Source of the DNA: Isotricha intestinalis
Taxonomy: Eukaryota; Ciliophora; Litostomatea; Vestibuliferida; Isotrichidae
Length of the DNA: 64,000 nucleotides
Assembly: GCA_023807065.1 (NCBI GenBank)
Contig: JAJJLU010000348.1
Coordinates: 20,080 to 84,079, forward strand
Direction of reading: 5' to 3'
Numbering within the stretch: the stretch's first letter is position 1; every line of letters begins with the position of its first letter. Of the stretch, positions 1-64,000 are shown in pieces. Both the position numbers and the translations under genes were made by a program. Under the pieces are notes generated by a model. The model ran no database searches. It was not told the origin of the DNA and saw nothing but the letters and a program-made list of their open reading frames with translations.

Positions 1-1
1 T

Positions 2-2687
2 TCAAATTTATTTATTAATCTATATAAAGCAAAAAATATTTCAACTGGAGACTATGTTTTAATAAAAGAAATTCAAAAATCAAAAATAAATCAATCGAAT
101 TTTTTAAAAATAATTGAAAATATGAAGAAATTAAAATCAGAAAACATAGTAAAATTCATTGATTTTCATGAAAATAAAAATTCATATTATTTAATAATAG
201 AATTATGCTTTATGTCTCTTGAAGAATATTTAGAAATTAAGAAAGAACCTTTATCAATTGAAGAAATAAGAGATATATTATTAGAAATAAATAAAGGTTT
301 AAAAGAAATAAGTGATAATAAATTAATTCATCAAAATCTTAAACTTTCTAATATTTTATTATCATTAAACAAAAATAAAATAAATCAAATAGATTTTAAA
401 ATATCAGATTTTGGGTTAAATAAAATATACGAAGAAAGTAATTCATTTCAAAAGAACATAGGTAGAAAATCGAATACAATTTCACCTGAAATTTTGAGTG
501 GAGAGAAAATAAATATAAAAAGTGATATATGGAGTTTAGGAGTTATTATCTATTATATGTTATTTAAAGAATATCCTTTTATAGAAGAAATTGAATCCAA
601 TCAAAAATTCAAAGAAATAAAAGAAAAAAATTTATATGATTTAATCAAAAAAATGTTAATTATAAATACAAAAGAAAGAATTTCTTGGGAAGAATATTTT
701 GACCATTCTTTTTTTAATTATAGTTCTGATAGAATAAATTTACCTTCATTTGAAATACAATGTGAAAAACATTCACAAGAATTAATTTCTTATTGTTCTT
801 CTTGTAAATCTAATATATGTGAAAAATGTTTAAATAATCACTCTGGCCATAAAGTTCTTTTTTTTAAAGATATTGGATTAACAGAAAAAGAAATGAATGA
901 AGTTGATGATTTATTAAAAAAAATTGATAATAATATTGAATCTTTTATTAAGATAAAAAAAATGATTGAAAATATTAAATCAATCGACGAAAATTCTTCA
1001 ATCTACGAAAATGATAATGATAATAATTATAAATATTATTTTATAGATTGCTTAAAGGTAATTAAAGAAAAAATGAAAATTAATGAAATTTCAATCCCAA
1101 AGGTTTTTGAATGGGAATTAAGGTTATTAATAATAATATTGTAGAGTTAAATTCTTTAATTTTAATTTAGTGCGTAATTATCATTAATTATTATAGAAAG
1201 TAAATAAATTACATAATTGTAATAAGAAAGTTAGAAAATAAATTAAATTAGTGTGTAAATGATTAAATAATATAGTATGTAAATATATATAAAAGTAGTA
1301 TGTAATTTATATTATTTTAAAATAAAATAGCAAGTAAAACTATTAAATTAATAAAAGTTTGTAATATTTTAAAATAATATATCAAGTGGGTAATAAAATA
1401 TTATTAATATTAAGAAGGTAATAAATAAAATAATAACTAAAAGGGAGTATATAACATATAAAAAGAAGAAAGTAAAATAAAAAAAGAAAAATTAGTATGT
1501 AAAATAATCAATAATAAAAGAAAGTAAAAGCAAATAACAATTAGCCAGTAAAAAAAGAGAAATAATATTTCTATTTATTTATAGATAGTAAGAAAATATT
1601 ATTTAGTTTATATAGAATGTATTAAAAATTGATTATATTGATTATAGGATGTTAAAAACAATATTAATTTATTAAAGGGTGTCAAATATAATTAATTTTT
1701 ATTAGGGAGTTAAAAAAATATTTTTAATAATAGATTGAAAGATAATATTCTTTAATTTTAGTGGGTAATCAATGATCATTAATTGATATTAGATGGTAAT
1801 TTATATTATATTCCTAAATAATTAAAGGGAATAAGATAATATTATAATTAATTCTAGGAAATATGATATTTATTAATTAATGATAGGGAGAAAGAAATTA
1901 TTTTTAATAATTAAAGTGGATAAGATAATATTATTAATTAATGATAGTATGTAAGATTAAGTTATTAGTTATAGAAAGTATAATTAAATATATAATAACT
2001 TTAGGGTGTAAAATAACATTAGGATTAATTATAGTATGTATGATAATTTAATTTTTATTATAGGGAGTAAGATGATTTAATCATATTACCAAAGGGAGTC
2101 AGATAATATTATAAATAATTAAAGTATGTAAGAATATATATAAATATAGTATGTAATTTAATATTTATAAAGAATAGAAAGTAAAACAATTTTATGAATT
2201 AAAGAGAGTAAATAATTATTAACTGATTTTATAGAATTTAAGCTGATTTTATTAATGAATTATAGGGAGTAATATAATATTAAAAAAATATAGATGATTG
2301 TTATTTATTAAATTTTATTTTTTTAGTGTGTATATTAATTTCATTATTAAAGAATGTATTAAATTATTAATATTAAGGATGTATTCTTCATATTTTATTC
2401 CAGAAAGTTTAATATTTATAATTTAAATTAGGAAGTAATATTAATAATATCTTTTTTAGCCTGTATTTAATCCAAATAATTTATTAGTGTGTATTTATTA
2501 TATTTAAATTAGCCCATTGTAAAATATATATAATTTAGTGTGTAATTATAATAATAATAGCAAGAGAGTAAATAAAAATTATTTAAAATATAGGCTGTTA
2601 ATAACTTAATAATAATTATTATTTTAGTGTGTAACAAATTAATTTATATAAAAGGAAAATTTTAAAGAATCAAATTCCTTTGAATAA
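2..2687 (+). CDS. Pseudokinase with B-box and a Cys-rich tail encoded by single-codon exons (5' partial)
   Basis: The frame is already open at base 2 and runs to 1122, so the true start lies left of the window. It encodes a Ser/Thr kinase fold: the VLIKEIQ strand with the ATP-site lysine (about 56-80), IHQNLKLSN in place of HRDLKPEN (about 325-355), SDFG (about 405), SPE in place of APE (about 485) and DIWSLGV (about 525). The catalytic Asp of HRD is Asn, so it is probably catalytically weak or dead. A B-box zinc finger follows (about 760-870, C-x2-H then C-x2-C pairs and H-x2-H). The plain frame meets TAG at 1142-1144. Splicing out the micro-introns listed under 1123-2654 instead extends the protein by about 65 residues to a TAA at 2685-2687. 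Kinase and B-box are clear; the spliced tail is an inference from sequence. Confidence 0.85.
1123..2654 (+). other. Array of 54 micro-introns separated by 1-6 nt exons, almost all exactly one codon
   Basis: AG-NNN-GT recurs every 23-40 nt. Proposed exons by first base: A 1145 (completes AG/A, Arg); TGC 1171, AAA 1197, AAA 1227, TGT 1252, TAT 1276, TAT 1299, CAA 1331, TTT 1358, TGG 1387, AAG 1415, GGA 1444, AAA 1469, TAT 1496, AAA 1521, CCA 1545, ATA 1585, AAT 1616, GAT 1648, GGT 1678, GGA 1706, ATT 1734, TGG 1762, ATG 1793, GGA 1828, GAA 1858, GGA 1887, TGG 1917, TAT 1948, AAA 1975, GGT 2005, TAT 2035, GGA 2064, GGA 2095, TAT 2125, TAT 2150, AAA 2178, AGA 2205, AAT 2235, GGA 2266, ATGATT 2294, TGT 2327, AAT 2353, GAT 2378, AAA 2404, GAA 2432, CCT 2460, TGT 2488, CCCATT 2513, TGT 2539, AGA 2565, GCT 2594, TGT 2628; terminal exon 2655-2687. 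Introns are 20-37 nt; all end in AG and 48 of 54 start with GT. No exon codon is a stop. Uncertain points: the 1-nt exon (one intron 1103-1170 would also keep phase), AAA 1469 (could be AAGAAA), and the exons next to non-GT introns. Confidence 0.82.
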
Positions 2688-3325
2688 AAATCTGATTCAC
2701 AAAATTTAAATAATATTTAAAATGGTTAAAATAATTTATATTAATGGATCAATTTAAAATATTTATTTTTTTAAGTAAAAAAATTCTAAATTTATAATCA
2801 AAAATGAATTAACAATTTAATAATATATTTATTTTTGGTCATTATATTTTTAACATTGATTTCCAAAAGAAATGAAATCAAAGAAGAGCCTAGGAACTAA
2901 ACTTTTTTTTATATATAAATTTATTATATTTTATTATTCAATACTGATATATAATAATTGTTACATTTATTTATAATGAATAAATATTCTCAGACTTAAA
3001 AATTAACGTTTAGTGATAAAATTTAAAAAAACATAATTAGAAATAATTTTAATAATTGATTAATTAATTTTGAAAATAAAAATTCAATTATCAAAATAAA
3101 ATTAAGTTTTAATTTACATTATATATATTTTTTCACTTGAATAAAATTAACTTCTAAAAAATTCATTTTTTCACAAAATTTTAAAGTCCAAAGTTTGACC
3201 TAATAAATAAAAGCATTAATAATAGACTTATAAGATAATGCAGAATTATATTTGAAAATATAAATATAGAAGTAATAGGTCATAATTTATATTCTTTTAA
3301 ATAATTATTATATTTTTTTTATCTG
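2688..3325. other. Intergenic gap, no gene seen
   Basis: Very AT-rich sequence with short homopolymer runs. The AG-NNN-GT rhythm stops at the terminal exon just before this gap. I see no open frame with coding character on either strand and no tRNA-like segment. Confidence 0.5.
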
Positions 3326-3514
3326 TTAATATATTTGATTTAAAATATTAACAAAATCAGAAACAATTCTATGATTATTCTGCTCTTTACTCATTAAAAT
3401 AGCAATTTCTTCTTTTTCAAAAATAGATTTTAATATTGAAACATTCATCATAATTTTATTTACAAATTCATTATCAATCTCATTTTCTTTTATCTTTATT
3501 TTTAAGTTTTTTAT
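3326..3514 (-). pseudogene. 3' exon or remnant of a minus-strand gene
   Basis: On the minus strand a frame is open for 62 codons from 3514 to a TAA at 3326-3328. It starts directly after a T-run ending in TAG, which looks like an intron acceptor. The product is coding-like, with a helical, charged composition (FEKEEIAILMSKEQNNHRIV near its middle). No ATG exists on the minus strand between here and the plus-strand gene at 3682, so no full gene fits. I read it as the surviving 3' end of a lost gene. I do not recognise the family. Confidence 0.5.
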
Positions 3515-3681
3515 CTAAAAAAAAGGGGATTATAATAGATATATGATAGATTTTCAGATAATGAAAAAAAAGAAAAAAGTATGGTTATGAATAGTTATTA
3601 TAATTTTTATTATATATATTTTAAAATTAGTTTTTACTTTTTTTTTATTATTATTTAAAAAATTTAAAAAAATAAGTAAAA

Positions 3682-5538
3682 ATGTCATTAATTTCAAACC
3701 ATAAATATAAATATAAAAATAAAAATTCTTTTAAAGAAATAATAAAACAATTTAAGAAAAATTTAAAAGCAAAATACAATAAAAAAGAATTTAATTATAA
3801 TCGAATTATAGGAAATTATCTTATAATAAATGAAAAATGTGAAGCAGTTGTGAAGTATAAAGATTATTTAATATTAAATGAAGAAACTGAATTTTTAAGA
3901 AGATATTATTCAAATGAAGAATTATATTCTCGATTATATAAAATTTTAAATTTTTATGAAAATAATTCCCAAATTTTTCCAAATTATTTAATTCTTCCAG
4001 AAAGTAAATTTTTATATACTAATATAAGAAGAAAACAAAAAATGATAGATGCCGTTAATATTATAAAACATGAGGAAGAAATTAATAAAAATAACATTAA
4101 TAATAATCCAAAAGATATTTTTACAAGGCAAGTTAAAGATGATATTCAAAGACATCAACCTTCAAATATAATTAATTATGATGATGAAAATTCTTTTCTA
4201 AATTCAATATCAACTTTTTCAAAAAAAAATCTTCAAACTCTAGATGATTCTTTTACATTAGATTTTACTAAAAATTTAAATGAAATAAATGATACAAATG
4301 GTTCTATTGAGAATATATTAAATGATTTAAAAGGGAACAATGAGAAAATATTCATAAAAAAACCTACTCAAAAGTTAAAGAAAGTTGAAAATAAAATTAA
4401 TATAAAAAATAATTATAATAAACCTTCTATTAATAATTCAAAATCAAATTCTAATATTCAAAAGGTTATATCAAGTAATTTTAATGAAAATAAAAAAGGA
4501 AATTTAACAATATATAATAATTTTCAAAATATAATTATTCCAAAAGAAAATACAATTATTAATATTTATAATAATTATTATCAAAATTCAAATCCAAGTG
4601 AAGAAAACAAACTCTTTAAAACAATTCATTCAACAAAGAATATTTCTAAAAACTCAAAATATTATAATTTAAGTAATAGTCAAATGAATAATAAATTAAA
4701 TAAAAATATCTCCCAAAGAGAGACTGCAAAAAATCCAAATTATAAATTAAAATTAGATGATAATGTTGAAATTATTAAAAGAGAATTTAGCTCAAAAAAT
4801 ACAAGAAATATAAATAAATTAGTTAAATCTCCTCCAAAAAGAAATATAAGAAATAAAAAATTTAATATTGAAAAATCAGAAACATTTTTAAAGTCATCTC
4901 AAACTATAAAAAAATTTTCTCATAATCCAAATCCAAATAAATTATATAAAGATATATTTCAAAAAGGGAAAAAGAAAAGTAAAATTAATGATAATTCTAA
5001 ATCTTCATTTTCAAATAATACAATTTATGTAAAAAAAATTGAAAAAAAATCTTCAAAAATACCTTTTTCAAATTTAAATTCTGGTCTTAAAAAATTATAT
5101 GAAAATGAAATAAATAAATTTTTAAATATTCAAACACCAAAAAAAAACCAATTATTATTGAATAATAAAAATGTTCCTTGGACAGAATTAAAACAAAATT
5201 ATAAAAAATTTGTTCAAAAAGAAATGAATAATAATACAAATACTTCTAAGAGGAATTCATGTGATAATTTCTTATTTTTTACTAGAACTCAAAAAAATTT
5301 AACCATAGATAAATTTGATTATAGAAACCAAAAAAAAAATAACAATTATAAAACACGTTTGAAGGAAAATCATTCAGAAAAAAATTTTTTAAATATCAAA
5401 AAATCTATTTCTTCAACAAAAAATAGAAGTTCTATTACTGAAAATAAAGATAATAATAATTCTGAAGTAAAAGGAAACAATAATAACTTAGTTATTAAAG
5501 TTAATAGACAAAGGTATTTATCAAAATTAAAAAAATAA
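3682..5538 (+). CDS. Basic Asn/Lys-rich protein, paralogue of the 46511 gene
   Basis: The 618-residue protein starts at the first ATG after a long AT leader. Residues about 40-130 form the only ordered-looking part: a segment of the type LIINEKCEAVVKYKDYLIL followed by EFLRRYY and a helical stretch ending in a charged KQKM region. The same pattern (LIFNKDCHLVTVFKDYMIW, then EFLKRFY) occurs in the protein at 46511-48973, so the two are paralogues. The rest is low-complexity N/K/S with no recognisable motif. Ciliate genomes contain proteins of this general build, but I cannot name a function. A decayed tail in another frame follows at 5549. Confidence 0.85.
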   Translation: MSLISNHKYKYKNKNSFKEIIKQFKKNLKAKYNKKEFNYNRIIGNYLIINEKCEAVVKYKDYLILNEETEFLRRYYSNEELYSRLYKILNFYENNSQIFPNYLILPESKFLYTNIRRKQKMIDAVNIIKHEEEINKNNINNNPKDIFTRQVKDDIQRHQPSNIINYDDENSFLNSISTFSKKNLQTLDDSFTLDFTKNLNEINDTNGSIENILNDLKGNNEKIFIKKPTQKLKKVENKINIKNNYNKPSINNSKSNSNIQKVISSNFNENKKGNLTIYNNFQNIIIPKENTIINIYNNYYQNSNPSEENKLFKTIHSTKNISKNSKYYNLSNSQMNNKLNKNISQRETAKNPNYKLKLDDNVEIIKREFSSKNTRNINKLVKSPPKRNIRNKKFNIEKSETFLKSSQTIKKFSHNPNPNKLYKDIFQKGKKKSKINDNSKSSFSNNTIYVKKIEKKSSKIPFSNLNSGLKKLYENEINKFLNIQTPKKNQLLLNNKNVPWTELKQNYKKFVQKEMNNNTNTSKRNSCDNFLFFTRTQKNLTIDKFDYRNQKKNNNYKTRLKENHSEKNFLNIKKSISSTKNRSSITENKDNNNSEVKGNNNNLVIKVNRQRYLSKLKK

Positions 5539-5548
5539 TATAAAAAAT

Positions 5549-5602
5549 AAAGATGAAATTGATACCTTTGTAAAGTCTTCTTTAAGTTTTAAAAAAGAAT
5601 AA
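5549..5602 (+). pseudogene. Orphan C-terminal tail, DTFVKS type
   Basis: Ten bases after the stop of the preceding gene, in another frame, lies KDEIDTFVKSSLSFKKE and a TAA. The relic ending at 30527 closes with a very similar string (DKVDMDTFVKSQFQLY and TAG). This suggests an old shared C-terminus that the 3682 gene has lost through a frameshift or early stop. I tried to restore it by an intron and found no donor/acceptor pair in the right phase. Confidence 0.4.
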
Positions 5603-5825
5603 AAGTTTTTTGCAATTTTAAACTTTAATTTTTTTATTATATCTATATATAATTATTATTTATATAAATTAAAAAATATTATAAAAACTTTATAAAATGT
5701 AGTTTAGTTTTTAATAAATAATTCTCACTCAAAAGTATATTTTTATTTACATAAATATATAAAATGAATTAATAAACTGCTCAAAAATACTACTGAAAAA
5801 GAATTAAAAATGAATTACATAAATT

Positions 5826-7967
5826 TTATTTAGATATTTTTTCATTTATTTCACTTCTATATTTTTTTAAACTTTCTCTTATATCATCAGGTTCTTCCTG
5901 TGCAATTTTAATTAAAATATTAATTAAATCGAATAAAACATAATCATTTAAACTATTATAATTATCATTTACAATAAAAGGTTTAATTATTATACTATTA
6001 CTTAATTCAATATTATCTTCTTTGTCATCAATAATAATTGTTCTTTTCAAATCTCTTCCTAATTTTTTAATATCTTTATAATATTTTTCATTTAGATAAC
6101 TAGCATTTTGTCTATACAATCTATAATCAAAATATTTTTGGTCTATTTCAATAAAATTAATTATTTGATCAGCATAATCTTTAACTCCAGTTGTAAAGAC
6201 AATAATTTCATAAAATGGAATTAAACTTTCTAAAAATTCTCTTAATCCAGGTCTTAAATATATTATATTGGTTCCTTTTGGAACATGTGCTAAAGTTTCA
6301 TCTAAATCAAGAACTAAAGTATAAGTTTTATATGCTGAAAAAGGAATTAAAGGTGTATTTGAATTTATAATATTATTTCTTTTATTGAATCTTTTATTTG
6401 GTTTTGGTAAAGTTAAATTTAAAGTTCCAATATTTTTATTGTCATACGGTGAATTTTTATTACTATAATCATAATATCTTTTTGAATTATTGTCTAAATT
6501 TGAATATCTTAATGAATCTTCTTTTAATCTTTGATTATATTTAATTGTATTTATATCATGATTATATTGATTTTGAATAAAATTTGATTCATCATTATAA
6601 TAATTTTCAAATTCTTGTATATAAATATTAGGATGATAAATTGGACTTGTATTATGAGAATAATTATTAGGAATATTTTGAAAATTAGAATAATTATTGG
6701 AATTATAATATCCATAATAATTTGATTCATTATTCGGATAATTATTATTAATATGACCATAATTAATATTATTAATATTTGAACTAATACTTCTAATTCT
6801 TTGACTTTTTTCTCTTGATCTCATTGTATTTGTTTTTCTGAAAGGAAAAACAACTCCATAATTAGTTAATGCAGCACCAATATTATTTATATCTGTTGTT
6901 ATAATATTTCCTGGACCTTTTATTATCCTTTTTGCTTTTCGAATTGGCATTGAATTTGAAGAATAAGCAGAGATTTTATAATTATATGTATTAAAATTAT
7001 TATTATTTAAGTTTGAATTATTTTGATCTATATTATTATAATTGTAAATTATGTTTTTTGAATTTTCTATATCTTCTTGATGAGTTATTACTTGATTTAT
7101 ATTATTTTGATATATATTATTTATTTTTTTAAATTGTTTTATTTTTGATTTATAAAAATCATATATAGCTAAAACACTTATACTTCTTAATTTATTATAT
7201 AATAAAATTATTTCTTTTGAAATTACTGGATTTATATTATAATAATTTGATATTATTTTATTTAAATTATTATTTAAATCTTTATTTGTAATTGTAATTA
7301 AATTTAATTGTTGATTTAAATTTTCTTCATTTGAATTTTTACATTTTTCAAATATACTTTCACTTAATAAAATAAAAATATTTAATATATTTTTAACTTC
7401 TTCAATAAAAAATTGAAATTTATTTTGAACACTAATATCATAAATAATAGCAATAGTAAAAATAAGTAAATTCAGACAATTATTAATTAAAGGTAAATAT
7501 TCATTTGCATTACACATTTCAATTATAAAATCTGAATTATTATTAAATATTTCTATCCAATCATTACATTCATTTTCACAATTTATACTTTTCATAAATA
7601 AGAATTGAATTTGATTAAATAAATCATTTAAACTTTCAATTATTATTTCAATTTTATTTTTTTTTTGATTTAAAACAATAATTTTGGATTTATTTGGGGA
7701 AGAGAAATTTTGTTTGTTTATATTTTTATTTAAATTTACTGTAATTGGACTAAATTTTTTTTTTTCTTTTTGTATATTATCCATTTTATATGATTTTAAT
7801 ACTCCATCTTGTTTTATTTTAGTTGGTAGTCTTACTAAAGTAGATAGGATTTCTCTTTTATATAAACATTCATTTTTTTTATTTATAATATTAGAATTAT
7901 TGGTACTTGAACCACTATTTATTGTTTCTTTTTTTATAATTTGCTTTTGATTTTGATTTGAAGACAT
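5826..7967 (-). CDS. FCP1/SCP-like (NIF family) protein phosphatase
   Basis: The 713-residue protein has a long N/K-rich N-terminal half and a C-terminal HAD-type phosphatase domain at about 545-705. The nucleophile motif DLDETLAH is near residue 553, followed by YLRPGLREFLESL, EIIVFTTGVKDYADQI and IIIDDKEDNIELS, the hallmarks of FCP1-homology (NLI-interacting factor) phosphatases. Family members dephosphorylate Ser residues, classically in the RNA polymerase II C-terminal domain. The N-terminal 500 residues have no known domain. The ATG at 7965-7967 gives the longest frame. Assignment of the phosphatase domain is secure; the substrate is not known. Confidence 0.93.
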   Translation of the reverse strand: MSSNQNQKQIIKKETINSGSSTNNSNIINKKNECLYKREILSTLVRLPTKIKQDGVLKSYKMDNIQKEKKKFSPITVNLNKNINKQNFSSPNKSKIIVLNQKKNKIEIIIESLNDLFNQIQFLFMKSINCENECNDWIEIFNNNSDFIIEMCNANEYLPLINNCLNLLIFTIAIIYDISVQNKFQFFIEEVKNILNIFILLSESIFEKCKNSNEENLNQQLNLITITNKDLNNNLNKIISNYYNINPVISKEIILLYNKLRSISVLAIYDFYKSKIKQFKKINNIYQNNINQVITHQEDIENSKNIIYNYNNIDQNNSNLNNNNFNTYNYKISAYSSNSMPIRKAKRIIKGPGNIITTDINNIGAALTNYGVVFPFRKTNTMRSREKSQRIRSISSNINNINYGHINNNYPNNESNYYGYYNSNNYSNFQNIPNNYSHNTSPIYHPNIYIQEFENYYNDESNFIQNQYNHDINTIKYNQRLKEDSLRYSNLDNNSKRYYDYSNKNSPYDNKNIGTLNLTLPKPNKRFNKRNNIINSNTPLIPFSAYKTYTLVLDLDETLAHVPKGTNIIYLRPGLREFLESLIPFYEIIVFTTGVKDYADQIINFIEIDQKYFDYRLYRQNASYLNEKYYKDIKKLGRDLKRTIIIDDKEDNIELSNSIIIKPFIVNDNYNSLNDYVLFDLINILIKIAQEEPDDIRESLKKYRSEINEKISK

Positions 7968-8184
7968 ATTATCTAATTTTTTTTATATAATTTATAACAC
8001 ATAAAAATATATTATTAATAAATAAAATGAGTTTAATAAAAATTAAGTTAATGCTTTGGAATAATTCTTACATAATAAATTTATTTAAATTTATGTAACA
8101 ATATTTGTATGAATTATGAATACCTATTTTATCTTTGATATAAAAATATATTAAAAAAATTCTTTTATAAATTATTTAAAAATT

Positions 8185-9777
8185 TTAAAGATCTTCTAAA
8201 AATGGGTATTTCTTTAATTTTTCTTTTTTATCCTCTTCTTCATCTTTGACAATTTCATCGACACTCGCATCATATTCTTGCCATCCCATTTTTACAGCCA
8301 TCCATTTTGTTAATTTCATTTCATTTATTTCACCTAAGTATTTAATAGGTTTATCTTTTTTATCTCTTAAATATAAAAATATAAGAGGTGGTTTATTTAA
8401 ATCCTCTTCACTAACATATCTAATTTTATTTTTAGCAATATTAATAATAACAAAATCAATATCTGAGTGATTTTTATAAACTGAAGAAATATTATCTGCA
8501 ATATCTCCTATTTTTTCACTTTTTTCATCTTCAGGAATTAAACCAAATAAAAGTACATTTTTATTATTTTCAATTACTTCTTTATCAAAAGTTTTTCCAT
8601 AAATCAATCTTAATCCAGTTTCACTTTCATATTTTTCTTCTGGTATATCCTCACTTTCTAAAGCATTTAATATTTTTCCATCATTACAATCATTTACAAA
8701 TTTCATTATTAAATATTTTGTTAATTCTTTAAATTTTTCTAATTTATATATTGGAGTATCTTCTTCTGTTATTATTCTTAAATATATTATTAAAGGTAAA
8801 TCATGCTTTGAAATTGAAAAAAATTCATTTGTTTTTTTGAAAAAATTAGTGTTTTCTCCTTCATAATCTAAAGTGAAAAAAGCATATTTTTGTCTTAACA
8901 TTTTTCCTAATTCTGTTATAAGTTTATCATTTGATGTTTGAGTTTCATTTGATGAATTTCTGACATAAAATATTGAAGATATGTTATTATCAAATATAAA
9001 ATCTATATATTTATCATTGAACATATCTCCTACTTTAAATGAGAAAGAACTCAAAAATTTTTTTAGTAAATCGATTGATATTTCTTTTGATTTTAAAAAA
9101 TTTATTTCTTTTAATTTTACAATTGGTTCATCATAATTTGTAAAAAGAATAAAATCTTTATTATATTTATTAATACATTCTTCAGAATTGCAAATTCCAA
9201 AATATAAATCATTATTTTCTTTTGAAAGATCAATAAAAATTTTATTTTCTTTTGAATCATTTGGAAAAGAAGATATTAATAACATTTGATTATCATTATA
9301 AAATTTTTCTACTTCATTAACATTATTAAAAATTTCATAAGATCTAAAAACTTTTTTATGCATAAATCTTAAAATAGATTCAACATTTCTTTGAGAATTA
9401 TAAACAAAAACATCTTCTCCTTTTTTAACAAAAAATATCATTGAAGGATAAGATTGAATATTATATTCATGTGAAAATTTAGTATTTACAGTTGCATCAA
9501 TAACTGAAATTTTATAATTTAAATTCAATTCTTTTACTTTTTTATTTAATTCTAAATATGTTGGCTTAAAATCTTTACAATAATGACACCAAGGGGCATA
9601 AGCTAAAACAAATAAGTTTTCATTTTCTTTTATTGAATTTTCATATGTTTCATCTTTTAAAATTAATATTTCTTCTTCTTTAAACACTAAATTTTTTTCT
9701 TCTTTTTGTTCTTCTTCTTGACATATAATATTATTTGAAATTATTAGTAAAATCAATAAAAGAAAAAAAATCTTCAT
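8185..9777 (-). CDS. Protein disulfide isomerase-like thioredoxin protein
   Basis: The 530-residue protein opens with a signal peptide (MKIFFLLLILLIISNNIICQ) and one redox-active thioredoxin domain at about 30-135, with active site WCHYC at 63-67. Later thioredoxin-like folds appear present but carry no second CxxC. The C-terminus ends PFLEDL rather than a KDEL/HDEL signal, so retention in the ER would need another route. It should catalyse or sense disulfide exchange in the secretory pathway. Length fits PDI (about 500). One active site instead of two resembles PDIA6- or TMX-like variants, although no transmembrane helix is evident. Confidence 0.9.
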   Translation of the reverse strand: MKIFFLLLILLIISNNIICQEEEQKEEKNLVFKEEEILILKDETYENSIKENENLFVLAYAPWCHYCKDFKPTYLELNKKVKELNLNYKISVIDATVNTKFSHEYNIQSYPSMIFFVKKGEDVFVYNSQRNVESILRFMHKKVFRSYEIFNNVNEVEKFYNDNQMLLISSFPNDSKENKIFIDLSKENNDLYFGICNSEECINKYNKDFILFTNYDEPIVKLKEINFLKSKEISIDLLKKFLSSFSFKVGDMFNDKYIDFIFDNNISSIFYVRNSSNETQTSNDKLITELGKMLRQKYAFFTLDYEGENTNFFKKTNEFFSISKHDLPLIIYLRIITEEDTPIYKLEKFKELTKYLIMKFVNDCNDGKILNALESEDIPEEKYESETGLRLIYGKTFDKEVIENNKNVLLFGLIPEDEKSEKIGDIADNISSVYKNHSDIDFVIINIAKNKIRYVSEEDLNKPPLIFLYLRDKKDKPIKYLGEINEMKLTKWMAVKMGWQEYDASVDEIVKDEEEDKKEKLKKYPFLEDL

Positions 9778-9991
9778 TTTTAAATAATAAAATAAAAAAT
9801 TAAAATTTAAAAATATTATATTTTACTTTCATTAATTCAAAAAAATAATCAAAAAGCAAGATTTCTTTGAAAGAATAATCAAAATCAAAATATATTCAAA
9901 AAAATTGACTTAATAAAATATTTTTTTTCATAATTATATAAAACAAGAAAGTAAATTATAAAATATTATTCTATTTATATTATATATAATT

Positions 9992-10687
9992 TCAACTTAT
10001 ATTTACTTGAATACTGTAATTTTCTTTAACTTTATGTTGATATAAATATTCATTATTATGAATTTCATTTCCTCCAAAAAACAATCTAATTTTTTGATGA
10101 TAAATATCTAAGTCTAATTTTTTTCTTTTAGCATATTCTTCTTTAATTTCTTTTCCAGTAATATCATCATCAAAAGTAAACTTTTCTTTTTCATCCCCTA
10201 ATTTTAAAAAGATATTTATTCTATTTTTTTTTCTATCAGGCTCAACTTTAACTAATTCTTTTTCAAAATAAGGATCATTAATACAATAATTAGGAATTTG
10301 ATAAATATATTTAGTATAATCAGTACATTGATTAACACAACCATTAATTGTAGTAAAACCATTTTTGATTAAATAATCTTCACATTTATTACTATCATAT
10401 AGAACTGCTTGTCTTAAAAATTTATATCTTTCATTTAATCCAATTTTCATTTGCCAGAATTTATCTCTTAAATTATTTAATTCATCAATATTTAATGGAC
10501 ATTTATAAGCTTTCATTCTTTTTATTCCATAATTTACATATTTTTCTTCATTAACTTCAGGCATATTATGAAAAAGTTCTTCTGATTTTTCATTTGTAGT
10601 TAATATATTTGCATGTGCATTTCCAAAATTTGTTATTGTATCAACTCTATATATTATACTGTTTCTAGGAAAACAACATGCACCCAT
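9992..10687 (-). CDS. UBTD-like protein with C-terminal ubiquitin-like domain
   Basis: The 231-residue protein begins MGACC, a consensus for N-myristoylation at Gly2 with palmitoylation at the adjacent cysteines, which predicts membrane anchoring. Residues about 65-125 contain the LRDKFWQMKIGLNERYKFLR segment, reminiscent of the N-terminal domain of UBTD1/2 (DC-UbP). Residues about 155-231 form a ubiquitin-like fold ending in RLFFGGNEIHNNEYLYQHKV. There is no C-terminal Gly-Gly, so it is a ubiquitin-like domain and not a conjugated modifier. The gene ends in TGA, evidence that TGA is a stop here. Confidence 0.8.
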   Translation of the reverse strand: MGACCFPRNSIIYRVDTITNFGNAHANILTTNEKSEELFHNMPEVNEEKYVNYGIKRMKAYKCPLNIDELNNLRDKFWQMKIGLNERYKFLRQAVLYDSNKCEDYLIKNGFTTINGCVNQCTDYTKYIYQIPNYCINDPYFEKELVKVEPDRKKNRINIFLKLGDEKEKFTFDDDITGKEIKEEYAKRKKLDLDIYHQKIRLFFGGNEIHNNEYLYQHKVKENYSIQVNIS

Positions 10688-10859
10688 TTAATTTCTTTAA
10701 AAATATTTTTATTATTTGTTTTAATTAATTTAGAATTATTTTTTTAAAAGTTTTTTTTTATTAGTTTTTATATTTAAGTAAATTAATTATAGTTTTTATT
10801 GTGATATTTTTAATATTTTATTGTTTATTTTTAAAATTTTAATTTATTAATTAAATAAA

Positions 10860-13340
10860 ATGAGTGGTACTCCAAGTTTTTTTAATCCTTTTCAATTAAG
10901 TAATTCAGCTTTTGTTGCAAAGCCTATTTCAAATTCTAATTCTTCGAATTTAATTTCTTCTAATAATAACCCAAATTTTAATAATTTAAATTGGCCAAAC
11001 ACAAATAATAATAATAATTCTTATCCATTTCAAACTAATAAATCTTCAAATAATATTTTTTCCAATAATTATAATTTAAATGTTAGTTTTAGTGGAAATA
11101 ACAATCAAAATAATGGAGGAAATGGAAATTTAGTTAATAATAATAATCCTTTTAATATAAATAATAATGGAGGAAATAATAATAATACTTTTTTTAACAA
11201 TAATCTTTATAACAATAGTAATCCTTTTGATACAACTAAAATTGGAAATAACAATAATATTTTTTCTAATAATAATAATACAATTAATTTAAATTCAAAC
11301 AATAATAATAATTTAAATCAAAATGGTAGTCTAAATCAAATGGGGATTAATAATAATAATTTTAATAATAATTCTCCTTTTTCAAATTTTACACAAAATA
11401 ATAATACAAATAATAATCAATTTGTATTGAATAATAATTCAAATAATAATAATACTTCTTCTATTTTTAATTTTAATAATAATAATAATTCTAATAATAT
11501 TAACAATAATATTAATACAAATTCTTTTCAAAACTTAAATTCAAATTTTAGTTCTAATAATTCAAATAATCAAAATCAATTGAATTTAAATAGTAATTTT
11601 TCTTTTGGAGTGCCTAATAGAAGCAATAATAATAATTCTAATTCTACTAATATTATTAATAATATTAATAATACCAATAATACTACTAATAATAATACAA
11701 ATCTTCAAAATAATAATAACAATAATACTAATAATGGAGTCCAATTTGGGTTTAACAATAATAACAATAATAATAATAATAATATATTTAATAATAATAA
11801 TATATTTAACAATAACATTAATAATAATAATAACAATAATAATAATAATAATAATAATGATAATACTTTTAATAATAATAATTTATTTCAAAAAAGCAAC
11901 AATAATTGTTTTGCTTTTCAAAATCCTTTAAATAATAATAGTAATCAATATTTAAATGGGCTTCAAACACAAAATTTTCCTTCAATAAATATTATCCCAG
12001 AATCAATAAATTCCGATGCAATATCATTTATAAGAAGTTATCAAAAATGTTATGGCTTTTTTCCTGGAATTTATAATTATGTAATTCCTTTTTGTTATAA
12101 TTTATCTTTTCCAAATTATAACCACCAAAATTTTAATAATAATATTTCATATCTTAGAAATTTTTATAACAATAATTATAATAAATGCAATATTTTCAAT
12201 AGGAATAATAACTATAATATTAATAATCTATATAATAATTATTATAATTATAAACTATTTGATTCTAAAATTCTTAATTTAAATAACGATAGAAAGCCTG
12301 AAATTGAAAAATTGAATTATATAAAAAAAGAGAATAAGAAAAAAGAAAGTGAATTATCTGATGAAACTTTAGAATTATTTTTAAAAGACATTAAAATGAA
12401 TAAAGAAAGAAATAAAGATATTTCTAATTATTTTGACTTTAAAATCTCAAAACAATATATTAAAAATAAAAAAAGAAAAAAAAAATTAGAAAATTTTTAT
12501 AAACAAAATCAATACGCTTTAAATAATAATTCATTAAAAAATATTCAATTTATATCTTCTAATTCAAAAGATAATTCAAATGATAATAGTGAAATACAAA
12601 CTTTTAATAATAATAACATTGAAAGAAATATTCCATTTATTGAAAAAGAAAATGTGACTCCAAAAAATTTATTTTCAGAAAAAAAAAATATTATTGAAAA
12701 TAAACCAATTATATCAAATATTTCAGATAGTAAAAAATTTGAAAATTCAGAAAAAAAAAATGAAATAAATAGTTTTATTTCCAATAATAATGAAGATTTC
12801 TTATCAACAAAAAATAACAATAATAAGATAGAAAATACTAAAATAATTAATAATAAACAAAATGATATAAAAAATGGAAATAATGATATTATAGAAAATG
12901 AAAATTTATTTTTTAAAGAACATTTTGAAGAAAATAATAATATACCAATTTGTACAAAATATAAATTACATCCCCCAATTGAAAAATTATGTGCTTTAAG
13001 AGAAAATGAGTTAAAAAATATGAATAATTTTTCAATATTCGATGAAGAAAAAGATATTATTATTTCATTTTTAAATCCAGTAAATTTAAATTATGTAAAT
13101 ATTGATGAATTAAATATTGATGTAAATTATGATTTTTCAATTAATAATTTTGACCCTGATTGTCCTTTAAAAAAAATTTTAGGTCCTGTATCAATTGATA
13201 TTTTAAATACATTTCTACAAGATGAGAATGATAAATTATTAAATATATATTTACATAAATTTAAAACAAATAAATACGAATATAATCAGGATGAAAAGAT
13301 TTTAAGTTTATCGTCAGATTTAAGAAAAATAATCAAATAA
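10860..13340 (+). CDS. Nup98-like nucleoporin with NIFN-type repeats
   Basis: The 826-residue protein has an Asn-dominated N-terminal half with scattered NIFS/NIFN motifs (several IF pairs in poly-N, including a tandem NIFNNNNIFNNN near 11785-11820) and only two FG dipeptides (FSFG, QFGF). No GLFG repeat is present. The C-terminal ~110 residues resemble the Nup98 autoproteolytic domain: HPPIEKLCALRENELKNMNN, then FSIF, ISFLNPVNL and a strand-rich end. The HFS cleavage triad is not visible. Nup98 forms the permeability barrier of nuclear pores. In Tetrahymena, micronuclear Nup98s carry NIFN and macronuclear ones GLFG, so this may be a micronucleus-type version. The family call rests on the C-terminus and repeat type. 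Confidence 0.75.
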   Translation: MSGTPSFFNPFQLSNSAFVAKPISNSNSSNLISSNNNPNFNNLNWPNTNNNNNSYPFQTNKSSNNIFSNNYNLNVSFSGNNNQNNGGNGNLVNNNNPFNINNNGGNNNNTFFNNNLYNNSNPFDTTKIGNNNNIFSNNNNTINLNSNNNNNLNQNGSLNQMGINNNNFNNNSPFSNFTQNNNTNNNQFVLNNNSNNNNTSSIFNFNNNNNSNNINNNINTNSFQNLNSNFSSNNSNNQNQLNLNSNFSFGVPNRSNNNNSNSTNIINNINNTNNTTNNNTNLQNNNNNNTNNGVQFGFNNNNNNNNNNIFNNNNIFNNNINNNNNNNNNNNNNDNTFNNNNLFQKSNNNCFAFQNPLNNNSNQYLNGLQTQNFPSINIIPESINSDAISFIRSYQKCYGFFPGIYNYVIPFCYNLSFPNYNHQNFNNNISYLRNFYNNNYNKCNIFNRNNNYNINNLYNNYYNYKLFDSKILNLNNDRKPEIEKLNYIKKENKKKESELSDETLELFLKDIKMNKERNKDISNYFDFKISKQYIKNKKRKKKLENFYKQNQYALNNNSLKNIQFISSNSKDNSNDNSEIQTFNNNNIERNIPFIEKENVTPKNLFSEKKNIIENKPIISNISDSKKFENSEKKNEINSFISNNNEDFLSTKNNNNKIENTKIINNKQNDIKNGNNDIIENENLFFKEHFEENNNIPICTKYKLHPPIEKLCALRENELKNMNNFSIFDEEKDIIISFLNPVNLNYVNIDELNIDVNYDFSINNFDPDCPLKKILGPVSIDILNTFLQDENDKLLNIYLHKFKTNKYEYNQDEKILSLSSDLRKIIK
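11741..11900 (+). repeat. AAT/AAC trinucleotide tract encoding poly-Asn
   Basis: Near-uninterrupted AAT/AAC triplets within the Nup98-like gene give long Asn runs broken by IF pairs. A slippage-prone microsatellite kept in frame. Confidence 0.9.
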
Positions 13341-13571
13341 AAATAATTTTTTCAATCAAAATACAATTTATAATTCATATATATATTTTTAAAAATTTAT
13401 ATCTATAAATATAATATAAAATGTATAAAAAACTTTTTTAATAATTTAAGATTTTATACAATATTAAAAATTCATATTATTAAATAAATAGAAAAATCCC
13501 ATAAAAAAATCTCAAAAAAAAAAGTAAAAAACTATAAAAATTATGTACATTAAAACCCCATATTACCAAAA

Positions 13572-14765
13572 TTAATTTCCAGTAGGACTTCTAGGTCTAC
13601 TAAGAGAAACTTCTAAATTATTTAAAGCCTCATCAATTTCTTGTCTGGTTTGAACTAAAACATCTTCAATATGATCACCTTTAGCAAGAATAGCTTTTAA
13701 TTTTTGATCTCTATCAACAACACCTTCTAATTCCTGCATTAATTTTTGATTAATTTCAGTTAAAAACATAATATGAGCTTTATATTTGTCAATATCATTA
13801 TTTGCTCTTCCTTTATCATTACTTAACTTTTCAACATTAGCATTTAATATAACTATATCATTGCTCATTTTTTTAATATCGTTTATTTTTTCTTTTAAAA
13901 GATTATCTAATCTTTCTGCTTTATCTTGATATTCATCATGTAATCTTTTTTCATTTTGTAAAGCATTTGAAGTTGAATTTAATTCATTTTGAGTTCTTGT
14001 TAAATTATTTTGAGTGTCTTGTAATTGAGCATCTAATCTATTTATTGCTTTATTTGCATCATCTAATTGTTTACATGTTGCATTTAAATTTTCTTGAGTT
14101 GATTTTAATTTATTTGAAGTATTTTTTAAATCATATGAAGTATTATTTAATTTATCTAATATGTTTTTTTTATCATTTTCTAAATTATTTATTATTCTAT
14201 CTTGGTCTTCACATTGTTTACTTAAATTATTTAGATCATCATTCATTTTTTGAATATTATTTTCATTTTTTAATTTAGTATCTGATAAAAGAGAAATAGC
14301 TTTTTCATTTTCATGTTTTTCTTCAGTTAATTTTTCTATTATTTCGTCTCTTTCATTTAAAGCATATTTTAATTGTTCAACTTCAGAATTTCTTGCTTCA
14401 AGACTTGCAAATAAATTATTATTATCATTAAATAAAGTTTTATTTGTTGCTAATTTTTCATTTAATGTGTTTTGAAGGTTTTCAAGTTCAGTTTGTAAAT
14501 CTGATATTATTTTATTTGATGTTTCTGTTTTTTGCTTTAATTCATATTCTAATCTCATTTTTTCTTCATTTAATATAGAAGCGTCGTTTGATAAAGATTT
14601 AAATTTTGTTTGAAGAGCTTCGTAACTTTTCTGGTTTTGTTCTAAATCAAATATTTGAGATTTTAATTGTGATATTAAATCTCTTTCGGATGGGTTTCGT
14701 AAATCCATGTTTGAGGATATGTTTAAGTTTTGGTTAGAATACATGTTTTGGGAAAGGTTTGACAT
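13572..14765 (-). CDS. Coiled-coil cytoskeletal protein
   Basis: The 397-residue protein is one almost continuous heptad-repeat coiled coil from about residue 28 to 345, followed by a conserved-looking non-repetitive tail (KAILAKGDHIEDVLVQTRQE, then SLSRPRSPTGN). The tail RSPTGN could be a phosphorylation site. Codon use is noticeably less AT-extreme than neighbours, as is the SHIPPO gene upstream, which suggests strong expression. No catalytic domain is seen. It is most likely a filament or basal-body/cortex scaffold protein. I cannot assign it to a named family. Confidence 0.85.
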   Translation of the reverse strand: MSNLSQNMYSNQNLNISSNMDLRNPSERDLISQLKSQIFDLEQNQKSYEALQTKFKSLSNDASILNEEKMRLEYELKQKTETSNKIISDLQTELENLQNTLNEKLATNKTLFNDNNNLFASLEARNSEVEQLKYALNERDEIIEKLTEEKHENEKAISLLSDTKLKNENNIQKMNDDLNNLSKQCEDQDRIINNLENDKKNILDKLNNTSYDLKNTSNKLKSTQENLNATCKQLDDANKAINRLDAQLQDTQNNLTRTQNELNSTSNALQNEKRLHDEYQDKAERLDNLLKEKINDIKKMSNDIVILNANVEKLSNDKGRANNDIDKYKAHIMFLTEINQKLMQELEGVVDRDQKLKAILAKGDHIEDVLVQTRQEIDEALNNLEVSLSRPRSPTGN

Positions 14766-15051
14766 TTCTTTTTTTATGAATTAATTTTTTTTGAACTATG
14801 AATAAAAATATAATTGAAAGAAGGATTAATAAATAATAATTAAATAAATAATAGAAATAAAAACTAATTTTTTTATTTATTAATATTATTTAAAAATATA
14901 TAAAAAATGTAATTATTAACTACAGATAAAAAAGTAAAAATAGATGAATGAAAACAAAAAATTGATTTATGAAAAATAATAAAATAATTGTTGAATAAAT
15001 TTATTATTACAAAAAATAAAAAAAAAGACACAACAAAAAACTTTTATTAAT

Positions 15052-16650
15052 TTAAATAAACCTGAAATTATCGTCAAATTTCCCTTGTTCCCTTGTATAA
15101 CTATTAACATCAACAATAGAGCATGGAATATGATAATTATTAGGAGCAGGATTGCCATTATCCTTATATTTCAATCTCTTCTCTTTTCCAAATTTAATAT
15201 TATTACTATGTCTCCTCTTAACAATAGGATTATAAGTTCCAGCTCCTGGGAAATTTTCTCTTTTTATTTTTTTTATCTCATCATCTCTTTTACTAGTTCC
15301 AATTTTCCAAGAAGGTTCCTTAGTATAAATATAATTATTATATAAATCATAATTACCAACACCAGGAACTTGCATTTTCCCAGATACAATTTTATATTTT
15401 CCTCTCAAAGTATATTTTGGTCCTTCTGGATTTCTATTTCTTAAATTATATTCTCCAACTCCTGGAGTATTATTAATATTATATAATTTTGGTCTTTGTG
15501 ATGTTCCTATTCTCCAAGAAGGAGTTTTTGGTCTTTTAGAACTATAAAATTCACTCACAGTATAATTATTTGGAGCTGGTAATTTATCATCAATTTCATA
15601 TAATTTTTTTCTTTTTGCTGTTCCTATTTTATATGAAGGATACTTCTTTTTTATTACTTTATAATCTGGATCATATTTTGGGCCTGGATATGAATTATAT
15701 AATATATCTGGTCTTCCATATGGACTTATTGTTATTTTTTTACCATCTTCACCAAAATCTTTCCTTATATTATAATTGGCTGGTCCTGGATAAGAACTTT
15801 TACCAAAATGTTCGATTTTTTCTCCTTTTTTATTTTTTAATATTTTCTCTTCCATTCTTCCATCTTTAGGAAAAGAAATTTTAGGAGCATTATCACCTAA
15901 ATTATTCCTAATATCATATTTAGGCCCAGGACTAATATTATTATAATTATTTTTTAATTTCTCATCTTTAGTAAAATTTATTTTAGGAGCTTGTTTACCA
16001 GGTTCTTCTCTAGTATTATATGATGCTGGTCCTCTTGATGGAGTATCTTTATATGATATATCTTTTCTTTCTGTCCCAAATTTTGTTGTTGGAACTTGCA
16101 AAGATGAACGAAGGTTATATCTTCCTACTCCTGGTGTTGTTCCATCATCTTGAGCATAATCTGAATCTTTTTTTTCCTTTTTTTGTTTTTTTTTATTTAT
16201 TTTTTGAGATTCTAATAAATTCTTATTTTCATTATTTGGATTTTCTAAATTATCTCCTTGAAAATTACCTTCATCAAATTTAAACATATTTTTATTTTGC
16301 TTTGGTTGTGATGTTTGTGGTCTCTCCCCTGGTTTGTATTTTTTCCCTTTTCGAGGAATTACACCACTTGTTTTTCCAAAAGAATATTGAGGAGCTGTTG
16401 GTTTTACACTTGAGTAATTATATTCTTTTTCTGAATAATATTTTTCTGGTCCTGGAGTAGAGTAATCTTTATTATTTTTTTTTGAACAATTTGATGGTTT
16501 CATTATTTTCCATTGAGGATACCTTTTTAATTCTGGCTCTTTGTTTGGATTATATGTTCCTGGGCCTGGTGTTGAGAATTTTTCAAAAAATTGAGATACT
16601 TTAAATCCACTACTAAAGGAAAATGAAGGAAGGTAGGTAAATCCACTCAT
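15052..16650 (-). CDS. SHIPPO (PGP) repeat protein, ODF3/CIMAP-like
   Basis: The 532-residue protein carries about twelve Pro-Gly-rich SHIPPO repeats of the type STPGPGTYNP, including TPGVGRYNL, SPGPKYDI, YPGPANYNI, APNNYTV, TPGVGEYNL, VPGVGNYDL and FPGAGTYNP. Such repeats occur in microtubule inner or axoneme-associated proteins of cilia and flagella (ODF3/CIMAP family). A charged Lys/Asn-rich linker (about 110-170) interrupts the series. The stop lies close to the frame end with no tail. Its presence indicates a ciliated or flagellated cell. Function in detail is inferred from the family. Confidence 0.93.
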   Translation of the reverse strand: MSGFTYLPSFSFSSGFKVSQFFEKFSTPGPGTYNPNKEPELKRYPQWKIMKPSNCSKKNNKDYSTPGPEKYYSEKEYNYSSVKPTAPQYSFGKTSGVIPRKGKKYKPGERPQTSQPKQNKNMFKFDEGNFQGDNLENPNNENKNLLESQKINKKKQKKEKKDSDYAQDDGTTPGVGRYNLRSSLQVPTTKFGTERKDISYKDTPSRGPASYNTREEPGKQAPKINFTKDEKLKNNYNNISPGPKYDIRNNLGDNAPKISFPKDGRMEEKILKNKKGEKIEHFGKSSYPGPANYNIRKDFGEDGKKITISPYGRPDILYNSYPGPKYDPDYKVIKKKYPSYKIGTAKRKKLYEIDDKLPAPNNYTVSEFYSSKRPKTPSWRIGTSQRPKLYNINNTPGVGEYNLRNRNPEGPKYTLRGKYKIVSGKMQVPGVGNYDLYNNYIYTKEPSWKIGTSKRDDEIKKIKRENFPGAGTYNPIVKRRHSNNIKFGKEKRLKYKDNGNPAPNNYHIPCSIVDVNSYTREQGKFDDNFRFI

Positions 16651-16705
16651 TTTTAATGTTAGTTTTAATTTTTTTTTTTTATTAAATTTTTAAATTAATT
16701 AAAAA
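16651..16705. promoter_or_regulatory. 55-bp divergent intergenic region (shared promoter)
   Basis: The starts of the SHIPPO gene (minus) and the TLDc gene (plus) are only 55 bp apart. The spacer is a T-run flanked by A/T-rich leaders. Both promoters and 5' leaders must fit here or overlap the neighbouring coding sequence. Confidence 0.5.
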
Positions 16706-17500
16706 ATGGAGAAAAACTCAAAAAATCAAAAAATAAATAAAGAAATATTAAAAGAATTCTTAGAAAAAGAGAAAGAAAAAAATATCTTAATCCACCAATT
16801 AGTAATAAAATTCCTAATAGTAGTAATAATAATATTATTTATATTCATTATTATATTCAAATATAAAATATATGATATAAAAACTTACATAAAAATATTA
16901 TCAAAAAGTATAGAAGATTATCTTTTACAGAATGAAGACTATATAAATAAAATAAATAAACATGCAGTAAATTTATTTACATCGACATTAGTAAATAAAC
17001 ATTTATTGACAACTACTTTAAAATCACCTTCAGAATTTAATTTAATTACTGAATGGATAGGAATAAATAGAGGAATATATTTATGCTATAAAGGAACTTT
17101 TGACGGAGATAATTATGAATCTTTTAATGATTTTTGTGATAAAAATGAAATATTAATTATTGTCATTCAATTAAAAAATGGAAAAAGAATAGGAGGATTC
17201 AAAAGCAAAAATGATGAAAAAAATAATATAATTAAAGATTCTAAAGCTTTTCTTTTTAATATTAATAATAAAAAACAATTTCATGTTAATAATATTGAAA
17301 ATTCAATTATTTTTAGTAAAGAAACTATTATTTCTTTTGGTGAAGATTTAGTTATTAAAAATGATTATTTAAAAAATAATAATTCTTATTCAAAATTTCC
17401 ATCATCTTATGGAAATAATAATGATTCTATTTTAGATTTTTGTGGAGACAGTAAATTGGAAATTTTAGAACTTGAAATTTTTAATATTTTGGATTATTAA
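16706..17500 (+). CDS. Membrane-anchored TLDc-domain protein
   Basis: The 264-residue protein has a charged N-terminus, one transmembrane helix at about 32-52, and a C-terminal TLDc-like domain from about 105. Diagnostic strings are LCYKGTFDGDNYESFNDFCD, the GKRIGGFKS turn, KAFLFNI, and the final FGEDLVIKNDYLKNN with FPSSYG and LEIFNI. TLDc proteins are linked to oxidative-stress resistance and, in other eukaryotes, to V-ATPase binding; which applies here is unknown. The single helix suggests the domain is held at a membrane. It is divergently paired with the SHIPPO gene. Confidence 0.82.
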   Translation: MEKNSKNQKINKEILKEFLEKEKEKNILIHQLVIKFLIVVIIILFIFIIIFKYKIYDIKTYIKILSKSIEDYLLQNEDYINKINKHAVNLFTSTLVNKHLLTTTLKSPSEFNLITEWIGINRGIYLCYKGTFDGDNYESFNDFCDKNEILIIVIQLKNGKRIGGFKSKNDEKNNIIKDSKAFLFNINNKKQFHVNNIENSIIFSKETIISFGEDLVIKNDYLKNNNSYSKFPSSYGNNNDSILDFCGDSKLEILELEIFNILDY

Positions 17501-17589
17501 GATTTTAGGGTGGAGTATTATATTTTTATTTTAATTTTATTTTCTTTTTTTTTTGTATTTTTTCATAATAAATTTTTTATAATTAATAA

Positions 17590-20500
17590 ATGTCATCAGA
17601 AAGACAAAAACAATTTAATAAAAGTTTAGTAAGTTTAAATTTAAAAAAAAACAGAAAAAAAACAGAGGAGAACGAGAAAAATAATGAAAAAAACGATAAA
17701 TTAGGAACATTAATTAATCAATTAAAAAGTAGTTCATTTCAAATAGAAAATATGACAAATTCAATGTTAGGACAAATCCCTTTGACTCAAAGTAGAATAA
17801 TTCCAATTAATGAATCAAATATAAATACAAATATAAATTTTAATAATAATCTTCAAAATACGAATAATACATATGCTTCAAGCATGAATAATTTTAATTT
17901 ATATAACACTAATTATAATTTTAATAATTTAAAACCATCAAATTTAAATTCAGATAATTTTAAGTTTAAAACTTTTTCACAAAGAGTAGATAATAATCCA
18001 CAAGATTATTATGAAAATGATATTGATACAAAAATAGATTTCAAGATAATCAATTATTTTCAATTTCAATCAAAGAATTTACCAGAAATAAAAGAATTGA
18101 ATGAAAGTAATTTTGATGAAAGGAAAATTGAGGAAATAAATAAAGAAAAAGAAGAAAATGAAAAATTAAAAAAAGAAATTGAATCAATAAAAAAATTACG
18201 AGAAGAACAAGAAAAAATAAACAAGCAAGAAGATGAAAAATTAAAGAAAAAAAAAGAAGAAGATGAAAAAATAAATAATGACGAAGAAATAATAGTATCT
18301 CAAAAAAATATTGATGATTATGAAAATGAAAATTATATTGGGTTAATGGAAGAAGAAGAAAGATTAGAAAAAGAAATAATAGAAAAAGAGAAAAAAGAAA
18401 AAGAAAAAAATAGAAGAATAAAAAAAGAAAGATTAGAAAAAGAAAAAAGAGAAAAAGAAGAAAAAGAAAAAAGAAAACAATTAAAAAATAATTTTACACT
18501 TACAAATAAAAATAATATAATTGACGGAATAGAAATAGATGAAATATCTGAAATAGAAAAAATGAATTCATCTCATTCAAATGATAATAATGATAAAAAT
18601 AAAAAGAAGGAAAATTCAAAAATTAAATTAAAATCGCCTTTAAAAAAATCATTTAATGAAAATAATACAAGCTCTGAAAATGAAAGTTCAGATAAAGTTG
18701 ATTTAATAAGTCCTAATGATAAAAGAGAAATTGAAAAAAAAAACCAATTAAATCATAATTTATTAAAAGATTTATCCAAAGAACAACAAAATATTATTGA
18801 ACAAACAATTAAAGATGTTAATTCTTTTGATATTAATCATCCTGATTTATCAGAAAAAAATAATTTCTATCATATTAAAGAATTAGATAAAAATGAAAAA
18901 TCAATTAATAATATAATTAATAATTTTAAAACAGAAATAATTGAAAAAGAAGGAAAAATAATTTCAAAACAAAGAAGAAAAAATTTTTTAAAAAAAAATT
19001 ACTTTGAATATAAATTAAAAAAGAATAAAGTTGTTGAAGATTGTTTTGATATGAATACTTTACCTCATCCAACTTATATGATAAAAGCTTTTGAATCTTG
19101 TGATTTTGATAAAGAATTACCTAAATTTAAAAATAATTTTGAAGAGAAAATTTTTAAAGAAAAAAATTTAATTGAAAATAATTTAAATCCAATTGGAAAC
19201 TTTGAAAATTATACTACTTTTGTTTATAAATATTCTTGTCATGATAATTATAAATTAATGATTGATGCAATTAAAACTTTTTCTTATTGGAGAAAAACTT
19301 TTTTTGATGGAAATTCATTTTATAGAGTTTTTATGTTTGGTTTAATAGAAAATTATATTTTAAATAATAAAATAGAAGACATTGAAATTTTATTTAGTGA
19401 ATTAATTTATGAAAAAAATATTGAATTTTATAAAGAAGAAAATATTAATGTTAATAAATTTTTAAAGATATTATCTGCAATAAGGTATTATTTAAAAGAA
19501 AATCAAAATGAAAAAGCATATGAACTTTTTTTAAAATCTTATAAATTAAAAGATGGTTGTTTTGATAATGCATTAATTGTTTATTTAAGACATGTTGTAT
19601 ATAAATTTTTACCGGAAATTTATGAAGAAGCAGAAAAAAAAACAAAAGATAAAAAACAAAATTTTAAAGATAAAATTATTAATTTAGAAGCAATTCAATA
19701 TTTAGGAATTGAACCAGAGTTTATTATATTAAATTTTATGATCTATTTATTTAATGTTAATATTCAACTTTTATGGATTGATAATGATTTTTTAAATCCA
19801 AAATTTGGAATACTCAATTTTAATGAATATGATTATGATGAAAATGAAGGATATAAATTTCCTTTAATTTCAATTGGATATTTTTTTTCTGGTTATGTTC
19901 CTCTTTATTCTGATAAACTTTCATCAAATGAAATTTTACAAAAACAAATATCAGAAAGTAATATTTCAATCAAACAATTAATATTTTTTTTAAGAGAGAA
20001 AGAAAAATGTAAAATTTGTAATAAAACAACAATTCATATAATTTTTCTTCAGAAAAATTTTTATATTTGTAAAAATTGTCTAGAAAAGCATATAAGGGAT
20101 ATGTGCTCAAAAAGAGCAATAAATTTATTAAGAAATAATTTTATAGGAATAGAATATTCAACTAAACCAATTCATTTAGAAGGAAATTATTATATTGAAG
20201 AAGATGATATAATTGAACTTTTAGAAAATAGAAATTTAATTAATGAATTACATTCTAAACTCAATAAAATTTGTGTTTCTTGTAAACAAATATTTGATAC
20301 AAATTTATTAATTAATTTAAAATGTTCATGTAGATATTGCCAAAATTGTTTAATTGAAAAAGCAAATAATGCAACAAATAATTTAAAAATTTTAAATAAA
20401 TATGAAAAAGAAACTTTTGTAAAAAAATTATGTGAATGTGGAAATTTGTTTGATGTTGATGATGCAAATAATAATAGAAAAGATATAACAGATAATGATA

Positions 20501-20994
20501 CAAATCAAGCAAAAATAAGAATGGAAATTTATATTAAAACTTTATGTATGAATTGTCTAATTGTACTTCAAAAATTTATTTCTGAAAATAATATAAATAA
20601 CATGAAAACTGAAACTGAAGAAAGTAAAAAAGAAAATGAAAATGAAAATAGAAAAGAGACAGATAATAATATTGATTTAGAAAAAGGAAAATTTGAAGAT
20701 TTAAAAATAAAATTTAGAACAATTAAATTAAAAAAAGAAAATGCAAGTGGAAAAGGATTAAATTACTCTGATATTGATCATATTATCTGTGAAAAATGTT
20801 ATTATGAAACTATTAGTAAAAAGAAAGTAAATTATGATTCTGATGATGATTTAGAAAATCCAAATACTAAAAAACAACAAAAAAATAATGTTTTAAAAAT
20901 CTATTGTAATATTTGTAAAAAAACTCATTTAATGAATTTGGATGAATCTAAAACAGGAGGATGTTGTAAAAATAATGGGTGTAATGTTTTTTAA
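17590..20994 (+). CDS. Inactive otubain-like protein with coiled coil and zinc-finger C-terminus
   Basis: The 1134-residue protein comprises a disordered N-terminus, a Glu/Lys coiled coil (about 170-300), a peptidase-C65 (otubain) fold at about 520-780 and a Cys-rich C-terminal third. The otubain motif reads DGNSFYRVFMFGLIE; the catalytic Cys of the usual DGNCFYR is Ser576 (codon TCA at 19315-19317). The matching His region reads YFFSGYVPLYS rather than GHYDILY. Both catalytic positions are therefore lost, so it should not cleave ubiquitin but may still bind it. The C-terminus has several CxxC pairs (CKICNK, CKNCLEKH, CVSC, CRYCQNC, CEKC, CNIC) in a RING/RBR-like order. A ubiquitin-linked scaffold or ligase is plausible. 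Confidence 0.8.
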   Translation: MSSERQKQFNKSLVSLNLKKNRKKTEENEKNNEKNDKLGTLINQLKSSSFQIENMTNSMLGQIPLTQSRIIPINESNINTNINFNNNLQNTNNTYASSMNNFNLYNTNYNFNNLKPSNLNSDNFKFKTFSQRVDNNPQDYYENDIDTKIDFKIINYFQFQSKNLPEIKELNESNFDERKIEEINKEKEENEKLKKEIESIKKLREEQEKINKQEDEKLKKKKEEDEKINNDEEIIVSQKNIDDYENENYIGLMEEEERLEKEIIEKEKKEKEKNRRIKKERLEKEKREKEEKEKRKQLKNNFTLTNKNNIIDGIEIDEISEIEKMNSSHSNDNNDKNKKKENSKIKLKSPLKKSFNENNTSSENESSDKVDLISPNDKREIEKKNQLNHNLLKDLSKEQQNIIEQTIKDVNSFDINHPDLSEKNNFYHIKELDKNEKSINNIINNFKTEIIEKEGKIISKQRRKNFLKKNYFEYKLKKNKVVEDCFDMNTLPHPTYMIKAFESCDFDKELPKFKNNFEEKIFKEKNLIENNLNPIGNFENYTTFVYKYSCHDNYKLMIDAIKTFSYWRKTFFDGNSFYRVFMFGLIENYILNNKIEDIEILFSELIYEKNIEFYKEENINVNKFLKILSAIRYYLKENQNEKAYELFLKSYKLKDGCFDNALIVYLRHVVYKFLPEIYEEAEKKTKDKKQNFKDKIINLEAIQYLGIEPEFIILNFMIYLFNVNIQLLWIDNDFLNPKFGILNFNEYDYDENEGYKFPLISIGYFFSGYVPLYSDKLSSNEILQKQISESNISIKQLIFFLREKEKCKICNKTTIHIIFLQKNFYICKNCLEKHIRDMCSKRAINLLRNNFIGIEYSTKPIHLEGNYYIEEDDIIELLENRNLINELHSKLNKICVSCKQIFDTNLLINLKCSCRYCQNCLIEKANNATNNLKILNKYEKETFVKKLCECGNLFDVDDANNNRKDITDNDTNQAKIRMEIYIKTLCMNCLIVLQKFISENNINNMKTETEESKKENENENRKETDNNIDLEKGKFEDLKIKFRTIKLKKENASGKGLNYSDIDHIICEKCYYETISKKKVNYDSDDDLENPNTKKQQKNNVLKIYCNICKKTHLMNLDESKTGGCCKNNGCNVF

Positions 20995-20999
20995 ACAAA

Positions 21000-21511
21000 A
21001 TAAAAAAAACAAATATTATTATTATTAATACAATAAATAAAAATTAAAAAAATGATATTTTTAATTTATTTTTTTTTTGTGTAAATTATTTTTCAAATGT
21101 TATTAATATTTTTGAAATTTATAAATTTATACCAGAAATTTGAAAATTAAAATGAAATATTTTTAAAAAGAGATTATTATAATGATTTTTTTTTCTGTGA
21201 CAAAAAACATTCAAAAATTTATTCCATTTAAAGTTTTTTTAAAAAGGTAAAAAATTTAATAATATCATCTTCAAACATGGAAGAAAAAGAAAATTTTAGT
21301 CCTGTTATGAATAGTTCTGTTTTATGTCAAAATACTTTAAGGAAGGGAGAACAATACAATTAAGTCATGAAAACACAATGGATAATAAAAAAAATAAAAA
21401 TATTTCAAATACACATTAAAAATATTAAATTATTCTGATAATTCAAAACCACAAAAATTAAATAAAAAAAAATTTTTAATTTCAAAAAAAACATAAATAA
21501 AATAATTATTT
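21000..21511 (+). other. Intergenic gap with a 28-codon coding-like scrap
   Basis: An ATG at 21277 opens a 28-codon frame (begins MEEKENFSPVMNSSVLCQNT) ending in TAA at 21361. Composition is coding-like but too short to assign. The rest of the gap is plain AT-rich sequence. It may be a relic of a decayed gene. Confidence 0.3.
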
Positions 21512-23461
21512 TTAATCAAGAATATCCAAACTATCATTAATTCCTGCAAGAACAATACTATTATCTCTTAATTGAATACAACTATTTAATCCAATTCCAT
21601 ATTGCCTATTATATTTACAAACAACAGAATCAGGTTCTAATCCATAAATAACAGCACTTCCATCAAAAGAAGTAGAAACATATCTACCATCATTAAGTAA
21701 ATATAATGAGGTTATAATTTTTGAATGTTCTTTAAATTCTTTTGTAATTTCCCATTTTTCAGGACAAACTAATTTAATTGAAGAAACTTTTTTATCATTT
21801 ATACAAGAAATTACTAATCTTCCATCTAATAATTGAATTGCATTTAATGGATTTTCTCCTATATCATATTCTTTTAAGACATTAAAAGTTTTGGGACATA
21901 ATTCTTTTATTTTTTTATTTTTAACTAATACAATTAAATGACCATTTTTTAATTGAATAACATCATTAATAAAATCATTTTCTTTGATAGATTTCACTAA
22001 TTTATCATTAGTATTATCATAAATATTAATGATTTTATCCCAACCAGCAGTTAAAATTTTACCATCTTTTAATTGTAAAACTTTACTAACTTTTTCATTA
22101 TGAGAAGGATAGCTTTTAATAAAATCTAAATTATCTAAATCCCATTCATTCACTGAAAAATCTTTTGAACCTGTTAATAAATGACCATTATTTAAATAGC
22201 ACATTGTTGTTATTCCTTGAAAATGACCATATAAAATTCCTATTAATCTTCTTTCATTCATATCAAATAATTCTATCCAACCTGACCAATCTCCAACTGC
22301 TATTCTATCATTGGGAAGAAGTAATAATTTATCTACTGAATAAATATCTCCTGGACTTTTAAATATTTCTTTTAATGTAAATGGTGTTGATGTTGATTTA
22401 AATAAGTAATTTTCTTTATAAAAATTCATAAAATTATCTATATTTTTATATAATGGTAATTCATCATTAAATTTGAAAAATTTATCATTAAAATTTGATA
22501 ATCTTTTTATATTTGTTATTATATTGTAATTTAAATAATTTTCAATTGTGTTATAATAATTATCAAAAAGGAATTGAATAATTTTCACTAATTCATTGCA
22601 AATTTTAATATTACTATTACATACTTTTTCAACAAAAGGTAATTGATTCCTAATATCACCTTCTTCATCAATTTTTTGATAAATTTCCAATCTATTTTGA
22701 TTTAATTTCATTTCAAAATCACTTTTAACTTTATTAAATTTTTCATAAGTTTTATCAGCTAATTCCTTAGGAAAATATTCATTAAATAAATCAATAGTAT
22801 GTAATTTATCATGTTGATCATAGCAAGTTTGACATAAATGCATTTGGCAATCTTCACAAAAGCCAATAATATAATTATTTTCTGTATGTCTTTGGCAACC
22901 ATAATTTAAATATGTTCTTTCATCACTTGTAGTGTGATTTGGATTAATATTTTTATGAATTGAATCACAAAAAGAACATAACCATTTATCACATTCAAAA
23001 CAGTATGTGACTGCATTATATATTGAATGTGATTTATTCATATCACATGAAACTAATTTTTTTTTCTTTTCTTTTAATAAATTAATATATTCATCATATG
23101 AATACTTTTGAGGCATTTTTTCACATTTACATGTTAATTTTATTAAAGCCGTTCCATTTTCTATTAATGGTTCTATTATTGGCCAATTTTTACATTTTGG
23201 ACAAATTGACCATAATTGTTTTTCATCTAAAGGGGGAATTATTCTTTTTGGAATTTCTGGTTCTTTTTTTTCTGTAAGATTTTCCTCTTCTTTTTTTTCT
23301 TGATTTTCTGTGGGAATTCTATCTTCATAAGCTCCCGACTCATATAAATCTTTATTTTCTTGTTCTTCTTGTTTTTGACTTTGTTCTAAATTTTCTTGGT
23401 GTGAGTGAATTGATTGATTTTCATTTTGTACTGATAGATTTTCTTGTTCTGACGGTTCCAT
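21512..23461 (-). CDS. Double B-box plus WD40-repeat protein
   Basis: The 649-residue protein has an acidic N-terminus, a small CPKC zinc-binding segment (about 90-115), and two B-box zinc fingers at about 135-185 and 190-240 (CFECDKWLCSFCDSIH and CEDCQMHLCQTCYDQHDKLH). A helical linker follows. A C-terminal beta-propeller begins near residue 365 with WD-type units such as GWIELFDMNERRLIGILYGH, LLTGSKDFSVNEWDLD and ILTAGWDKIINIYD. There is no RING domain, so it is probably a scaffold and not a ubiquitin ligase. Similar B-box/WD40 proteins are abundant in ciliates. The domain call is firm; the cellular role is not. Confidence 0.9.
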   Translation of the reverse strand: MEPSEQENLSVQNENQSIHSHQENLEQSQKQEEQENKDLYESGAYEDRIPTENQEKKEEENLTEKKEPEIPKRIIPPLDEKQLWSICPKCKNWPIIEPLIENGTALIKLTCKCEKMPQKYSYDEYINLLKEKKKKLVSCDMNKSHSIYNAVTYCFECDKWLCSFCDSIHKNINPNHTTSDERTYLNYGCQRHTENNYIIGFCEDCQMHLCQTCYDQHDKLHTIDLFNEYFPKELADKTYEKFNKVKSDFEMKLNQNRLEIYQKIDEEGDIRNQLPFVEKVCNSNIKICNELVKIIQFLFDNYYNTIENYLNYNIITNIKRLSNFNDKFFKFNDELPLYKNIDNFMNFYKENYLFKSTSTPFTLKEIFKSPGDIYSVDKLLLLPNDRIAVGDWSGWIELFDMNERRLIGILYGHFQGITTMCYLNNGHLLTGSKDFSVNEWDLDNLDFIKSYPSHNEKVSKVLQLKDGKILTAGWDKIINIYDNTNDKLVKSIKENDFINDVIQLKNGHLIVLVKNKKIKELCPKTFNVLKEYDIGENPLNAIQLLDGRLVISCINDKKVSSIKLVCPEKWEITKEFKEHSKIITSLYLLNDGRYVSTSFDGSAVIYGLEPDSVVCKYNRQYGIGLNSCIQLRDNSIVLAGINDSLDILD

Positions 23462-23579
23462 ATTTTTATATTATTATTTTTACTTAAATATTTTTAATAT
23501 TTATTTTTGTTATTTTATTTTTATATTATACATTTATATATGACAAATATTTATTTACCTTTTTTATTTGATAAAAAAG

Positions 23580-24332
23580 TTATTTTTTTAATTGTTTTAT
23601 TAGGGTTTTTTTTGGTTTTTTAAGAAGAAAAGTAGATAAATGAGGCTTTGAATTTGAAGTTTTTAATATATGATTTGAATCATTTTGATTATTAATTTTT
23701 ATTTTATTAAAATTTATTTTAGGAAGATAAAATTTATTGTTATTATTATCTTCTGATTTATTAAATATATTATTAATTGTTTTATTTAAATTAAAACAAA
23801 TATTTCTATGCTTCTGATTAAAGCTAATTTCCAAAGGGAATTTTTTTTTTTTATCTTCACTGTTTATAAATGAATCATATGTATTTTTGTTTGAGAAATT
23901 TCTTAAAGTTTTTGTTGGATTTTGATTAATAAAATTTAAAAATAAATGATGTTTATTATTTCTATTACTATGATAATTATTCTTTATAAAAAGAAAATCC
24001 TCTTTTTTCAAATTTATTTTTTTCAATGAAATTTGATTATTTTCTCTTTTAAATAAGATTTTATTTTTTAGTTGTAAAAGATTAATTTTTTTATAATTTT
24101 TTTTCTCGTTAGAATAATTTTTATTATTATTATTATCATTATTTTCATTATCACTTCCTTCAAAATAAATTCCATCATTTCCTAATCTTTCAGAGGGTAA
24201 AGAATTCATTAAATCTATTAATATACGATATAATTTTGAATATTTAAAATGTGCTCCATATTCGTAAAATTGTTTAATTTTTTCTTTAGATTTCATTGTT
24301 TTTATTTTTGGGTTCATGTTAAAATAAGACAT
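23580..24332 (-). CDS. Hypothetical Lys/Asn-rich protein
   Basis: The 250-residue basic protein has one conserved-looking stretch near its N-terminus (FYEYGAHFKYSKLYRILIDL followed by PSERLGNDGIYF). The remainder is low-complexity K/N-rich sequence. No signal peptide, membrane helix or known domain is seen. It may be a short cytoskeletal or chromatin-associated protein; this is a guess. Confidence 0.7.
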   Translation of the reverse strand: MSYFNMNPKIKTMKSKEKIKQFYEYGAHFKYSKLYRILIDLMNSLPSERLGNDGIYFEGSDNENNDNNNNKNYSNEKKNYKKINLLQLKNKILFKRENNQISLKKINLKKEDFLFIKNNYHSNRNNKHHLFLNFINQNPTKTLRNFSNKNTYDSFINSEDKKKKFPLEISFNQKHRNICFNLNKTINNIFNKSEDNNNNKFYLPKINFNKIKINNQNDSNHILKTSNSKPHLSTFLLKKPKKTLIKQLKK

Positions 24333-24779
24333 TTTATTAAAAATGATTATTTATATTTTTATAAATGTGAAAATAATATAAAAAAAAAATTTTTATTCAC
24401 TTTAAGCAAGAAATAAATAAAAAACAAAAAATTAAAAAATATGAAAATATAATTAATCTCTTAAATTCAACTAATTTAAACTATTAATATTAAACAACAA
24501 TAACCACAATTATAATAAATAAATGTAATTTAATTATTTATTATAAAAATATGAGAATTAGTAACAACGGCTTTTCAAGGATTTCCATAATTTTTTTAAC
24601 GCAGTTTATATAATATTTTAATGAGTTAGTATTATAAGAAAAATATATTTATTTGTATATCCCTATCATATGATAAAAATTAATATTCAAATTGAAATGA
24701 TGTTTCAGATTTTTTAAAATTAATAACATTGTTTTGGAAATTGGAAAAAATTAAATATAAAATAAAAGGGTCAAATAAA

Positions 24780-25721
24780 AAATTGAAATTAGATTCCAAA
24801 AAACTAAATACCTTTAGAAAATGTAAAAAAAAGACAAATCTAATGTAAGAAAAAAAAAGGAGTTCAATATGAAATTCATTTATAAGAAATAATAATAAAA
24901 TTCACTGCCTAAATTTTTAAAGATATTTCTAAAAATAGAATTTTCAAAAAAGAGACGGATTGAAATAAAAGATGATTAAATTCAAAATTTATAACTTCAA
25001 CAAAAAATATTAGAAAAGAATAATGATAATTATCAGGAAATAGCAATAAAAAAATTCATTTCAATCAGATGATAATAAAATAAAAAAGAAAAAAAAGATA
25101 ATATAGGAAATTTGAAAGATAATGAGAAAAGAAAGAAATAAATACAAAATCAGAATTTACAAGATGATAATCAAAATGTTTTAGGTAAAGCTGTTAAAAA
25201 AAATAAATAATGAAAAAAACAACCACAGAGAAAAGCCAAAAAGTAATTTTTGGTATAGAAAAAATTTCTATATCATCATATCAATTAATGTCACAATCAT
25301 CTTTTTGTAGAAAAAATAGTTTTAATCTTTTATTATAATAATCATACAACAATTTAATTTTATCTATAAAGCAAATTATTCTATTTATATTATATTGTTT
25401 TCAAGAAATATTAATTAAAAAATTATATCATCATCTTTTTGATAAATTATTCAACATTTTCTAAAATGGAAATCAAATTATATAATAGTGCTTTTTATAA
25501 ATTTCTAAAAAAATGAAGAAATTATAAAAAATAATTAGATTAATGGAATAAAGAAAATGTATGATAAAGATATTAAAGTTATAAAAAAAGAAATTAAGAA
25601 TGAATATGTTCGAAGTTACCAATTCAAAAGTAAAATAAAAAGATTTCAAAAGGAAAATATTAATTTTACACCAAATATTCTATATACATATATTAAACAA
25701 AACAAAACAAAGACTAAATAA
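24780..25721 (+). pseudogene. Decayed plus-strand gene
   Basis: The 1.4-kb gap 24333-25805 has no full gene. Coding-like pieces lie on the plus strand: LDSKKLNTFRKCKKKTNLM from about 24790, TFSKMEIKLYNSAFYKFLKK near 25460, and a final 54-codon frame 25557-25721 (MYDKDIKVIKKEIKNEYVRS at its start). Pieces are separated by stops and frame changes. Lys-rich composition resembles the other basic proteins of the window. Family not recognised. Confidence 0.45.
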
Positions 25722-25805
25722 TTAATATTATTTTATAAAAAAACTCTTTAAATGAAAAAATTAAATCTACTATATAATAATAATTTATTAAATGAATAAA
25801 AAAAA

Positions 25806-26363
25806 TTATTTTAAGAATTTATTGCATAAATTATCTAAGTCTTCATCACTTAATTTTTCAAGTTGATTTTTAATATAAAATTTATATTTATCATATAAAA
25901 ATTTTTCTCTTTTTTCATTAATATCTAAATTATTAACTATTTCTTTGTTTTCATCTTTAAAATAATTTATTATGGAATCTTTGTTTTGATAAATTTCATA
26001 TAATTTTAAATAAATTAATTCATCAATACTTTCAACTTCAAAAAAATCACTTATTAAAGCATATTCATATAATTTATTTGAATCTAAACTATTATAAAAT
26101 TCTATAGTTTTATCATTTAAACTTTTTTTATAAGTTTCAATATCAAATTTACAAAAAGGTTTTTCAAATTTAATAGGTTTATAATTAATTATTTCACAAA
26201 AATTAATTAATTTTTTCACATCATTGGATTTTAATTTATATATGGAATCTTCTTTTTCAATATTGTAATTTTGAATTAGAGTTTCAAATAATTTAGAAAT
26301 TAATTCAATTCTTTTATCTACAATTATTTCAATATTATCTTCTGTTTTTAAAGAAATGGACAT
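25806..26363 (-). CDS. SKP1-like (BTB/POZ-fold) protein
   Basis: The 185-residue protein starts MSISLKTEDNIEIIVDKRIE, matching the SKP1 opening (strand, then a D-x-hydrophobic strand). It continues with a DVKKLINFCEIINYKP helix like the SKP1 KVIEYC segment and SLDSNKLYEYALISDFFEVE like the LFELILAANYLDI segment. SKP1 links cullin-1 to F-box proteins in SCF ubiquitin ligases. The C-terminal helices are divergent. The fold is likely; whether it is the true SCF adaptor or a divergent relative is uncertain. It sits 52 bp downstream of the large 26416 gene on the same strand. Confidence 0.75.
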   Translation of the reverse strand: MSISLKTEDNIEIIVDKRIELISKLFETLIQNYNIEKEDSIYKLKSNDVKKLINFCEIINYKPIKFEKPFCKFDIETYKKSLNDKTIEFYNSLDSNKLYEYALISDFFEVESIDELIYLKLYEIYQNKDSIINYFKDENKEIVNNLDINEKREKFLYDKYKFYIKNQLEKLSDEDLDNLCNKFLK

Positions 26364-26415
26364 TTTAAATAAATTAAATTTTTTTTAAATATTCAATTAT
26401 TTTTAAATATATTAT

Positions 26416-29265
26416 TTAAAGAGAAATAAATGTTGCGACTGGAATAGTAACTTTTTCATGGTTTCTTTCATAAAAACTAATAGTAATATCTTTTTTTTCA
26501 TTTGAAATAAATTTAGAACAATCATAAATGATATTATCATCGTATTTTATTTGAATATCATTTTTCCAACCTTCTAAAATTATTTTCTTTACTTTATAGT
26601 TTTTAAATATTGTTTCTAAATCCATTTGAGGAACATTAAATTCTTCATAATATTTTCCTTCAACACTATTTTTAATAAAAGATGAATAATTACAATATTT
26701 ATTAATTTCCTTTTTATCATAATTTTCTTTTAAAAATAATTCTAACCAACCATTATTTGAACTCATATTATAATTAAAAGGAACATTTTTCTTAAAAAAC
26801 AAATTATATATTTTCAAAATAAAAGAACCATTTAACATAATTTCAATTCTATTTTTATCTTTGAATTCCAAACCTAAATTATCAACAAAAAATAAAGTTA
26901 GTTTACAATTAACATTATAAGTTTCAGTAGAAATAATTTCAATATTTTTCCAAAAAACTTTTTCACTTTTTTTATCATCTCCAATGGATATTTTATATAA
27001 ATCTAAATTTAAAATACCGTTAGAATCAGAAATATAATAATCTAAAGGTTTTTTAAGGAAAGAATACATACAATCTAAACTAGGAAAAACTAATACATTA
27101 TCTTTTAAAGTTTGACAATTAGGAATAAAAGAAAAAAATGTAGGATCACTATTACTAGCAAAAGGCATAAAGACAACATTTTTATATATATTATCATTGC
27201 TAGCAATAAATTCACTTAAATAACATGGATTATTTTCAAAGTCATCATTTTCTTCAATAAGTCTAAATGGATTTAATTCATATTTTTCATAATGAGGAAT
27301 TACATGTAATATAAATTGAGGAGTTATTTCTTCTTTTTCATTCACAAAAAATTTCCAAAAAGAATTAAAATTATCTTCTGAAATTATTTCTTCTATATTA
27401 TTTAAAGATTTATTTATTAAATTTTCTATAAAATCATTTATTACTCCATCTTCTTCAAACAATATTATTTTTATTCTATAATTATGATAAAAGTTTTCTC
27501 TGACTTTTTGTAAATTTCTTTGAATTAAAGGATCTTCACTTGTGAATAAAAAATGAGGGAAATAATTTTTAACAACATATTCAAAGTTTTCTTTATATAA
27601 TTTTAATATTTCTAATTCATTATTTTCATTTTCATTTCTATATAACTTTTTAATATTTATAAAATTTGGTTTTAAATAATTTCTAAATGAAGTTATTGGT
27701 AAAAATGCTTCTTGATTTAAAATTGTCTCTTCTTCATCATCTTCATTTGAATTCAATTGAATTTGCTCTGATTGACTTATTATTTTACTTGCTAATATAT
27801 TTATTTGTTTATCAAAATCTTCACATTTTTTATCAAATCCATAATCAATTACTTGTAATAATTTATCTAAAGAATTTTTTGTATTTCCAGTATCTATTTT
27901 TTTAATTTCTTTTCCATTTTCATCTTTTTTCTCTTTTGAATATAAATTTAAATTTTCTTTTGAATAAATTTCGTGATAATTAGGGAGAAATTGTAAATAA
28001 ATTTTCTTTAGGACATTATTTGAGAAACTTTCTTTGGAATTAAATAATATAGTCATAAATAATTTTAAAGTTAATTCTCTTATATTTAATTTTGTGATAT
28101 GATTATTTCTTTTTTTTATTCTTAATCTATCTAAAAATTTAACTATATTAAATCCATCAGGTTTTTCAGTATTAATTGTAGAAACATGTCTTTTGTCCCA
28201 TTCATTAGAATAAACTAAGAAAACTCCATTAAAATATTCTGTATCAATTTCAATTACATTTTTATTAAGATAATCAATAAAAAATTCATCTCTTAATTTA
28301 TTTAATAAATTTATTCCTTGAAAATACATTTCATTCATAATATTTTCTAAAACTTGATTTACATGATTTCCAACGGGAAATGGAAAAGTTTTTAAAGCAT
28401 TAACAGAATAAAATATTTTTTCTAAATCCAATTTATGTAAATAAAATGAATAATCTTTTATTATTTTATTTATTACAAAGATATTAACTAAAATATAATT
28501 ATCAATTTGAACATTATTAACTTTTGAATTTTTTAAAATATCAAATTTCTTTATTAAATTAATTAAAATATAATAAGGAATGTTTCCCACTTGAGAAACA
28601 TTTTTTTCTCTTCCGAATTTATCACAATAAAAATAATATATTTTCTCAGAAAAAAAAAGATTATGATTTGAAGCAATATCATATTCATTATCATTTTCAT
28701 TTTTTATTTTTGTCGTTAAACTTTGTTTCTCAAAGATTTTTAAAAATTGAAAAATTGTATTTAAGCTTTCTATTGAATAATTATAATTTGTTCTTCCTTT
28801 TTGTAAAAACATATTATCAAAAAAATTTGAATTCATTTTTTGATCTATTTGTTTTTCAAAGAAATTATTTTCAAAATGCCAAGCTAATAAAAATTCAAAT
28901 TTTAAAATATTTTTGTCGAATTTAAGTTCAATTAAATCTTCTTCATTTAATAATTTTAAAATTTCAGTGGAAATTTCGTAAAAAAAATATAAAGGACCTT
29001 CTTCTTTGAATAATTCTTGACATATTTTTAATCTTTCTTTAAATTTATTTAATGCTCCTTCATTTTTTTTTAAATTATCAAGAAAAGGAAACAAATCGAA
29101 ATTTTTGGATTCACTTTGGAAAATATATTTCGTTAATATTCTTTCAAAAATTGAATTTCTCATAATTAAAGTTAAATATCTTTCTTTACTATAACTTTCA
29201 TCTAAATTCAAAAAAAATCTTGAAAGAAAAGAAGTTGTAGATAAATCTCTTTTCCCTTCTGACAT
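26416..29265 (-). CDS. Large unknown helical protein
   Basis: The 949-residue protein has no signal peptide, membrane helix or zinc motif that I can see. It looks largely alpha-helical in the first 650 residues and strand-rich in the last 250 (for example LTLFFVDNLGLEF and ITISFYERNHEKVTIPV). One Asp/Glu-rich insert lies near residue 510. Composition and codon use match neighbouring genes, and the frame is clean over 2.85 kb, so it is a real gene. It is followed on the same strand by the SKP1-like gene. I do not recognise the family. Confidence 0.85.
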   Translation of the reverse strand: MSEGKRDLSTTSFLSRFFLNLDESYSKERYLTLIMRNSIFERILTKYIFQSESKNFDLFPFLDNLKKNEGALNKFKERLKICQELFKEEGPLYFFYEISTEILKLLNEEDLIELKFDKNILKFEFLLAWHFENNFFEKQIDQKMNSNFFDNMFLQKGRTNYNYSIESLNTIFQFLKIFEKQSLTTKIKNENDNEYDIASNHNLFFSEKIYYFYCDKFGREKNVSQVGNIPYYILINLIKKFDILKNSKVNNVQIDNYILVNIFVINKIIKDYSFYLHKLDLEKIFYSVNALKTFPFPVGNHVNQVLENIMNEMYFQGINLLNKLRDEFFIDYLNKNVIEIDTEYFNGVFLVYSNEWDKRHVSTINTEKPDGFNIVKFLDRLRIKKRNNHITKLNIRELTLKLFMTILFNSKESFSNNVLKKIYLQFLPNYHEIYSKENLNLYSKEKKDENGKEIKKIDTGNTKNSLDKLLQVIDYGFDKKCEDFDKQINILASKIISQSEQIQLNSNEDDEEETILNQEAFLPITSFRNYLKPNFINIKKLYRNENENNELEILKLYKENFEYVVKNYFPHFLFTSEDPLIQRNLQKVRENFYHNYRIKIILFEEDGVINDFIENLINKSLNNIEEIISEDNFNSFWKFFVNEKEEITPQFILHVIPHYEKYELNPFRLIEENDDFENNPCYLSEFIASNDNIYKNVVFMPFASNSDPTFFSFIPNCQTLKDNVLVFPSLDCMYSFLKKPLDYYISDSNGILNLDLYKISIGDDKKSEKVFWKNIEIISTETYNVNCKLTLFFVDNLGLEFKDKNRIEIMLNGSFILKIYNLFFKKNVPFNYNMSSNNGWLELFLKENYDKKEINKYCNYSSFIKNSVEGKYYEEFNVPQMDLETIFKNYKVKKIILEGWKNDIQIKYDDNIIYDCSKFISNEKKDITISFYERNHEKVTIPVATFISL

Positions 29266-29311
29266 TATGTTAAAAAAATATTATAAATTAAATATAAAAA
29301 TTTAATAAAAA

Positions 29312-30527
29312 ATGAACAGAATGTTATTTATAATCAGGAAATTCCAGTGAGGAAGAAGAAATAATTTATGAAATTTTTGATAATATTTTAAATACTTAAA
29401 ATCAAATTAAAGATATTCAATATTATATCTAAAATATTAATGAAATAAAAGGTTTTGGATTTAAATTAAAAAAATTAAAAAAATGAAATGAAAAAAATAT
29501 TTCTTCAATTAATGGAATAAAAAATCAAATGATGAAAAAGTAAATCATTTCAATGAATATAAAATTAAATATAATTTAAATATTAAAAAAAATGTTCGAT
29601 GAAATATATGAAAAAGATAGAAAATTAAGATCAACTAAAATAATAATATATCAAATGAATATAATACAACAGATAATCTAAAAAGAATTATAGATATTAC
29701 TTTATTAGATAAAATAAATAAGAGAATGTAGAAATCAATTAATGTTAAAAGAAGAAAAAGAAAGTATATATAAGAATATTATCCTCAACAAATGAATCAA
29801 AAAATAATTCTTTGATTCAATAGAATTCAAGAGCTTTTTAAAAACTAATAATATTAATTTTAATTCGATTTCTTCAAATTCAATATTTTCAATTCCAAAA
29901 AAGATTTGAAGATATAATAACAATAATAATTATTATAATCCTTTAATCAATAGATCTTCTGCCTTATTTTTCTCTTATTAGAAGCAGGAATTTAGATTAT
30001 TATTATAATTTATATAATAGGGATAAAAAAGAATTATGAATGATAAAAATAAAATGCAAATATTAAGTGAAGAAATTTATCTGATTATGAAAAAAGAAAA
30101 AGAAAGAGGAAAAAACTAATTTGATTAATAATAAACAAAGATTTAGAAAAGGTTACAAAAGTGATAATTTCAATTTTAATTATGAAAAAGAAAATAAAGA
30201 TTTATCGAAATTAAATATGATAAATCACTTAATAATATGTTTTTATAGAATAATTAAAGAAAATGAAAAAAAATTTGAGCTCTAATGATAAAATCCAAGA
30301 ATTTATATTGAAAAAATATCAATAAAAATAAATAATAAATTCTCTCATTTATGTATTTATCAAAATAAGAATTTAACCCAAATTCCAATTGAAAATATGA
30401 AAATGACAATTATAATTAATAATTTAAAATATATCATTCAAATTTTTCAAAAATTAAACATATAATGAAAAAAAATGATAAAGTTGATATGGATACTTTT
30501 GTGAAATCACAATTTCAATTATATTAG
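29312..30527 (+). pseudogene. Decayed gene with DTFVKS C-terminus
   Basis: Coding-like plus-strand segments in several frames fill the 1.6-kb gap 29266-30904: NSSEEEEIIYEIFDNILNT (29340), MFDEIYEKDRKLRSTK (29591), LKTNNINFNSISSNSIFSIP (29840), NKQRFRKGYKSDNFNFNYEK (30132), and the end DKVDMDTFVKSQFQLY with TAG at 30525-30527. Several in-frame TAA codons occur where Gln would be natural, plus frameshifts. The final string matches the orphan tail at 5549-5602. It is probably a dead relative of the 3682 gene. Confidence 0.6.
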
Positions 30528-30904
30528 AAAATACTGTTAAAAAAAAATTTATTTAATACGCAACTTTCTTATTTAAACAATGGTTGAAAACAAAGAATTT
30601 AGTTTGTTTTTTAAATTATGAAGATATTAAATATGACTAAATGAACTGAATTATGTGATTAAAAATAAAATGAATTATTATTTATTTATAACTTTATTAT
30701 TTTAAAAAGTTGAGGTATTAATGATATATTTATGTCATTTTAAATAAAAAAAATAAATATTATAATGATGTAATTTAAATTATTGAACTAAAATTTAAAT
30801 TCTTTTTTTCTTTTTTTTTGAAATCTTAAAAAAGAAATTTTTTTTATTTACATTATAATTAAATTTTAAGAAAATAAAAATAATATTTTAAAATAATTCG
30901 ACAT

Positions 30905-32677
30905 ATGGGAAATAAACAAAAAAATCAACAAATAGAAGAAACAGAGCAATTTATTTCTCCATCCAATGTATTTAATTCAAAACTAACAGAATATACTCCT
31001 TTTTATTCAAATTTTTATTATTTTTGCCAATGGATGGCAAAATTTAATTTTTATACTAATTTTGTTCCAAAGGAAAATGATATAACTCATTTAGTGATAA
31101 TGAAAAATGGTCCAAATGATTTTAATGTTTTTAAAATAATAAAAGCAATAGATAAATTAAAAGTCAAAAATTTTGAAGATTTTAATTATAATGAATTATT
31201 AATAATAAAAAATGAATTAACTGAAGACATTGATAATGTAGAAGAAAATATTAATTTACATAATAAAGAATTAATAGAAAGATTATATAATATATTAACA
31301 AAAGTATATCAAATTTATCCAATAAAATATCAAAAAATTTTATTAAGAGGACCACCAAATAATCATAGATGGATTGTTTGGTTAACAGCAGCAAAAATAA
31401 ATTATAAAATAACAGCAAAGAAGGATTTAATGAAAGAAAATTTTGATATATATAATTATTTAAATGGAAAAAAATTAAAAAGAAAATATAAAAGATTAAT
31501 TACAAGTGATATAAATAATTCCTTTTCTTTTTTTGGTCCTGAAAGATTAAGATTATTATATAATATTTTAAAAGCATTAACATTATATTATAATATAATT
31601 GAATATATCCCAGGAACAGATAAAATTGCAGGTTATTTATTTTTAATAAGTGATTTTAATGTAAATGAAACTTTTTTATTATTAAGATATTTATATTCAC
31701 CTTATTATGGTTTAAAATATAGAGAACTATTATTAGATAATTCTCCTCTTTTAAGTTTATATTGTTTCACAACTCATCAATTAATTAAAGATAGATATCC
31801 AAGAATATTTCAAAAAATAAAAAAAATGAATGTTGATAGAGATTTATGGTATGGAAAATGGTTTCAATTTTTATTTACTCAAAGTTTTATTTTTCCTATT
31901 GTTACAAGATTCATAGATTGTATTTTTGGTTTTGGTTTAGATTATTTATATAATTTAGCTTTAAGTTTTGTTAAATGTTTCGAAGAAACTTTAATTAATT
32001 CAATTGATTCAAGTGAGTTTATTAATATATTTCATTTAAATTCTTTAGTCTTAGATGATGAAATAGTTAAATTTAGAGAAAAAATAGTAAAATATGCAAT
32101 TGAAACTAATATTAAACAAACTTTATTAGAAAAAATTAAGAAAAAATATTATCAAACTGAATATTGTGATTCTGATTATTTTTTTGAGACTTATAAAGAA
32201 CTATGTGAAGCTGATAAAATCAATAATGAAGAATATAAAATGATTGAAGGAATATTATCAGAAGTTTCTGAACAAGAATCTGAAATTTCAAAAGAAAAAG
32301 AAGAAGAAGAAGAAAAAGAATCAAATGAAGAAGAAGATGAAAATTCTAAAAATAATGATAATGAAGGAAGTGAAAATGAAGAAGATGAAAATGAAAATGA
32401 AGAAGAAGATGATGAAAGTGATGAAGATGAAGAAAGAGAGAGTTTAGAATCTTTGGAAATTCAAAGTGAACATCAACCCAAAAAAATTTATAATATGAAA
32501 GAAGAAGATAATAATATTAATAACAATAGTTTTGAAAATACTGAAATTAATACTGATAGCAATCAAATTATTAATAACGACAGTATTTTAAAAAAAAATA
32601 GTTTTATGATTATTAGTAGTATTCATAAAGATAAAAGTGTTGATGTCCCTTCTATAGATGAAAGTGATTCTGATTAA
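30905..32677 (+). CDS. TBC-domain protein, probably without GAP activity
   Basis: The 590-residue protein contains a TBC (Rab-GAP) fold at about 135-400: LRGPPNNHRWIVWL, ITSDINNSFSFFG, RLRLLYNILKALTLYY, EYIPGTDKIAGYLFLIS and the WYGKWFQFLFTQSF helix. In active TBC proteins the catalytic Arg finger lies in IxxDxxR and the Gln finger in YxQG. Here these read SDINNSF and YIPG, so both catalytic residues are missing. It likely binds a Rab without speeding GTP hydrolysis. The C-terminal ~110 residues are an acidic Glu/Asp tail followed by a Ser/Asn-rich end. Start MGNKQ could be myristoylated. Confidence 0.82.
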   Translation: MGNKQKNQQIEETEQFISPSNVFNSKLTEYTPFYSNFYYFCQWMAKFNFYTNFVPKENDITHLVIMKNGPNDFNVFKIIKAIDKLKVKNFEDFNYNELLIIKNELTEDIDNVEENINLHNKELIERLYNILTKVYQIYPIKYQKILLRGPPNNHRWIVWLTAAKINYKITAKKDLMKENFDIYNYLNGKKLKRKYKRLITSDINNSFSFFGPERLRLLYNILKALTLYYNIIEYIPGTDKIAGYLFLISDFNVNETFLLLRYLYSPYYGLKYRELLLDNSPLLSLYCFTTHQLIKDRYPRIFQKIKKMNVDRDLWYGKWFQFLFTQSFIFPIVTRFIDCIFGFGLDYLYNLALSFVKCFEETLINSIDSSEFINIFHLNSLVLDDEIVKFREKIVKYAIETNIKQTLLEKIKKKYYQTEYCDSDYFFETYKELCEADKINNEEYKMIEGILSEVSEQESEISKEKEEEEEKESNEEEDENSKNNDNEGSENEEDENENEEEDDESDEDEERESLESLEIQSEHQPKKIYNMKEEDNNINNNSFENTEINTDSNQIINNDSILKKNSFMIISSIHKDKSVDVPSIDESDSD

Positions 32678-32963
32678 TGTTTATTTAAGTTTTGTATATT
32701 TTTTCATGCATTAAAGTTTTTATATTTTCAAAATTAATATTAAATAAGTTTATTGGTTTTTAATATTTTTATACATTTATAATCAAAAAATCAAATATAA
32801 ATTAATGATTTTTATTTATTATTGTTAATATTTCATATAAAATTAATATAAAAAATTTGAATAATAATTGAACTATATAATTTAATTATTTTGATTTCAA
32901 TTTTATTATATTAATTTTTAATCATTCTCTAAAAAAATAATAATAAAAAATAAGCATAATAAT

Positions 32964-34295
32964 ATGTTCAGCCAAAAAACAAAAAAAAAACAATCAGTAT
33001 CAAAAGACAGCAAAAAAAAAGAAAGAGGTTCAATATCTCCTTTTAAAAAATTATATAATTACAAAAGTAGGAAAAATAATCATTCATTAAATTTAAAAGA
33101 TATAAATACAAAAAATAATGTAAATTTAAATAGAATCAATATTAGAGATTTCATAAATCAAGCAAAAAAAAATAACTCAAAAAATAAAATATCTTTTCAT
33201 CAAAAATATTCAACTTCATTTTCAAGAGCAGAAACTGATTCAAATGTTTCAAAAATAAATCAAACAATGAATTTAGGAATTAGAATTTTAAATAAATCAA
33301 AAGAAAAAAAGAATTTAAATATTTCAAAAATTCCATTAAGGAAAAAACCAATAAATTCTAATTTTTCTTATTCAATTAAAAATGTTCAAACTGAAGAAAA
33401 TAAAAGGAATTCAAGAGAAATGTTAAGACAAAATTTTCTAAATAATTTTCCTAAACATTCTCATACAAATACAAATACAAGTATAACTTTTATTAAAAAT
33501 TGTTCTGCTTCTAAAAACTATTATTTTGATCCAATTAAATTATATAATGAATCAGGAAGATCAAATAGTAAAAACAAACATGAAAAAAGTGAAATTATTC
33601 ATAAAAATGATAATTGGGAGAAATTAACAAATTTAAAAGAAGAATTTAATAGAATTGAAAATAAAATAAAAGATAATTTGAATAATAATGTAACTTATAG
33701 TAAAAGTAAAAGATATAATATCATTCAAAATATTTTTGAAGAAACTATTAAAATTTTACCTGAAGAAAATAAAAATGTTTTTAAATCTATTCTTAATGAA
33801 ATTCATGATGTTGTTTCTGATTATTCTAAAGAAAATAGAAGATTAAAAGAAGAAAATGAATTATTTAGAAATAAAGTGTTTTCTCTTGAAAAAGAACAAA
33901 TTTTAAATAATAAAATTATAAACGAAAAAGAAAAAGAAATTGAATTTTTAAAAAAGAAAATTATTTTCACTCAAGAACAATTTATAAGTCAAAGTACAAA
34001 TTCATCTGTTATATCTTCTGTCGATAAAGAAAAAAATTATTATGATTTTAAAGAAAATGAAGATAATAAAATTGATAAATTTAATAAAAAAAATTATAAA
34101 GATTTAGATGCTTTATATTTTTTAGATAAAATTAAAATGAATTCTGATTATAAATTTATTGCTCAAAGCTTAAATGGACAAGTTATTCCTCCTTTAAATT
34201 TAAATTTTGAAGAATTATATGAAGAAGAAAAAAAGAAAAATTATGAAAAATTAAGTTTTATTGAAAAAGTTAAATTAAGTATGAATTTGGATTAA
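32964..34295 (+). CDS. Coiled-coil protein with TSNAXIP1-like segment
   Basis: The 443-residue protein has a basic, Ser/Asn-rich N-terminal half and a C-terminal coiled coil. Residues about 250-300 (NIIQNIFEETIKILPEENKN, then FKSILNEIHDVVSDYSKENR) resemble the N-terminal domain of translin-associated factor X-interacting protein 1, found in cilia-associated proteins. After the coiled coil lies a conserved-looking end (QSLNGQVIPPLNLNFEELYE). A ciliary or basal-body role would fit the SHIPPO and SF-assemblin genes nearby, but the similarity is moderate. Confidence 0.7.
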   Translation: MFSQKTKKKQSVSKDSKKKERGSISPFKKLYNYKSRKNNHSLNLKDINTKNNVNLNRINIRDFINQAKKNNSKNKISFHQKYSTSFSRAETDSNVSKINQTMNLGIRILNKSKEKKNLNISKIPLRKKPINSNFSYSIKNVQTEENKRNSREMLRQNFLNNFPKHSHTNTNTSITFIKNCSASKNYYFDPIKLYNESGRSNSKNKHEKSEIIHKNDNWEKLTNLKEEFNRIENKIKDNLNNNVTYSKSKRYNIIQNIFEETIKILPEENKNVFKSILNEIHDVVSDYSKENRRLKEENELFRNKVFSLEKEQILNNKIINEKEKEIEFLKKKIIFTQEQFISQSTNSSVISSVDKEKNYYDFKENEDNKIDKFNKKNYKDLDALYFLDKIKMNSDYKFIAQSLNGQVIPPLNLNFEELYEEEKKKNYEKLSFIEKVKLSMNLD

Positions 34296-35156
34296 TTTTT
34301 ATTTTCTAATTTATATAAATATAATTCATAATTCATATTTAATGTTTTTATATAAAAAAATAAAATAATTTTTTATCATTAATTAAAAAAATTTGTATTA
34401 TCAAATTAGAAAAAATATTTAAAGAGCTTTTTAAGAAACAAATAAATAATAGTAGAAAAATTTATTGTAAAAAAATTTATCAAAAATAAATTGGAAATTT
34501 TAATTATATAAAAAATTTTATTATTTTAAATATTATTCCTCTTATTCAAAATAACAAAAAATTATTTTAAGTTAATGTTGAAAATATAAGTGAATGAAAG
34601 ACTAAAATTACCTGTGGTTTTATAAATTATTAATATAGGTAATACTCTAATTTATCAAATAAGGTATAAATGAAATTATAGGAGGTTTTATTATAAATAC
34701 AATTATCACTTAAATTTATTATTTATAAATCTTTTTTTATTTTTGTTTAAAAATATATTATTAATATTTTATTTGTAGAAATTTTATTTATTTGTTTTTA
34801 TTAATTATAAATTCCTGAAATTTTTCTGCATATTCATAGAGATTAATAAATCTTCTTTAAGTTTATATACCAAAGATGGAATTAATTATATATGGTTTGT
34901 TTTTTCTTTTTTAAATAATCTTTTTATGTGTGATAAAGAATAAATAATAATATAAATAATAGAGTAAATCCACAGAATGTATTCAAAATAAATTTTCATT
35001 TTTTTGACAATTAAGATGAAATATTAGAATTTTTCCTTTATAATTTTAAATTATAATAAAGAATTAAATACATTTAAAAAAATTTAAAGATGATGTGAAA
35101 AATCTAATGCTCAGTAATCTACACTACATTTGAAGTTTTTAATTTTATTTATAAAG
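34296..35156. other. Gap with faint coding-like scraps
   Basis: AT-rich sequence without an intact gene. Short plus-strand scraps such as NRVNPQNVFKINFHFFDN near 34960 may belong to the tubulin-ligase relic that follows, but they are interrupted by many stops. Confidence 0.35.
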
Positions 35157-35387
35157 ATGTTTTGTTATTCAAAAAAGAACTTTCTTAATGTAGATAATTT
35201 GAAAGAAAATCAAAATCTTATGTTATTATTGATTAAAAATTATTGTAAGAATGATAGAAATTTTTCTAGTACTCTTCCAATGACTTTTAGATTGAATAAA
35301 ACTGAATAAAATGATATTAATTTTCCTGAAAGATTAGGAGAAAATAAATATAAAAATAATATTATCATTTTATTTTTATTACTATGA
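35157..35387 (+). pseudogene. Relic of a tubulin tyrosine ligase-like (TTLL) gene
   Basis: A 50-codon frame from ATG 35157 ends STLPMTFRLNKTE and TAA at 35307-35309. After that TAA the same frame continues NDINFPERLGENKYKNNIII to TGA at 35385. In TTLL enzymes LPxTF is followed about 25-40 residues later by NxWIxKP; the pattern fits with Trp changed and the rest of the ATP-grasp domain missing. TTLLs add Glu or Gly to tubulin in cilia. Only the fragment survives, so it is non-functional. Confidence 0.6.
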
Positions 35388-35461
35388 AACATACTATGCT
35401 TTCCAAAAAAAAAAAAAAAAACAAAAATAATTTTTAAGAAAAAATAAACCCGTTAATTTTT

Positions 35462-37021
35462 TTAATAATCATCCCCAACAGTAAAAATTTCTTTTTTTGT
35501 AGGTTTCAACATAAAAGTATGTTCAAACTGACTAACATAACACCCTTCAATATCAGCAAGAGGTGGATAAGGATCAACCAATCCTTGATCAATTAATTGT
35601 TTCAAAGCCAAAGAATGATTTTTAAATCCATCTTCTTCAAGCCATCTCCTACACCAAGCTAAAGTATTATAATTCTTATATAAATGATTAAATAATTGTC
35701 TAGGCTTATCACCTCTTATTTTTTCCCCAGTAGCATATTCATTAACCATATAATGTGAACAATCACTTTTATCTGTCACCCATCCTTTCCCAGTTGAAGC
35801 AAAAGTTTCAATTGCATACATTTCACCTTCTTCCATTTTAGTATTATCATCCTTTTTAACTATTGGTACACTTTTACCAGCATGAACTTTATATTGTGCA
35901 ACAGTGTGTCCACATAAATTTCTAATTGCTCTAATTGGATAATTTTTACCATTTAATTCTACTTCATAACTTTCAAGTACTTCTTGTATTCCAGCACCTA
36001 TTTCACCTAATCTAGCATCAATCCCTGCTAATTTAATCCCATGATTTGTAGCTTCCTTTGATGCCATTAATAAATTATCATATATGGGATTGAAAGCTAC
36101 TGTGAATGCTGTATCAATAACAAATCCATTAATATGTGTTCCAAAATCGAATTTGCATACATCATCGTAATTCAATACCGTCTCATCACCGGAGTTAGGT
36201 GTGTAATGTGCGGCTACATGATTGAGGGAACATCCTGTAGGGAATGATTGACCACAATGAATAGTATTTTGATTTGTTATGAAACGAAGTATTTTTTCTA
36301 TATCTTCACATATATCAATCATTTTACGACCTGGTTTAATTATTCTTTGTGAATATTTCCTTACTTGACGATGACACTCTGCACCTTTACGCATTGAATC
36401 AATATCATATTCACGAAGACGTTCCATTTCTATTTTTTCTTTATCATTGCTTCTCCATATATTTCTAAATATTTAAAAATAATATTATATTTTTTTTACT
36501 TACTCGCTTGAATATTCTTCAATTATTCCAACAGGCCATTTTTTATCAGGAAATAATTCATCAATATCTTTTGTTGGATAATTAGTTTGAGTCCATTCTC
36601 CTTCTTTCCATGAACCTAAAAGACGAAATTGGGAATTGTCTTGAAAACGAGAGTTTGTTATTTCAATTCCTTGTTCTTTCCAATTTGTGTATTTTCTATA
36701 TGGATTCTCACGAGGTCCATCTTCTGATTCTTGCTTTTTTTTCTTGTGATGTTTCTTTTTCTTCTTTTTTTTATGGGGCTCTTCTTCTTTTTGATCTTCA
36801 TCTAATTCTTTTTCATCTTCTTTTTGTTCTGAAATTTCCTTTTTTTCTTCTTCATTCTTTAACTCTTCTTGTTTTTCCTCTTTTGGAATTTCTTCTTTTT
36901 TATTTTCTTGTTTTGACTCTTCTTTATTTTTTTTTTTCTTGTTTTTTTTCTTTGATGGTGTAGCTTCTTTTGTATCATCATTAATAAAATCTAATAAATC
37001 ATCAATTGATTGTCCTTCCAT
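35462..37021 (-). CDS. Methionine aminopeptidase 2, two exons
   Basis: Exon 1 is 37021-36504, a 39-nt GT-AG intron occupies 36503-36465 (GTAAGT start, TTTAG end), and exon 2 is 36464-35462. Joined length is 506 residues. The join yields EEYSSENIWRSNDKEK, continuous with the MetAP2 pattern, and replaces two separate frames. The N-terminus has the Glu/Lys-rich polybasic/acidic segment typical of MetAP2. The catalytic domain keeps all metal ligands: Asp pair in KFDFGTHINGFVIDTAF, His in CGHTVAQYKVHAG, Glu in AIETFASTGKG and Glu in QFEHTFML. It removes initiator methionine co-translationally. It is the best-conserved gene here and the only other clear case of splicing. Confidence 0.95.
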
Positions 37022-37090
37022 TAAATTAATAAAATATATATTTAATAAATAAGTATTATTTAATTGTTTTAATTGAGAAAAAATAATTTA

Positions 37091-39412
37091 TTAAGTATTA
37101 GTATTTATTAGTTCATTTCCTATCATTCCTTTTAAATTTCGTATTAATTCTTCAACTGTTTTAATGTATTTTTTTCTGTTTCCTTTAAAAGCACTTTTTA
37201 ATAATTCTTCTTCCCAAATTAAATCTTCTTCTTTTCTAGGATGATTAACTAAAGTCATTAAATTATCATATAATAAATTTAAATCTTTTTCAAATTTATT
37301 TTTTCCATTATCAACTTTATCATCTTTTTTATTATTATCTACATAATTATCATTTTCAATTGAATAAAAAGGTTTATTTGCTAAAGCTTTAAATAAAGCT
37401 AATTGGGTTTCTCTTTTTAAAAAAGTTTTTTTTAAACTTTCAAAACTTTGAACATAATCTAATATAGTAATAAAATCAGTATCATTTCTTAAACTCTTTA
37501 AAGCATTTTCAAAAACTTTTTTTTTATTTTTTAAATCTTCAGAAAGACAACAAAAACAATATTTTAATAACCATGATTCTCCTAATGAAAAATGTAATCC
37601 ACTATAAACTTTATTAATATATATTGCATATACTAATTTTGCTATGTTATATTTTGCTTTTTCTTTATCTTCATTTTTTTCTAAAGATATATTACTTGAA
37701 TCTATATTATCTTCTTTTTTATTTGTGTTTATTTCAACATTAGAATTTTCATTTTTTTTCCCTTCCTTTTCTTTTTCTTTTTCATTTTCATTTTCATTTT
37801 CTTTTTTTGTTTCATTTTGTTTGTAATATTTATTTTTTGTTTCTTGTAATTCATTTTTTTTACTTTGGAAAAAATGAATAAAAATTTTTTCTTTTTCATT
37901 AACATACATATTTTTTTTTATATTATTTATTTTTTCTTCTTCATTTTTTTTCTTTTCTTTTTCTTTTTTTTCCTTTTCTTTTTCTTCTTCAAATTCTTTG
38001 CTAGTAAAACTATTTTCATATTCCTCTTCTTCAATCGTTTCTTTCTTTTTTTTTTCTTCTAATTGTTTTTGTTCAAATTCTTTTATCTCTTCAACATTTT
38101 TTTCAAATTCATTTAATTTATCTAAAAAATCTTCAAATTCCATTTCAGTTTTATCATTATATTTAGGATCAACAACATCATAGAAATCATTAATTAAACT
38201 TTCTTCATATTCATAAACATTTCCAATTAAAAATAAAATAAAACCAAGAATTAAAATAAATTTACAAAGTCCTCCAATTTGACCAATAATTTCAAATATA
38301 GTTATATATGTTCTTTCATAATTATCTATAGTATCACTAGATTTAATACTTATTGAAAGAATTTCAGTTCCATTTAATTCATCTGGACTATGAGTATATT
38401 TTTCACTGTTAAAAGATACAAAAGTTTCTGATTCATTATTTCCGCCTAAATATTTTGGAATAACACTTTTAAAAGAAGATAATTTATTAATTTGAAAATA
38501 AGCATTTAATTTTGTTGACATTTCATAACTTAATGAAGAATATTTCCAATCAACTACTCTTGTTATTGGCTGATTTTTGTTTGTTTGATTAAACAAAGAT
38601 TCAACATATAAAAAATATATATTATATTTTGGAATTAAACTTTTAATTATGTCATCTGATACACATTCTATTGGAACTTTATTATTTTCTGGTTCTGTAT
38701 CAACATATATTTCTTCTTTTGTTGTATTATTTAAAATCCCACCAACTGAATTTTTTAAATTATTATAAGCAGTATAATTTTCAAGTGAATGATTATAATA
38801 TTTATCATTTTCACATAAATTTGCAGATATTTTAACATATTTATAGTTATCATGTACTTCATCTTGAGATAATTCAAAAGGACTGTAAATACAATAAACT
38901 TCACTTAAATCATATAATTCATACATTGATTCACTTACATGAGGAACTCTTTTACATTTTGAATAAAATAGTTCTTTTGGTTTTCCTTCAATGTAATTGT
39001 ATACATTTACTGAAAATATAGAAGCATTTATATTAACCCATTTATTCTCATATTTAATTCCAAACATAATTTGTTGAAAACCTTGATCTGTTTTTTCTCC
39101 AAATAAACTTGGTAATTTTTCCAAAAAAGTATATTCTTTTTTATCAATATACTTACTATTTTCATCAATTTCATCAAAAAAACCAATATAATCTGGAACT
39201 AAAGTAAATGAAGGTGGAGGATTTAAACTTTCTGGAACATTTAAAACTGTTGGTTGATTCATTTTTGTTATATCTATTATAAAGAGAATCAAATATACTA
39301 TTATTATTATTATCACAAAAAATGATACACATAATCCACAATTTGTTGAAAAGTTAAAATGATCTTTGTATTTAAAACGAATTGGTTGTCCATACATATC
39401 AAGGTATTTCAT
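37091..39412 (-). CDS. Two-span membrane protein with large loop
   Basis: The 773-residue protein has transmembrane helices at about 27-47 and 378-400, bracketing a ~330-residue loop that carries several N-glycosylation sequons and is presumably extracytosolic. The cytosolic C-terminal half has a Glu/Lys coiled region (about 440-590) then a helical domain (about 600-760) with LVYAIYINKVYSGLHFSLGE. The opening MKYLDMYGQPIRFKYKDH resembles the start of a large uncharacterised membrane-protein family in ciliates, from memory of that family. Function is unknown. It is divergently paired with the small gene at 39487. Confidence 0.82.
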   Translation of the reverse strand: MKYLDMYGQPIRFKYKDHFNFSTNCGLCVSFFVIIIIIVYLILFIIDITKMNQPTVLNVPESLNPPPSFTLVPDYIGFFDEIDENSKYIDKKEYTFLEKLPSLFGEKTDQGFQQIMFGIKYENKWVNINASIFSVNVYNYIEGKPKELFYSKCKRVPHVSESMYELYDLSEVYCIYSPFELSQDEVHDNYKYVKISANLCENDKYYNHSLENYTAYNNLKNSVGGILNNTTKEEIYVDTEPENNKVPIECVSDDIIKSLIPKYNIYFLYVESLFNQTNKNQPITRVVDWKYSSLSYEMSTKLNAYFQINKLSSFKSVIPKYLGGNNESETFVSFNSEKYTHSPDELNGTEILSISIKSSDTIDNYERTYITIFEIIGQIGGLCKFILILGFILFLIGNVYEYEESLINDFYDVVDPKYNDKTEMEFEDFLDKLNEFEKNVEEIKEFEQKQLEEKKKKETIEEEEYENSFTSKEFEEEKEKEKKEKEKKKNEEEKINNIKKNMYVNEKEKIFIHFFQSKKNELQETKNKYYKQNETKKENENENEKEKEKEGKKNENSNVEINTNKKEDNIDSSNISLEKNEDKEKAKYNIAKLVYAIYINKVYSGLHFSLGESWLLKYCFCCLSEDLKNKKKVFENALKSLRNDTDFITILDYVQSFESLKKTFLKRETQLALFKALANKPFYSIENDNYVDNNKKDDKVDNGKNKFEKDLNLLYDNLMTLVNHPRKEEDLIWEEELLKSAFKGNRKKYIKTVEELIRNLKGMIGNELINTNT

Positions 39413-39486
39413 TTTTTTTTTTTAATTTTTGTATAATTTATTTTTTATATTTTCAAAATTTTATTTTTTGTGCTTTTTTATTTTAA
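39413..39486. promoter_or_regulatory. 74-bp divergent intergenic region
   Basis: Only 74 bp separate the starts of the 37091 (minus) and 39487 (plus) genes. T-rich on one side, so any promoter elements must be very short or shared. Confidence 0.45.
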
Positions 39487-39693
39487 ATGGATAATGAAAA
39501 TAACTTTGATAATGAAAAAAAGAAAGAATTAGATATTGAAAAATTGAAAAAATTATCTGATGTTAAAAATGAAATTTTTAGGAAATATGATTTAATTATG
39601 AAATTATATAATATTTATGATAATGATATTGATAATGGAAATGGAATGTTAAATGATATTAAAAATTATATGAAATCAAATAAAAAATCATAA
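39487..39693 (+). CDS. Small acidic/helical protein, 68 residues
   Basis: ATG 39487 opens a 68-codon frame (KKELDIEKLKKLSDVKNEIF in the middle) with strong helix propensity and neighbour-like codon use. The start lies 74 bp from the divergent gene. The following gap is non-coding in this frame. No family recognised; a small microtubule-complex subunit such as a MOZART-type protein was considered but the sequence does not match. Confidence 0.55.
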   Translation: MDNENNFDNEKKKELDIEKLKKLSDVKNEIFRKYDLIMKLYNIYDNDIDNGNGMLNDIKNYMKSNKKS

Positions 39694-39992
39694 ATTATTT
39701 AAATTTTTATATAATTGTTTATTTTTTATAGAATTTTCCTTAAAATAATTGACTATAATACTTTTAAACATTTAAATTTTCTATTAATCAATTTAATTCT
39801 TGAATTTACATCTTTTCAAATATTTACTCTATTTAATTTTTTTGAAAAAAAGTTCATTATTTTTATTATTACCATTAATATCATTTAAAGAATGACAAAC
39901 AAGTAAAAAATATTTAATTTAATTTTAATTTCAATAATTTATTTCTTTATTTATATTGCAATTTTATTATCATTAAATTATTACTCTAACTG

Positions 39993-40130
39993 ATGAATTT
40001 CTTTGACTTAATTTTTGAGAATAGTATTTTTGATTTAAGAAAGCTTGATGTTTATAAGAAGAGTCTGACAGAAAAAAATATTTTATGTAATATTGATGTC
40101 TATATTTTAGGGGTTATTTTTTTTTTATAA
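39993..40130 (+). pseudogene. Relic of a protein kinase gene
   Basis: Within the 700-bp gap 39694-40388, ATG 39993 opens 45 codons ending NIDVYILGVIFFL and TAA at 40128. The string DVYxLGVI is kinase subdomain IX. Coding-like sequence continues past the stop (NTNF, then NNNR, about to 40240) with further stops. A short minus-strand scrap (CHSLNDINGNNKNNELFFKK, about 39830-39900) is also present. Non-functional. Confidence 0.45.
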
Positions 40131-40388
40131 GAAATAAATACCAACTTTTGAAGAAATTTAGTATTTTTATTTCCAAACAATAATAGATAAAGATTATTCC
40201 ATTATTTCTTTTGATTTATCAAGGTGATATAATCAATATTTGATAGTAGATTTTTTGATGTAAATATCTTTGTTTAAATATCAATCAATATTTTTCTTTT
40301 TAAGAAATTATTGAAATGCTTTCCTAAAAATAAAATAAAAAAATTCAATTAAAAAAATAATAAAAAATTCCATTATATTAATAAAAAA

Positions 40389-41795
40389 ATGAATACAGAA
40401 GATATCAAACCACCAGAAGAAAATAAAGAAGAATCAAAAATGTCGAATGAACAAAAAAATGAAGAAAAAAAAGAAGAAAATGAAAAACCAAAAGAATTAA
40501 CTCAATTAGATTTATTTAACAAACTATTATTAATAATAAAAAATTTCTTAACAGAACATACAGTTTATGAAGCAATACCAGGAAATATGAAAATATTAAT
40601 TTTTAACAGTGAATTAAATTTTTTAGAAACAATATATGCAATGGTAAAAGAAGATATATATTGTGCTTTAGTCTATGATTCTCTTTATAAAAATTTTATA
40701 GGAATAATTACAATAAGGGATATTATGGAATTAATTAAATTTATAAATGATAGAATAAAAAAATATAATGGAATAATAGTAAATACAAATTTCTTTATAA
40801 AAGAAATTTTTTCAAAAAATGAAGTTCAATTAAATTCTCTTTCTTCAATTAAAGAAAATGAAGAAATTAAACCAGTTAAAAAAAAAAGTTTTGGTTCATT
40901 TGATAGAATAAATGAATTAGATGAAGAAGAAGGAAGTGATTCTTCTTTTGAAGGGGAAATAAAAGAAAAGCCACAATCAAGTTCTTTAAAACAAGGAGTT
41001 GATTTTTTCAAATCATTAAATTTAATTTCAATTAATGATTTTTATAGAACTGTAAGAGGAATTCCAATTCATAGATTAATAAATAAAGCTAAATTACTTT
41101 CTGTTAGTTTAGATAATAATTTATTTGATTGTGCTAAATTAATTAAAGAAAAAAAAACTCATAGAATTATTATTGAAGAAACTAAAGAAAAACAAAGTGA
41201 AATTCATCAATCTAATAATAATTTACTAAATATAAAAAATACAAATTATATTAAAAATTATACTGGGTTTATTACTTATGAAACTATGTTTGATTTTTTT
41301 ATTCAAAATTATTACGGTGATATGAAAGAATTTAAATGCTTATTAAATGATATTATTGATGTAACTTCTATTGCAAATAAATTAACTTACAAATTTGATA
41401 AAAATGAAAAAGTTTTTGTCGTTTTTGAGCAATGTTTTTTAACTAAATTATCTATTATGCCTATTTATGATTCTAGTAACAATAATGAAATTTTTGGTTA
41501 TTTATTTTTAAAAGATTTAGTTTATTTTTTTATGAAAGTTGGTATTTTCTTTTCTTTAGATGATTCAGTTGAAAATTTTTTAATTAAATTATATGAAGGA
41601 ATTGATGAAGAAAAGCCTTTAGGAAAAGAAAGAGTTAAATATATTAATATTAAAAAAGAAAAATACACTATGAAACAGATTTTTGAATTACTTAATGCAA
41701 GTCCTGAGAAAAAAATAATTGTTAATACTGGAGATGATTTAAGTTTAATAACCTTATCAAATATTTTCAGATGTATTTTTAATCTAAAAGAGTAA
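40389..41795 (+). CDS. AMPK gamma-subunit-like CBS-domain protein
   Basis: The 468-residue protein has an acidic N-terminus and about four CBS motifs. The first reads VYEAIPGNMKILIFNSEL through ALVYDSLYKNFIGIITIRDI, the classic SNF4/AMPK-gamma pattern (YDxxPxSxKVVxFD ... aPLWDSxxxxFVGmLTITDF). Later CBS units include KLLSVSLDNNLFDCAKLIKE, LSIMPIYDSSNNNEIFGYLF and the C-terminal IIVNTGDDLSLITLSNIF. An acidic/Ser insert lies between CBS 1 and 2 (about 155-200). AMPK-gamma binds AMP/ATP and regulates the kinase complex in energy sensing. Nucleotide-binding residues cannot be confirmed without alignment. Confidence 0.88.
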   Translation: MNTEDIKPPEENKEESKMSNEQKNEEKKEENEKPKELTQLDLFNKLLLIIKNFLTEHTVYEAIPGNMKILIFNSELNFLETIYAMVKEDIYCALVYDSLYKNFIGIITIRDIMELIKFINDRIKKYNGIIVNTNFFIKEIFSKNEVQLNSLSSIKENEEIKPVKKKSFGSFDRINELDEEEGSDSSFEGEIKEKPQSSSLKQGVDFFKSLNLISINDFYRTVRGIPIHRLINKAKLLSVSLDNNLFDCAKLIKEKKTHRIIIEETKEKQSEIHQSNNNLLNIKNTNYIKNYTGFITYETMFDFFIQNYYGDMKEFKCLLNDIIDVTSIANKLTYKFDKNEKVFVVFEQCFLTKLSIMPIYDSSNNNEIFGYLFLKDLVYFFMKVGIFFSLDDSVENFLIKLYEGIDEEKPLGKERVKYINIKKEKYTMKQIFELLNASPEKKIIVNTGDDLSLITLSNIFRCIFNLKE

Positions 41796-42990
41796 GGAAA
41801 AAATATTATTTAAATAAATATTAAATAAATAAATAATTTTGGAGTTAAGTAATAATTTTATTGGAGTATTTAAAAAAAACTTTATAAAAATTTATTTTTC
41901 TTTTGAAATAAATCAAAAAAAATTAAAAAATTCCGAATCCATAATTGTTTCTAATGAAAAAAAAGCCAATTAAACAAACAATAAATTCTAAACGTATAAT
42001 AAAAAGCAAATTTTCCATATGAAAAATGAAACAAAATTAAAACATCCATCACCCAAAATTCTAAGAATTCAATTTCTTGTAAACTATTAAAATAACAATT
42101 ACAGTAATAAATTAATGATATTCATATTATTTAATTCAGGTAATAGATATTTAATTTTCTTAAAATTTCTAAAGAAGAATTTTTAAATGTAGAGGATAAA
42201 ATAAAATAAGAATCAAATATAAATTGGATGAACAAAAAATTTAAAAACATATAACAATAAAATATGAAAAAAATATAATGATAATAGACGATTTACTAAT
42301 CATTAAAAATTTTCAATAATTCAATTTATCAATATTTATTTATGATATGTGTTTTTTTTGATATTAATTTAATATTTTGAATATTAATTAAAAAGGAAAA
42401 ATATTTAATTAAAAATTAATATCAATAAAATTTCAGGTTTAGGAAAGTTAATGAAAATATATTTTAACTAGAAGTGGTGATATAAATATTGAAATTTAGG
42501 ATATTAAAAAAAAAACTTGGTTATTTCTTTTAAAAAAATAATTCTAAATTTCAACAAATTAATAAGATAGTTATGACAATAATTCTGTAAATTTGGTTTA
42601 ATAATAATGGTTTTGTTTTTTAATATTATTGAAAATTAGGTATTTCCTTTTTTGAAAATTTACATGAAGGAAATTCTTTTTGTTTATTTGAATATTTTAA
42701 TCCTAATGAAATGGAAATCCAAAAGACTAATATTAATTCAGATACTAAAATTCTTTTGTTTATAGGATGGTATTATTAAATGAAAGAATTTTTTTAATTT
42801 TGTGCATACTAATATAATAATTAATTTTTATTGATTTCAGTTCTTTATTTATCTTTTATTTTTTGAAAATTTTATGAAGATTTTTTCAAAATATTTTTTT
42901 AAATTTTTTTTATGATTTTTTATTATTTTATTTTGACTTAATATAATTTAATTTATGTAAAATATATTAAAAATTAATAAAAAAAAAGAA
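41796..42990 (+). pseudogene. 1.2-kb gap with a decayed plus-strand gene
   Basis: The clearest coding-like piece is 42637-42779: LGISFFENLHEGNSFCLFEY, then NPNEMEIQKTNINSDTK and FIGWYY before TAA. Upstream, phrases such as SGDINIEI (about 42475) are cut by stops. The remainder is plain AT-rich sequence. The family is not recognised. Confidence 0.4.
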
Positions 42991-45336
42991 ATGTCATTTC
43001 TTTTAACAAAATCTCCAGTTTTAGGAAGTGTTGAACATTATAATGATATATTAAATAATCTTCCTATAGGAATTGTTGTCTTGACTCAAGAATTTCAATT
43101 TGAATCAAACGAATATATCATTTCAAATTCAAATCAAATTGGAAGAAAATTATTATCAATTCCAAAAGATAATAATATAAAAAAATTTATAAAATCTTTA
43201 AACGATTATCAAGAATTTTCATTTTCTCAAAATAAGAAAGAAACTTCCCTTTATGAGCATATTTTTTTAACAAAAGAATCAAGTAATAAAACTTTTATTC
43301 ATAATAATGATATATTATATATAAAAGTAAGAAGAAATAAATTTAATATTTATATTTTAATTGATAATTATGAAGATGAAAGAAAAAATATACAAAATCA
43401 ATATGTTAAAAATATTGGATATCAATATTTATTAACTTTATATCATGAAATAAATAATCCAGTTAATAGTTTATTATCAACAGTAAATGAAATTCCAGGG
43501 AATTTTAATTCTAATTCTACAAAAAGAATTGAACTTCTCGTTTATCTTATAAGATTTTTTTTAAAGAATTTTATTTTATATTTTCAAATATCTTCATTAA
43601 ACGTGAAAGATAAATTTAACTTAAATTCAACAATAAATTTAGAATCAATATTTGCTAGAATATCAGAAAAATTTTCAATGTTATTTGAATATAAGAGAAT
43701 AACTCAAATTGAAAATATATCTCTTCTTTCAAATAAATGTGCAAATTTAGATTACTTTTATTTTAAAAATTTAATTAAAATGATATATTTATATTTTTAT
43801 AAAAGAATTCCAAAAGAAGGAAAATTTTTAGTTAATGCAGAAAATACTAATGAAAACAATTCAATAAAAATAACATTTTCAAACAAAAAAATAAATGAAA
43901 GAACAAGAAGTTATTCAAATGCAGAAATAATAAATTTAGAACAATTAAATATAAGTAATTTATCATCAAATATTCAAACCCAAAAAATGACAGAAAATAT
44001 AATAAAAAAAATATTAACAATTCTTCATATTCAAAATGAATATAATTTCGACACAAAAAATATTTATATTTCTATTATAATTCCAATAGATAATGAAATG
44101 AAATTTGGAAATGAAAATGAATTAGATGAATTAAGTCCAGAACATTTAGATACAATGAGATTATTATCAAGAAGTGTTACTTCACCAACTGTTGATAATA
44201 CTACAAGAAATAATGAAAATGAAATTCAAAACTTTAATTCTGAAAATTCTATTAATTCAATTTCTAATAAATCTTCTATTAGTGAAGAAGACGAAGATGA
44301 AGAAGGAAGTGAGTATTATAATTTGAAAATTATCACTCCTAAAAGAAATAAAAAAAGATTTAATACTATACAAATGAATAATAAAATTAATTGTAAATTT
44401 AAAAATAGATTAAGTACAAATTCTAATAATGAATTTTTTAAAAAAGTGAATATTAGAAGAAGAAAAACTGTTCTTGAAATTTTGAAAAAGAATTATTTTA
44501 ATAAAGAAAATGAAAATAAATTTTATTATAGGAAAACTAACAGAAATAAAAAAGTATCAAATAATAATTTATATGAAAAATTAAATCAAAGTAGACATCA
44601 TTCAATGTTTCAATTAAGAAACATGATTGATAAAGAAAAAGGAAAAGATGTAATTTCTGAAGAAGAAAAATCATTAAATGAATCTCATTCTGCAATAATA
44701 ACAAATCAATTTGGAACCAATAAAACAACATTTATAAATATAAAAGAATATAGATTAAATTTTCAAAAAGATCTTCCAGTTATAAAAAAAACATCGGCTG
44801 ATTTTTCAAAAAAAATAAAAAGAGAATTATTAAATCAAAACATAAATATATCAAATAATAATATTCCTTCTTTAGTTTTAAAAAATCAAGATTTAAAAAA
44901 TGAAAAAAAAGAAAATTGTTGTAATGATGTTTTAATAGTAGATGATGAACAATTTAATGTAAGTTGCTTATCAAATAATTTAAAGAAATTAAATATATTA
45001 TGTGATTCATGTTCAGATGGAATAGAATGTTTAGATTTAATAAAAAAGAGATTAGATAAAAATTGTTTATGTAAAAAATGCTATAAATTAATATTAATGG
45101 ATTTAATTATGCCAAAAATGAATGGAATTGAAGCTGTTAAACATATTCAAGATTTGGTAAATGAGAATAAAATTGATAGTGAATATTTAAATGTTGTTTT
45201 TATTAGTGCAAATATTGATCAAAAAGATAGTTTACAAGATATTCAAAAAAAATATCCTATTGTTAAAGGTTTTTTAACTAAACCTGTTAAAATCACTAAA
45301 ATTCAAGATATGATAAAAAGATTTTATTATGATTGA
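42991..45336 (+). CDS. Hybrid histidine kinase with response-regulator receiver
   Basis: The 781-residue protein has a PAS-like N-terminus, a dimerisation/phosphoacceptor H-box with His152 in YHEINNPVNSLL, a degenerate ATPase region (about 200-370), a long disordered linker (about 375-640), and a C-terminal receiver (about 645-780). The receiver keeps the acidic pair Asp651/Asp652, the phosphoacceptor Asp704 (MDLIMPKMNG) and Lys764 (TKPVK). The kinase N-box and G-boxes (DxGxGI) are not recognisable, so it may lack autophosphorylation and act as a phosphorelay intermediate. Two-component hybrids occur in ciliates and other protists, not in animals. The gene ends in TGA. Confidence 0.88.
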   Translation: MSFLLTKSPVLGSVEHYNDILNNLPIGIVVLTQEFQFESNEYIISNSNQIGRKLLSIPKDNNIKKFIKSLNDYQEFSFSQNKKETSLYEHIFLTKESSNKTFIHNNDILYIKVRRNKFNIYILIDNYEDERKNIQNQYVKNIGYQYLLTLYHEINNPVNSLLSTVNEIPGNFNSNSTKRIELLVYLIRFFLKNFILYFQISSLNVKDKFNLNSTINLESIFARISEKFSMLFEYKRITQIENISLLSNKCANLDYFYFKNLIKMIYLYFYKRIPKEGKFLVNAENTNENNSIKITFSNKKINERTRSYSNAEIINLEQLNISNLSSNIQTQKMTENIIKKILTILHIQNEYNFDTKNIYISIIIPIDNEMKFGNENELDELSPEHLDTMRLLSRSVTSPTVDNTTRNNENEIQNFNSENSINSISNKSSISEEDEDEEGSEYYNLKIITPKRNKKRFNTIQMNNKINCKFKNRLSTNSNNEFFKKVNIRRRKTVLEILKKNYFNKENENKFYYRKTNRNKKVSNNNLYEKLNQSRHHSMFQLRNMIDKEKGKDVISEEEKSLNESHSAIITNQFGTNKTTFINIKEYRLNFQKDLPVIKKTSADFSKKIKRELLNQNINISNNNIPSLVLKNQDLKNEKKENCCNDVLIVDDEQFNVSCLSNNLKKLNILCDSCSDGIECLDLIKKRLDKNCLCKKCYKLILMDLIMPKMNGIEAVKHIQDLVNENKIDSEYLNVVFISANIDQKDSLQDIQKKYPIVKGFLTKPVKITKIQDMIKRFYYD

Positions 45337-45640
45337 CTTTGAAAATAACTTTTATCTCTTATTTTGATTATGATAAAAAGTAAAAAATATTATTTGAATT
45401 AAATATATGGTTTTTCATTTTTTGATTTTTGTGTAAATATATAAATTAATTTTAAAAAATAAATTTTACTGTTTTTTGTTTTGAGAAAAAAGATATTTTT
45501 TGTGTTTTTCTTTATATAATATTTTTTCATTGGAATTTTGTAATATCGAACAGTACATGTATTAATTTTAAATAAAATTTGTTAATATATATAAAAGATT
45601 TTAAATAAAGTAAAAGTATTTAAAAATTATTTTATTATTA
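45337..45640. other. Convergent intergenic spacer
   Basis: About 300 bp between the 3' ends of two convergent genes; T-rich, no coding frame or structured element seen. Confidence 0.5.
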
Positions 45641-46441
45641 TTATTCTATGTTTGTTGTTATTTTATTTATTTTTTCTGTTTTTTCATCTTTTATAAATTC
45701 AAGAAATATATTTTTAATTTCTTTTATTCCTTTATTTGAATAAGAGATTTTTTCAAATTGTCTTTTTATATTTTTTTTCTTTAATAATAAATTCAAATTA
45801 TTCATTAAATAACTTTCATTTTTTTCATTCATACATATTAATAGATTTTCAACAAAGAAAAAAACATTTTTTTCAAATAACTTAGTCAAAATAAGGATAA
45901 AAATGAAAAAAGGTTTTGAAAAAGTATTTTTTGATATTCTAAGAATTGAATAAATAATTTGAGAAATTACGTTTTGATGATCAATCATTTCTTCATTTCC
46001 AATTGAATTACAAATATAATAAATTACATCATCTCTAAAATTTATTAAAGAATAATTTTTATCATTTATATTTTTATCTTGAAAAATCATTTGTTTTTCT
46101 TGATTATTATCATTAATAGAAAATAAAAAATCAAATAAAAGTTTATAACTTTTATAAAATTTAGTATCTTTATTTTCATTTAATTTAATTTTTAATTTTA
46201 TATATATATTTTTAGAATTTAATTCAAAAGGATTTAATTTAATAAGAGAAAAAGCATAATTTAATAATTCTTTTCCATTTAATTCTATATCTTTTTTTTC
46301 AAAATTAATTGCTTTATTTTTTAAATCTTCATAAAATTGGTCATAATTTTGTTTATTCACATCTTCTTTTAAAAAGGAATCAATTAAATTATATAAAATA
46401 GAGTATTCCTCTTCTTCTATTTTTGGTTTATTTTTATCCAT
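45641..46441 (-). CDS. Hypothetical helical protein
   Basis: The 266-residue protein is predicted largely helical, with an acidic start (KPKIEEEEYSILYNLIDSFL) and a hydrophobic segment SKPFFIFILILTKLFEKNVF (about 180-200) that is probably a buried helix and not a membrane span. A clean frame and a shared 69-bp upstream region with the divergent 46511 gene support a real gene. No family recognised. Confidence 0.72.
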   Translation of the reverse strand: MDKNKPKIEEEEYSILYNLIDSFLKEDVNKQNYDQFYEDLKNKAINFEKKDIELNGKELLNYAFSLIKLNPFELNSKNIYIKLKIKLNENKDTKFYKSYKLLFDFLFSINDNNQEKQMIFQDKNINDKNYSLINFRDDVIYYICNSIGNEEMIDHQNVISQIIYSILRISKNTFSKPFFIFILILTKLFEKNVFFFVENLLICMNEKNESYLMNNLNLLLKKKNIKRQFEKISYSNKGIKEIKNIFLEFIKDEKTEKINKITTNIE

Positions 46442-46510
46442 TTTGAATATAAAAATTTAAATAACAATTCAAATTATTAAAAATAAAATTAAATTAAATT
46501 AAATTATTTA
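46442..46510. promoter_or_regulatory. 69-bp divergent intergenic region
   Basis: Separates the starts of the 45641 (minus) and 46511 (plus) genes. Contains repeated AAATT units and nothing else recognisable. Confidence 0.45.
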
Positions 46511-48973
46511 ATGGAAAAGAATTATCAAAATAAAAATATTCCAAATCCTAAAAAATCAATAAAAGAATTAGAAAAAACAGTATCAACGAAATTTTCAAAT
46601 CAATTTAATTCAAAAAGCAAAGATAATAATATATTAGAATTAATAATGGAAGTATTAATCTTTAATAAAGATTGTCATTTAGTTACAGTCTTTAAAGATT
46701 ATATGATATGGGATTTTATTGATGAATTTTTAAAAAGATTTTATAATAGAGAAGAAGGAAAAGATCGAATTCCAAGATATGCACATTTTTATAGAAATTA
46801 TTCTAAATTTTTTTGTAGACCAACTTTTAGAGATTTTGATATTAATGAAATTATTCAAGAACACAGTGAAAAAAAAGCAGAATTATATTATAATCAAAAT
46901 TTCAGAAGTAAAAAAGATAAAAATAAATTTGCTGATGAAGGATTATTTGAAGATGATGACAGTGAAAGTGTAAATGTTTCGAAATCAAAAATTGAGAAAA
47001 CAATTTTTAATAAAACAGTAAAAAAAAGTATTGATAATACTAGTCTATATTCTGCTCGAAATAATGAAACATTTCTATTAAATGTTGATAAAGATTTTAT
47101 TGATAATCAAAATATTTTAACTAAAAATTCATCCAATCAATCAATTATGAAAATCATTAGTGATTTTAATGAAAAAAAACAAGAAAAAGATATTAATGAA
47201 AATTCAAATAAAATTCAAACAAACGAATTGAATAAAAAAATGGAAGAAAATAAAAATCTATATAATATTAATATAAATAATAAAATAGATGAAAATAATA
47301 GAGAAGATAATAAAATTTTAATTAAAATAAAAAATGAAAATAATAGAGAAGATAATAAAATTTTAATTAAAATAAAAAATGAAAATAATAAGGAAGATAA
47401 TAATATTTTAAATAAAATAAAAGAAGAAAATAATAAGGAAGATAATAATATTTTAAATAAAATAAAAGAAAAAAATAATAAGGAAGATAATATCTCCTCA
47501 AATAAAATAAAAGAAGAAAATAAAATTTCAAATATAAAAAAAGAAGAAAATAATTTATCAAATACCAAAAAAGAAGAAAATGATTTTATTAAAAATAAAA
47601 AAAAGGAAGATAATATTTTGAATATTAAAAAAGAAGAAAATAAAAAGGAAGATAATAATATTTTCTATAAAAAAAAAGAAGATAATAAAAAAGAAGAAAG
47701 TAAAAATCAAGATATTAAAAATTTAAACAATAAAAAAGAAGAAAATAAAATTCAAGAAAGTAAGCAAGAAACAATAAATAAACCATTACAATTATATAAA
47801 TATAATACTCATATCCCAACTAAAAAAAATAGTAATTTAATATCATGTACTTCATTATTAAAAAAGCATAATTCAATAAATGAAAAAAACAATCATGAAA
47901 ATAAAAAAAAGAGTTCTCAAAATACAAACACTAATAAATCAACTCAGAATAAAAGTAAAATCAAAATAATAGAAAATATGAAACATATGTACATTAAGAG
48001 TAGAAATATCAATAATAATATGCAATTTTATACTAAAAATGATACTCACTTTAAAAATTATGATTTATTAACAAATAATGGAAAAAAAATAATTAATTTA
48101 ATCAAAACTCAAAATATAGAAAACTTATTATATAAGATAAATAAAAATGAAAAAGAATCTCATCAAAAAAACATTTATTCAATTGATAATTTATTGCATA
48201 TTCATCATTATGGGAAAAATAATTTTAAAATAAATTCAACAAGTAATATTCATTTTTCAAAAAAAATACAAAATAAATCAGCTAATGATAATTCAAATAC
48301 AAATTTTTTAATGAATAATATAAGTAAAACAAAAATAAATCCTTCTCTTTCAAGAGGGAGAAGTTATTCTAATAATAATAATCAAAAACAAATATCACCT
48401 AAAAAAGGAAACTTTAATAAAAATGAAGAATTAGTAAAAATAACTTTATCAACTTTATTAATGAATAATAAAGGAAGAAATAATAATAATAATTTAAAAC
48501 AACTAAAAACATATAAAGTAAATTTGTCATCAAATAAAATTAATCCTGTAAACAATAACCATTCAAATAACCAATTTCAAGATATAATTTCTTCAAAATT
48601 AAATAATAGGATAAACAGTAATGAAAAAATAAATTTAAATATAAATAGTAATTTAAATCAAATATTTAATAATAATTATAATTTAAAAATATCTAGAAAT
48701 AAAGGAAGAAATATTGATTTAATTCCAAATACTCTATCTCATCAGTTTAAAAGTGTTTCAAGTAATGATAAAAAAATGATTTTAAATACTGTTATTAGTA
48801 AAAGTCAAAATAAAAATGTTAGTCAAGGAAAACTGATTTATAATATTTCTAGTAGTCAATTAATAAATATGGGTAAATTAAAAGTAAGTAAACCAATTCA
48901 TTTAAAACAAAAAAGTATATATGGATCTTTAAATTATAAGAAAAAGGGCGGTGGTTTTTCCTATAAAAAATAA
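46511..48973 (+). CDS. Lys/Asn-rich protein with tandem repeats, paralogue of the 3682 gene
   Basis: The 820-residue protein opens with a conserved domain (about 35-140): LIFNKDCHLVTVFKDYMIWD, EFLKRFYNREEGKDRIPRYA, then HFYRNYSKFFCRPTFRDFDI. This aligns with residues 40-130 of the 3682 product. The middle (about 260-420) is built of Glu/Asn/Lys repeats, including five 15-residue tandem units. The rest is basic and N-rich, ending GGGFSYKK. No enzyme motif is present. The conserved N-terminal domain is likely the functional part; its role is unknown. Confidence 0.87.
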   Translation: MEKNYQNKNIPNPKKSIKELEKTVSTKFSNQFNSKSKDNNILELIMEVLIFNKDCHLVTVFKDYMIWDFIDEFLKRFYNREEGKDRIPRYAHFYRNYSKFFCRPTFRDFDINEIIQEHSEKKAELYYNQNFRSKKDKNKFADEGLFEDDDSESVNVSKSKIEKTIFNKTVKKSIDNTSLYSARNNETFLLNVDKDFIDNQNILTKNSSNQSIMKIISDFNEKKQEKDINENSNKIQTNELNKKMEENKNLYNININNKIDENNREDNKILIKIKNENNREDNKILIKIKNENNKEDNNILNKIKEENNKEDNNILNKIKEKNNKEDNISSNKIKEENKISNIKKEENNLSNTKKEENDFIKNKKKEDNILNIKKEENKKEDNNIFYKKKEDNKKEESKNQDIKNLNNKKEENKIQESKQETINKPLQLYKYNTHIPTKKNSNLISCTSLLKKHNSINEKNNHENKKKSSQNTNTNKSTQNKSKIKIIENMKHMYIKSRNINNNMQFYTKNDTHFKNYDLLTNNGKKIINLIKTQNIENLLYKINKNEKESHQKNIYSIDNLLHIHHYGKNNFKINSTSNIHFSKKIQNKSANDNSNTNFLMNNISKTKINPSLSRGRSYSNNNNQKQISPKKGNFNKNEELVKITLSTLLMNNKGRNNNNNLKQLKTYKVNLSSNKINPVNNNHSNNQFQDIISSKLNNRINSNEKINLNINSNLNQIFNNNYNLKISRNKGRNIDLIPNTLSHQFKSVSSNDKKMILNTVISKSQNKNVSQGKLIYNISSSQLINMGKLKVSKPIHLKQKSIYGSLNYKKKGGGFSYKK
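47291..47515 (+). repeat. Five tandem 45-bp coding repeats
   Basis: Units start at 47291, 47336, 47381, 47426 and 47471. Each encodes a 15-residue ENN(R/K)EDN-type unit followed by KIK. The first two copies are nearly identical, and so are the third and fourth, which indicates recent stepwise duplication. Degenerate units continue downstream to about 47700. Confidence 0.9.
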
Positions 48974-49379
48974 TATTTTATCTTAAATTAAAGAGAAGAA
49001 TTTAGTTTATTTTTTTTCATAATTTTATATAATAATTCTATTTTATATATAATATTTTATAAAAAATTTTGAATTGTAATAAATATCATAAAAACAATCA
49101 TTTTTCAATTCAAAAAAATTGAATTTTATTATAAAAGTCAGTTCTATAAAGCAAAGAAAAACATTAAATATAAATGATATTATGAAATATAGTAAGTTGG
49201 AATATGGGAATATGATCTTTTAATATAGGAAAAATTAATAGAATTTTGAGAATTGAGATAAAGATATAATCCAAAAAAAAATGATATATTTCATAATAAA
49301 AGAAGAGAATATATTAAAAATGAATTTACATTAGTTAAAGAGATTTTAAAATAAAGAAATTGAAAGTGATGATGCAATT

Positions 49380-49580
49380 AAAGTAAATACTGAATAAAAT
49401 GTTGAATTTGGAAAAAATGCTTTAAATGAAAAAGAAACTGATTCTGAAAGTGAAAAAGAATAAATTATCAAATGAATTATTACAATTTAAAAATATAAAA
49501 AAAGTGGTGGTGTTAATAATATGATTAATATGTTTTGTCTAAAATATAAAACATTAAAATTAATATATGATATAATATAA
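49380..49580 (+). pseudogene. Decayed 3' end of a gene
   Basis: In the 750-bp gap 48974-49727, one frame reads KVNTE, TAA, NVEFGKNALNEKETDSESEK, E, TAA, then on through TGA and another TAA to KYKKSGGVNNMINMFCLKYK and TAA at 49578. Composition is clearly coding-like between the stops. Two TAA codons sit where Gln would be natural. The family is not recognised. Confidence 0.45.
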
Positions 49581-49727
49581 TCTTATGATTTATTTTTATT
49601 TTATATCTTTAATTTATTATTTTATGAAAGAAAAAAAATTATTTTTAAAATATTTTTTCCTATAAAAACTTTATTATAATCTTTAACTTAAATAATAAAA
49701 AAAAATATAATGAAATTTCCTTTTCAA

Positions 49728-50552
49728 TTATTTCATAATGTTTCTTAAATCTCTAATAATTTCATTTTTATTAGAAATATGTCTACAACTATCAATAATT
49801 TCAGTTGTTTTTTGAAAATAAATGACTTCAATTTCATCTCTAATTCTAGTTTCTAAATCTTCAATTAAAGTTCCAATATTATCAATTAAAAATTGTTCTT
49901 CAGGTTCATTTCCATTAAACCTTAATTTTTTTTCCATACTTTTAGTTAAAGAACCTCCAACACATAATTTAGAATCAATTCCACAATTCAAATTAGCATT
50001 TAAATAAACATTAACAGAAGAAATTAAATTAAATTGAATTTCATTATCTTCTCTGTTAATATTTAAAGTTAATAAATTTGAACTTTCCCATTTTCCATTA
50101 TTTGTTTTATTATTACTATTATTATTTGAAATTTTATTAGATATTAAAACAGCAACAACAAATTCATCTTCATTATCTTCATCAATAGCATAACAAAATA
50201 CATTAGAAATTGCATTTTCTGAGTAATAAAATTTAGTATAAATTCTAAATAGTTCATTTAATTTAATTTCTAAATTCAATAATTTTTCACTTGGGAAATT
50301 TCCTTCTTCAATAGGAGGAAAATAATTTTTTGTTCCTGGAAAACGATATGAATCACCTTCTCTATTATATTCACAACAAATAAAATTTCCATTTTTATAA
50401 TTTATAATTAAAGGTTGATCTACTTTCTGAAGAAAAGAATCTAATACATCATCATCATTATATACTAATGAAGATATTGCATTTATATTTTGTTCTAATT
50501 TTGATATTGGAAGAACTCTACTTAATGAAATACAAGCATTTGTTTTTGACAT
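49728..50552 (-). CDS. F-actin-capping protein subunit beta (CapZ-beta)
   Basis: The 274-residue length equals the family norm. The N-terminus carries the family pattern: VDQPLIINYKNGNFICCEYN, then REGDSYRFPGTKNYFPPIEEG and FPSEKLLNLEIKLNELF. In the C-terminal half lie GGSLTKSMEKKL and NIGTLIEDLETRIRDEIEVI, as in CapZ-beta. An Asn-rich insert (about 142-155) is a local expansion. The protein dimerises with CapZ-alpha and caps actin barbed ends; no alpha gene is in this window. Confidence 0.94.
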   Translation of the reverse strand: MSKTNACISLSRVLPISKLEQNINAISSLVYNDDDVLDSFLQKVDQPLIINYKNGNFICCEYNREGDSYRFPGTKNYFPPIEEGNFPSEKLLNLEIKLNELFRIYTKFYYSENAISNVFCYAIDEDNEDEFVVAVLISNKISNNNSNNKTNNGKWESSNLLTLNINREDNEIQFNLISSVNVYLNANLNCGIDSKLCVGGSLTKSMEKKLRFNGNEPEEQFLIDNIGTLIEDLETRIRDEIEVIYFQKTTEIIDSCRHISNKNEIIRDLRNIMK

Positions 50553-50699
50553 TTTTTAAATTATACTTTTTATTTAATTTTTTATTTTGAAATCAAAAAA
50601 AAAAAAAATTTTTTTGGTTCTATTATGAATAAATATTTTTATTAAAATCCTTTATTAAAATATATTATTCATTAATTATGAAAATTAAAATTTAAGAAA

Positions 50700-51479
50700 A
50701 TGAATTCCAAAAATGAATTAGATCCAATGACTTCTTCGAATCAAAATAAAATGGATAGATTTTCAAAAATAAGTGAAAAAATAAATCAAATTTCTCAAAC
50801 TGGGAATTCAAAAAATCCTCAAAAATTTGAAAAAATTGAATCTAAAATTAATGAAGTTGAAGAAAATTTTAACACAAATTTAGATTCCTTAGAACAAAAA
50901 TATAATTTATTAAAAGATCAAATAGGTAAATTTTCTAAATTAATAGAAGATGATAGACAAACAAAAGAAAAATTAAAAAATAAAAATTCTGAAGATTTAA
51001 AAAATTTTGAAAATAAAATTAAAGAAATGATGAATGAAGAAAGAGAATTTTTAAAAAATTATGTTGAAAATGCAGTTAAAAAAATAGAGGGTTTAATTTC
51101 TAAATATGATAAAGAATCAAAAGAAGAAAATGATTCAATGAAAGAATCAATTGAAGGTTTAAAAAATTATATGAATACTGAATTACCTAATTTAAATAAT
51201 AAAATTGATGAAGAAAATGATGATAGAGTAAATAGTATTAAACAGTTAGTTGAAGAAATGAATCAACAATTTGGAGAAGTACATAATTTAATAGAAGAAG
51301 AAAGAAAAAAAAGAGAAGAGAGTGAAAATTCATTTGTTAAAAATTTAGAAGAAATTATGGATAATGTTAAAGGGGAGTTTAATAAAGAAAAAAAACAAAG
51401 AGAAGAATTTGAAGAAAATGTTTTTAATTTAATTGAAGATACTTGTACTAAATTAGCAAATAATACTATGGATAATTAA
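50700..51479 (+). CDS. SF-assemblin (striated fibre protein)
   Basis: The 259-residue length fits SF-assemblins (about 250-300). A short Ser/Asn-rich head with proline and basic residues (to about 40) precedes a continuous coiled-coil rod with the family-type spacing (EENFNTNLDSLEQKYNLLKD, DDRQTKEKLKNKNSEDLKNF, EEERKKREESENSF). It ends in LIEDTCTKLANN. These proteins form striated rootlet fibres attached to basal bodies. It is divergent with CapZ-beta (147 bp apart). Confidence 0.88.
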   Translation: MNSKNELDPMTSSNQNKMDRFSKISEKINQISQTGNSKNPQKFEKIESKINEVEENFNTNLDSLEQKYNLLKDQIGKFSKLIEDDRQTKEKLKNKNSEDLKNFENKIKEMMNEEREFLKNYVENAVKKIEGLISKYDKESKEENDSMKESIEGLKNYMNTELPNLNNKIDEENDDRVNSIKQLVEEMNQQFGEVHNLIEEERKKREESENSFVKNLEEIMDNVKGEFNKEKKQREEFEENVFNLIEDTCTKLANNTMDN

Positions 51480-51718
51480 GTTTTTTTTGGTTCTTTGTTA
51501 TTTTTTATTTAATTTTTTTAGAAATTATTTTGATATAATTTAAAATAAATTTTAACAAGTTTTTTATTTATATAATCATTTAATATATTATAAAAATAAT
51601 ATTCCAGTAAAAATTTAAATATATATAATATATTTATAGAATCAATCAAATCAAAATTAAAAAAAAACAAATAAATAAATAAACAAAAAAAAATAAAATA
51701 AATCAAAAAAAACCTCAA

Positions 51719-53800
51719 TTATATACTTTTCTCCCTTTTATTCTTTTTTTTCTTATCTTTCTTATCTTTCTTCACACTATATCCCAATTCCTTTTCCATT
51801 TTTTCTTTTTCTTCCCTTAATCTTTTTTCTTCTCTTTTCCTTGCAATAATTTTCTTAAGAGCCTTACTTAATCCATTAACGAAATTTCCTCCAAATTCAA
51901 ATCCAAAAATAGAAACAGCTTTTTGAATCATATTTCCACTAACTCCAGGATCTAAATTAACAACAAAAAGAGCACTTCCAACATATTTCATTTCATCCAT
52001 TCCACCAAAAATAAATAATGTTTTACCACTTATACAACTTTGATGAGAACATCTATTTTTTACTATATTATTATTTTGACCAAAATCTACTCTTAACCAT
52101 TCTAATCTACTCATTTCTAAAATATATGTATCTTTCATTACCATATTTATTGAATAATCATTTCTTCCTCCATGAATTATAATATAATTTCCTTCTTCAA
52201 AATAATTCATTGATGTCATATATCTTGGAGAAGGACTTTGACCTTTTGTTTCTATTTGAATCCATTCTAAAGGCTTTTTTCCTATTAATAATGCATATAA
52301 ATTATTACTTGGTTGACTATCTTCTTTATTTTTTCCACCAAAAACATAAAGACCTTTTATTTGGATTTTACTTTGTAACCTTTTTAAATTTATATTTTCT
52401 GGATATTTATATATATTAAATTTAGGGTTATTACTTATATCACTTGAAACTACTAAAGCACAAGAATGATAAGCTAATGTTGGTGGAATAGTATATTTTG
52501 AAAATGTTAAAGATGACCAACGATAAGGATTTAAATTTAATATATATGAATCACTTAAATATTCTCCTTTTTCACTGATTCCCCCATGAATAAACATATG
52601 ACTTCCAATCATACAAGAAATATGATTTCTTCTTAATTGAAAAAAAGGTTTTTCATAAGGTGAAAACCAATTATTATTGTCTATATTATATATATCTAAT
52701 GATGCGAAAATATTTGAATTATAATATCTTCCACCAAATATTATATATTTATTTTGATATACTGTACCACTGTGTCCAAGACGTGGTTCTGTGTAATTTG
52801 TTGATTTTAATTTATTCCATTTAATTTCATTTGGATTTAATCTCCATAAATTTGGATTTTTCATATTTGAATTCAATCCACCAAATAAATATATTTTATT
52901 TGAATTTATTTCTATATCCATTGAAAATTGTTCTCTGCTCTCTGGAAAATTTGTATTTTCATATATTTGTTTACATAATAAAAATAAGGAACCTTTTTGA
53001 AATGCTGTGCTAGGGATTGCTATTATTTTTTTATGTTCATCTTTTTTTTCTTCTTTATTTTTAATATTTTCTTTATTTTCATTGTTATTATTTTCATTTT
53101 CATTTTTATTTATATTATTTAATGAGTTATCTTTATTTAAAGTTTTTTCTTTTTTTATTGTTGGTTTTTTTTTAACTTGGAATAAATTATTATTTTCTTT
53201 TTCTGATGTTTTAGGTACAATTGAAGTAATCTTAATTTTTTGTTTCATCTTTTTTAAATTTCCTTCAGTTGAATATCTTTCAATTCCTTTCGAATAAACA
53301 TTTAAAGTTTTCAAATTATAATTTTTTAATATTTTATTATATATATTTTTATTTCTCAGTAAAGAACCAAGAGACTCAATTGGATTTCTATATTGTTTGT
53401 CAGTATAAATATGTGGTAAATTTTCTTCATTTATATCAACAGTTGTGCTTTTTTTAGTTTGATTTAAAAAACGAGAAATTTCATTTTTTTGTTGATAATA
53501 AAAATTTCTATTTGATCTTGTAATAAAATCTTCATAATTTGAACTTATATTTGGTGATTGATAAAGATAATTTGATATTAATTTTTCTGCTTTATTATCA
53601 TTTTTTATTTTTATATTTGCATATCTTTTTATTGTTTTAAATATTTTTGAATTTTTTCCCATATTTGTACTTAAAGAATTGTTAAATTGAGTAATATATG
53701 TATGAGATAATTCTATTGGATTTGAATTTATTCTTAAATGGATGTTTCTTGATATTGATTTAATTGGCTTTAGTTTTTTTTTGGAATTATTAAATTTCAT
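51719..53800 (-). CDS. Kelch-repeat protein
   Basis: The 693-residue protein has a basic, low-complexity N-terminus (1-270) and about six Kelch repeats at roughly 285-620: IYLFGGLNSN, YIIFGGRYYN, MFIHGGISEKG, LYVFGGKNKED, YIIIHGGRNDY and LFIFGGMDEMK, each with the downstream Trp. A Lys/Glu coiled tail ends the protein. Kelch propellers bind protein partners; no BTB or enzyme domain is attached. Some ciliate Kelch proteins sit on cilia or cytoskeleton, but this is not shown here. Confidence 0.92.
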   Translation of the reverse strand: MKFNNSKKKLKPIKSISRNIHLRINSNPIELSHTYITQFNNSLSTNMGKNSKIFKTIKRYANIKIKNDNKAEKLISNYLYQSPNISSNYEDFITRSNRNFYYQQKNEISRFLNQTKKSTTVDINEENLPHIYTDKQYRNPIESLGSLLRNKNIYNKILKNYNLKTLNVYSKGIERYSTEGNLKKMKQKIKITSIVPKTSEKENNNLFQVKKKPTIKKEKTLNKDNSLNNINKNENENNNNENKENIKNKEEKKDEHKKIIAIPSTAFQKGSLFLLCKQIYENTNFPESREQFSMDIEINSNKIYLFGGLNSNMKNPNLWRLNPNEIKWNKLKSTNYTEPRLGHSGTVYQNKYIIFGGRYYNSNIFASLDIYNIDNNNWFSPYEKPFFQLRRNHISCMIGSHMFIHGGISEKGEYLSDSYILNLNPYRWSSLTFSKYTIPPTLAYHSCALVVSSDISNNPKFNIYKYPENINLKRLQSKIQIKGLYVFGGKNKEDSQPSNNLYALLIGKKPLEWIQIETKGQSPSPRYMTSMNYFEEGNYIIIHGGRNDYSINMVMKDTYILEMSRLEWLRVDFGQNNNIVKNRCSHQSCISGKTLFIFGGMDEMKYVGSALFVVNLDPGVSGNMIQKAVSIFGFEFGGNFVNGLSKALKKIIARKREEKRLREEKEKMEKELGYSVKKDKKDKKKKNKREKSI

Positions 53801-53896
53801 TAATTTAAATTTTTATTTATTTTTATATTTTTAATTCAAATATTTACATGATTAATTTTAAATTATTTTTTAAATGTTTAAATATTTATTATTTAT

Positions 53897-56800
53897 TTAT
53901 GGTAATAAAGGATATGGATTGTAATTATAAGAATTATTAATTGGTGCAGGAGGAGCATTGTTATTTTCTTCTTTTAGTGTTTCATATGGAGTAAAAATTC
54001 TATTATTATTGTCATATGGTTTTTCAGTTATTTCTTTATTATCTGAATCAATCAAATATTCTTTTTGTTTTTTATTTTTTATTATTAATATCATTGCAAT
54101 TATTATAAAAAGAATTAAAATCAAACAAATCATAATAATTATGTAAATTTTTCTTGAACTTTGATTTACTTCAATTTCAATTGAATAATAAGTCGTTGAA
54201 ATTTTATAATTTGATTTTTGTTTAGCTAAAATATTTAAATATAATTTATCATTTATAACTTTTTGTCTATCATATTTAATATATCCATAAATAGTATCAT
54301 TATTTCCATTATATTCTATAGAAATATTTATATATGAATAATTTGAAATTTCTTTATTAAACATACAAATATTATTTAAATCAAACTCTTTATCATATGA
54401 AACTAATATATTATAAATCATATCTTCATTTTTTAAAAAATTACTGAAATATATTATTAATCCATCATTATCAATAATTGAATATGATATACTAAAATTA
54501 TAATTAGGAACAAAAATATAAGATTTATTTTTATTAAAATATTTAATTGTTCCATAACTATTATTAAATTGAACAGTTATATTTTCAGAAGGTAATTGAC
54601 TAATAAAAATTTTATCAACAGAGGATTTTTTTATGATGTTTCCATTTTCATCAATGAATGAAAATAATAAACTATTATTGCCACATTTATTAATTTGAAT
54701 AATTTTATTCAAATTTGAGTTAATATTATATTCAACAACACCTTCATAATTAAATTCATATGATAAATCTTCAAAAATTAAACCATAATTTTTTATAAAT
54801 AAAAAATCATAATATAAAATTTGATTAGGAGAATAAATAGAAACAAAAGAATCTTCACCATTTGAATTTTTTAATAATTTAAATTCTAAATAAATATTTG
54901 AATGAATTGTTAAATTATTATACAAAAAATCTTCAGAAGGAAATGGGATGAAAGGGTATTTTTTAAATCCTTGATAAAATGAAAATTGATTTTCTTCTTG
55001 ACTATATAGTTTAATAAAAGCAGATTTGGTTTTATTCATTTCTTCATTAGTATATATAAATAAATTATAAATATTTTCCAACTTTTGTTTTAATCCATGC
55101 TTATTAATTTTAAATTTTTCTTCAACATCAGAAATTAAAATTGAAACTAAAGCATTTCCTTCATAAGCTTCTAAATTCAATGTAGCACTTAATTTATTTT
55201 TATGGTATATTCTAATCGATAAATTATTGTTGTTTAATTCATATTCTTGTGATTCACACATTATTTTTAAATATTGGAAGTTATCAATTTTTGAATTTAA
55301 TATTGAAATTTCTAATCCGAATTCTTTGTCTAAAATTTTTTTATCAAAAATTAAAGATATACTTTTTTTATTTTCTATATAATACCTATAAAAATGTCCT
55401 GATTTTAAATTTTCATATTCAATTTGGGGATATAAATAAAATAATTTTACATAATTATTAATATCTAAAATTGAGTTACACACCACTTTTACTATTTCTA
55501 AATTTGAATTCAATTCATATATTTTGGTTAATTCGTTAAAACTTTTCCCTTGTAAAATATCATCGATTGAAGATATATTTTCTAAATTATTTTTTACTAA
55601 AACTTTAAATTCTCCTGTATTTGAAGTTTCATTATATAAATAATTGATTTTATCATTATTTTTATATCTATAAATTAAAAATGTTTCATAATAACAAAAT
55701 AGGAATGAAATCATTTTATTATGTTTTTTTCTTTCTTCAAAAATTTCATAATAAAATTTCTGATAATTATTTTTAATGTATTTAAACTCTATATATAATA
55801 ATTCAGTATTTTCAGAAAAAAATTTTATTGAAAAATATTGTGTTTCAGAATATTTCTTTTTGATTTCTTCAGGAGTAAGTAAAATAAAAGAGTAACTTAA
55901 TTCATCAATTTTTTGAATATTATCTTTATGTGATTGAATATTTCCATTATATAATGAAATCGAATTTTCAACATTTGCAAATAATAATAATTGATAATTA
56001 TTTTTTATAAAAGAATTTATATTTAATAAAAAATAAATTGGAATATAAGGATTTTCAAAATTTGATTTATAATCATCTAAAATTTCAATTGGCTGTTTTT
56101 CTTTAATTAAACTAAATTTATTTAAATCAGTATTTTGAGATTTTTGATTGCATATAATGTTTAAATATAGAAAATTAAAATTATCATTTTTTTGAAAAAC
56201 AATATAATAATTATTTAAATTTGTTTTATCTCTAATATAATCACAACTTATTTTTTCAGATAATAAATCATCTTTAAAACAATTTACATTACATTCTCTG
56301 TGTAAATCACTTATATGATAATAATCAAAAGAAAAAATAAAAGATTGATAATTCCCTAAAGTTAGTTTTTTAATTGAAGAAAAAAAATTAAAATTTGAAC
56401 TTGAAATAAATCCTTTATTAATTATTTTATTTTCTTGTATTTCTTCATTTTTTAAATTTATATCAAAACAAATATTAAAATCAATTTGATTTCCTGGATT
56501 ATCATATGATTGAATATTAAATGAATAAATACTATTTTTTTCCAATTCATATTCTTGAAAAAATATATGTTTATATTCTTTTACAATTTGCTCACCGTCT
56601 TTTTTAATAATAAAAATGGTGGTCAAAGCCCTTCTAAATTGATTATCAAAAGAAATTTTTATTTTATTATTTGTTTGAAGAGAATTTGTTTTAAAAACCA
56701 ATAAATTATTGGAATAGACAGTTTTATATCTCCTACAAATATTATTTTCTTCAATAATAGTAATATCATTTTCATTAAATATTGTAATATCTCCTATAAA

Positions 56801-57187
56801 TTCTCCATTTTTAATATGTATTACAATATAAAAAGAGTTATTTGAAAGGATTGGAGATGATTTTTTTATTATATATTCATATTCTGTGATATTTATATTA
56901 TCTTTAATTGAATAATTTATAAATTCTTGTGTTTCATTATCTTTTTCTATTAAAGTTAAATCGGTATAAATATAAAATTTAGGATATGAATCTGATTTAA
57001 TTTTATAAATGTTGAATGCTAAATCGCCATCAGTAAATTTATTATTATAAGAAAATATTTTATAATCATTTTTCTTATCTAATGAAAAATGAAAATATTC
57101 ATATGAAATTAATTCTTTTGGTATTATTTTCTGAGATAAAATAATAAAAAATTTAAAATAAATTAGATAATAAAAGAACATTTTCAT
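53897..57187 (-). CDS. Large type I membrane protein
   Basis: The 1096-residue protein has an N-terminal hydrophobic signal (MKMFFYYLIYFKFFIILSQK), a ~990-residue ectodomain rich in beta-strand patterns and NxS/T sequons, a single transmembrane helix at about 1013-1036 and a 60-residue cytosolic tail with a Pro-rich end (APPAPIN). No adhesive or enzymatic domain is recognisable. It is probably a surface or endomembrane receptor-like protein. The clean frame over 3.3 kb supports a real gene. Confidence 0.88.
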   Translation of the reverse strand: MKMFFYYLIYFKFFIILSQKIIPKELISYEYFHFSLDKKNDYKIFSYNNKFTDGDLAFNIYKIKSDSYPKFYIYTDLTLIEKDNETQEFINYSIKDNINITEYEYIIKKSSPILSNNSFYIVIHIKNGEFIGDITIFNENDITIIEENNICRRYKTVYSNNLLVFKTNSLQTNNKIKISFDNQFRRALTTIFIIKKDGEQIVKEYKHIFFQEYELEKNSIYSFNIQSYDNPGNQIDFNICFDINLKNEEIQENKIINKGFISSSNFNFFSSIKKLTLGNYQSFIFSFDYYHISDLHRECNVNCFKDDLLSEKISCDYIRDKTNLNNYYIVFQKNDNFNFLYLNIICNQKSQNTDLNKFSLIKEKQPIEILDDYKSNFENPYIPIYFLLNINSFIKNNYQLLLFANVENSISLYNGNIQSHKDNIQKIDELSYSFILLTPEEIKKKYSETQYFSIKFFSENTELLYIEFKYIKNNYQKFYYEIFEERKKHNKMISFLFCYYETFLIYRYKNNDKINYLYNETSNTGEFKVLVKNNLENISSIDDILQGKSFNELTKIYELNSNLEIVKVVCNSILDINNYVKLFYLYPQIEYENLKSGHFYRYYIENKKSISLIFDKKILDKEFGLEISILNSKIDNFQYLKIMCESQEYELNNNNLSIRIYHKNKLSATLNLEAYEGNALVSILISDVEEKFKINKHGLKQKLENIYNLFIYTNEEMNKTKSAFIKLYSQEENQFSFYQGFKKYPFIPFPSEDFLYNNLTIHSNIYLEFKLLKNSNGEDSFVSIYSPNQILYYDFLFIKNYGLIFEDLSYEFNYEGVVEYNINSNLNKIIQINKCGNNSLLFSFIDENGNIIKKSSVDKIFISQLPSENITVQFNNSYGTIKYFNKNKSYIFVPNYNFSISYSIIDNDGLIIYFSNFLKNEDMIYNILVSYDKEFDLNNICMFNKEISNYSYINISIEYNGNNDTIYGYIKYDRQKVINDKLYLNILAKQKSNYKISTTYYSIEIEVNQSSRKIYIIIMICLILILFIIIAMILIIKNKKQKEYLIDSDNKEITEKPYDNNNRIFTPYETLKEENNNAPPAPINNSYNYNPYPLLP

Positions 57188-57295
57188 TTACTCAAAAATA
57201 TTTACAATAAAAAATAAAAGCTAAGATTAAATATTTTAAAAACTAAAAAATATAAAAAACAAAAAATAAAAATATTAAAGGAACATCAATAGTAA

Positions 57296-57925
57296 TCAAC
57301 AACATTCCTTTTTTTCCTTAATTTTCTTAGGTTTTTCCATTTTCTTCTTAATTTTAAAACTTCTCTTTTTTTCATTGATTTCATTTCCTTCAATCCCTAA
57401 TAATTTATCAGTTAAATCTTCAAACAATTCATCAATTCCAGTGTTTTCAAAAGCAGAAGTTAAAGTAAAATAATAATTATTTTTTTCTGCATAATTTCTT
57501 GCATCTTCTTCAGTTACTTCTTCATTTTTATATAAGTCAAATTTATTTCCAATAATACAAATTAAAACATCATTTGGAGCATAAGATTTAATTTCTGAAA
57601 CCCAAAATGATTTAACATTATAAAAAGTATCTTTTTTTGTAATATCATATACAATTAAAGCAACATTTGAATTTTTATAAAATAATTTATTTAATGAACG
57701 AAATTTTTCTTGTCCTGCTGTGTCCCAAAAATTACAAATTAATTTAATATTGTTTTTCATTATTATTTTTTGGTAACTTTTTGATACTGTACTCATTGGA
57801 TTTTCATCAAATGAATTGTATATATATCTTGATAATATACTTGTTTTTCCTACTCTCATATCACCACATATTACAATTTTTATTTCTTTTTTATTTTCAG
57901 AATTGTTTTTTTCTTCTGTTGACAT
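57296..57925 (-). CDS. Rab-family small GTPase
   Basis: The 209-residue protein has the P-loop GDMRVGKTS, switch II WDTAGQEKFRSL, NKFD (NKxD) and the TSA loop. The effector region reads MSTVSKSYQKI. The C-terminus is a polybasic stretch ending KKECC directly before TGA, a double-geranylgeranylation motif, which fixes the end and shows TGA is a stop. Overall pattern resembles the Rab5/Rab21 endocytic group, but the subclass is uncertain. It would act in vesicle traffic. The TBC protein at 30905 could bind such a Rab. Confidence 0.93.
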   Translation of the reverse strand: MSTEEKNNSENKKEIKIVICGDMRVGKTSILSRYIYNSFDENPMSTVSKSYQKIIMKNNIKLICNFWDTAGQEKFRSLNKLFYKNSNVALIVYDITKKDTFYNVKSFWVSEIKSYAPNDVLICIIGNKFDLYKNEEVTEEDARNYAEKNNYYFTLTSAFENTGIDELFEDLTDKLLGIEGNEINEKKRSFKIKKKMEKPKKIKEKKECC

Positions 57926-58319
57926 ATTATTTTTTATTTATTTATTTAAATTAAATGCTTGTGTACATTAGGATAAATAAATAATTTAATAAAAATAAAG
58001 AATTTAATTAATATATAAAATTTTATTTAATTTTTTGGTTTTTCATTTTGAAAAGATTTATGATTTTAATTATTGGTTTTCTCTTAAATGTTGTATTTTT
58101 ATTGGTTATGAGAATACAATTTTTTTCATTTTTAGAAAAAAGAAAATGTTATTAAAAAATGAAATAAATAGTCAAATTTACATCAATTCATTGAAATTTA
58201 AACATGAATTTTTATATTATAAATCATAATTTATGACTAATTTTAGTATTAATTAGTTATTATTTTATTTATTATATAAAAATATATATTTTAAATAAAT
58301 AGAAAATATAATACAGAAA

Positions 58320-59208
58320 AAACTTTTGATGATAATATGAAAGATAAGAGAAAAAGTAGATTAAACTATTTCATGGAAAAAAGAGTTATTAATTACTTTA
58401 AACATAATTTAAGATTTAAAGTTATCATCCTCTAATTATTTCAATGATATAATTAATTTAAGTCAAACTTTCATTCATAATTCAGATTCTAAAAGAGAAA
58501 ATTATTAATAAAAATTTGAAAACAAATTTGAAAATCAATTAACAAATGTTTTCAATCCAAATACCAACAATTACAACACCATTAAATCAATTTCCTAATG
58601 AAAATACATACAATAATAATAATAAAAATAACAATAGTATAGATAATAGTATTAAAAATAACAATAAAAGGTTAAATATTTTATAAAAAACAAAAATTTT
58701 AAATGAATTTTATAAAATATTTTATATTTTATACCTCAACAAAAAATATTATGAATCTCTTTATTTTTCAACTCCTATTTTTTTCTTCAAAATAAATTAT
58801 GACATAAAAAATCACTGAAAATATATAGAAAATTATATATAAAAAACAATTGATTGTTTAAATAATAATAATAAATTTAATGAAATTAATATTAATGATT
58901 CTGGTAATGGAATTTATTTAAATATAATCCCCTTTTTCTTTCCCTAATTCGTCTCTTCAAATTATTCAAAATAATTGGAAGATAATAATAATTTGAAAAA
59001 TCTGAATACTTTTTCTAAATGATATAAAATCAAATTTTCAAAAACACAAAATCATAATTCCCAAAATAGAAATAATAAAAATCAAAGAAAAATAATTTCA
59101 ATTAATAGAAATTCTCTTAATAAATTTTTTGTTTGTTTTTCTTTAAATCAACATATTTTTGATTTTCATTTAATAAGGACTTATGATTGTAAGATTAATT
59201 TTTATTAG
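58320..59208 (+). pseudogene. Long decayed plus-strand gene
   Basis: The 1.4-kb gap 57926-59332 holds coding-like runs. From about 58330: TFDDNMKDKRKSRLNYFMEK; near 58430 in another frame: SSSNYFNDIINLSQTFIHNS; from about 58690 one frame runs ~170 codons (YYESLYFSTPIFFFKINYDI, then NINDSGNGIYLNII) to TAG at 59206, with about five internal stops. Random DNA of this composition would show about three times as many. A 60-codon run without ATG (58035-58229) precedes it. Family not recognised. Confidence 0.5.
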
Positions 59209-59332
59209 ATTAAAATATAAATTAAAATATTAAATAAAATATATGAAAAATATATATACATAAAATTACTATTAATTATATAAAGATAAATTCATTTAAA
59301 CTTACTTATTATTAAACTTTTAATTTTTTAAA

Positions 59333-60862
59333 ATGGGAAATGAGTGTAATTGTTTAGATAATTTAACAAATAATTGTGGTGCAAATTTATCAAGAATAGC
59401 TAATTCATTTGCTCCTGAAACTAATAATGATAATAATACAACTAATAATATGATCAATGACAAAGAAAGTATTTTAACTGAGAATAATTTTAATAATGGA
59501 TATTCTAAATCTAAAACTGAAAAAAAAAGAGAAGGAGATAATTTTAATCAAAACAAAAATTTGAAAAAACAAAATTATAATAACAATACTTCTTATCTTG
59601 AAAGTAGAGTTACTGAAACAATTAAAGAAACTTATTATAATAATAATACTAAATATAATGATATTGAAAATACAATTTCATTGAATAATAATGAGAATGA
59701 TGACAATAAGATTTATGATAATTATAAAAATACGAGTTATAATGAAAAAGATAAAGAAATAGACAATTATAATATATATAATAAAAAGGAAAAAAATATT
59801 CAAATGGAAAAAAAAGAGAAGAACAAAAATATAAGTGATAAAGTTTTTAAAGAAGTATCAATAAAATTAAACAAATATTTTCACAAATTATTATTAAAGA
59901 AAAAATTTGAAAATAAAAAATCAAATTTATTAGAAGAAGAAAATACCTTTTATCAAAAATGTTTAAATTATATATATTCAAAAAACAAAATTTTATTTGA
60001 ATTGGAACAACATCCTCCAATAAAAAAATATTCTCAAGAAGGATATAAAGAATATTATTCTGAAAATATATTGAAACAAGAAAATAACATCCCAAATAAA
60101 AAAGAAAGTCTAACATCATCAATTTATATAAAATACAAAAATGATTTAGAGAAAATAATAGAAAATATAGAATCGATTTATAAAGGAGAATTAACAATAA
60201 ATAATTTACCAAATGGATTTGGGATAAAATATAATATAAATGGAACAAAAGAAATTGGAACTTTTATTAAAGGAAGTTTTACAGGTTGGAATGAATTAAT
60301 AGATTCTGAAGGAAATATTTATAGAGGTTTTTTTATAAATGGAATATTAAATGGAAAAGGAGAAAAATTTATTTTTCAAGACAAAATTTTTTACAAAGGA
60401 AATTTTTTGAATAGTAAATTTGAAGGTGAAGGAGAAGAAAAAAACAATGAATATTACTTTAAAGGTAATTATATTAACAATAAAAAAAAAAATGGAAAAA
60501 TGGAATTTTTATTATTGGGTGAAATTTATGAAGGGGAATTTAAAAATAATTTATTTGAAGGAAAAGGACATTATATTTATAAAAATGGTAATGAATATAT
60601 TGGAAATTTTAAAGAAGGGAAATTTAATGGAGAAGGAAAATTTAAATGGAGTGAAAATGAATTTTATGAAGGTAATTTTATTAATGGAATAAGAGAAGGA
60701 AAAGGTAAAATTCATTATAAAAATGGAAGAAGTTTTATTGGTAATTTTTCTAAAGGAAGACCTAATGGTTATGGAGTTTTTGATAATGGTTTTGGATTTA
60801 AAAAAAATGTTGAGTTTATTGATGGAAAAATTAAAATTGAAAGGGATAATAATGATATTTAA
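59333..60862 (+). CDS. MORN-repeat protein with myristoylation signal
   Basis: The 509-residue protein begins MGNECNC, fitting N-myristoylation with nearby palmitoylatable cysteines. The N-terminal half is Asn/Lys-rich with a basic IQ-like helix (about 165-200). The C-terminal ~230 residues hold about nine MORN repeats, for example YRGFFINGILNGKGEKF, YEGEFKNNLFEGKGHYIY, YIGNFKEGKFNGEGKF and FIGNFSKGRPNGYGVF. MORN arrays bind membranes or cytoskeletal partners at cell cortex and basal bodies. No kinase domain follows, unlike PIP5K. Confidence 0.92.
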   Translation: MGNECNCLDNLTNNCGANLSRIANSFAPETNNDNNTTNNMINDKESILTENNFNNGYSKSKTEKKREGDNFNQNKNLKKQNYNNNTSYLESRVTETIKETYYNNNTKYNDIENTISLNNNENDDNKIYDNYKNTSYNEKDKEIDNYNIYNKKEKNIQMEKKEKNKNISDKVFKEVSIKLNKYFHKLLLKKKFENKKSNLLEEENTFYQKCLNYIYSKNKILFELEQHPPIKKYSQEGYKEYYSENILKQENNIPNKKESLTSSIYIKYKNDLEKIIENIESIYKGELTINNLPNGFGIKYNINGTKEIGTFIKGSFTGWNELIDSEGNIYRGFFINGILNGKGEKFIFQDKIFYKGNFLNSKFEGEGEEKNNEYYFKGNYINNKKKNGKMEFLLLGEIYEGEFKNNLFEGKGHYIYKNGNEYIGNFKEGKFNGEGKFKWSENEFYEGNFINGIREGKGKIHYKNGRSFIGNFSKGRPNGYGVFDNGFGFKKNVEFIDGKIKIERDNNDI

Positions 60863-61167
60863 AAGATTTTTTATTTTTTAAAAAAGAGAAATTATATTTT
60901 TATAAATTGTCTTATATGTATTATATTCATAATATTAAATTTAATTAAATATTTTTTTTATATTATTTGAATATTATTTTATTTTTTGAATATTTTTATA
61001 TATTTTTTTTTAATTTAAATTTAAATAATTAATTCTTAAATTTTAATGTTGAAAAATTCAAAATCTCAAAGAGCAAATTTTCCTCTTTTTGTAATTTACT
61101 TTTAATAACATATTTTTGATAGACTCAAAAAAAAGACGAAAATAAAAAGTATAATAATTCAAATTCA

Positions 61168-62256
61168 ATGGAGCGAAATTCAAAAAAACAAAATAGGTAT
61201 TTTGGTAGAGAAATAAAAAATGAGTCATTAAATATAATTCCAAATTTACATTCAAATGAAAAAAAATGTGATTCACAAGAAGAAATAAATCCTAAAAATA
61301 AAAATACAATCAAAATAAAAGAAAAAAATTATATATTATTAGGAAGAGATATAAGAAAATTAAAAGAAAAAGAAATTTTTCAAGAAGAAATAGATATCAA
61401 AAATAAAGACAATCCTCAATTTTTAACAGAATATTCAAATTCAATAATGGAACATTTAAAAAAAACAGAAATTATAAATATACCAAACTATAAATATTTA
61501 TTTAAAAAACAAAAAACAATAAATATAAATCAAAGAACAGGTGTTATTCATTGGATGACTTCAGTTTGTGAAAAATTTTCTCTTTTTCCAGAAACTTTTT
61601 ATTTAAGTATAAATATATTTGATAGATATTTAGAAAAAAATAAATTAACTCAAAATAATTTGCAATTAATTTCTTGTTCTTCAATGTTTATTGCCTCTAA
61701 ATATGAAGAAATTTATGCTCCTGAATTAAAAGATTTTATTTTTATTTCTAAATATTCAATTAGTAAAAATGAATTATTGACAACTGAATATGATATTTTA
61801 AAATGTTTAAATTTTGAATTATTAACAGTTTCTCCATATATATTCTTACAAAGATATTATTATATCTGTGAAGAATTAAATCAAAGAATTTTTTTTTTGG
61901 CGCAGTATATTTTAGATATATGTTTAACTGATATTGATTTTTGTATATTTAATAATAGTTTAAAAGCTGCTACTGTTTTATATTTATCAAGAAAAATTTT
62001 ATGTAAAAGCAATAACTATTGGAATAATACATTAAGAATTTATACCTCTTATAGTGAAAAAGACTTATCTGATTCTTCTAAAGTTGCTTCAAAATATGTC
62101 ACAAGTTATATTAATAATAAATTTTCAAAAAATTATAAAAAATCACCTATTTTCATTAAATATTCTAGAACAAAATATGAATGTATTTCTAATTATTTCG
62201 ATATTTATTGTTCAAAAGAAAAAAAGAAAAGAAAAGATGAGGAAAATGATGTTTAA
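61168..62256 (+). CDS. Mitotic (A/B-type) cyclin
   Basis: The 362-residue protein has a disordered N-terminus and a cyclin box from about 105. Key strings: NQRTGVIHWMTSVCEKFSLF, ETFYLSINIFDRYLEKNKLT, LISCSSMFIASKYEEIYAPE, EYDILKCLNFELLTVSPYIF, and the C-terminal cyclin fold with SLKAATVLYLSRKIL. Arg of the first string and the KYEE motif are the CDK-binding residues of the family. No clear destruction box (RxxL) is visible; the N-terminal Lys/Asn region may hold degenerate signals. It would activate a CDK in the cell cycle. Confidence 0.92.
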   Translation: MERNSKKQNRYFGREIKNESLNIIPNLHSNEKKCDSQEEINPKNKNTIKIKEKNYILLGRDIRKLKEKEIFQEEIDIKNKDNPQFLTEYSNSIMEHLKKTEIINIPNYKYLFKKQKTININQRTGVIHWMTSVCEKFSLFPETFYLSINIFDRYLEKNKLTQNNLQLISCSSMFIASKYEEIYAPELKDFIFISKYSISKNELLTTEYDILKCLNFELLTVSPYIFLQRYYYICEELNQRIFFLAQYILDICLTDIDFCIFNNSLKAATVLYLSRKILCKSNNYWNNTLRIYTSYSEKDLSDSSKVASKYVTSYINNKFSKNYKKSPIFIKYSRTKYECISNYFDIYCSKEKKKRKDEENDV

Positions 62257-63103
62257 AAAATTATATTCAAAAAAAATTAAACATATTAATTGATAAATGA
62301 TAAGAATATACAATAAATATTTATAAATAATTATTTAATTATATAAACTATAAAAAATTATTAATAAATATTAAAATAAATTATTAAACAAAAAAATTAT
62401 TCTCAATTAAAAAAAAGAAAAAGAAAATTTTTTTTATAAATCATTATTATATAAATTAAATAAATTTTCTTAAAGTTCATAATGATGAAATTTAAAAATT
62501 AAATTTCTTCATTTTCCTTTTCTTGTTTTTCAATTACATTTTTTGCAATTTTCATAAACTTAATAATTCTCCACTTTCAATTTCAGAATAATTTAAATTA
62601 TTATTTATGATATTATATTTCATCAATTTTATTTTATGAAATATAATTTTCTTAATTTCTCATATTCTATTTTTGGAATATGATATTTACTCTCATCTAT
62701 TTTTCTATCATATTATTTATAGTTTTTTTTGGATTTTTCAATAATTATTTTTTTTCTTTTTATATACTTCATTTATTTTTTCTATCATTTTTTTTTTATT
62801 TTTCAAAAAATCTAAACATAATTTCTTATATCATAACCTTGAATTATTTTTGATTCTTTTAAAAATACTACTTGAAAATTTTTTTTAGACAAAGAATCAT
62901 TTCAATGATGTTTGTTTTAATTCTTTTCTTTTTTTATTGTTAATATCTGTAATTTCTTCTGATAACGGATGAAGATAATAGAGAATGTATATTAATAATT
63001 AAAATGAATAATCAAATTTAGAAAATTTTATTTTATTTTATCAAAATGAATTTTAATTTGATAATTTTATTTTAATAATAAAGTAAAAATAAATCTATAA
63101 AAA
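62257..63103 (-). pseudogene. Gap with minus-strand gene relic
   Basis: On the minus strand coding-like pieces run from about 62900 to 62500: QVVFLKESKIIQGYDIRNYV, MIEKINEVYKKKKNNY, NLNYSEIESGELLSL and the end FMKIAKNVIEKQEKENEEI with TAA near 62500. They are in different frames with stops between. The rest of the gap is AT-rich without features. Confidence 0.4.
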
Positions 63104-63857
63104 ATGTCATTGATATAATTTGGTCATCCAAAATGTATTTTTTTGATATTAATAGTTACAATAACCCAAACGATCGAGCAAATAATTATAAATCAATATT
63201 TTGAATATATAAATCCATTATTTTACCTTTTTTTAATGTTCATTGGGGAATTTTTATCAATATTTTTTTATTTATATCAAATATGTAATAAAAGTATTTA
63301 CATAAATAATCAGTTTATAATTAAAAATAAATATTCATTATTTTATTTATTTGTTCTTTATATTTTTTATCTTCTATGGATTATTTGATTTTAGATAGTT
63401 TTAATTTTCAAAAAATAAATTCTACGACTTTTGATATGATTCTAATATTTATTTCTTGTTATTTCAATGAAAAGTTTTTTTTAAATATTAAAAATTATAT
63501 TCATCATCATATAGGAATTCTAATAAATATTATTCCTTTACTAATTGTTTTGTTTGATATTATTAGAAATATAAAATTTAAATCATTTTTGTTTCTTCTG
63601 TTTTTTTTGATTGTAATCATAGAACAAAATTATCTTTTTTCATGTCGGTTAACTATAATAAAAAGATTAAATTATGAATACTTTTTAAATATAAATTTAA
63701 TATTATTGTACAAGGTTTATTTGGAATTTTAATAGTTTTTATTTTTATTTTTTCAATTTTTTTATTTTTAAATATAGAAAATCTGGGCATCTGCAATATT
63801 ACAAACACCCTCTGCATTATTACAAACACCCTCTGTATTAAGGTAAACACACAATGA
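63104..63857 (+). pseudogene. Broken SLC35F6-like (drug/metabolite transporter) gene
   Basis: ATG 63104 begins MSLI, TAA, FGHPKCIFLILIVTI. The frame continues through IGEFLSIFFYLYQI to 63388, shifts to a second frame 63376-63732 (IHHHIGILINIIPLLIVLFD), then shifts again near 63705 to VQGLFGILIVFIFIFSIFLF and ends at TGA 63855. The order (ThrGln start, IGEF, HHxxG, EQxYL, QGLFG) matches SLC35F6-like membrane transporters with about 8-10 helices, but one early nonsense and two frameshifts break it. Sequencing indels in homopolymers could mimic this. Confidence 0.6.
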
Positions 63858-63876
63858 AATAATGTCAACACCCTCT
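63793..63876 (+). repeat. Four 21-bp tandem units
   Basis: Units start at 63793, 63814, 63835 and 63856; the shared core is ACACCCTCT. Copies 1 and 2 differ at one or two bases, copy 3 is degenerate. The period is a multiple of three and lies at the 3' end of the broken transporter frame (repeating ITNTL). Confidence 0.85.
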
Positions 63877-64000
63877 ACAATAATTAAAAAAACAAACAAT
63901 AAAATAGATATATAAAGTAAATAATTTTAATAATAAAATAATAATTGTAAACCATATTAAAATAAATTTTCATAAAAAACTAAAGGAAAACAAATAAATA

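Follow-up and report, generated by a model that had tools for sequence, protein, structure and literature searches.

The window, a stretch of 64,000 nt (positions 20080-84079 of contig C148, in an assembly of 57.3 Mb and 2153 contigs), had a GC content of 15-24% in 2-kb steps. It opens within a gene whose long first exon encodes a protein kinase domain and a B-box (Pfam on window 2-1120: Pkinase, E 6.7e-42; zf-B_box, E 7.1e-9). The kinase/B-box reading frame is open until a TAG at 1142. At 1123-2654 of the forward strand, 54 introns of 20-37 nt were identified around 53 micro-exons (Table 1), of which, according to the splice parse, one measured 1 nt, fifty measured 3 nt and two measured 6 nt.

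Table 1. Features of the window gene and its micro-exon array (window coordinates)
Feature	Position	Strand	Basis or remark
Long first exon, protein kinase domain and B-box	1-1122	+	Gene start upstream of the window; ends ...FEWELR at the array junction
First micro-intron, GTTATTAATAATAATATTGTAG	1123-1144	+	Read by eye; fits the family A junction pattern
1-nt exon, A	1145	+	Completes AG/A (Arg) ahead of the first Cys codon
5' anchor, 15 one-codon exons, CKKCYYQFWKGKYKP	1171-1547	+	Diverged introns between; splice parse and locus comparison
Variable loop, 24 one-codon exons and one 6-nt exon, INDGGIWMGEGWYKGYGGYYKRNGMI	1585-2299	+	Splice parse
3' anchor, 11 one-codon exons and one 6-nt exon (CCCATT), CNDKEPCPICRAC	2327-2630	+	Splice parse
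Terminal exon, ten codons (ENFKESNSFE) and TAA	2655-2687	+	Sequence and splice parse
Non-GT donors	GAAAG 1737, 1890; ATAAG 1831, 1920; ATATG 1861; TTAAG 2238	+	Splice parse

The window array and its statistical support

Exact AG-NNN-GT sites, a plain count which carries no prior for 3-nt exons, unlike the splice parser, numbered 44 in 1101-2700 and 66 over the remainder of the forward strand. Each of the other spacers tested (0-12) gave at most 10 sites within 1101-2700 of the same strand. The splice parse weighed splice signals and intron length, favoured 3-nt exons through a prior, and made no use of stop or coding information; for the window, the training excluded the window's own introns and the start point was set at 1145. 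From there, 53 introns of 20-37 nt were returned, the last ending at 2654. The splice-model gain for the array was 210.4 log units. In 100 dinucleotide shuffles the gain averaged 1.1 and never exceeded 7.3, and none of 78 other tiles of 1556 nt in the window gave more than 2.9.

The parse thus returned a structure identical to that put forward in an earlier, sequence-only reading of this DNA, which had described about fifty AG-NNN-GT units separated by introns of 20-37 nt; nothing comparable was seen in the shuffles or tiles. The terminal exon which that reading had placed after the array was recovered, and a recheck again found the joined micro-exon frame open and both other phases running into stops. 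Its description of the flanks as fixed applied to most donors, but not to six of the 54, which are not GT and all lie inside the loop. Membership in a family spread over the genome, and a variable central loop whose introns are homogenised in younger copies, were not part of that reading.

Elsewhere in the window, no ordinary introns were found under a strict test that required 60 open codons on either side and would miss many. The methionine aminopeptidase 2 gene (window 35462-36427, minus strand) is uninterrupted and follows the standard code, which, together with the absence of ordinary introns, hints that introns are concentrated in the arrays. A 45-base tandem repeat of 5.8 copies is present at 47262-47523, within an 820-aa reading frame.

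A database protein (P0001, from a cluster of 26 members) was 99% identical to the window kinase/B-box protein, and runs on into intron 1 before it stops. Three further database relatives (P0002-P0004) showed 45-51% identity. P0001 and P0003 extend briefly beyond WELR and P0002 ends at WELR, which an array starting at that point would predict; the sequence of P0004 ends ahead of any WELR. Plain open-reading-frame prediction truncates the 3' domains of such genes, as in these relatives.

Related arrays in the assembly

A genome search for such arrays, which had been proposed from the sequence alone, gave 998 matches for pairs of units (AGNNNGTAA..TAGNNNGTAA), and the reversed control gave 207. 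Three consecutive units with TGG as the first codon were matched 45 times on 26 contigs, and the control gave none. When several pattern searches were pooled, at least one array signature was present on about 49 contigs, part of which were read in sequence; this count is approximate, as one of the pooled searches gave 11 matches against 4 in its control. The splice parse leaves unresolved stretches in three loci (L035, L038 and L051). Contigs C748, C870, C1306, C1954, C538 and C1974 end inside or beside arrays, and contigs ending in this way could reflect either an assembly broken by repeats or loops that differ among copies.

CCCCAAT repeats terminate eight loci. Arrays are present in six of these (L034, L035, L040, L041, L060 and L061). 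These six arrays therefore lie near the ends of macronuclear-looking chromosomes, and the capped contigs would be of the macronuclear type. A CCCCAAT telomere repeat has been reported for Muniziella cunhai and is, according to that source, the repeat of the Litostomatea (PMC11316547); the source organism is on this basis probably a litostome ciliate. At the minus-strand end of C88 (L041), no more than some tens of bases separate a family A array from the CCCCAAT telomere, as though the chromosome had been capped inside the array.

The arrays of family A, to which the window array belongs, were collected with the junction pattern GGRWTTAAG/GT..TAG/A/GT, which had 13 genome matches and one in the reversed control. 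The 1-nt exon occurs in all 13 junctions because the pattern itself contains it; the reading frame which that exon sets is not built into the pattern. The anchor frame was open in 9 of the 13 loci. Among the other four, L050 is cut by the contig end, the first codon of L053 is unresolved, and L054 and L056 contain defects that may mark them as decayed copies. The predicted spliced product reads RCxxCxYxFWxGEExP, then a loop, then a Cys followed by PCPxC where the 3' end is reached, so that members with the 3' anchor reached have two Cys pairs, CxxC and CPxC.

The front parts of the family A genes are diverse. A B-box lies ahead of the array in L049 (Pfam E 1.1e-4, just short of the curated cut-off) and, by eye, in L051 and L052. 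L057 has a trypsin-like front part (Pfam E 1.3e-5, also just short of the cut-off), as does L055, whose contig matches a protease query (E 1.6e-10). The front part of L034 is cysteine-rich and without a Pfam match, and L048, L050, L053, L054 and L056 have the short start MEIREINNPIDKWEL or a close variant. An ADP-ribosyltransferase-like front part, guessed by eye for L035, was dropped after Pfam gave nothing.

Over 14 family A loci, 500 of the 519 micro-exons measured 3 nt, and 510 measured 3, 6 or 9 nt in a parser that favours 3. One stop was observed among the 500 triplets, compared with 53 expected from composition. The synonymous choice in these micro-exons fitted the window's genes, in line with the gene-like codon usage that had been claimed for the window array (log-likelihood -172.9 under the window-gene model and -260.7 under a nucleotide-frequency model). 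Relative to genes, the micro-exons were rich in Trp (5.6% vs 0.5%), Cys (9.0 vs 1.2) and Gly (9.0 vs 3.3). The comparison of loci, with its shared Cys motif, its conserved triplets and its single stop in 500, strongly supports the proposal of a domain split codon by codon, and the array triplets are, on these grounds, very probably spliced codon exons.

A second family of arrays (family B) follows protease-like front parts (L033, Pfam E 1e-6; L036, contig vs protease query, E 3.8e-32), and its introns fall inside codons. The predicted spliced product reads ..EQFxENK..CFKC, then a loop, then CxxCxYxF, with the Cys pairs CFKC and CxxC in members whose 3' anchor is reached; the reads of L059 and L066 stop short of a clean 3' anchor. 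None of the 129 introns of L032, L033 and L036 has a non-GT donor, and some are present in L059, L060 and L066. A homogeneous 33-nt loop intron was found in L059 and L061 (15 exact matches, spread over 3 contigs, and none in the control) and a related intron of varying length in L062; it was not found in L032, L033 or L036, nor, by eye, in L066. Another one-codon array, L071 on C1616, has a 27-nt loop intron, and L037 and L039 share another 27-nt loop intron, although L037 reads poorly. The loop of L071 is strongly hydrophobic (WWFWLFGLMWFFILALGGFF) and resembles a membrane segment.

Homology searches were performed with the spliced domain. The best Pfam match among five spliced pieces had an E-value of 0.07 and the best PDB matches had E-values of 0.59 and 0.16. 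A family A alignment searched against 5.8 billion proteins gave 940 candidates, none at E 0.01. A 52-aa query for an unsplit family A domain returned no candidate, in a search run without a positive control. A protease-plus-loop query gave 49 matches, and the sequence was inspected for two of these, C89 and C1656; both were rejected as unsplit array domains, as they continue into other sequence. By eye, the C-terminal part of the trypsin-like paralog at C89:14650-15465 (L072) is helical, and that of the paralog at C1656:3155-3955 (L073) consists of leucine-rich-like repeats. Such other C-terminal parts on two protease paralogs fit exchangeable modules, without proving them. A candidate relative on a viral contig (L067) was discarded as a chance match in a reading frame, on a phage-like contig of 43% GC.

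Introns and codons of anchors and loops

In the final parse of 11 loci, 411 of 445 introns had GT donors, an AG acceptor being required by the parser. The array acceptors include AAG as well as TAG, and the intron length was 17-38 nt in 316 clean cases, from a search that allowed 15-42 nt. Non-GT donors were present in 53 of 518 family A introns (about 10%). Among these 53, 34 had G at +5, compared with 52 of the 465 introns with GT donors (Fisher p 7e-17), and the acceptor was TAG in 47, compared with 305 of the 465 (p 5e-4); both p-values are too optimistic because the copies share ancestry. The donor matrix should hardly prefer G at +5, since the starting introns had it in 39 of 316 cases. 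The 5' end of U1 is canonical (ATCACTTACCTGG) and matches the donors, and U6 has the canonical ACAGAGA. By their GT-AG ends and the U1 match, the array introns would be major (U2-type) spliceosomal introns. The only U1 gene found (C831:209-368, L044) lies about 200 bases from a telomere.

In the anchors, exon identity between distant copies was 0.682, compared with 0.301 for mismatched units, while the intron cores of the same copies agreed at 0.642, compared with 0.629 after shuffling (308 unit pairs from 8 loci). The pattern indicates that anchor codons are kept and anchor introns are free to diverge.

The loops of younger copies show the reverse. From a conserved Pro codon onward, the introns of L049, L053 and L057 abruptly become near-identical 28-mers (GTAAKATAATATTATTAATTAATTATAG), which recur throughout the loop. 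Exact copies of this 28-mer numbered 52 on 16 contigs, and the reversed control gave none. The three genes differ in their front parts, yet have near-identical 28-mer loop introns (beginning GTAAA in L057), and near-identical loop introns are also present in L054, L068, L069 and L070. In L054 (C1349), seven consecutive identical introns are separated by GAA, TTA, GAT, TGG, GGA and GAA. Over 201 units from 8 genes, which were picked by 28-mer similarity, include a few anchor introns and were compared in 6000 sampled pairs, intron identity was 0.879 within genes and 0.862 between genes, and the same codon was found in 0.089 of pairs within and 0.073 of pairs between genes. In young loops, codon agreement is thus at the level of chance while the introns are near-identical, the reverse of the anchors.

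The introns of the window loop scored 15.4 against the 28-mer, compared with 12.4 for core-shuffled introns and 11.1 for anchor introns. Since these introns look like decayed relatives of the 28-mer, the window array would be an older one. A weaker trace was present in L034 (14.7 vs 12.4) and L038 (12.8 vs 11.7). The core of the loop intron consists, by eye, of two abutting palindromes, and no target duplication was discernible in the 3-nt exons.

Closely related copies were compared separately. Across the 6 pairs formed by L048, L053, L054 and L056, the anchor segments share 92-97.5% identity once 19-157 gapped columns are excluded, and many introns of these copies agree at corresponding positions. 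L048 stops ahead of the loop and L056 yields few loop codons. Between L053 and L054, the anchor segments are 94.3% identical outside gaps, and the loop codons and loop lengths are unrelated. On these comparisons, the loop is probably hypervariable.

Repeats of whole units were also observed. An 11-unit block is repeated with the same codons in L049, and a 4-unit block is repeated in L068. Within-gene repeated codon runs (n = 4) numbered 9, compared with 4 at most in each of 300 shuffles. Codon runs common to loops of different genes showed no excess over shuffles, and gene-to-gene exchange of units is accordingly not demonstrated. Pairs of units with identical introns shared the left codon in 0.139 and the right codon in 0.182 of cases, against 0.080 and 0.084 for pairs with very different introns. 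Among rare intron variants common to units of one gene, 12 of 15 share at least one flanking codon, as counted by hand. These results support local duplication and movement of putative codon-plus-intron units in the arrays. In the L049 block copies, the codons are unchanged and the introns differ by a few per cent; codons are therefore not mutating faster than introns there.

Interpretation and comparison with known systems

The best explanation of these observations, to which we assign a probability of roughly 70% as a whole, is a zinc-ribbon-like domain encoded in codon exons, spliced by the ordinary major spliceosome and carrying a hypervariable loop of codon-plus-intron units. The 3' domain of the gene would be encoded almost wholly by one-codon exons. 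Neighbouring introns, only 3 nt apart, could hardly be engaged simultaneously and are most likely removed in sequence; with every ligation the upstream exon would grow by one codon and the next donor would be exposed, a form of intron definition. The earlier reading's proposal of splicing without exon definition would be reasonable on this view. The two Cys-pair anchors around a loop give the domain its apparent resemblance to a zinc ribbon and, as no homolog was detected, it is these pairs that point to metal binding. As the domain is joined to different effector-like parts (kinase/B-box and trypsin-like protease), it might serve as a sensor or recognition module.

The loop itself could be regarded as an array of units, each of one codon and one intron, between constant anchors. 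Because the units have one register, unequal recombination or conversion could duplicate, delete or move codons in frame, and recombination between the repeated introns would keep the introns alike while loops diverge in sequence and length. A fuller version, which we consider tentative and a little less probable than its opposite, is single-codon diversification: recombination between identical introns would insert, delete and reshuffle codons in frame within a Cys-anchored recognition loop common to kinase and protease effectors, perhaps differing among the macronuclear copies of one cell, and sequential splicing would join the codons.

Other explanations were weighed against the same data. 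The repetitive nature of the arrays, their frequent position near contig ends, and the defects in L054 and L056 might suggest a non-coding AT-rich tandem repeat, or the tail of a dead gene, that mimics exons. This is highly improbable given the single stop in 500 triplets, the gene-like codon choice, the failure of shuffles and tiles to give anything comparable, and the conservation of Cys, Tyr, Phe, Trp, Gly and Pro triplets behind different front parts. A similarly slight probability attaches to the intervening pieces being germline sequences eliminated at the DNA level instead of introns. The organism is ciliate-like and the pieces are short and AT-rich, but at six array loci they sit on telomere-capped contigs of macronuclear type, and their ends are GT..AG with a matching U1. 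Such ends, with AAG acceptors beside TAG, do not fit TA-bounded elements.

An unlikely, though more serious, alternative is an introner-like spread, in which a mobile intron would have inserted at every codon boundary of an older loop exon, the codons being old. This could explain why the loop introns fall into several homogeneous families, of 28, 33 and 27 nt, the first two of which recur as exact copies on 16 and 3 contigs, respectively; introners are known to make near-identical introns (PMC9860276). Against it, the spacing is exactly 3 nt in one phase, young loops are nearly saturated, and the loops of L053 and L054 are unrelated despite near-identical anchors. The exact 28-mer copies sit in arrays on the 10 inspected of the 16 contigs, and no unsplit copy was found, in one query without a positive control and in the two inspected of 49 matches. 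Combinatorial skipping of micro-exons, a generator of variants at the RNA level, is compatible with the best explanation and does not exclude it; we regard it as not very likely. The lengths of the family A micro-exons, nearly all multiples of three in this parse, would let a 3-nt skip keep the frame, and for schistosome micro-exon genes alternative splicing has been suggested to contribute to diversity (PMC10526429); however, the Cys anchors are not freely skippable without loss of the motif.

For the codon-exon array as preferred here, the consequences reach beyond this gene. To our knowledge, it would be the densest exon-intron structure known. The arrays would directly test the minimum exon size and the closest intron spacing for one spliceosome. 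Within a single array, the conservation of codons, in the anchors, is separated from that of introns, in the loops, a natural experiment on how introns are gained, on concerted evolution and on innovation in proteins. If the loops are renewed by recombination of codon units, they would represent a new kind of eukaryotic diversity generator. Variable receptors have constant anchors around a variable loop, and CRISPR arrays have constant repeats between variable units; in the present arrays, introns take the place of the repeats and single codons that of the variable units, and the likeness is an analogy only.

No earlier report of one-codon-exon arrays was found among the literature titles and abstract openings searched, a coverage that mostly leaves out subscription journals and preprints. 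Isolated 1-nt and 3-nt exons can be spliced (PMC4674806, PMC7392893); in the parts of these sources consulted, such exons stand singly, whereas here they form arrays. Very short introns are likewise described for Stentor (15-16 nt and AU-rich; PMC9505925) and Nyctotherus (PMC2633312), although not around one-codon exons in the portions seen. Introners resemble the loop introns in that near-identical introns occur in several genes (PMC9860276), but on the contigs inspected the copies described here lie one codon apart, clustered in a single type of domain.

The micro-exon genes (MEGs) of Schistosoma mansoni have 10-20 short exons, mostly of 15 bp (ranges of 3-81 and of 6-81 are both given), and introns of 0.1-5 kb, and encode secreted proteins (PMC10526429). 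Tandem runs of micro-exons, mostly multiples of three, and variable proteins are common to both systems. Unlike MEGs, the present arrays have as many as 88 exons in the parse, of which nearly all measure 3 nt, with introns mostly of 20-33 nt. In place of the long introns of MEGs the introns here are short, and the protein encoded in the window is a kinase/B-box protein. The homogenised introns of the young loops, and a Cys-anchored domain behind kinase/B-box or protease parts, also set the arrays apart from MEGs, and taken together they look like a new means of constructing variable loops in proteins.
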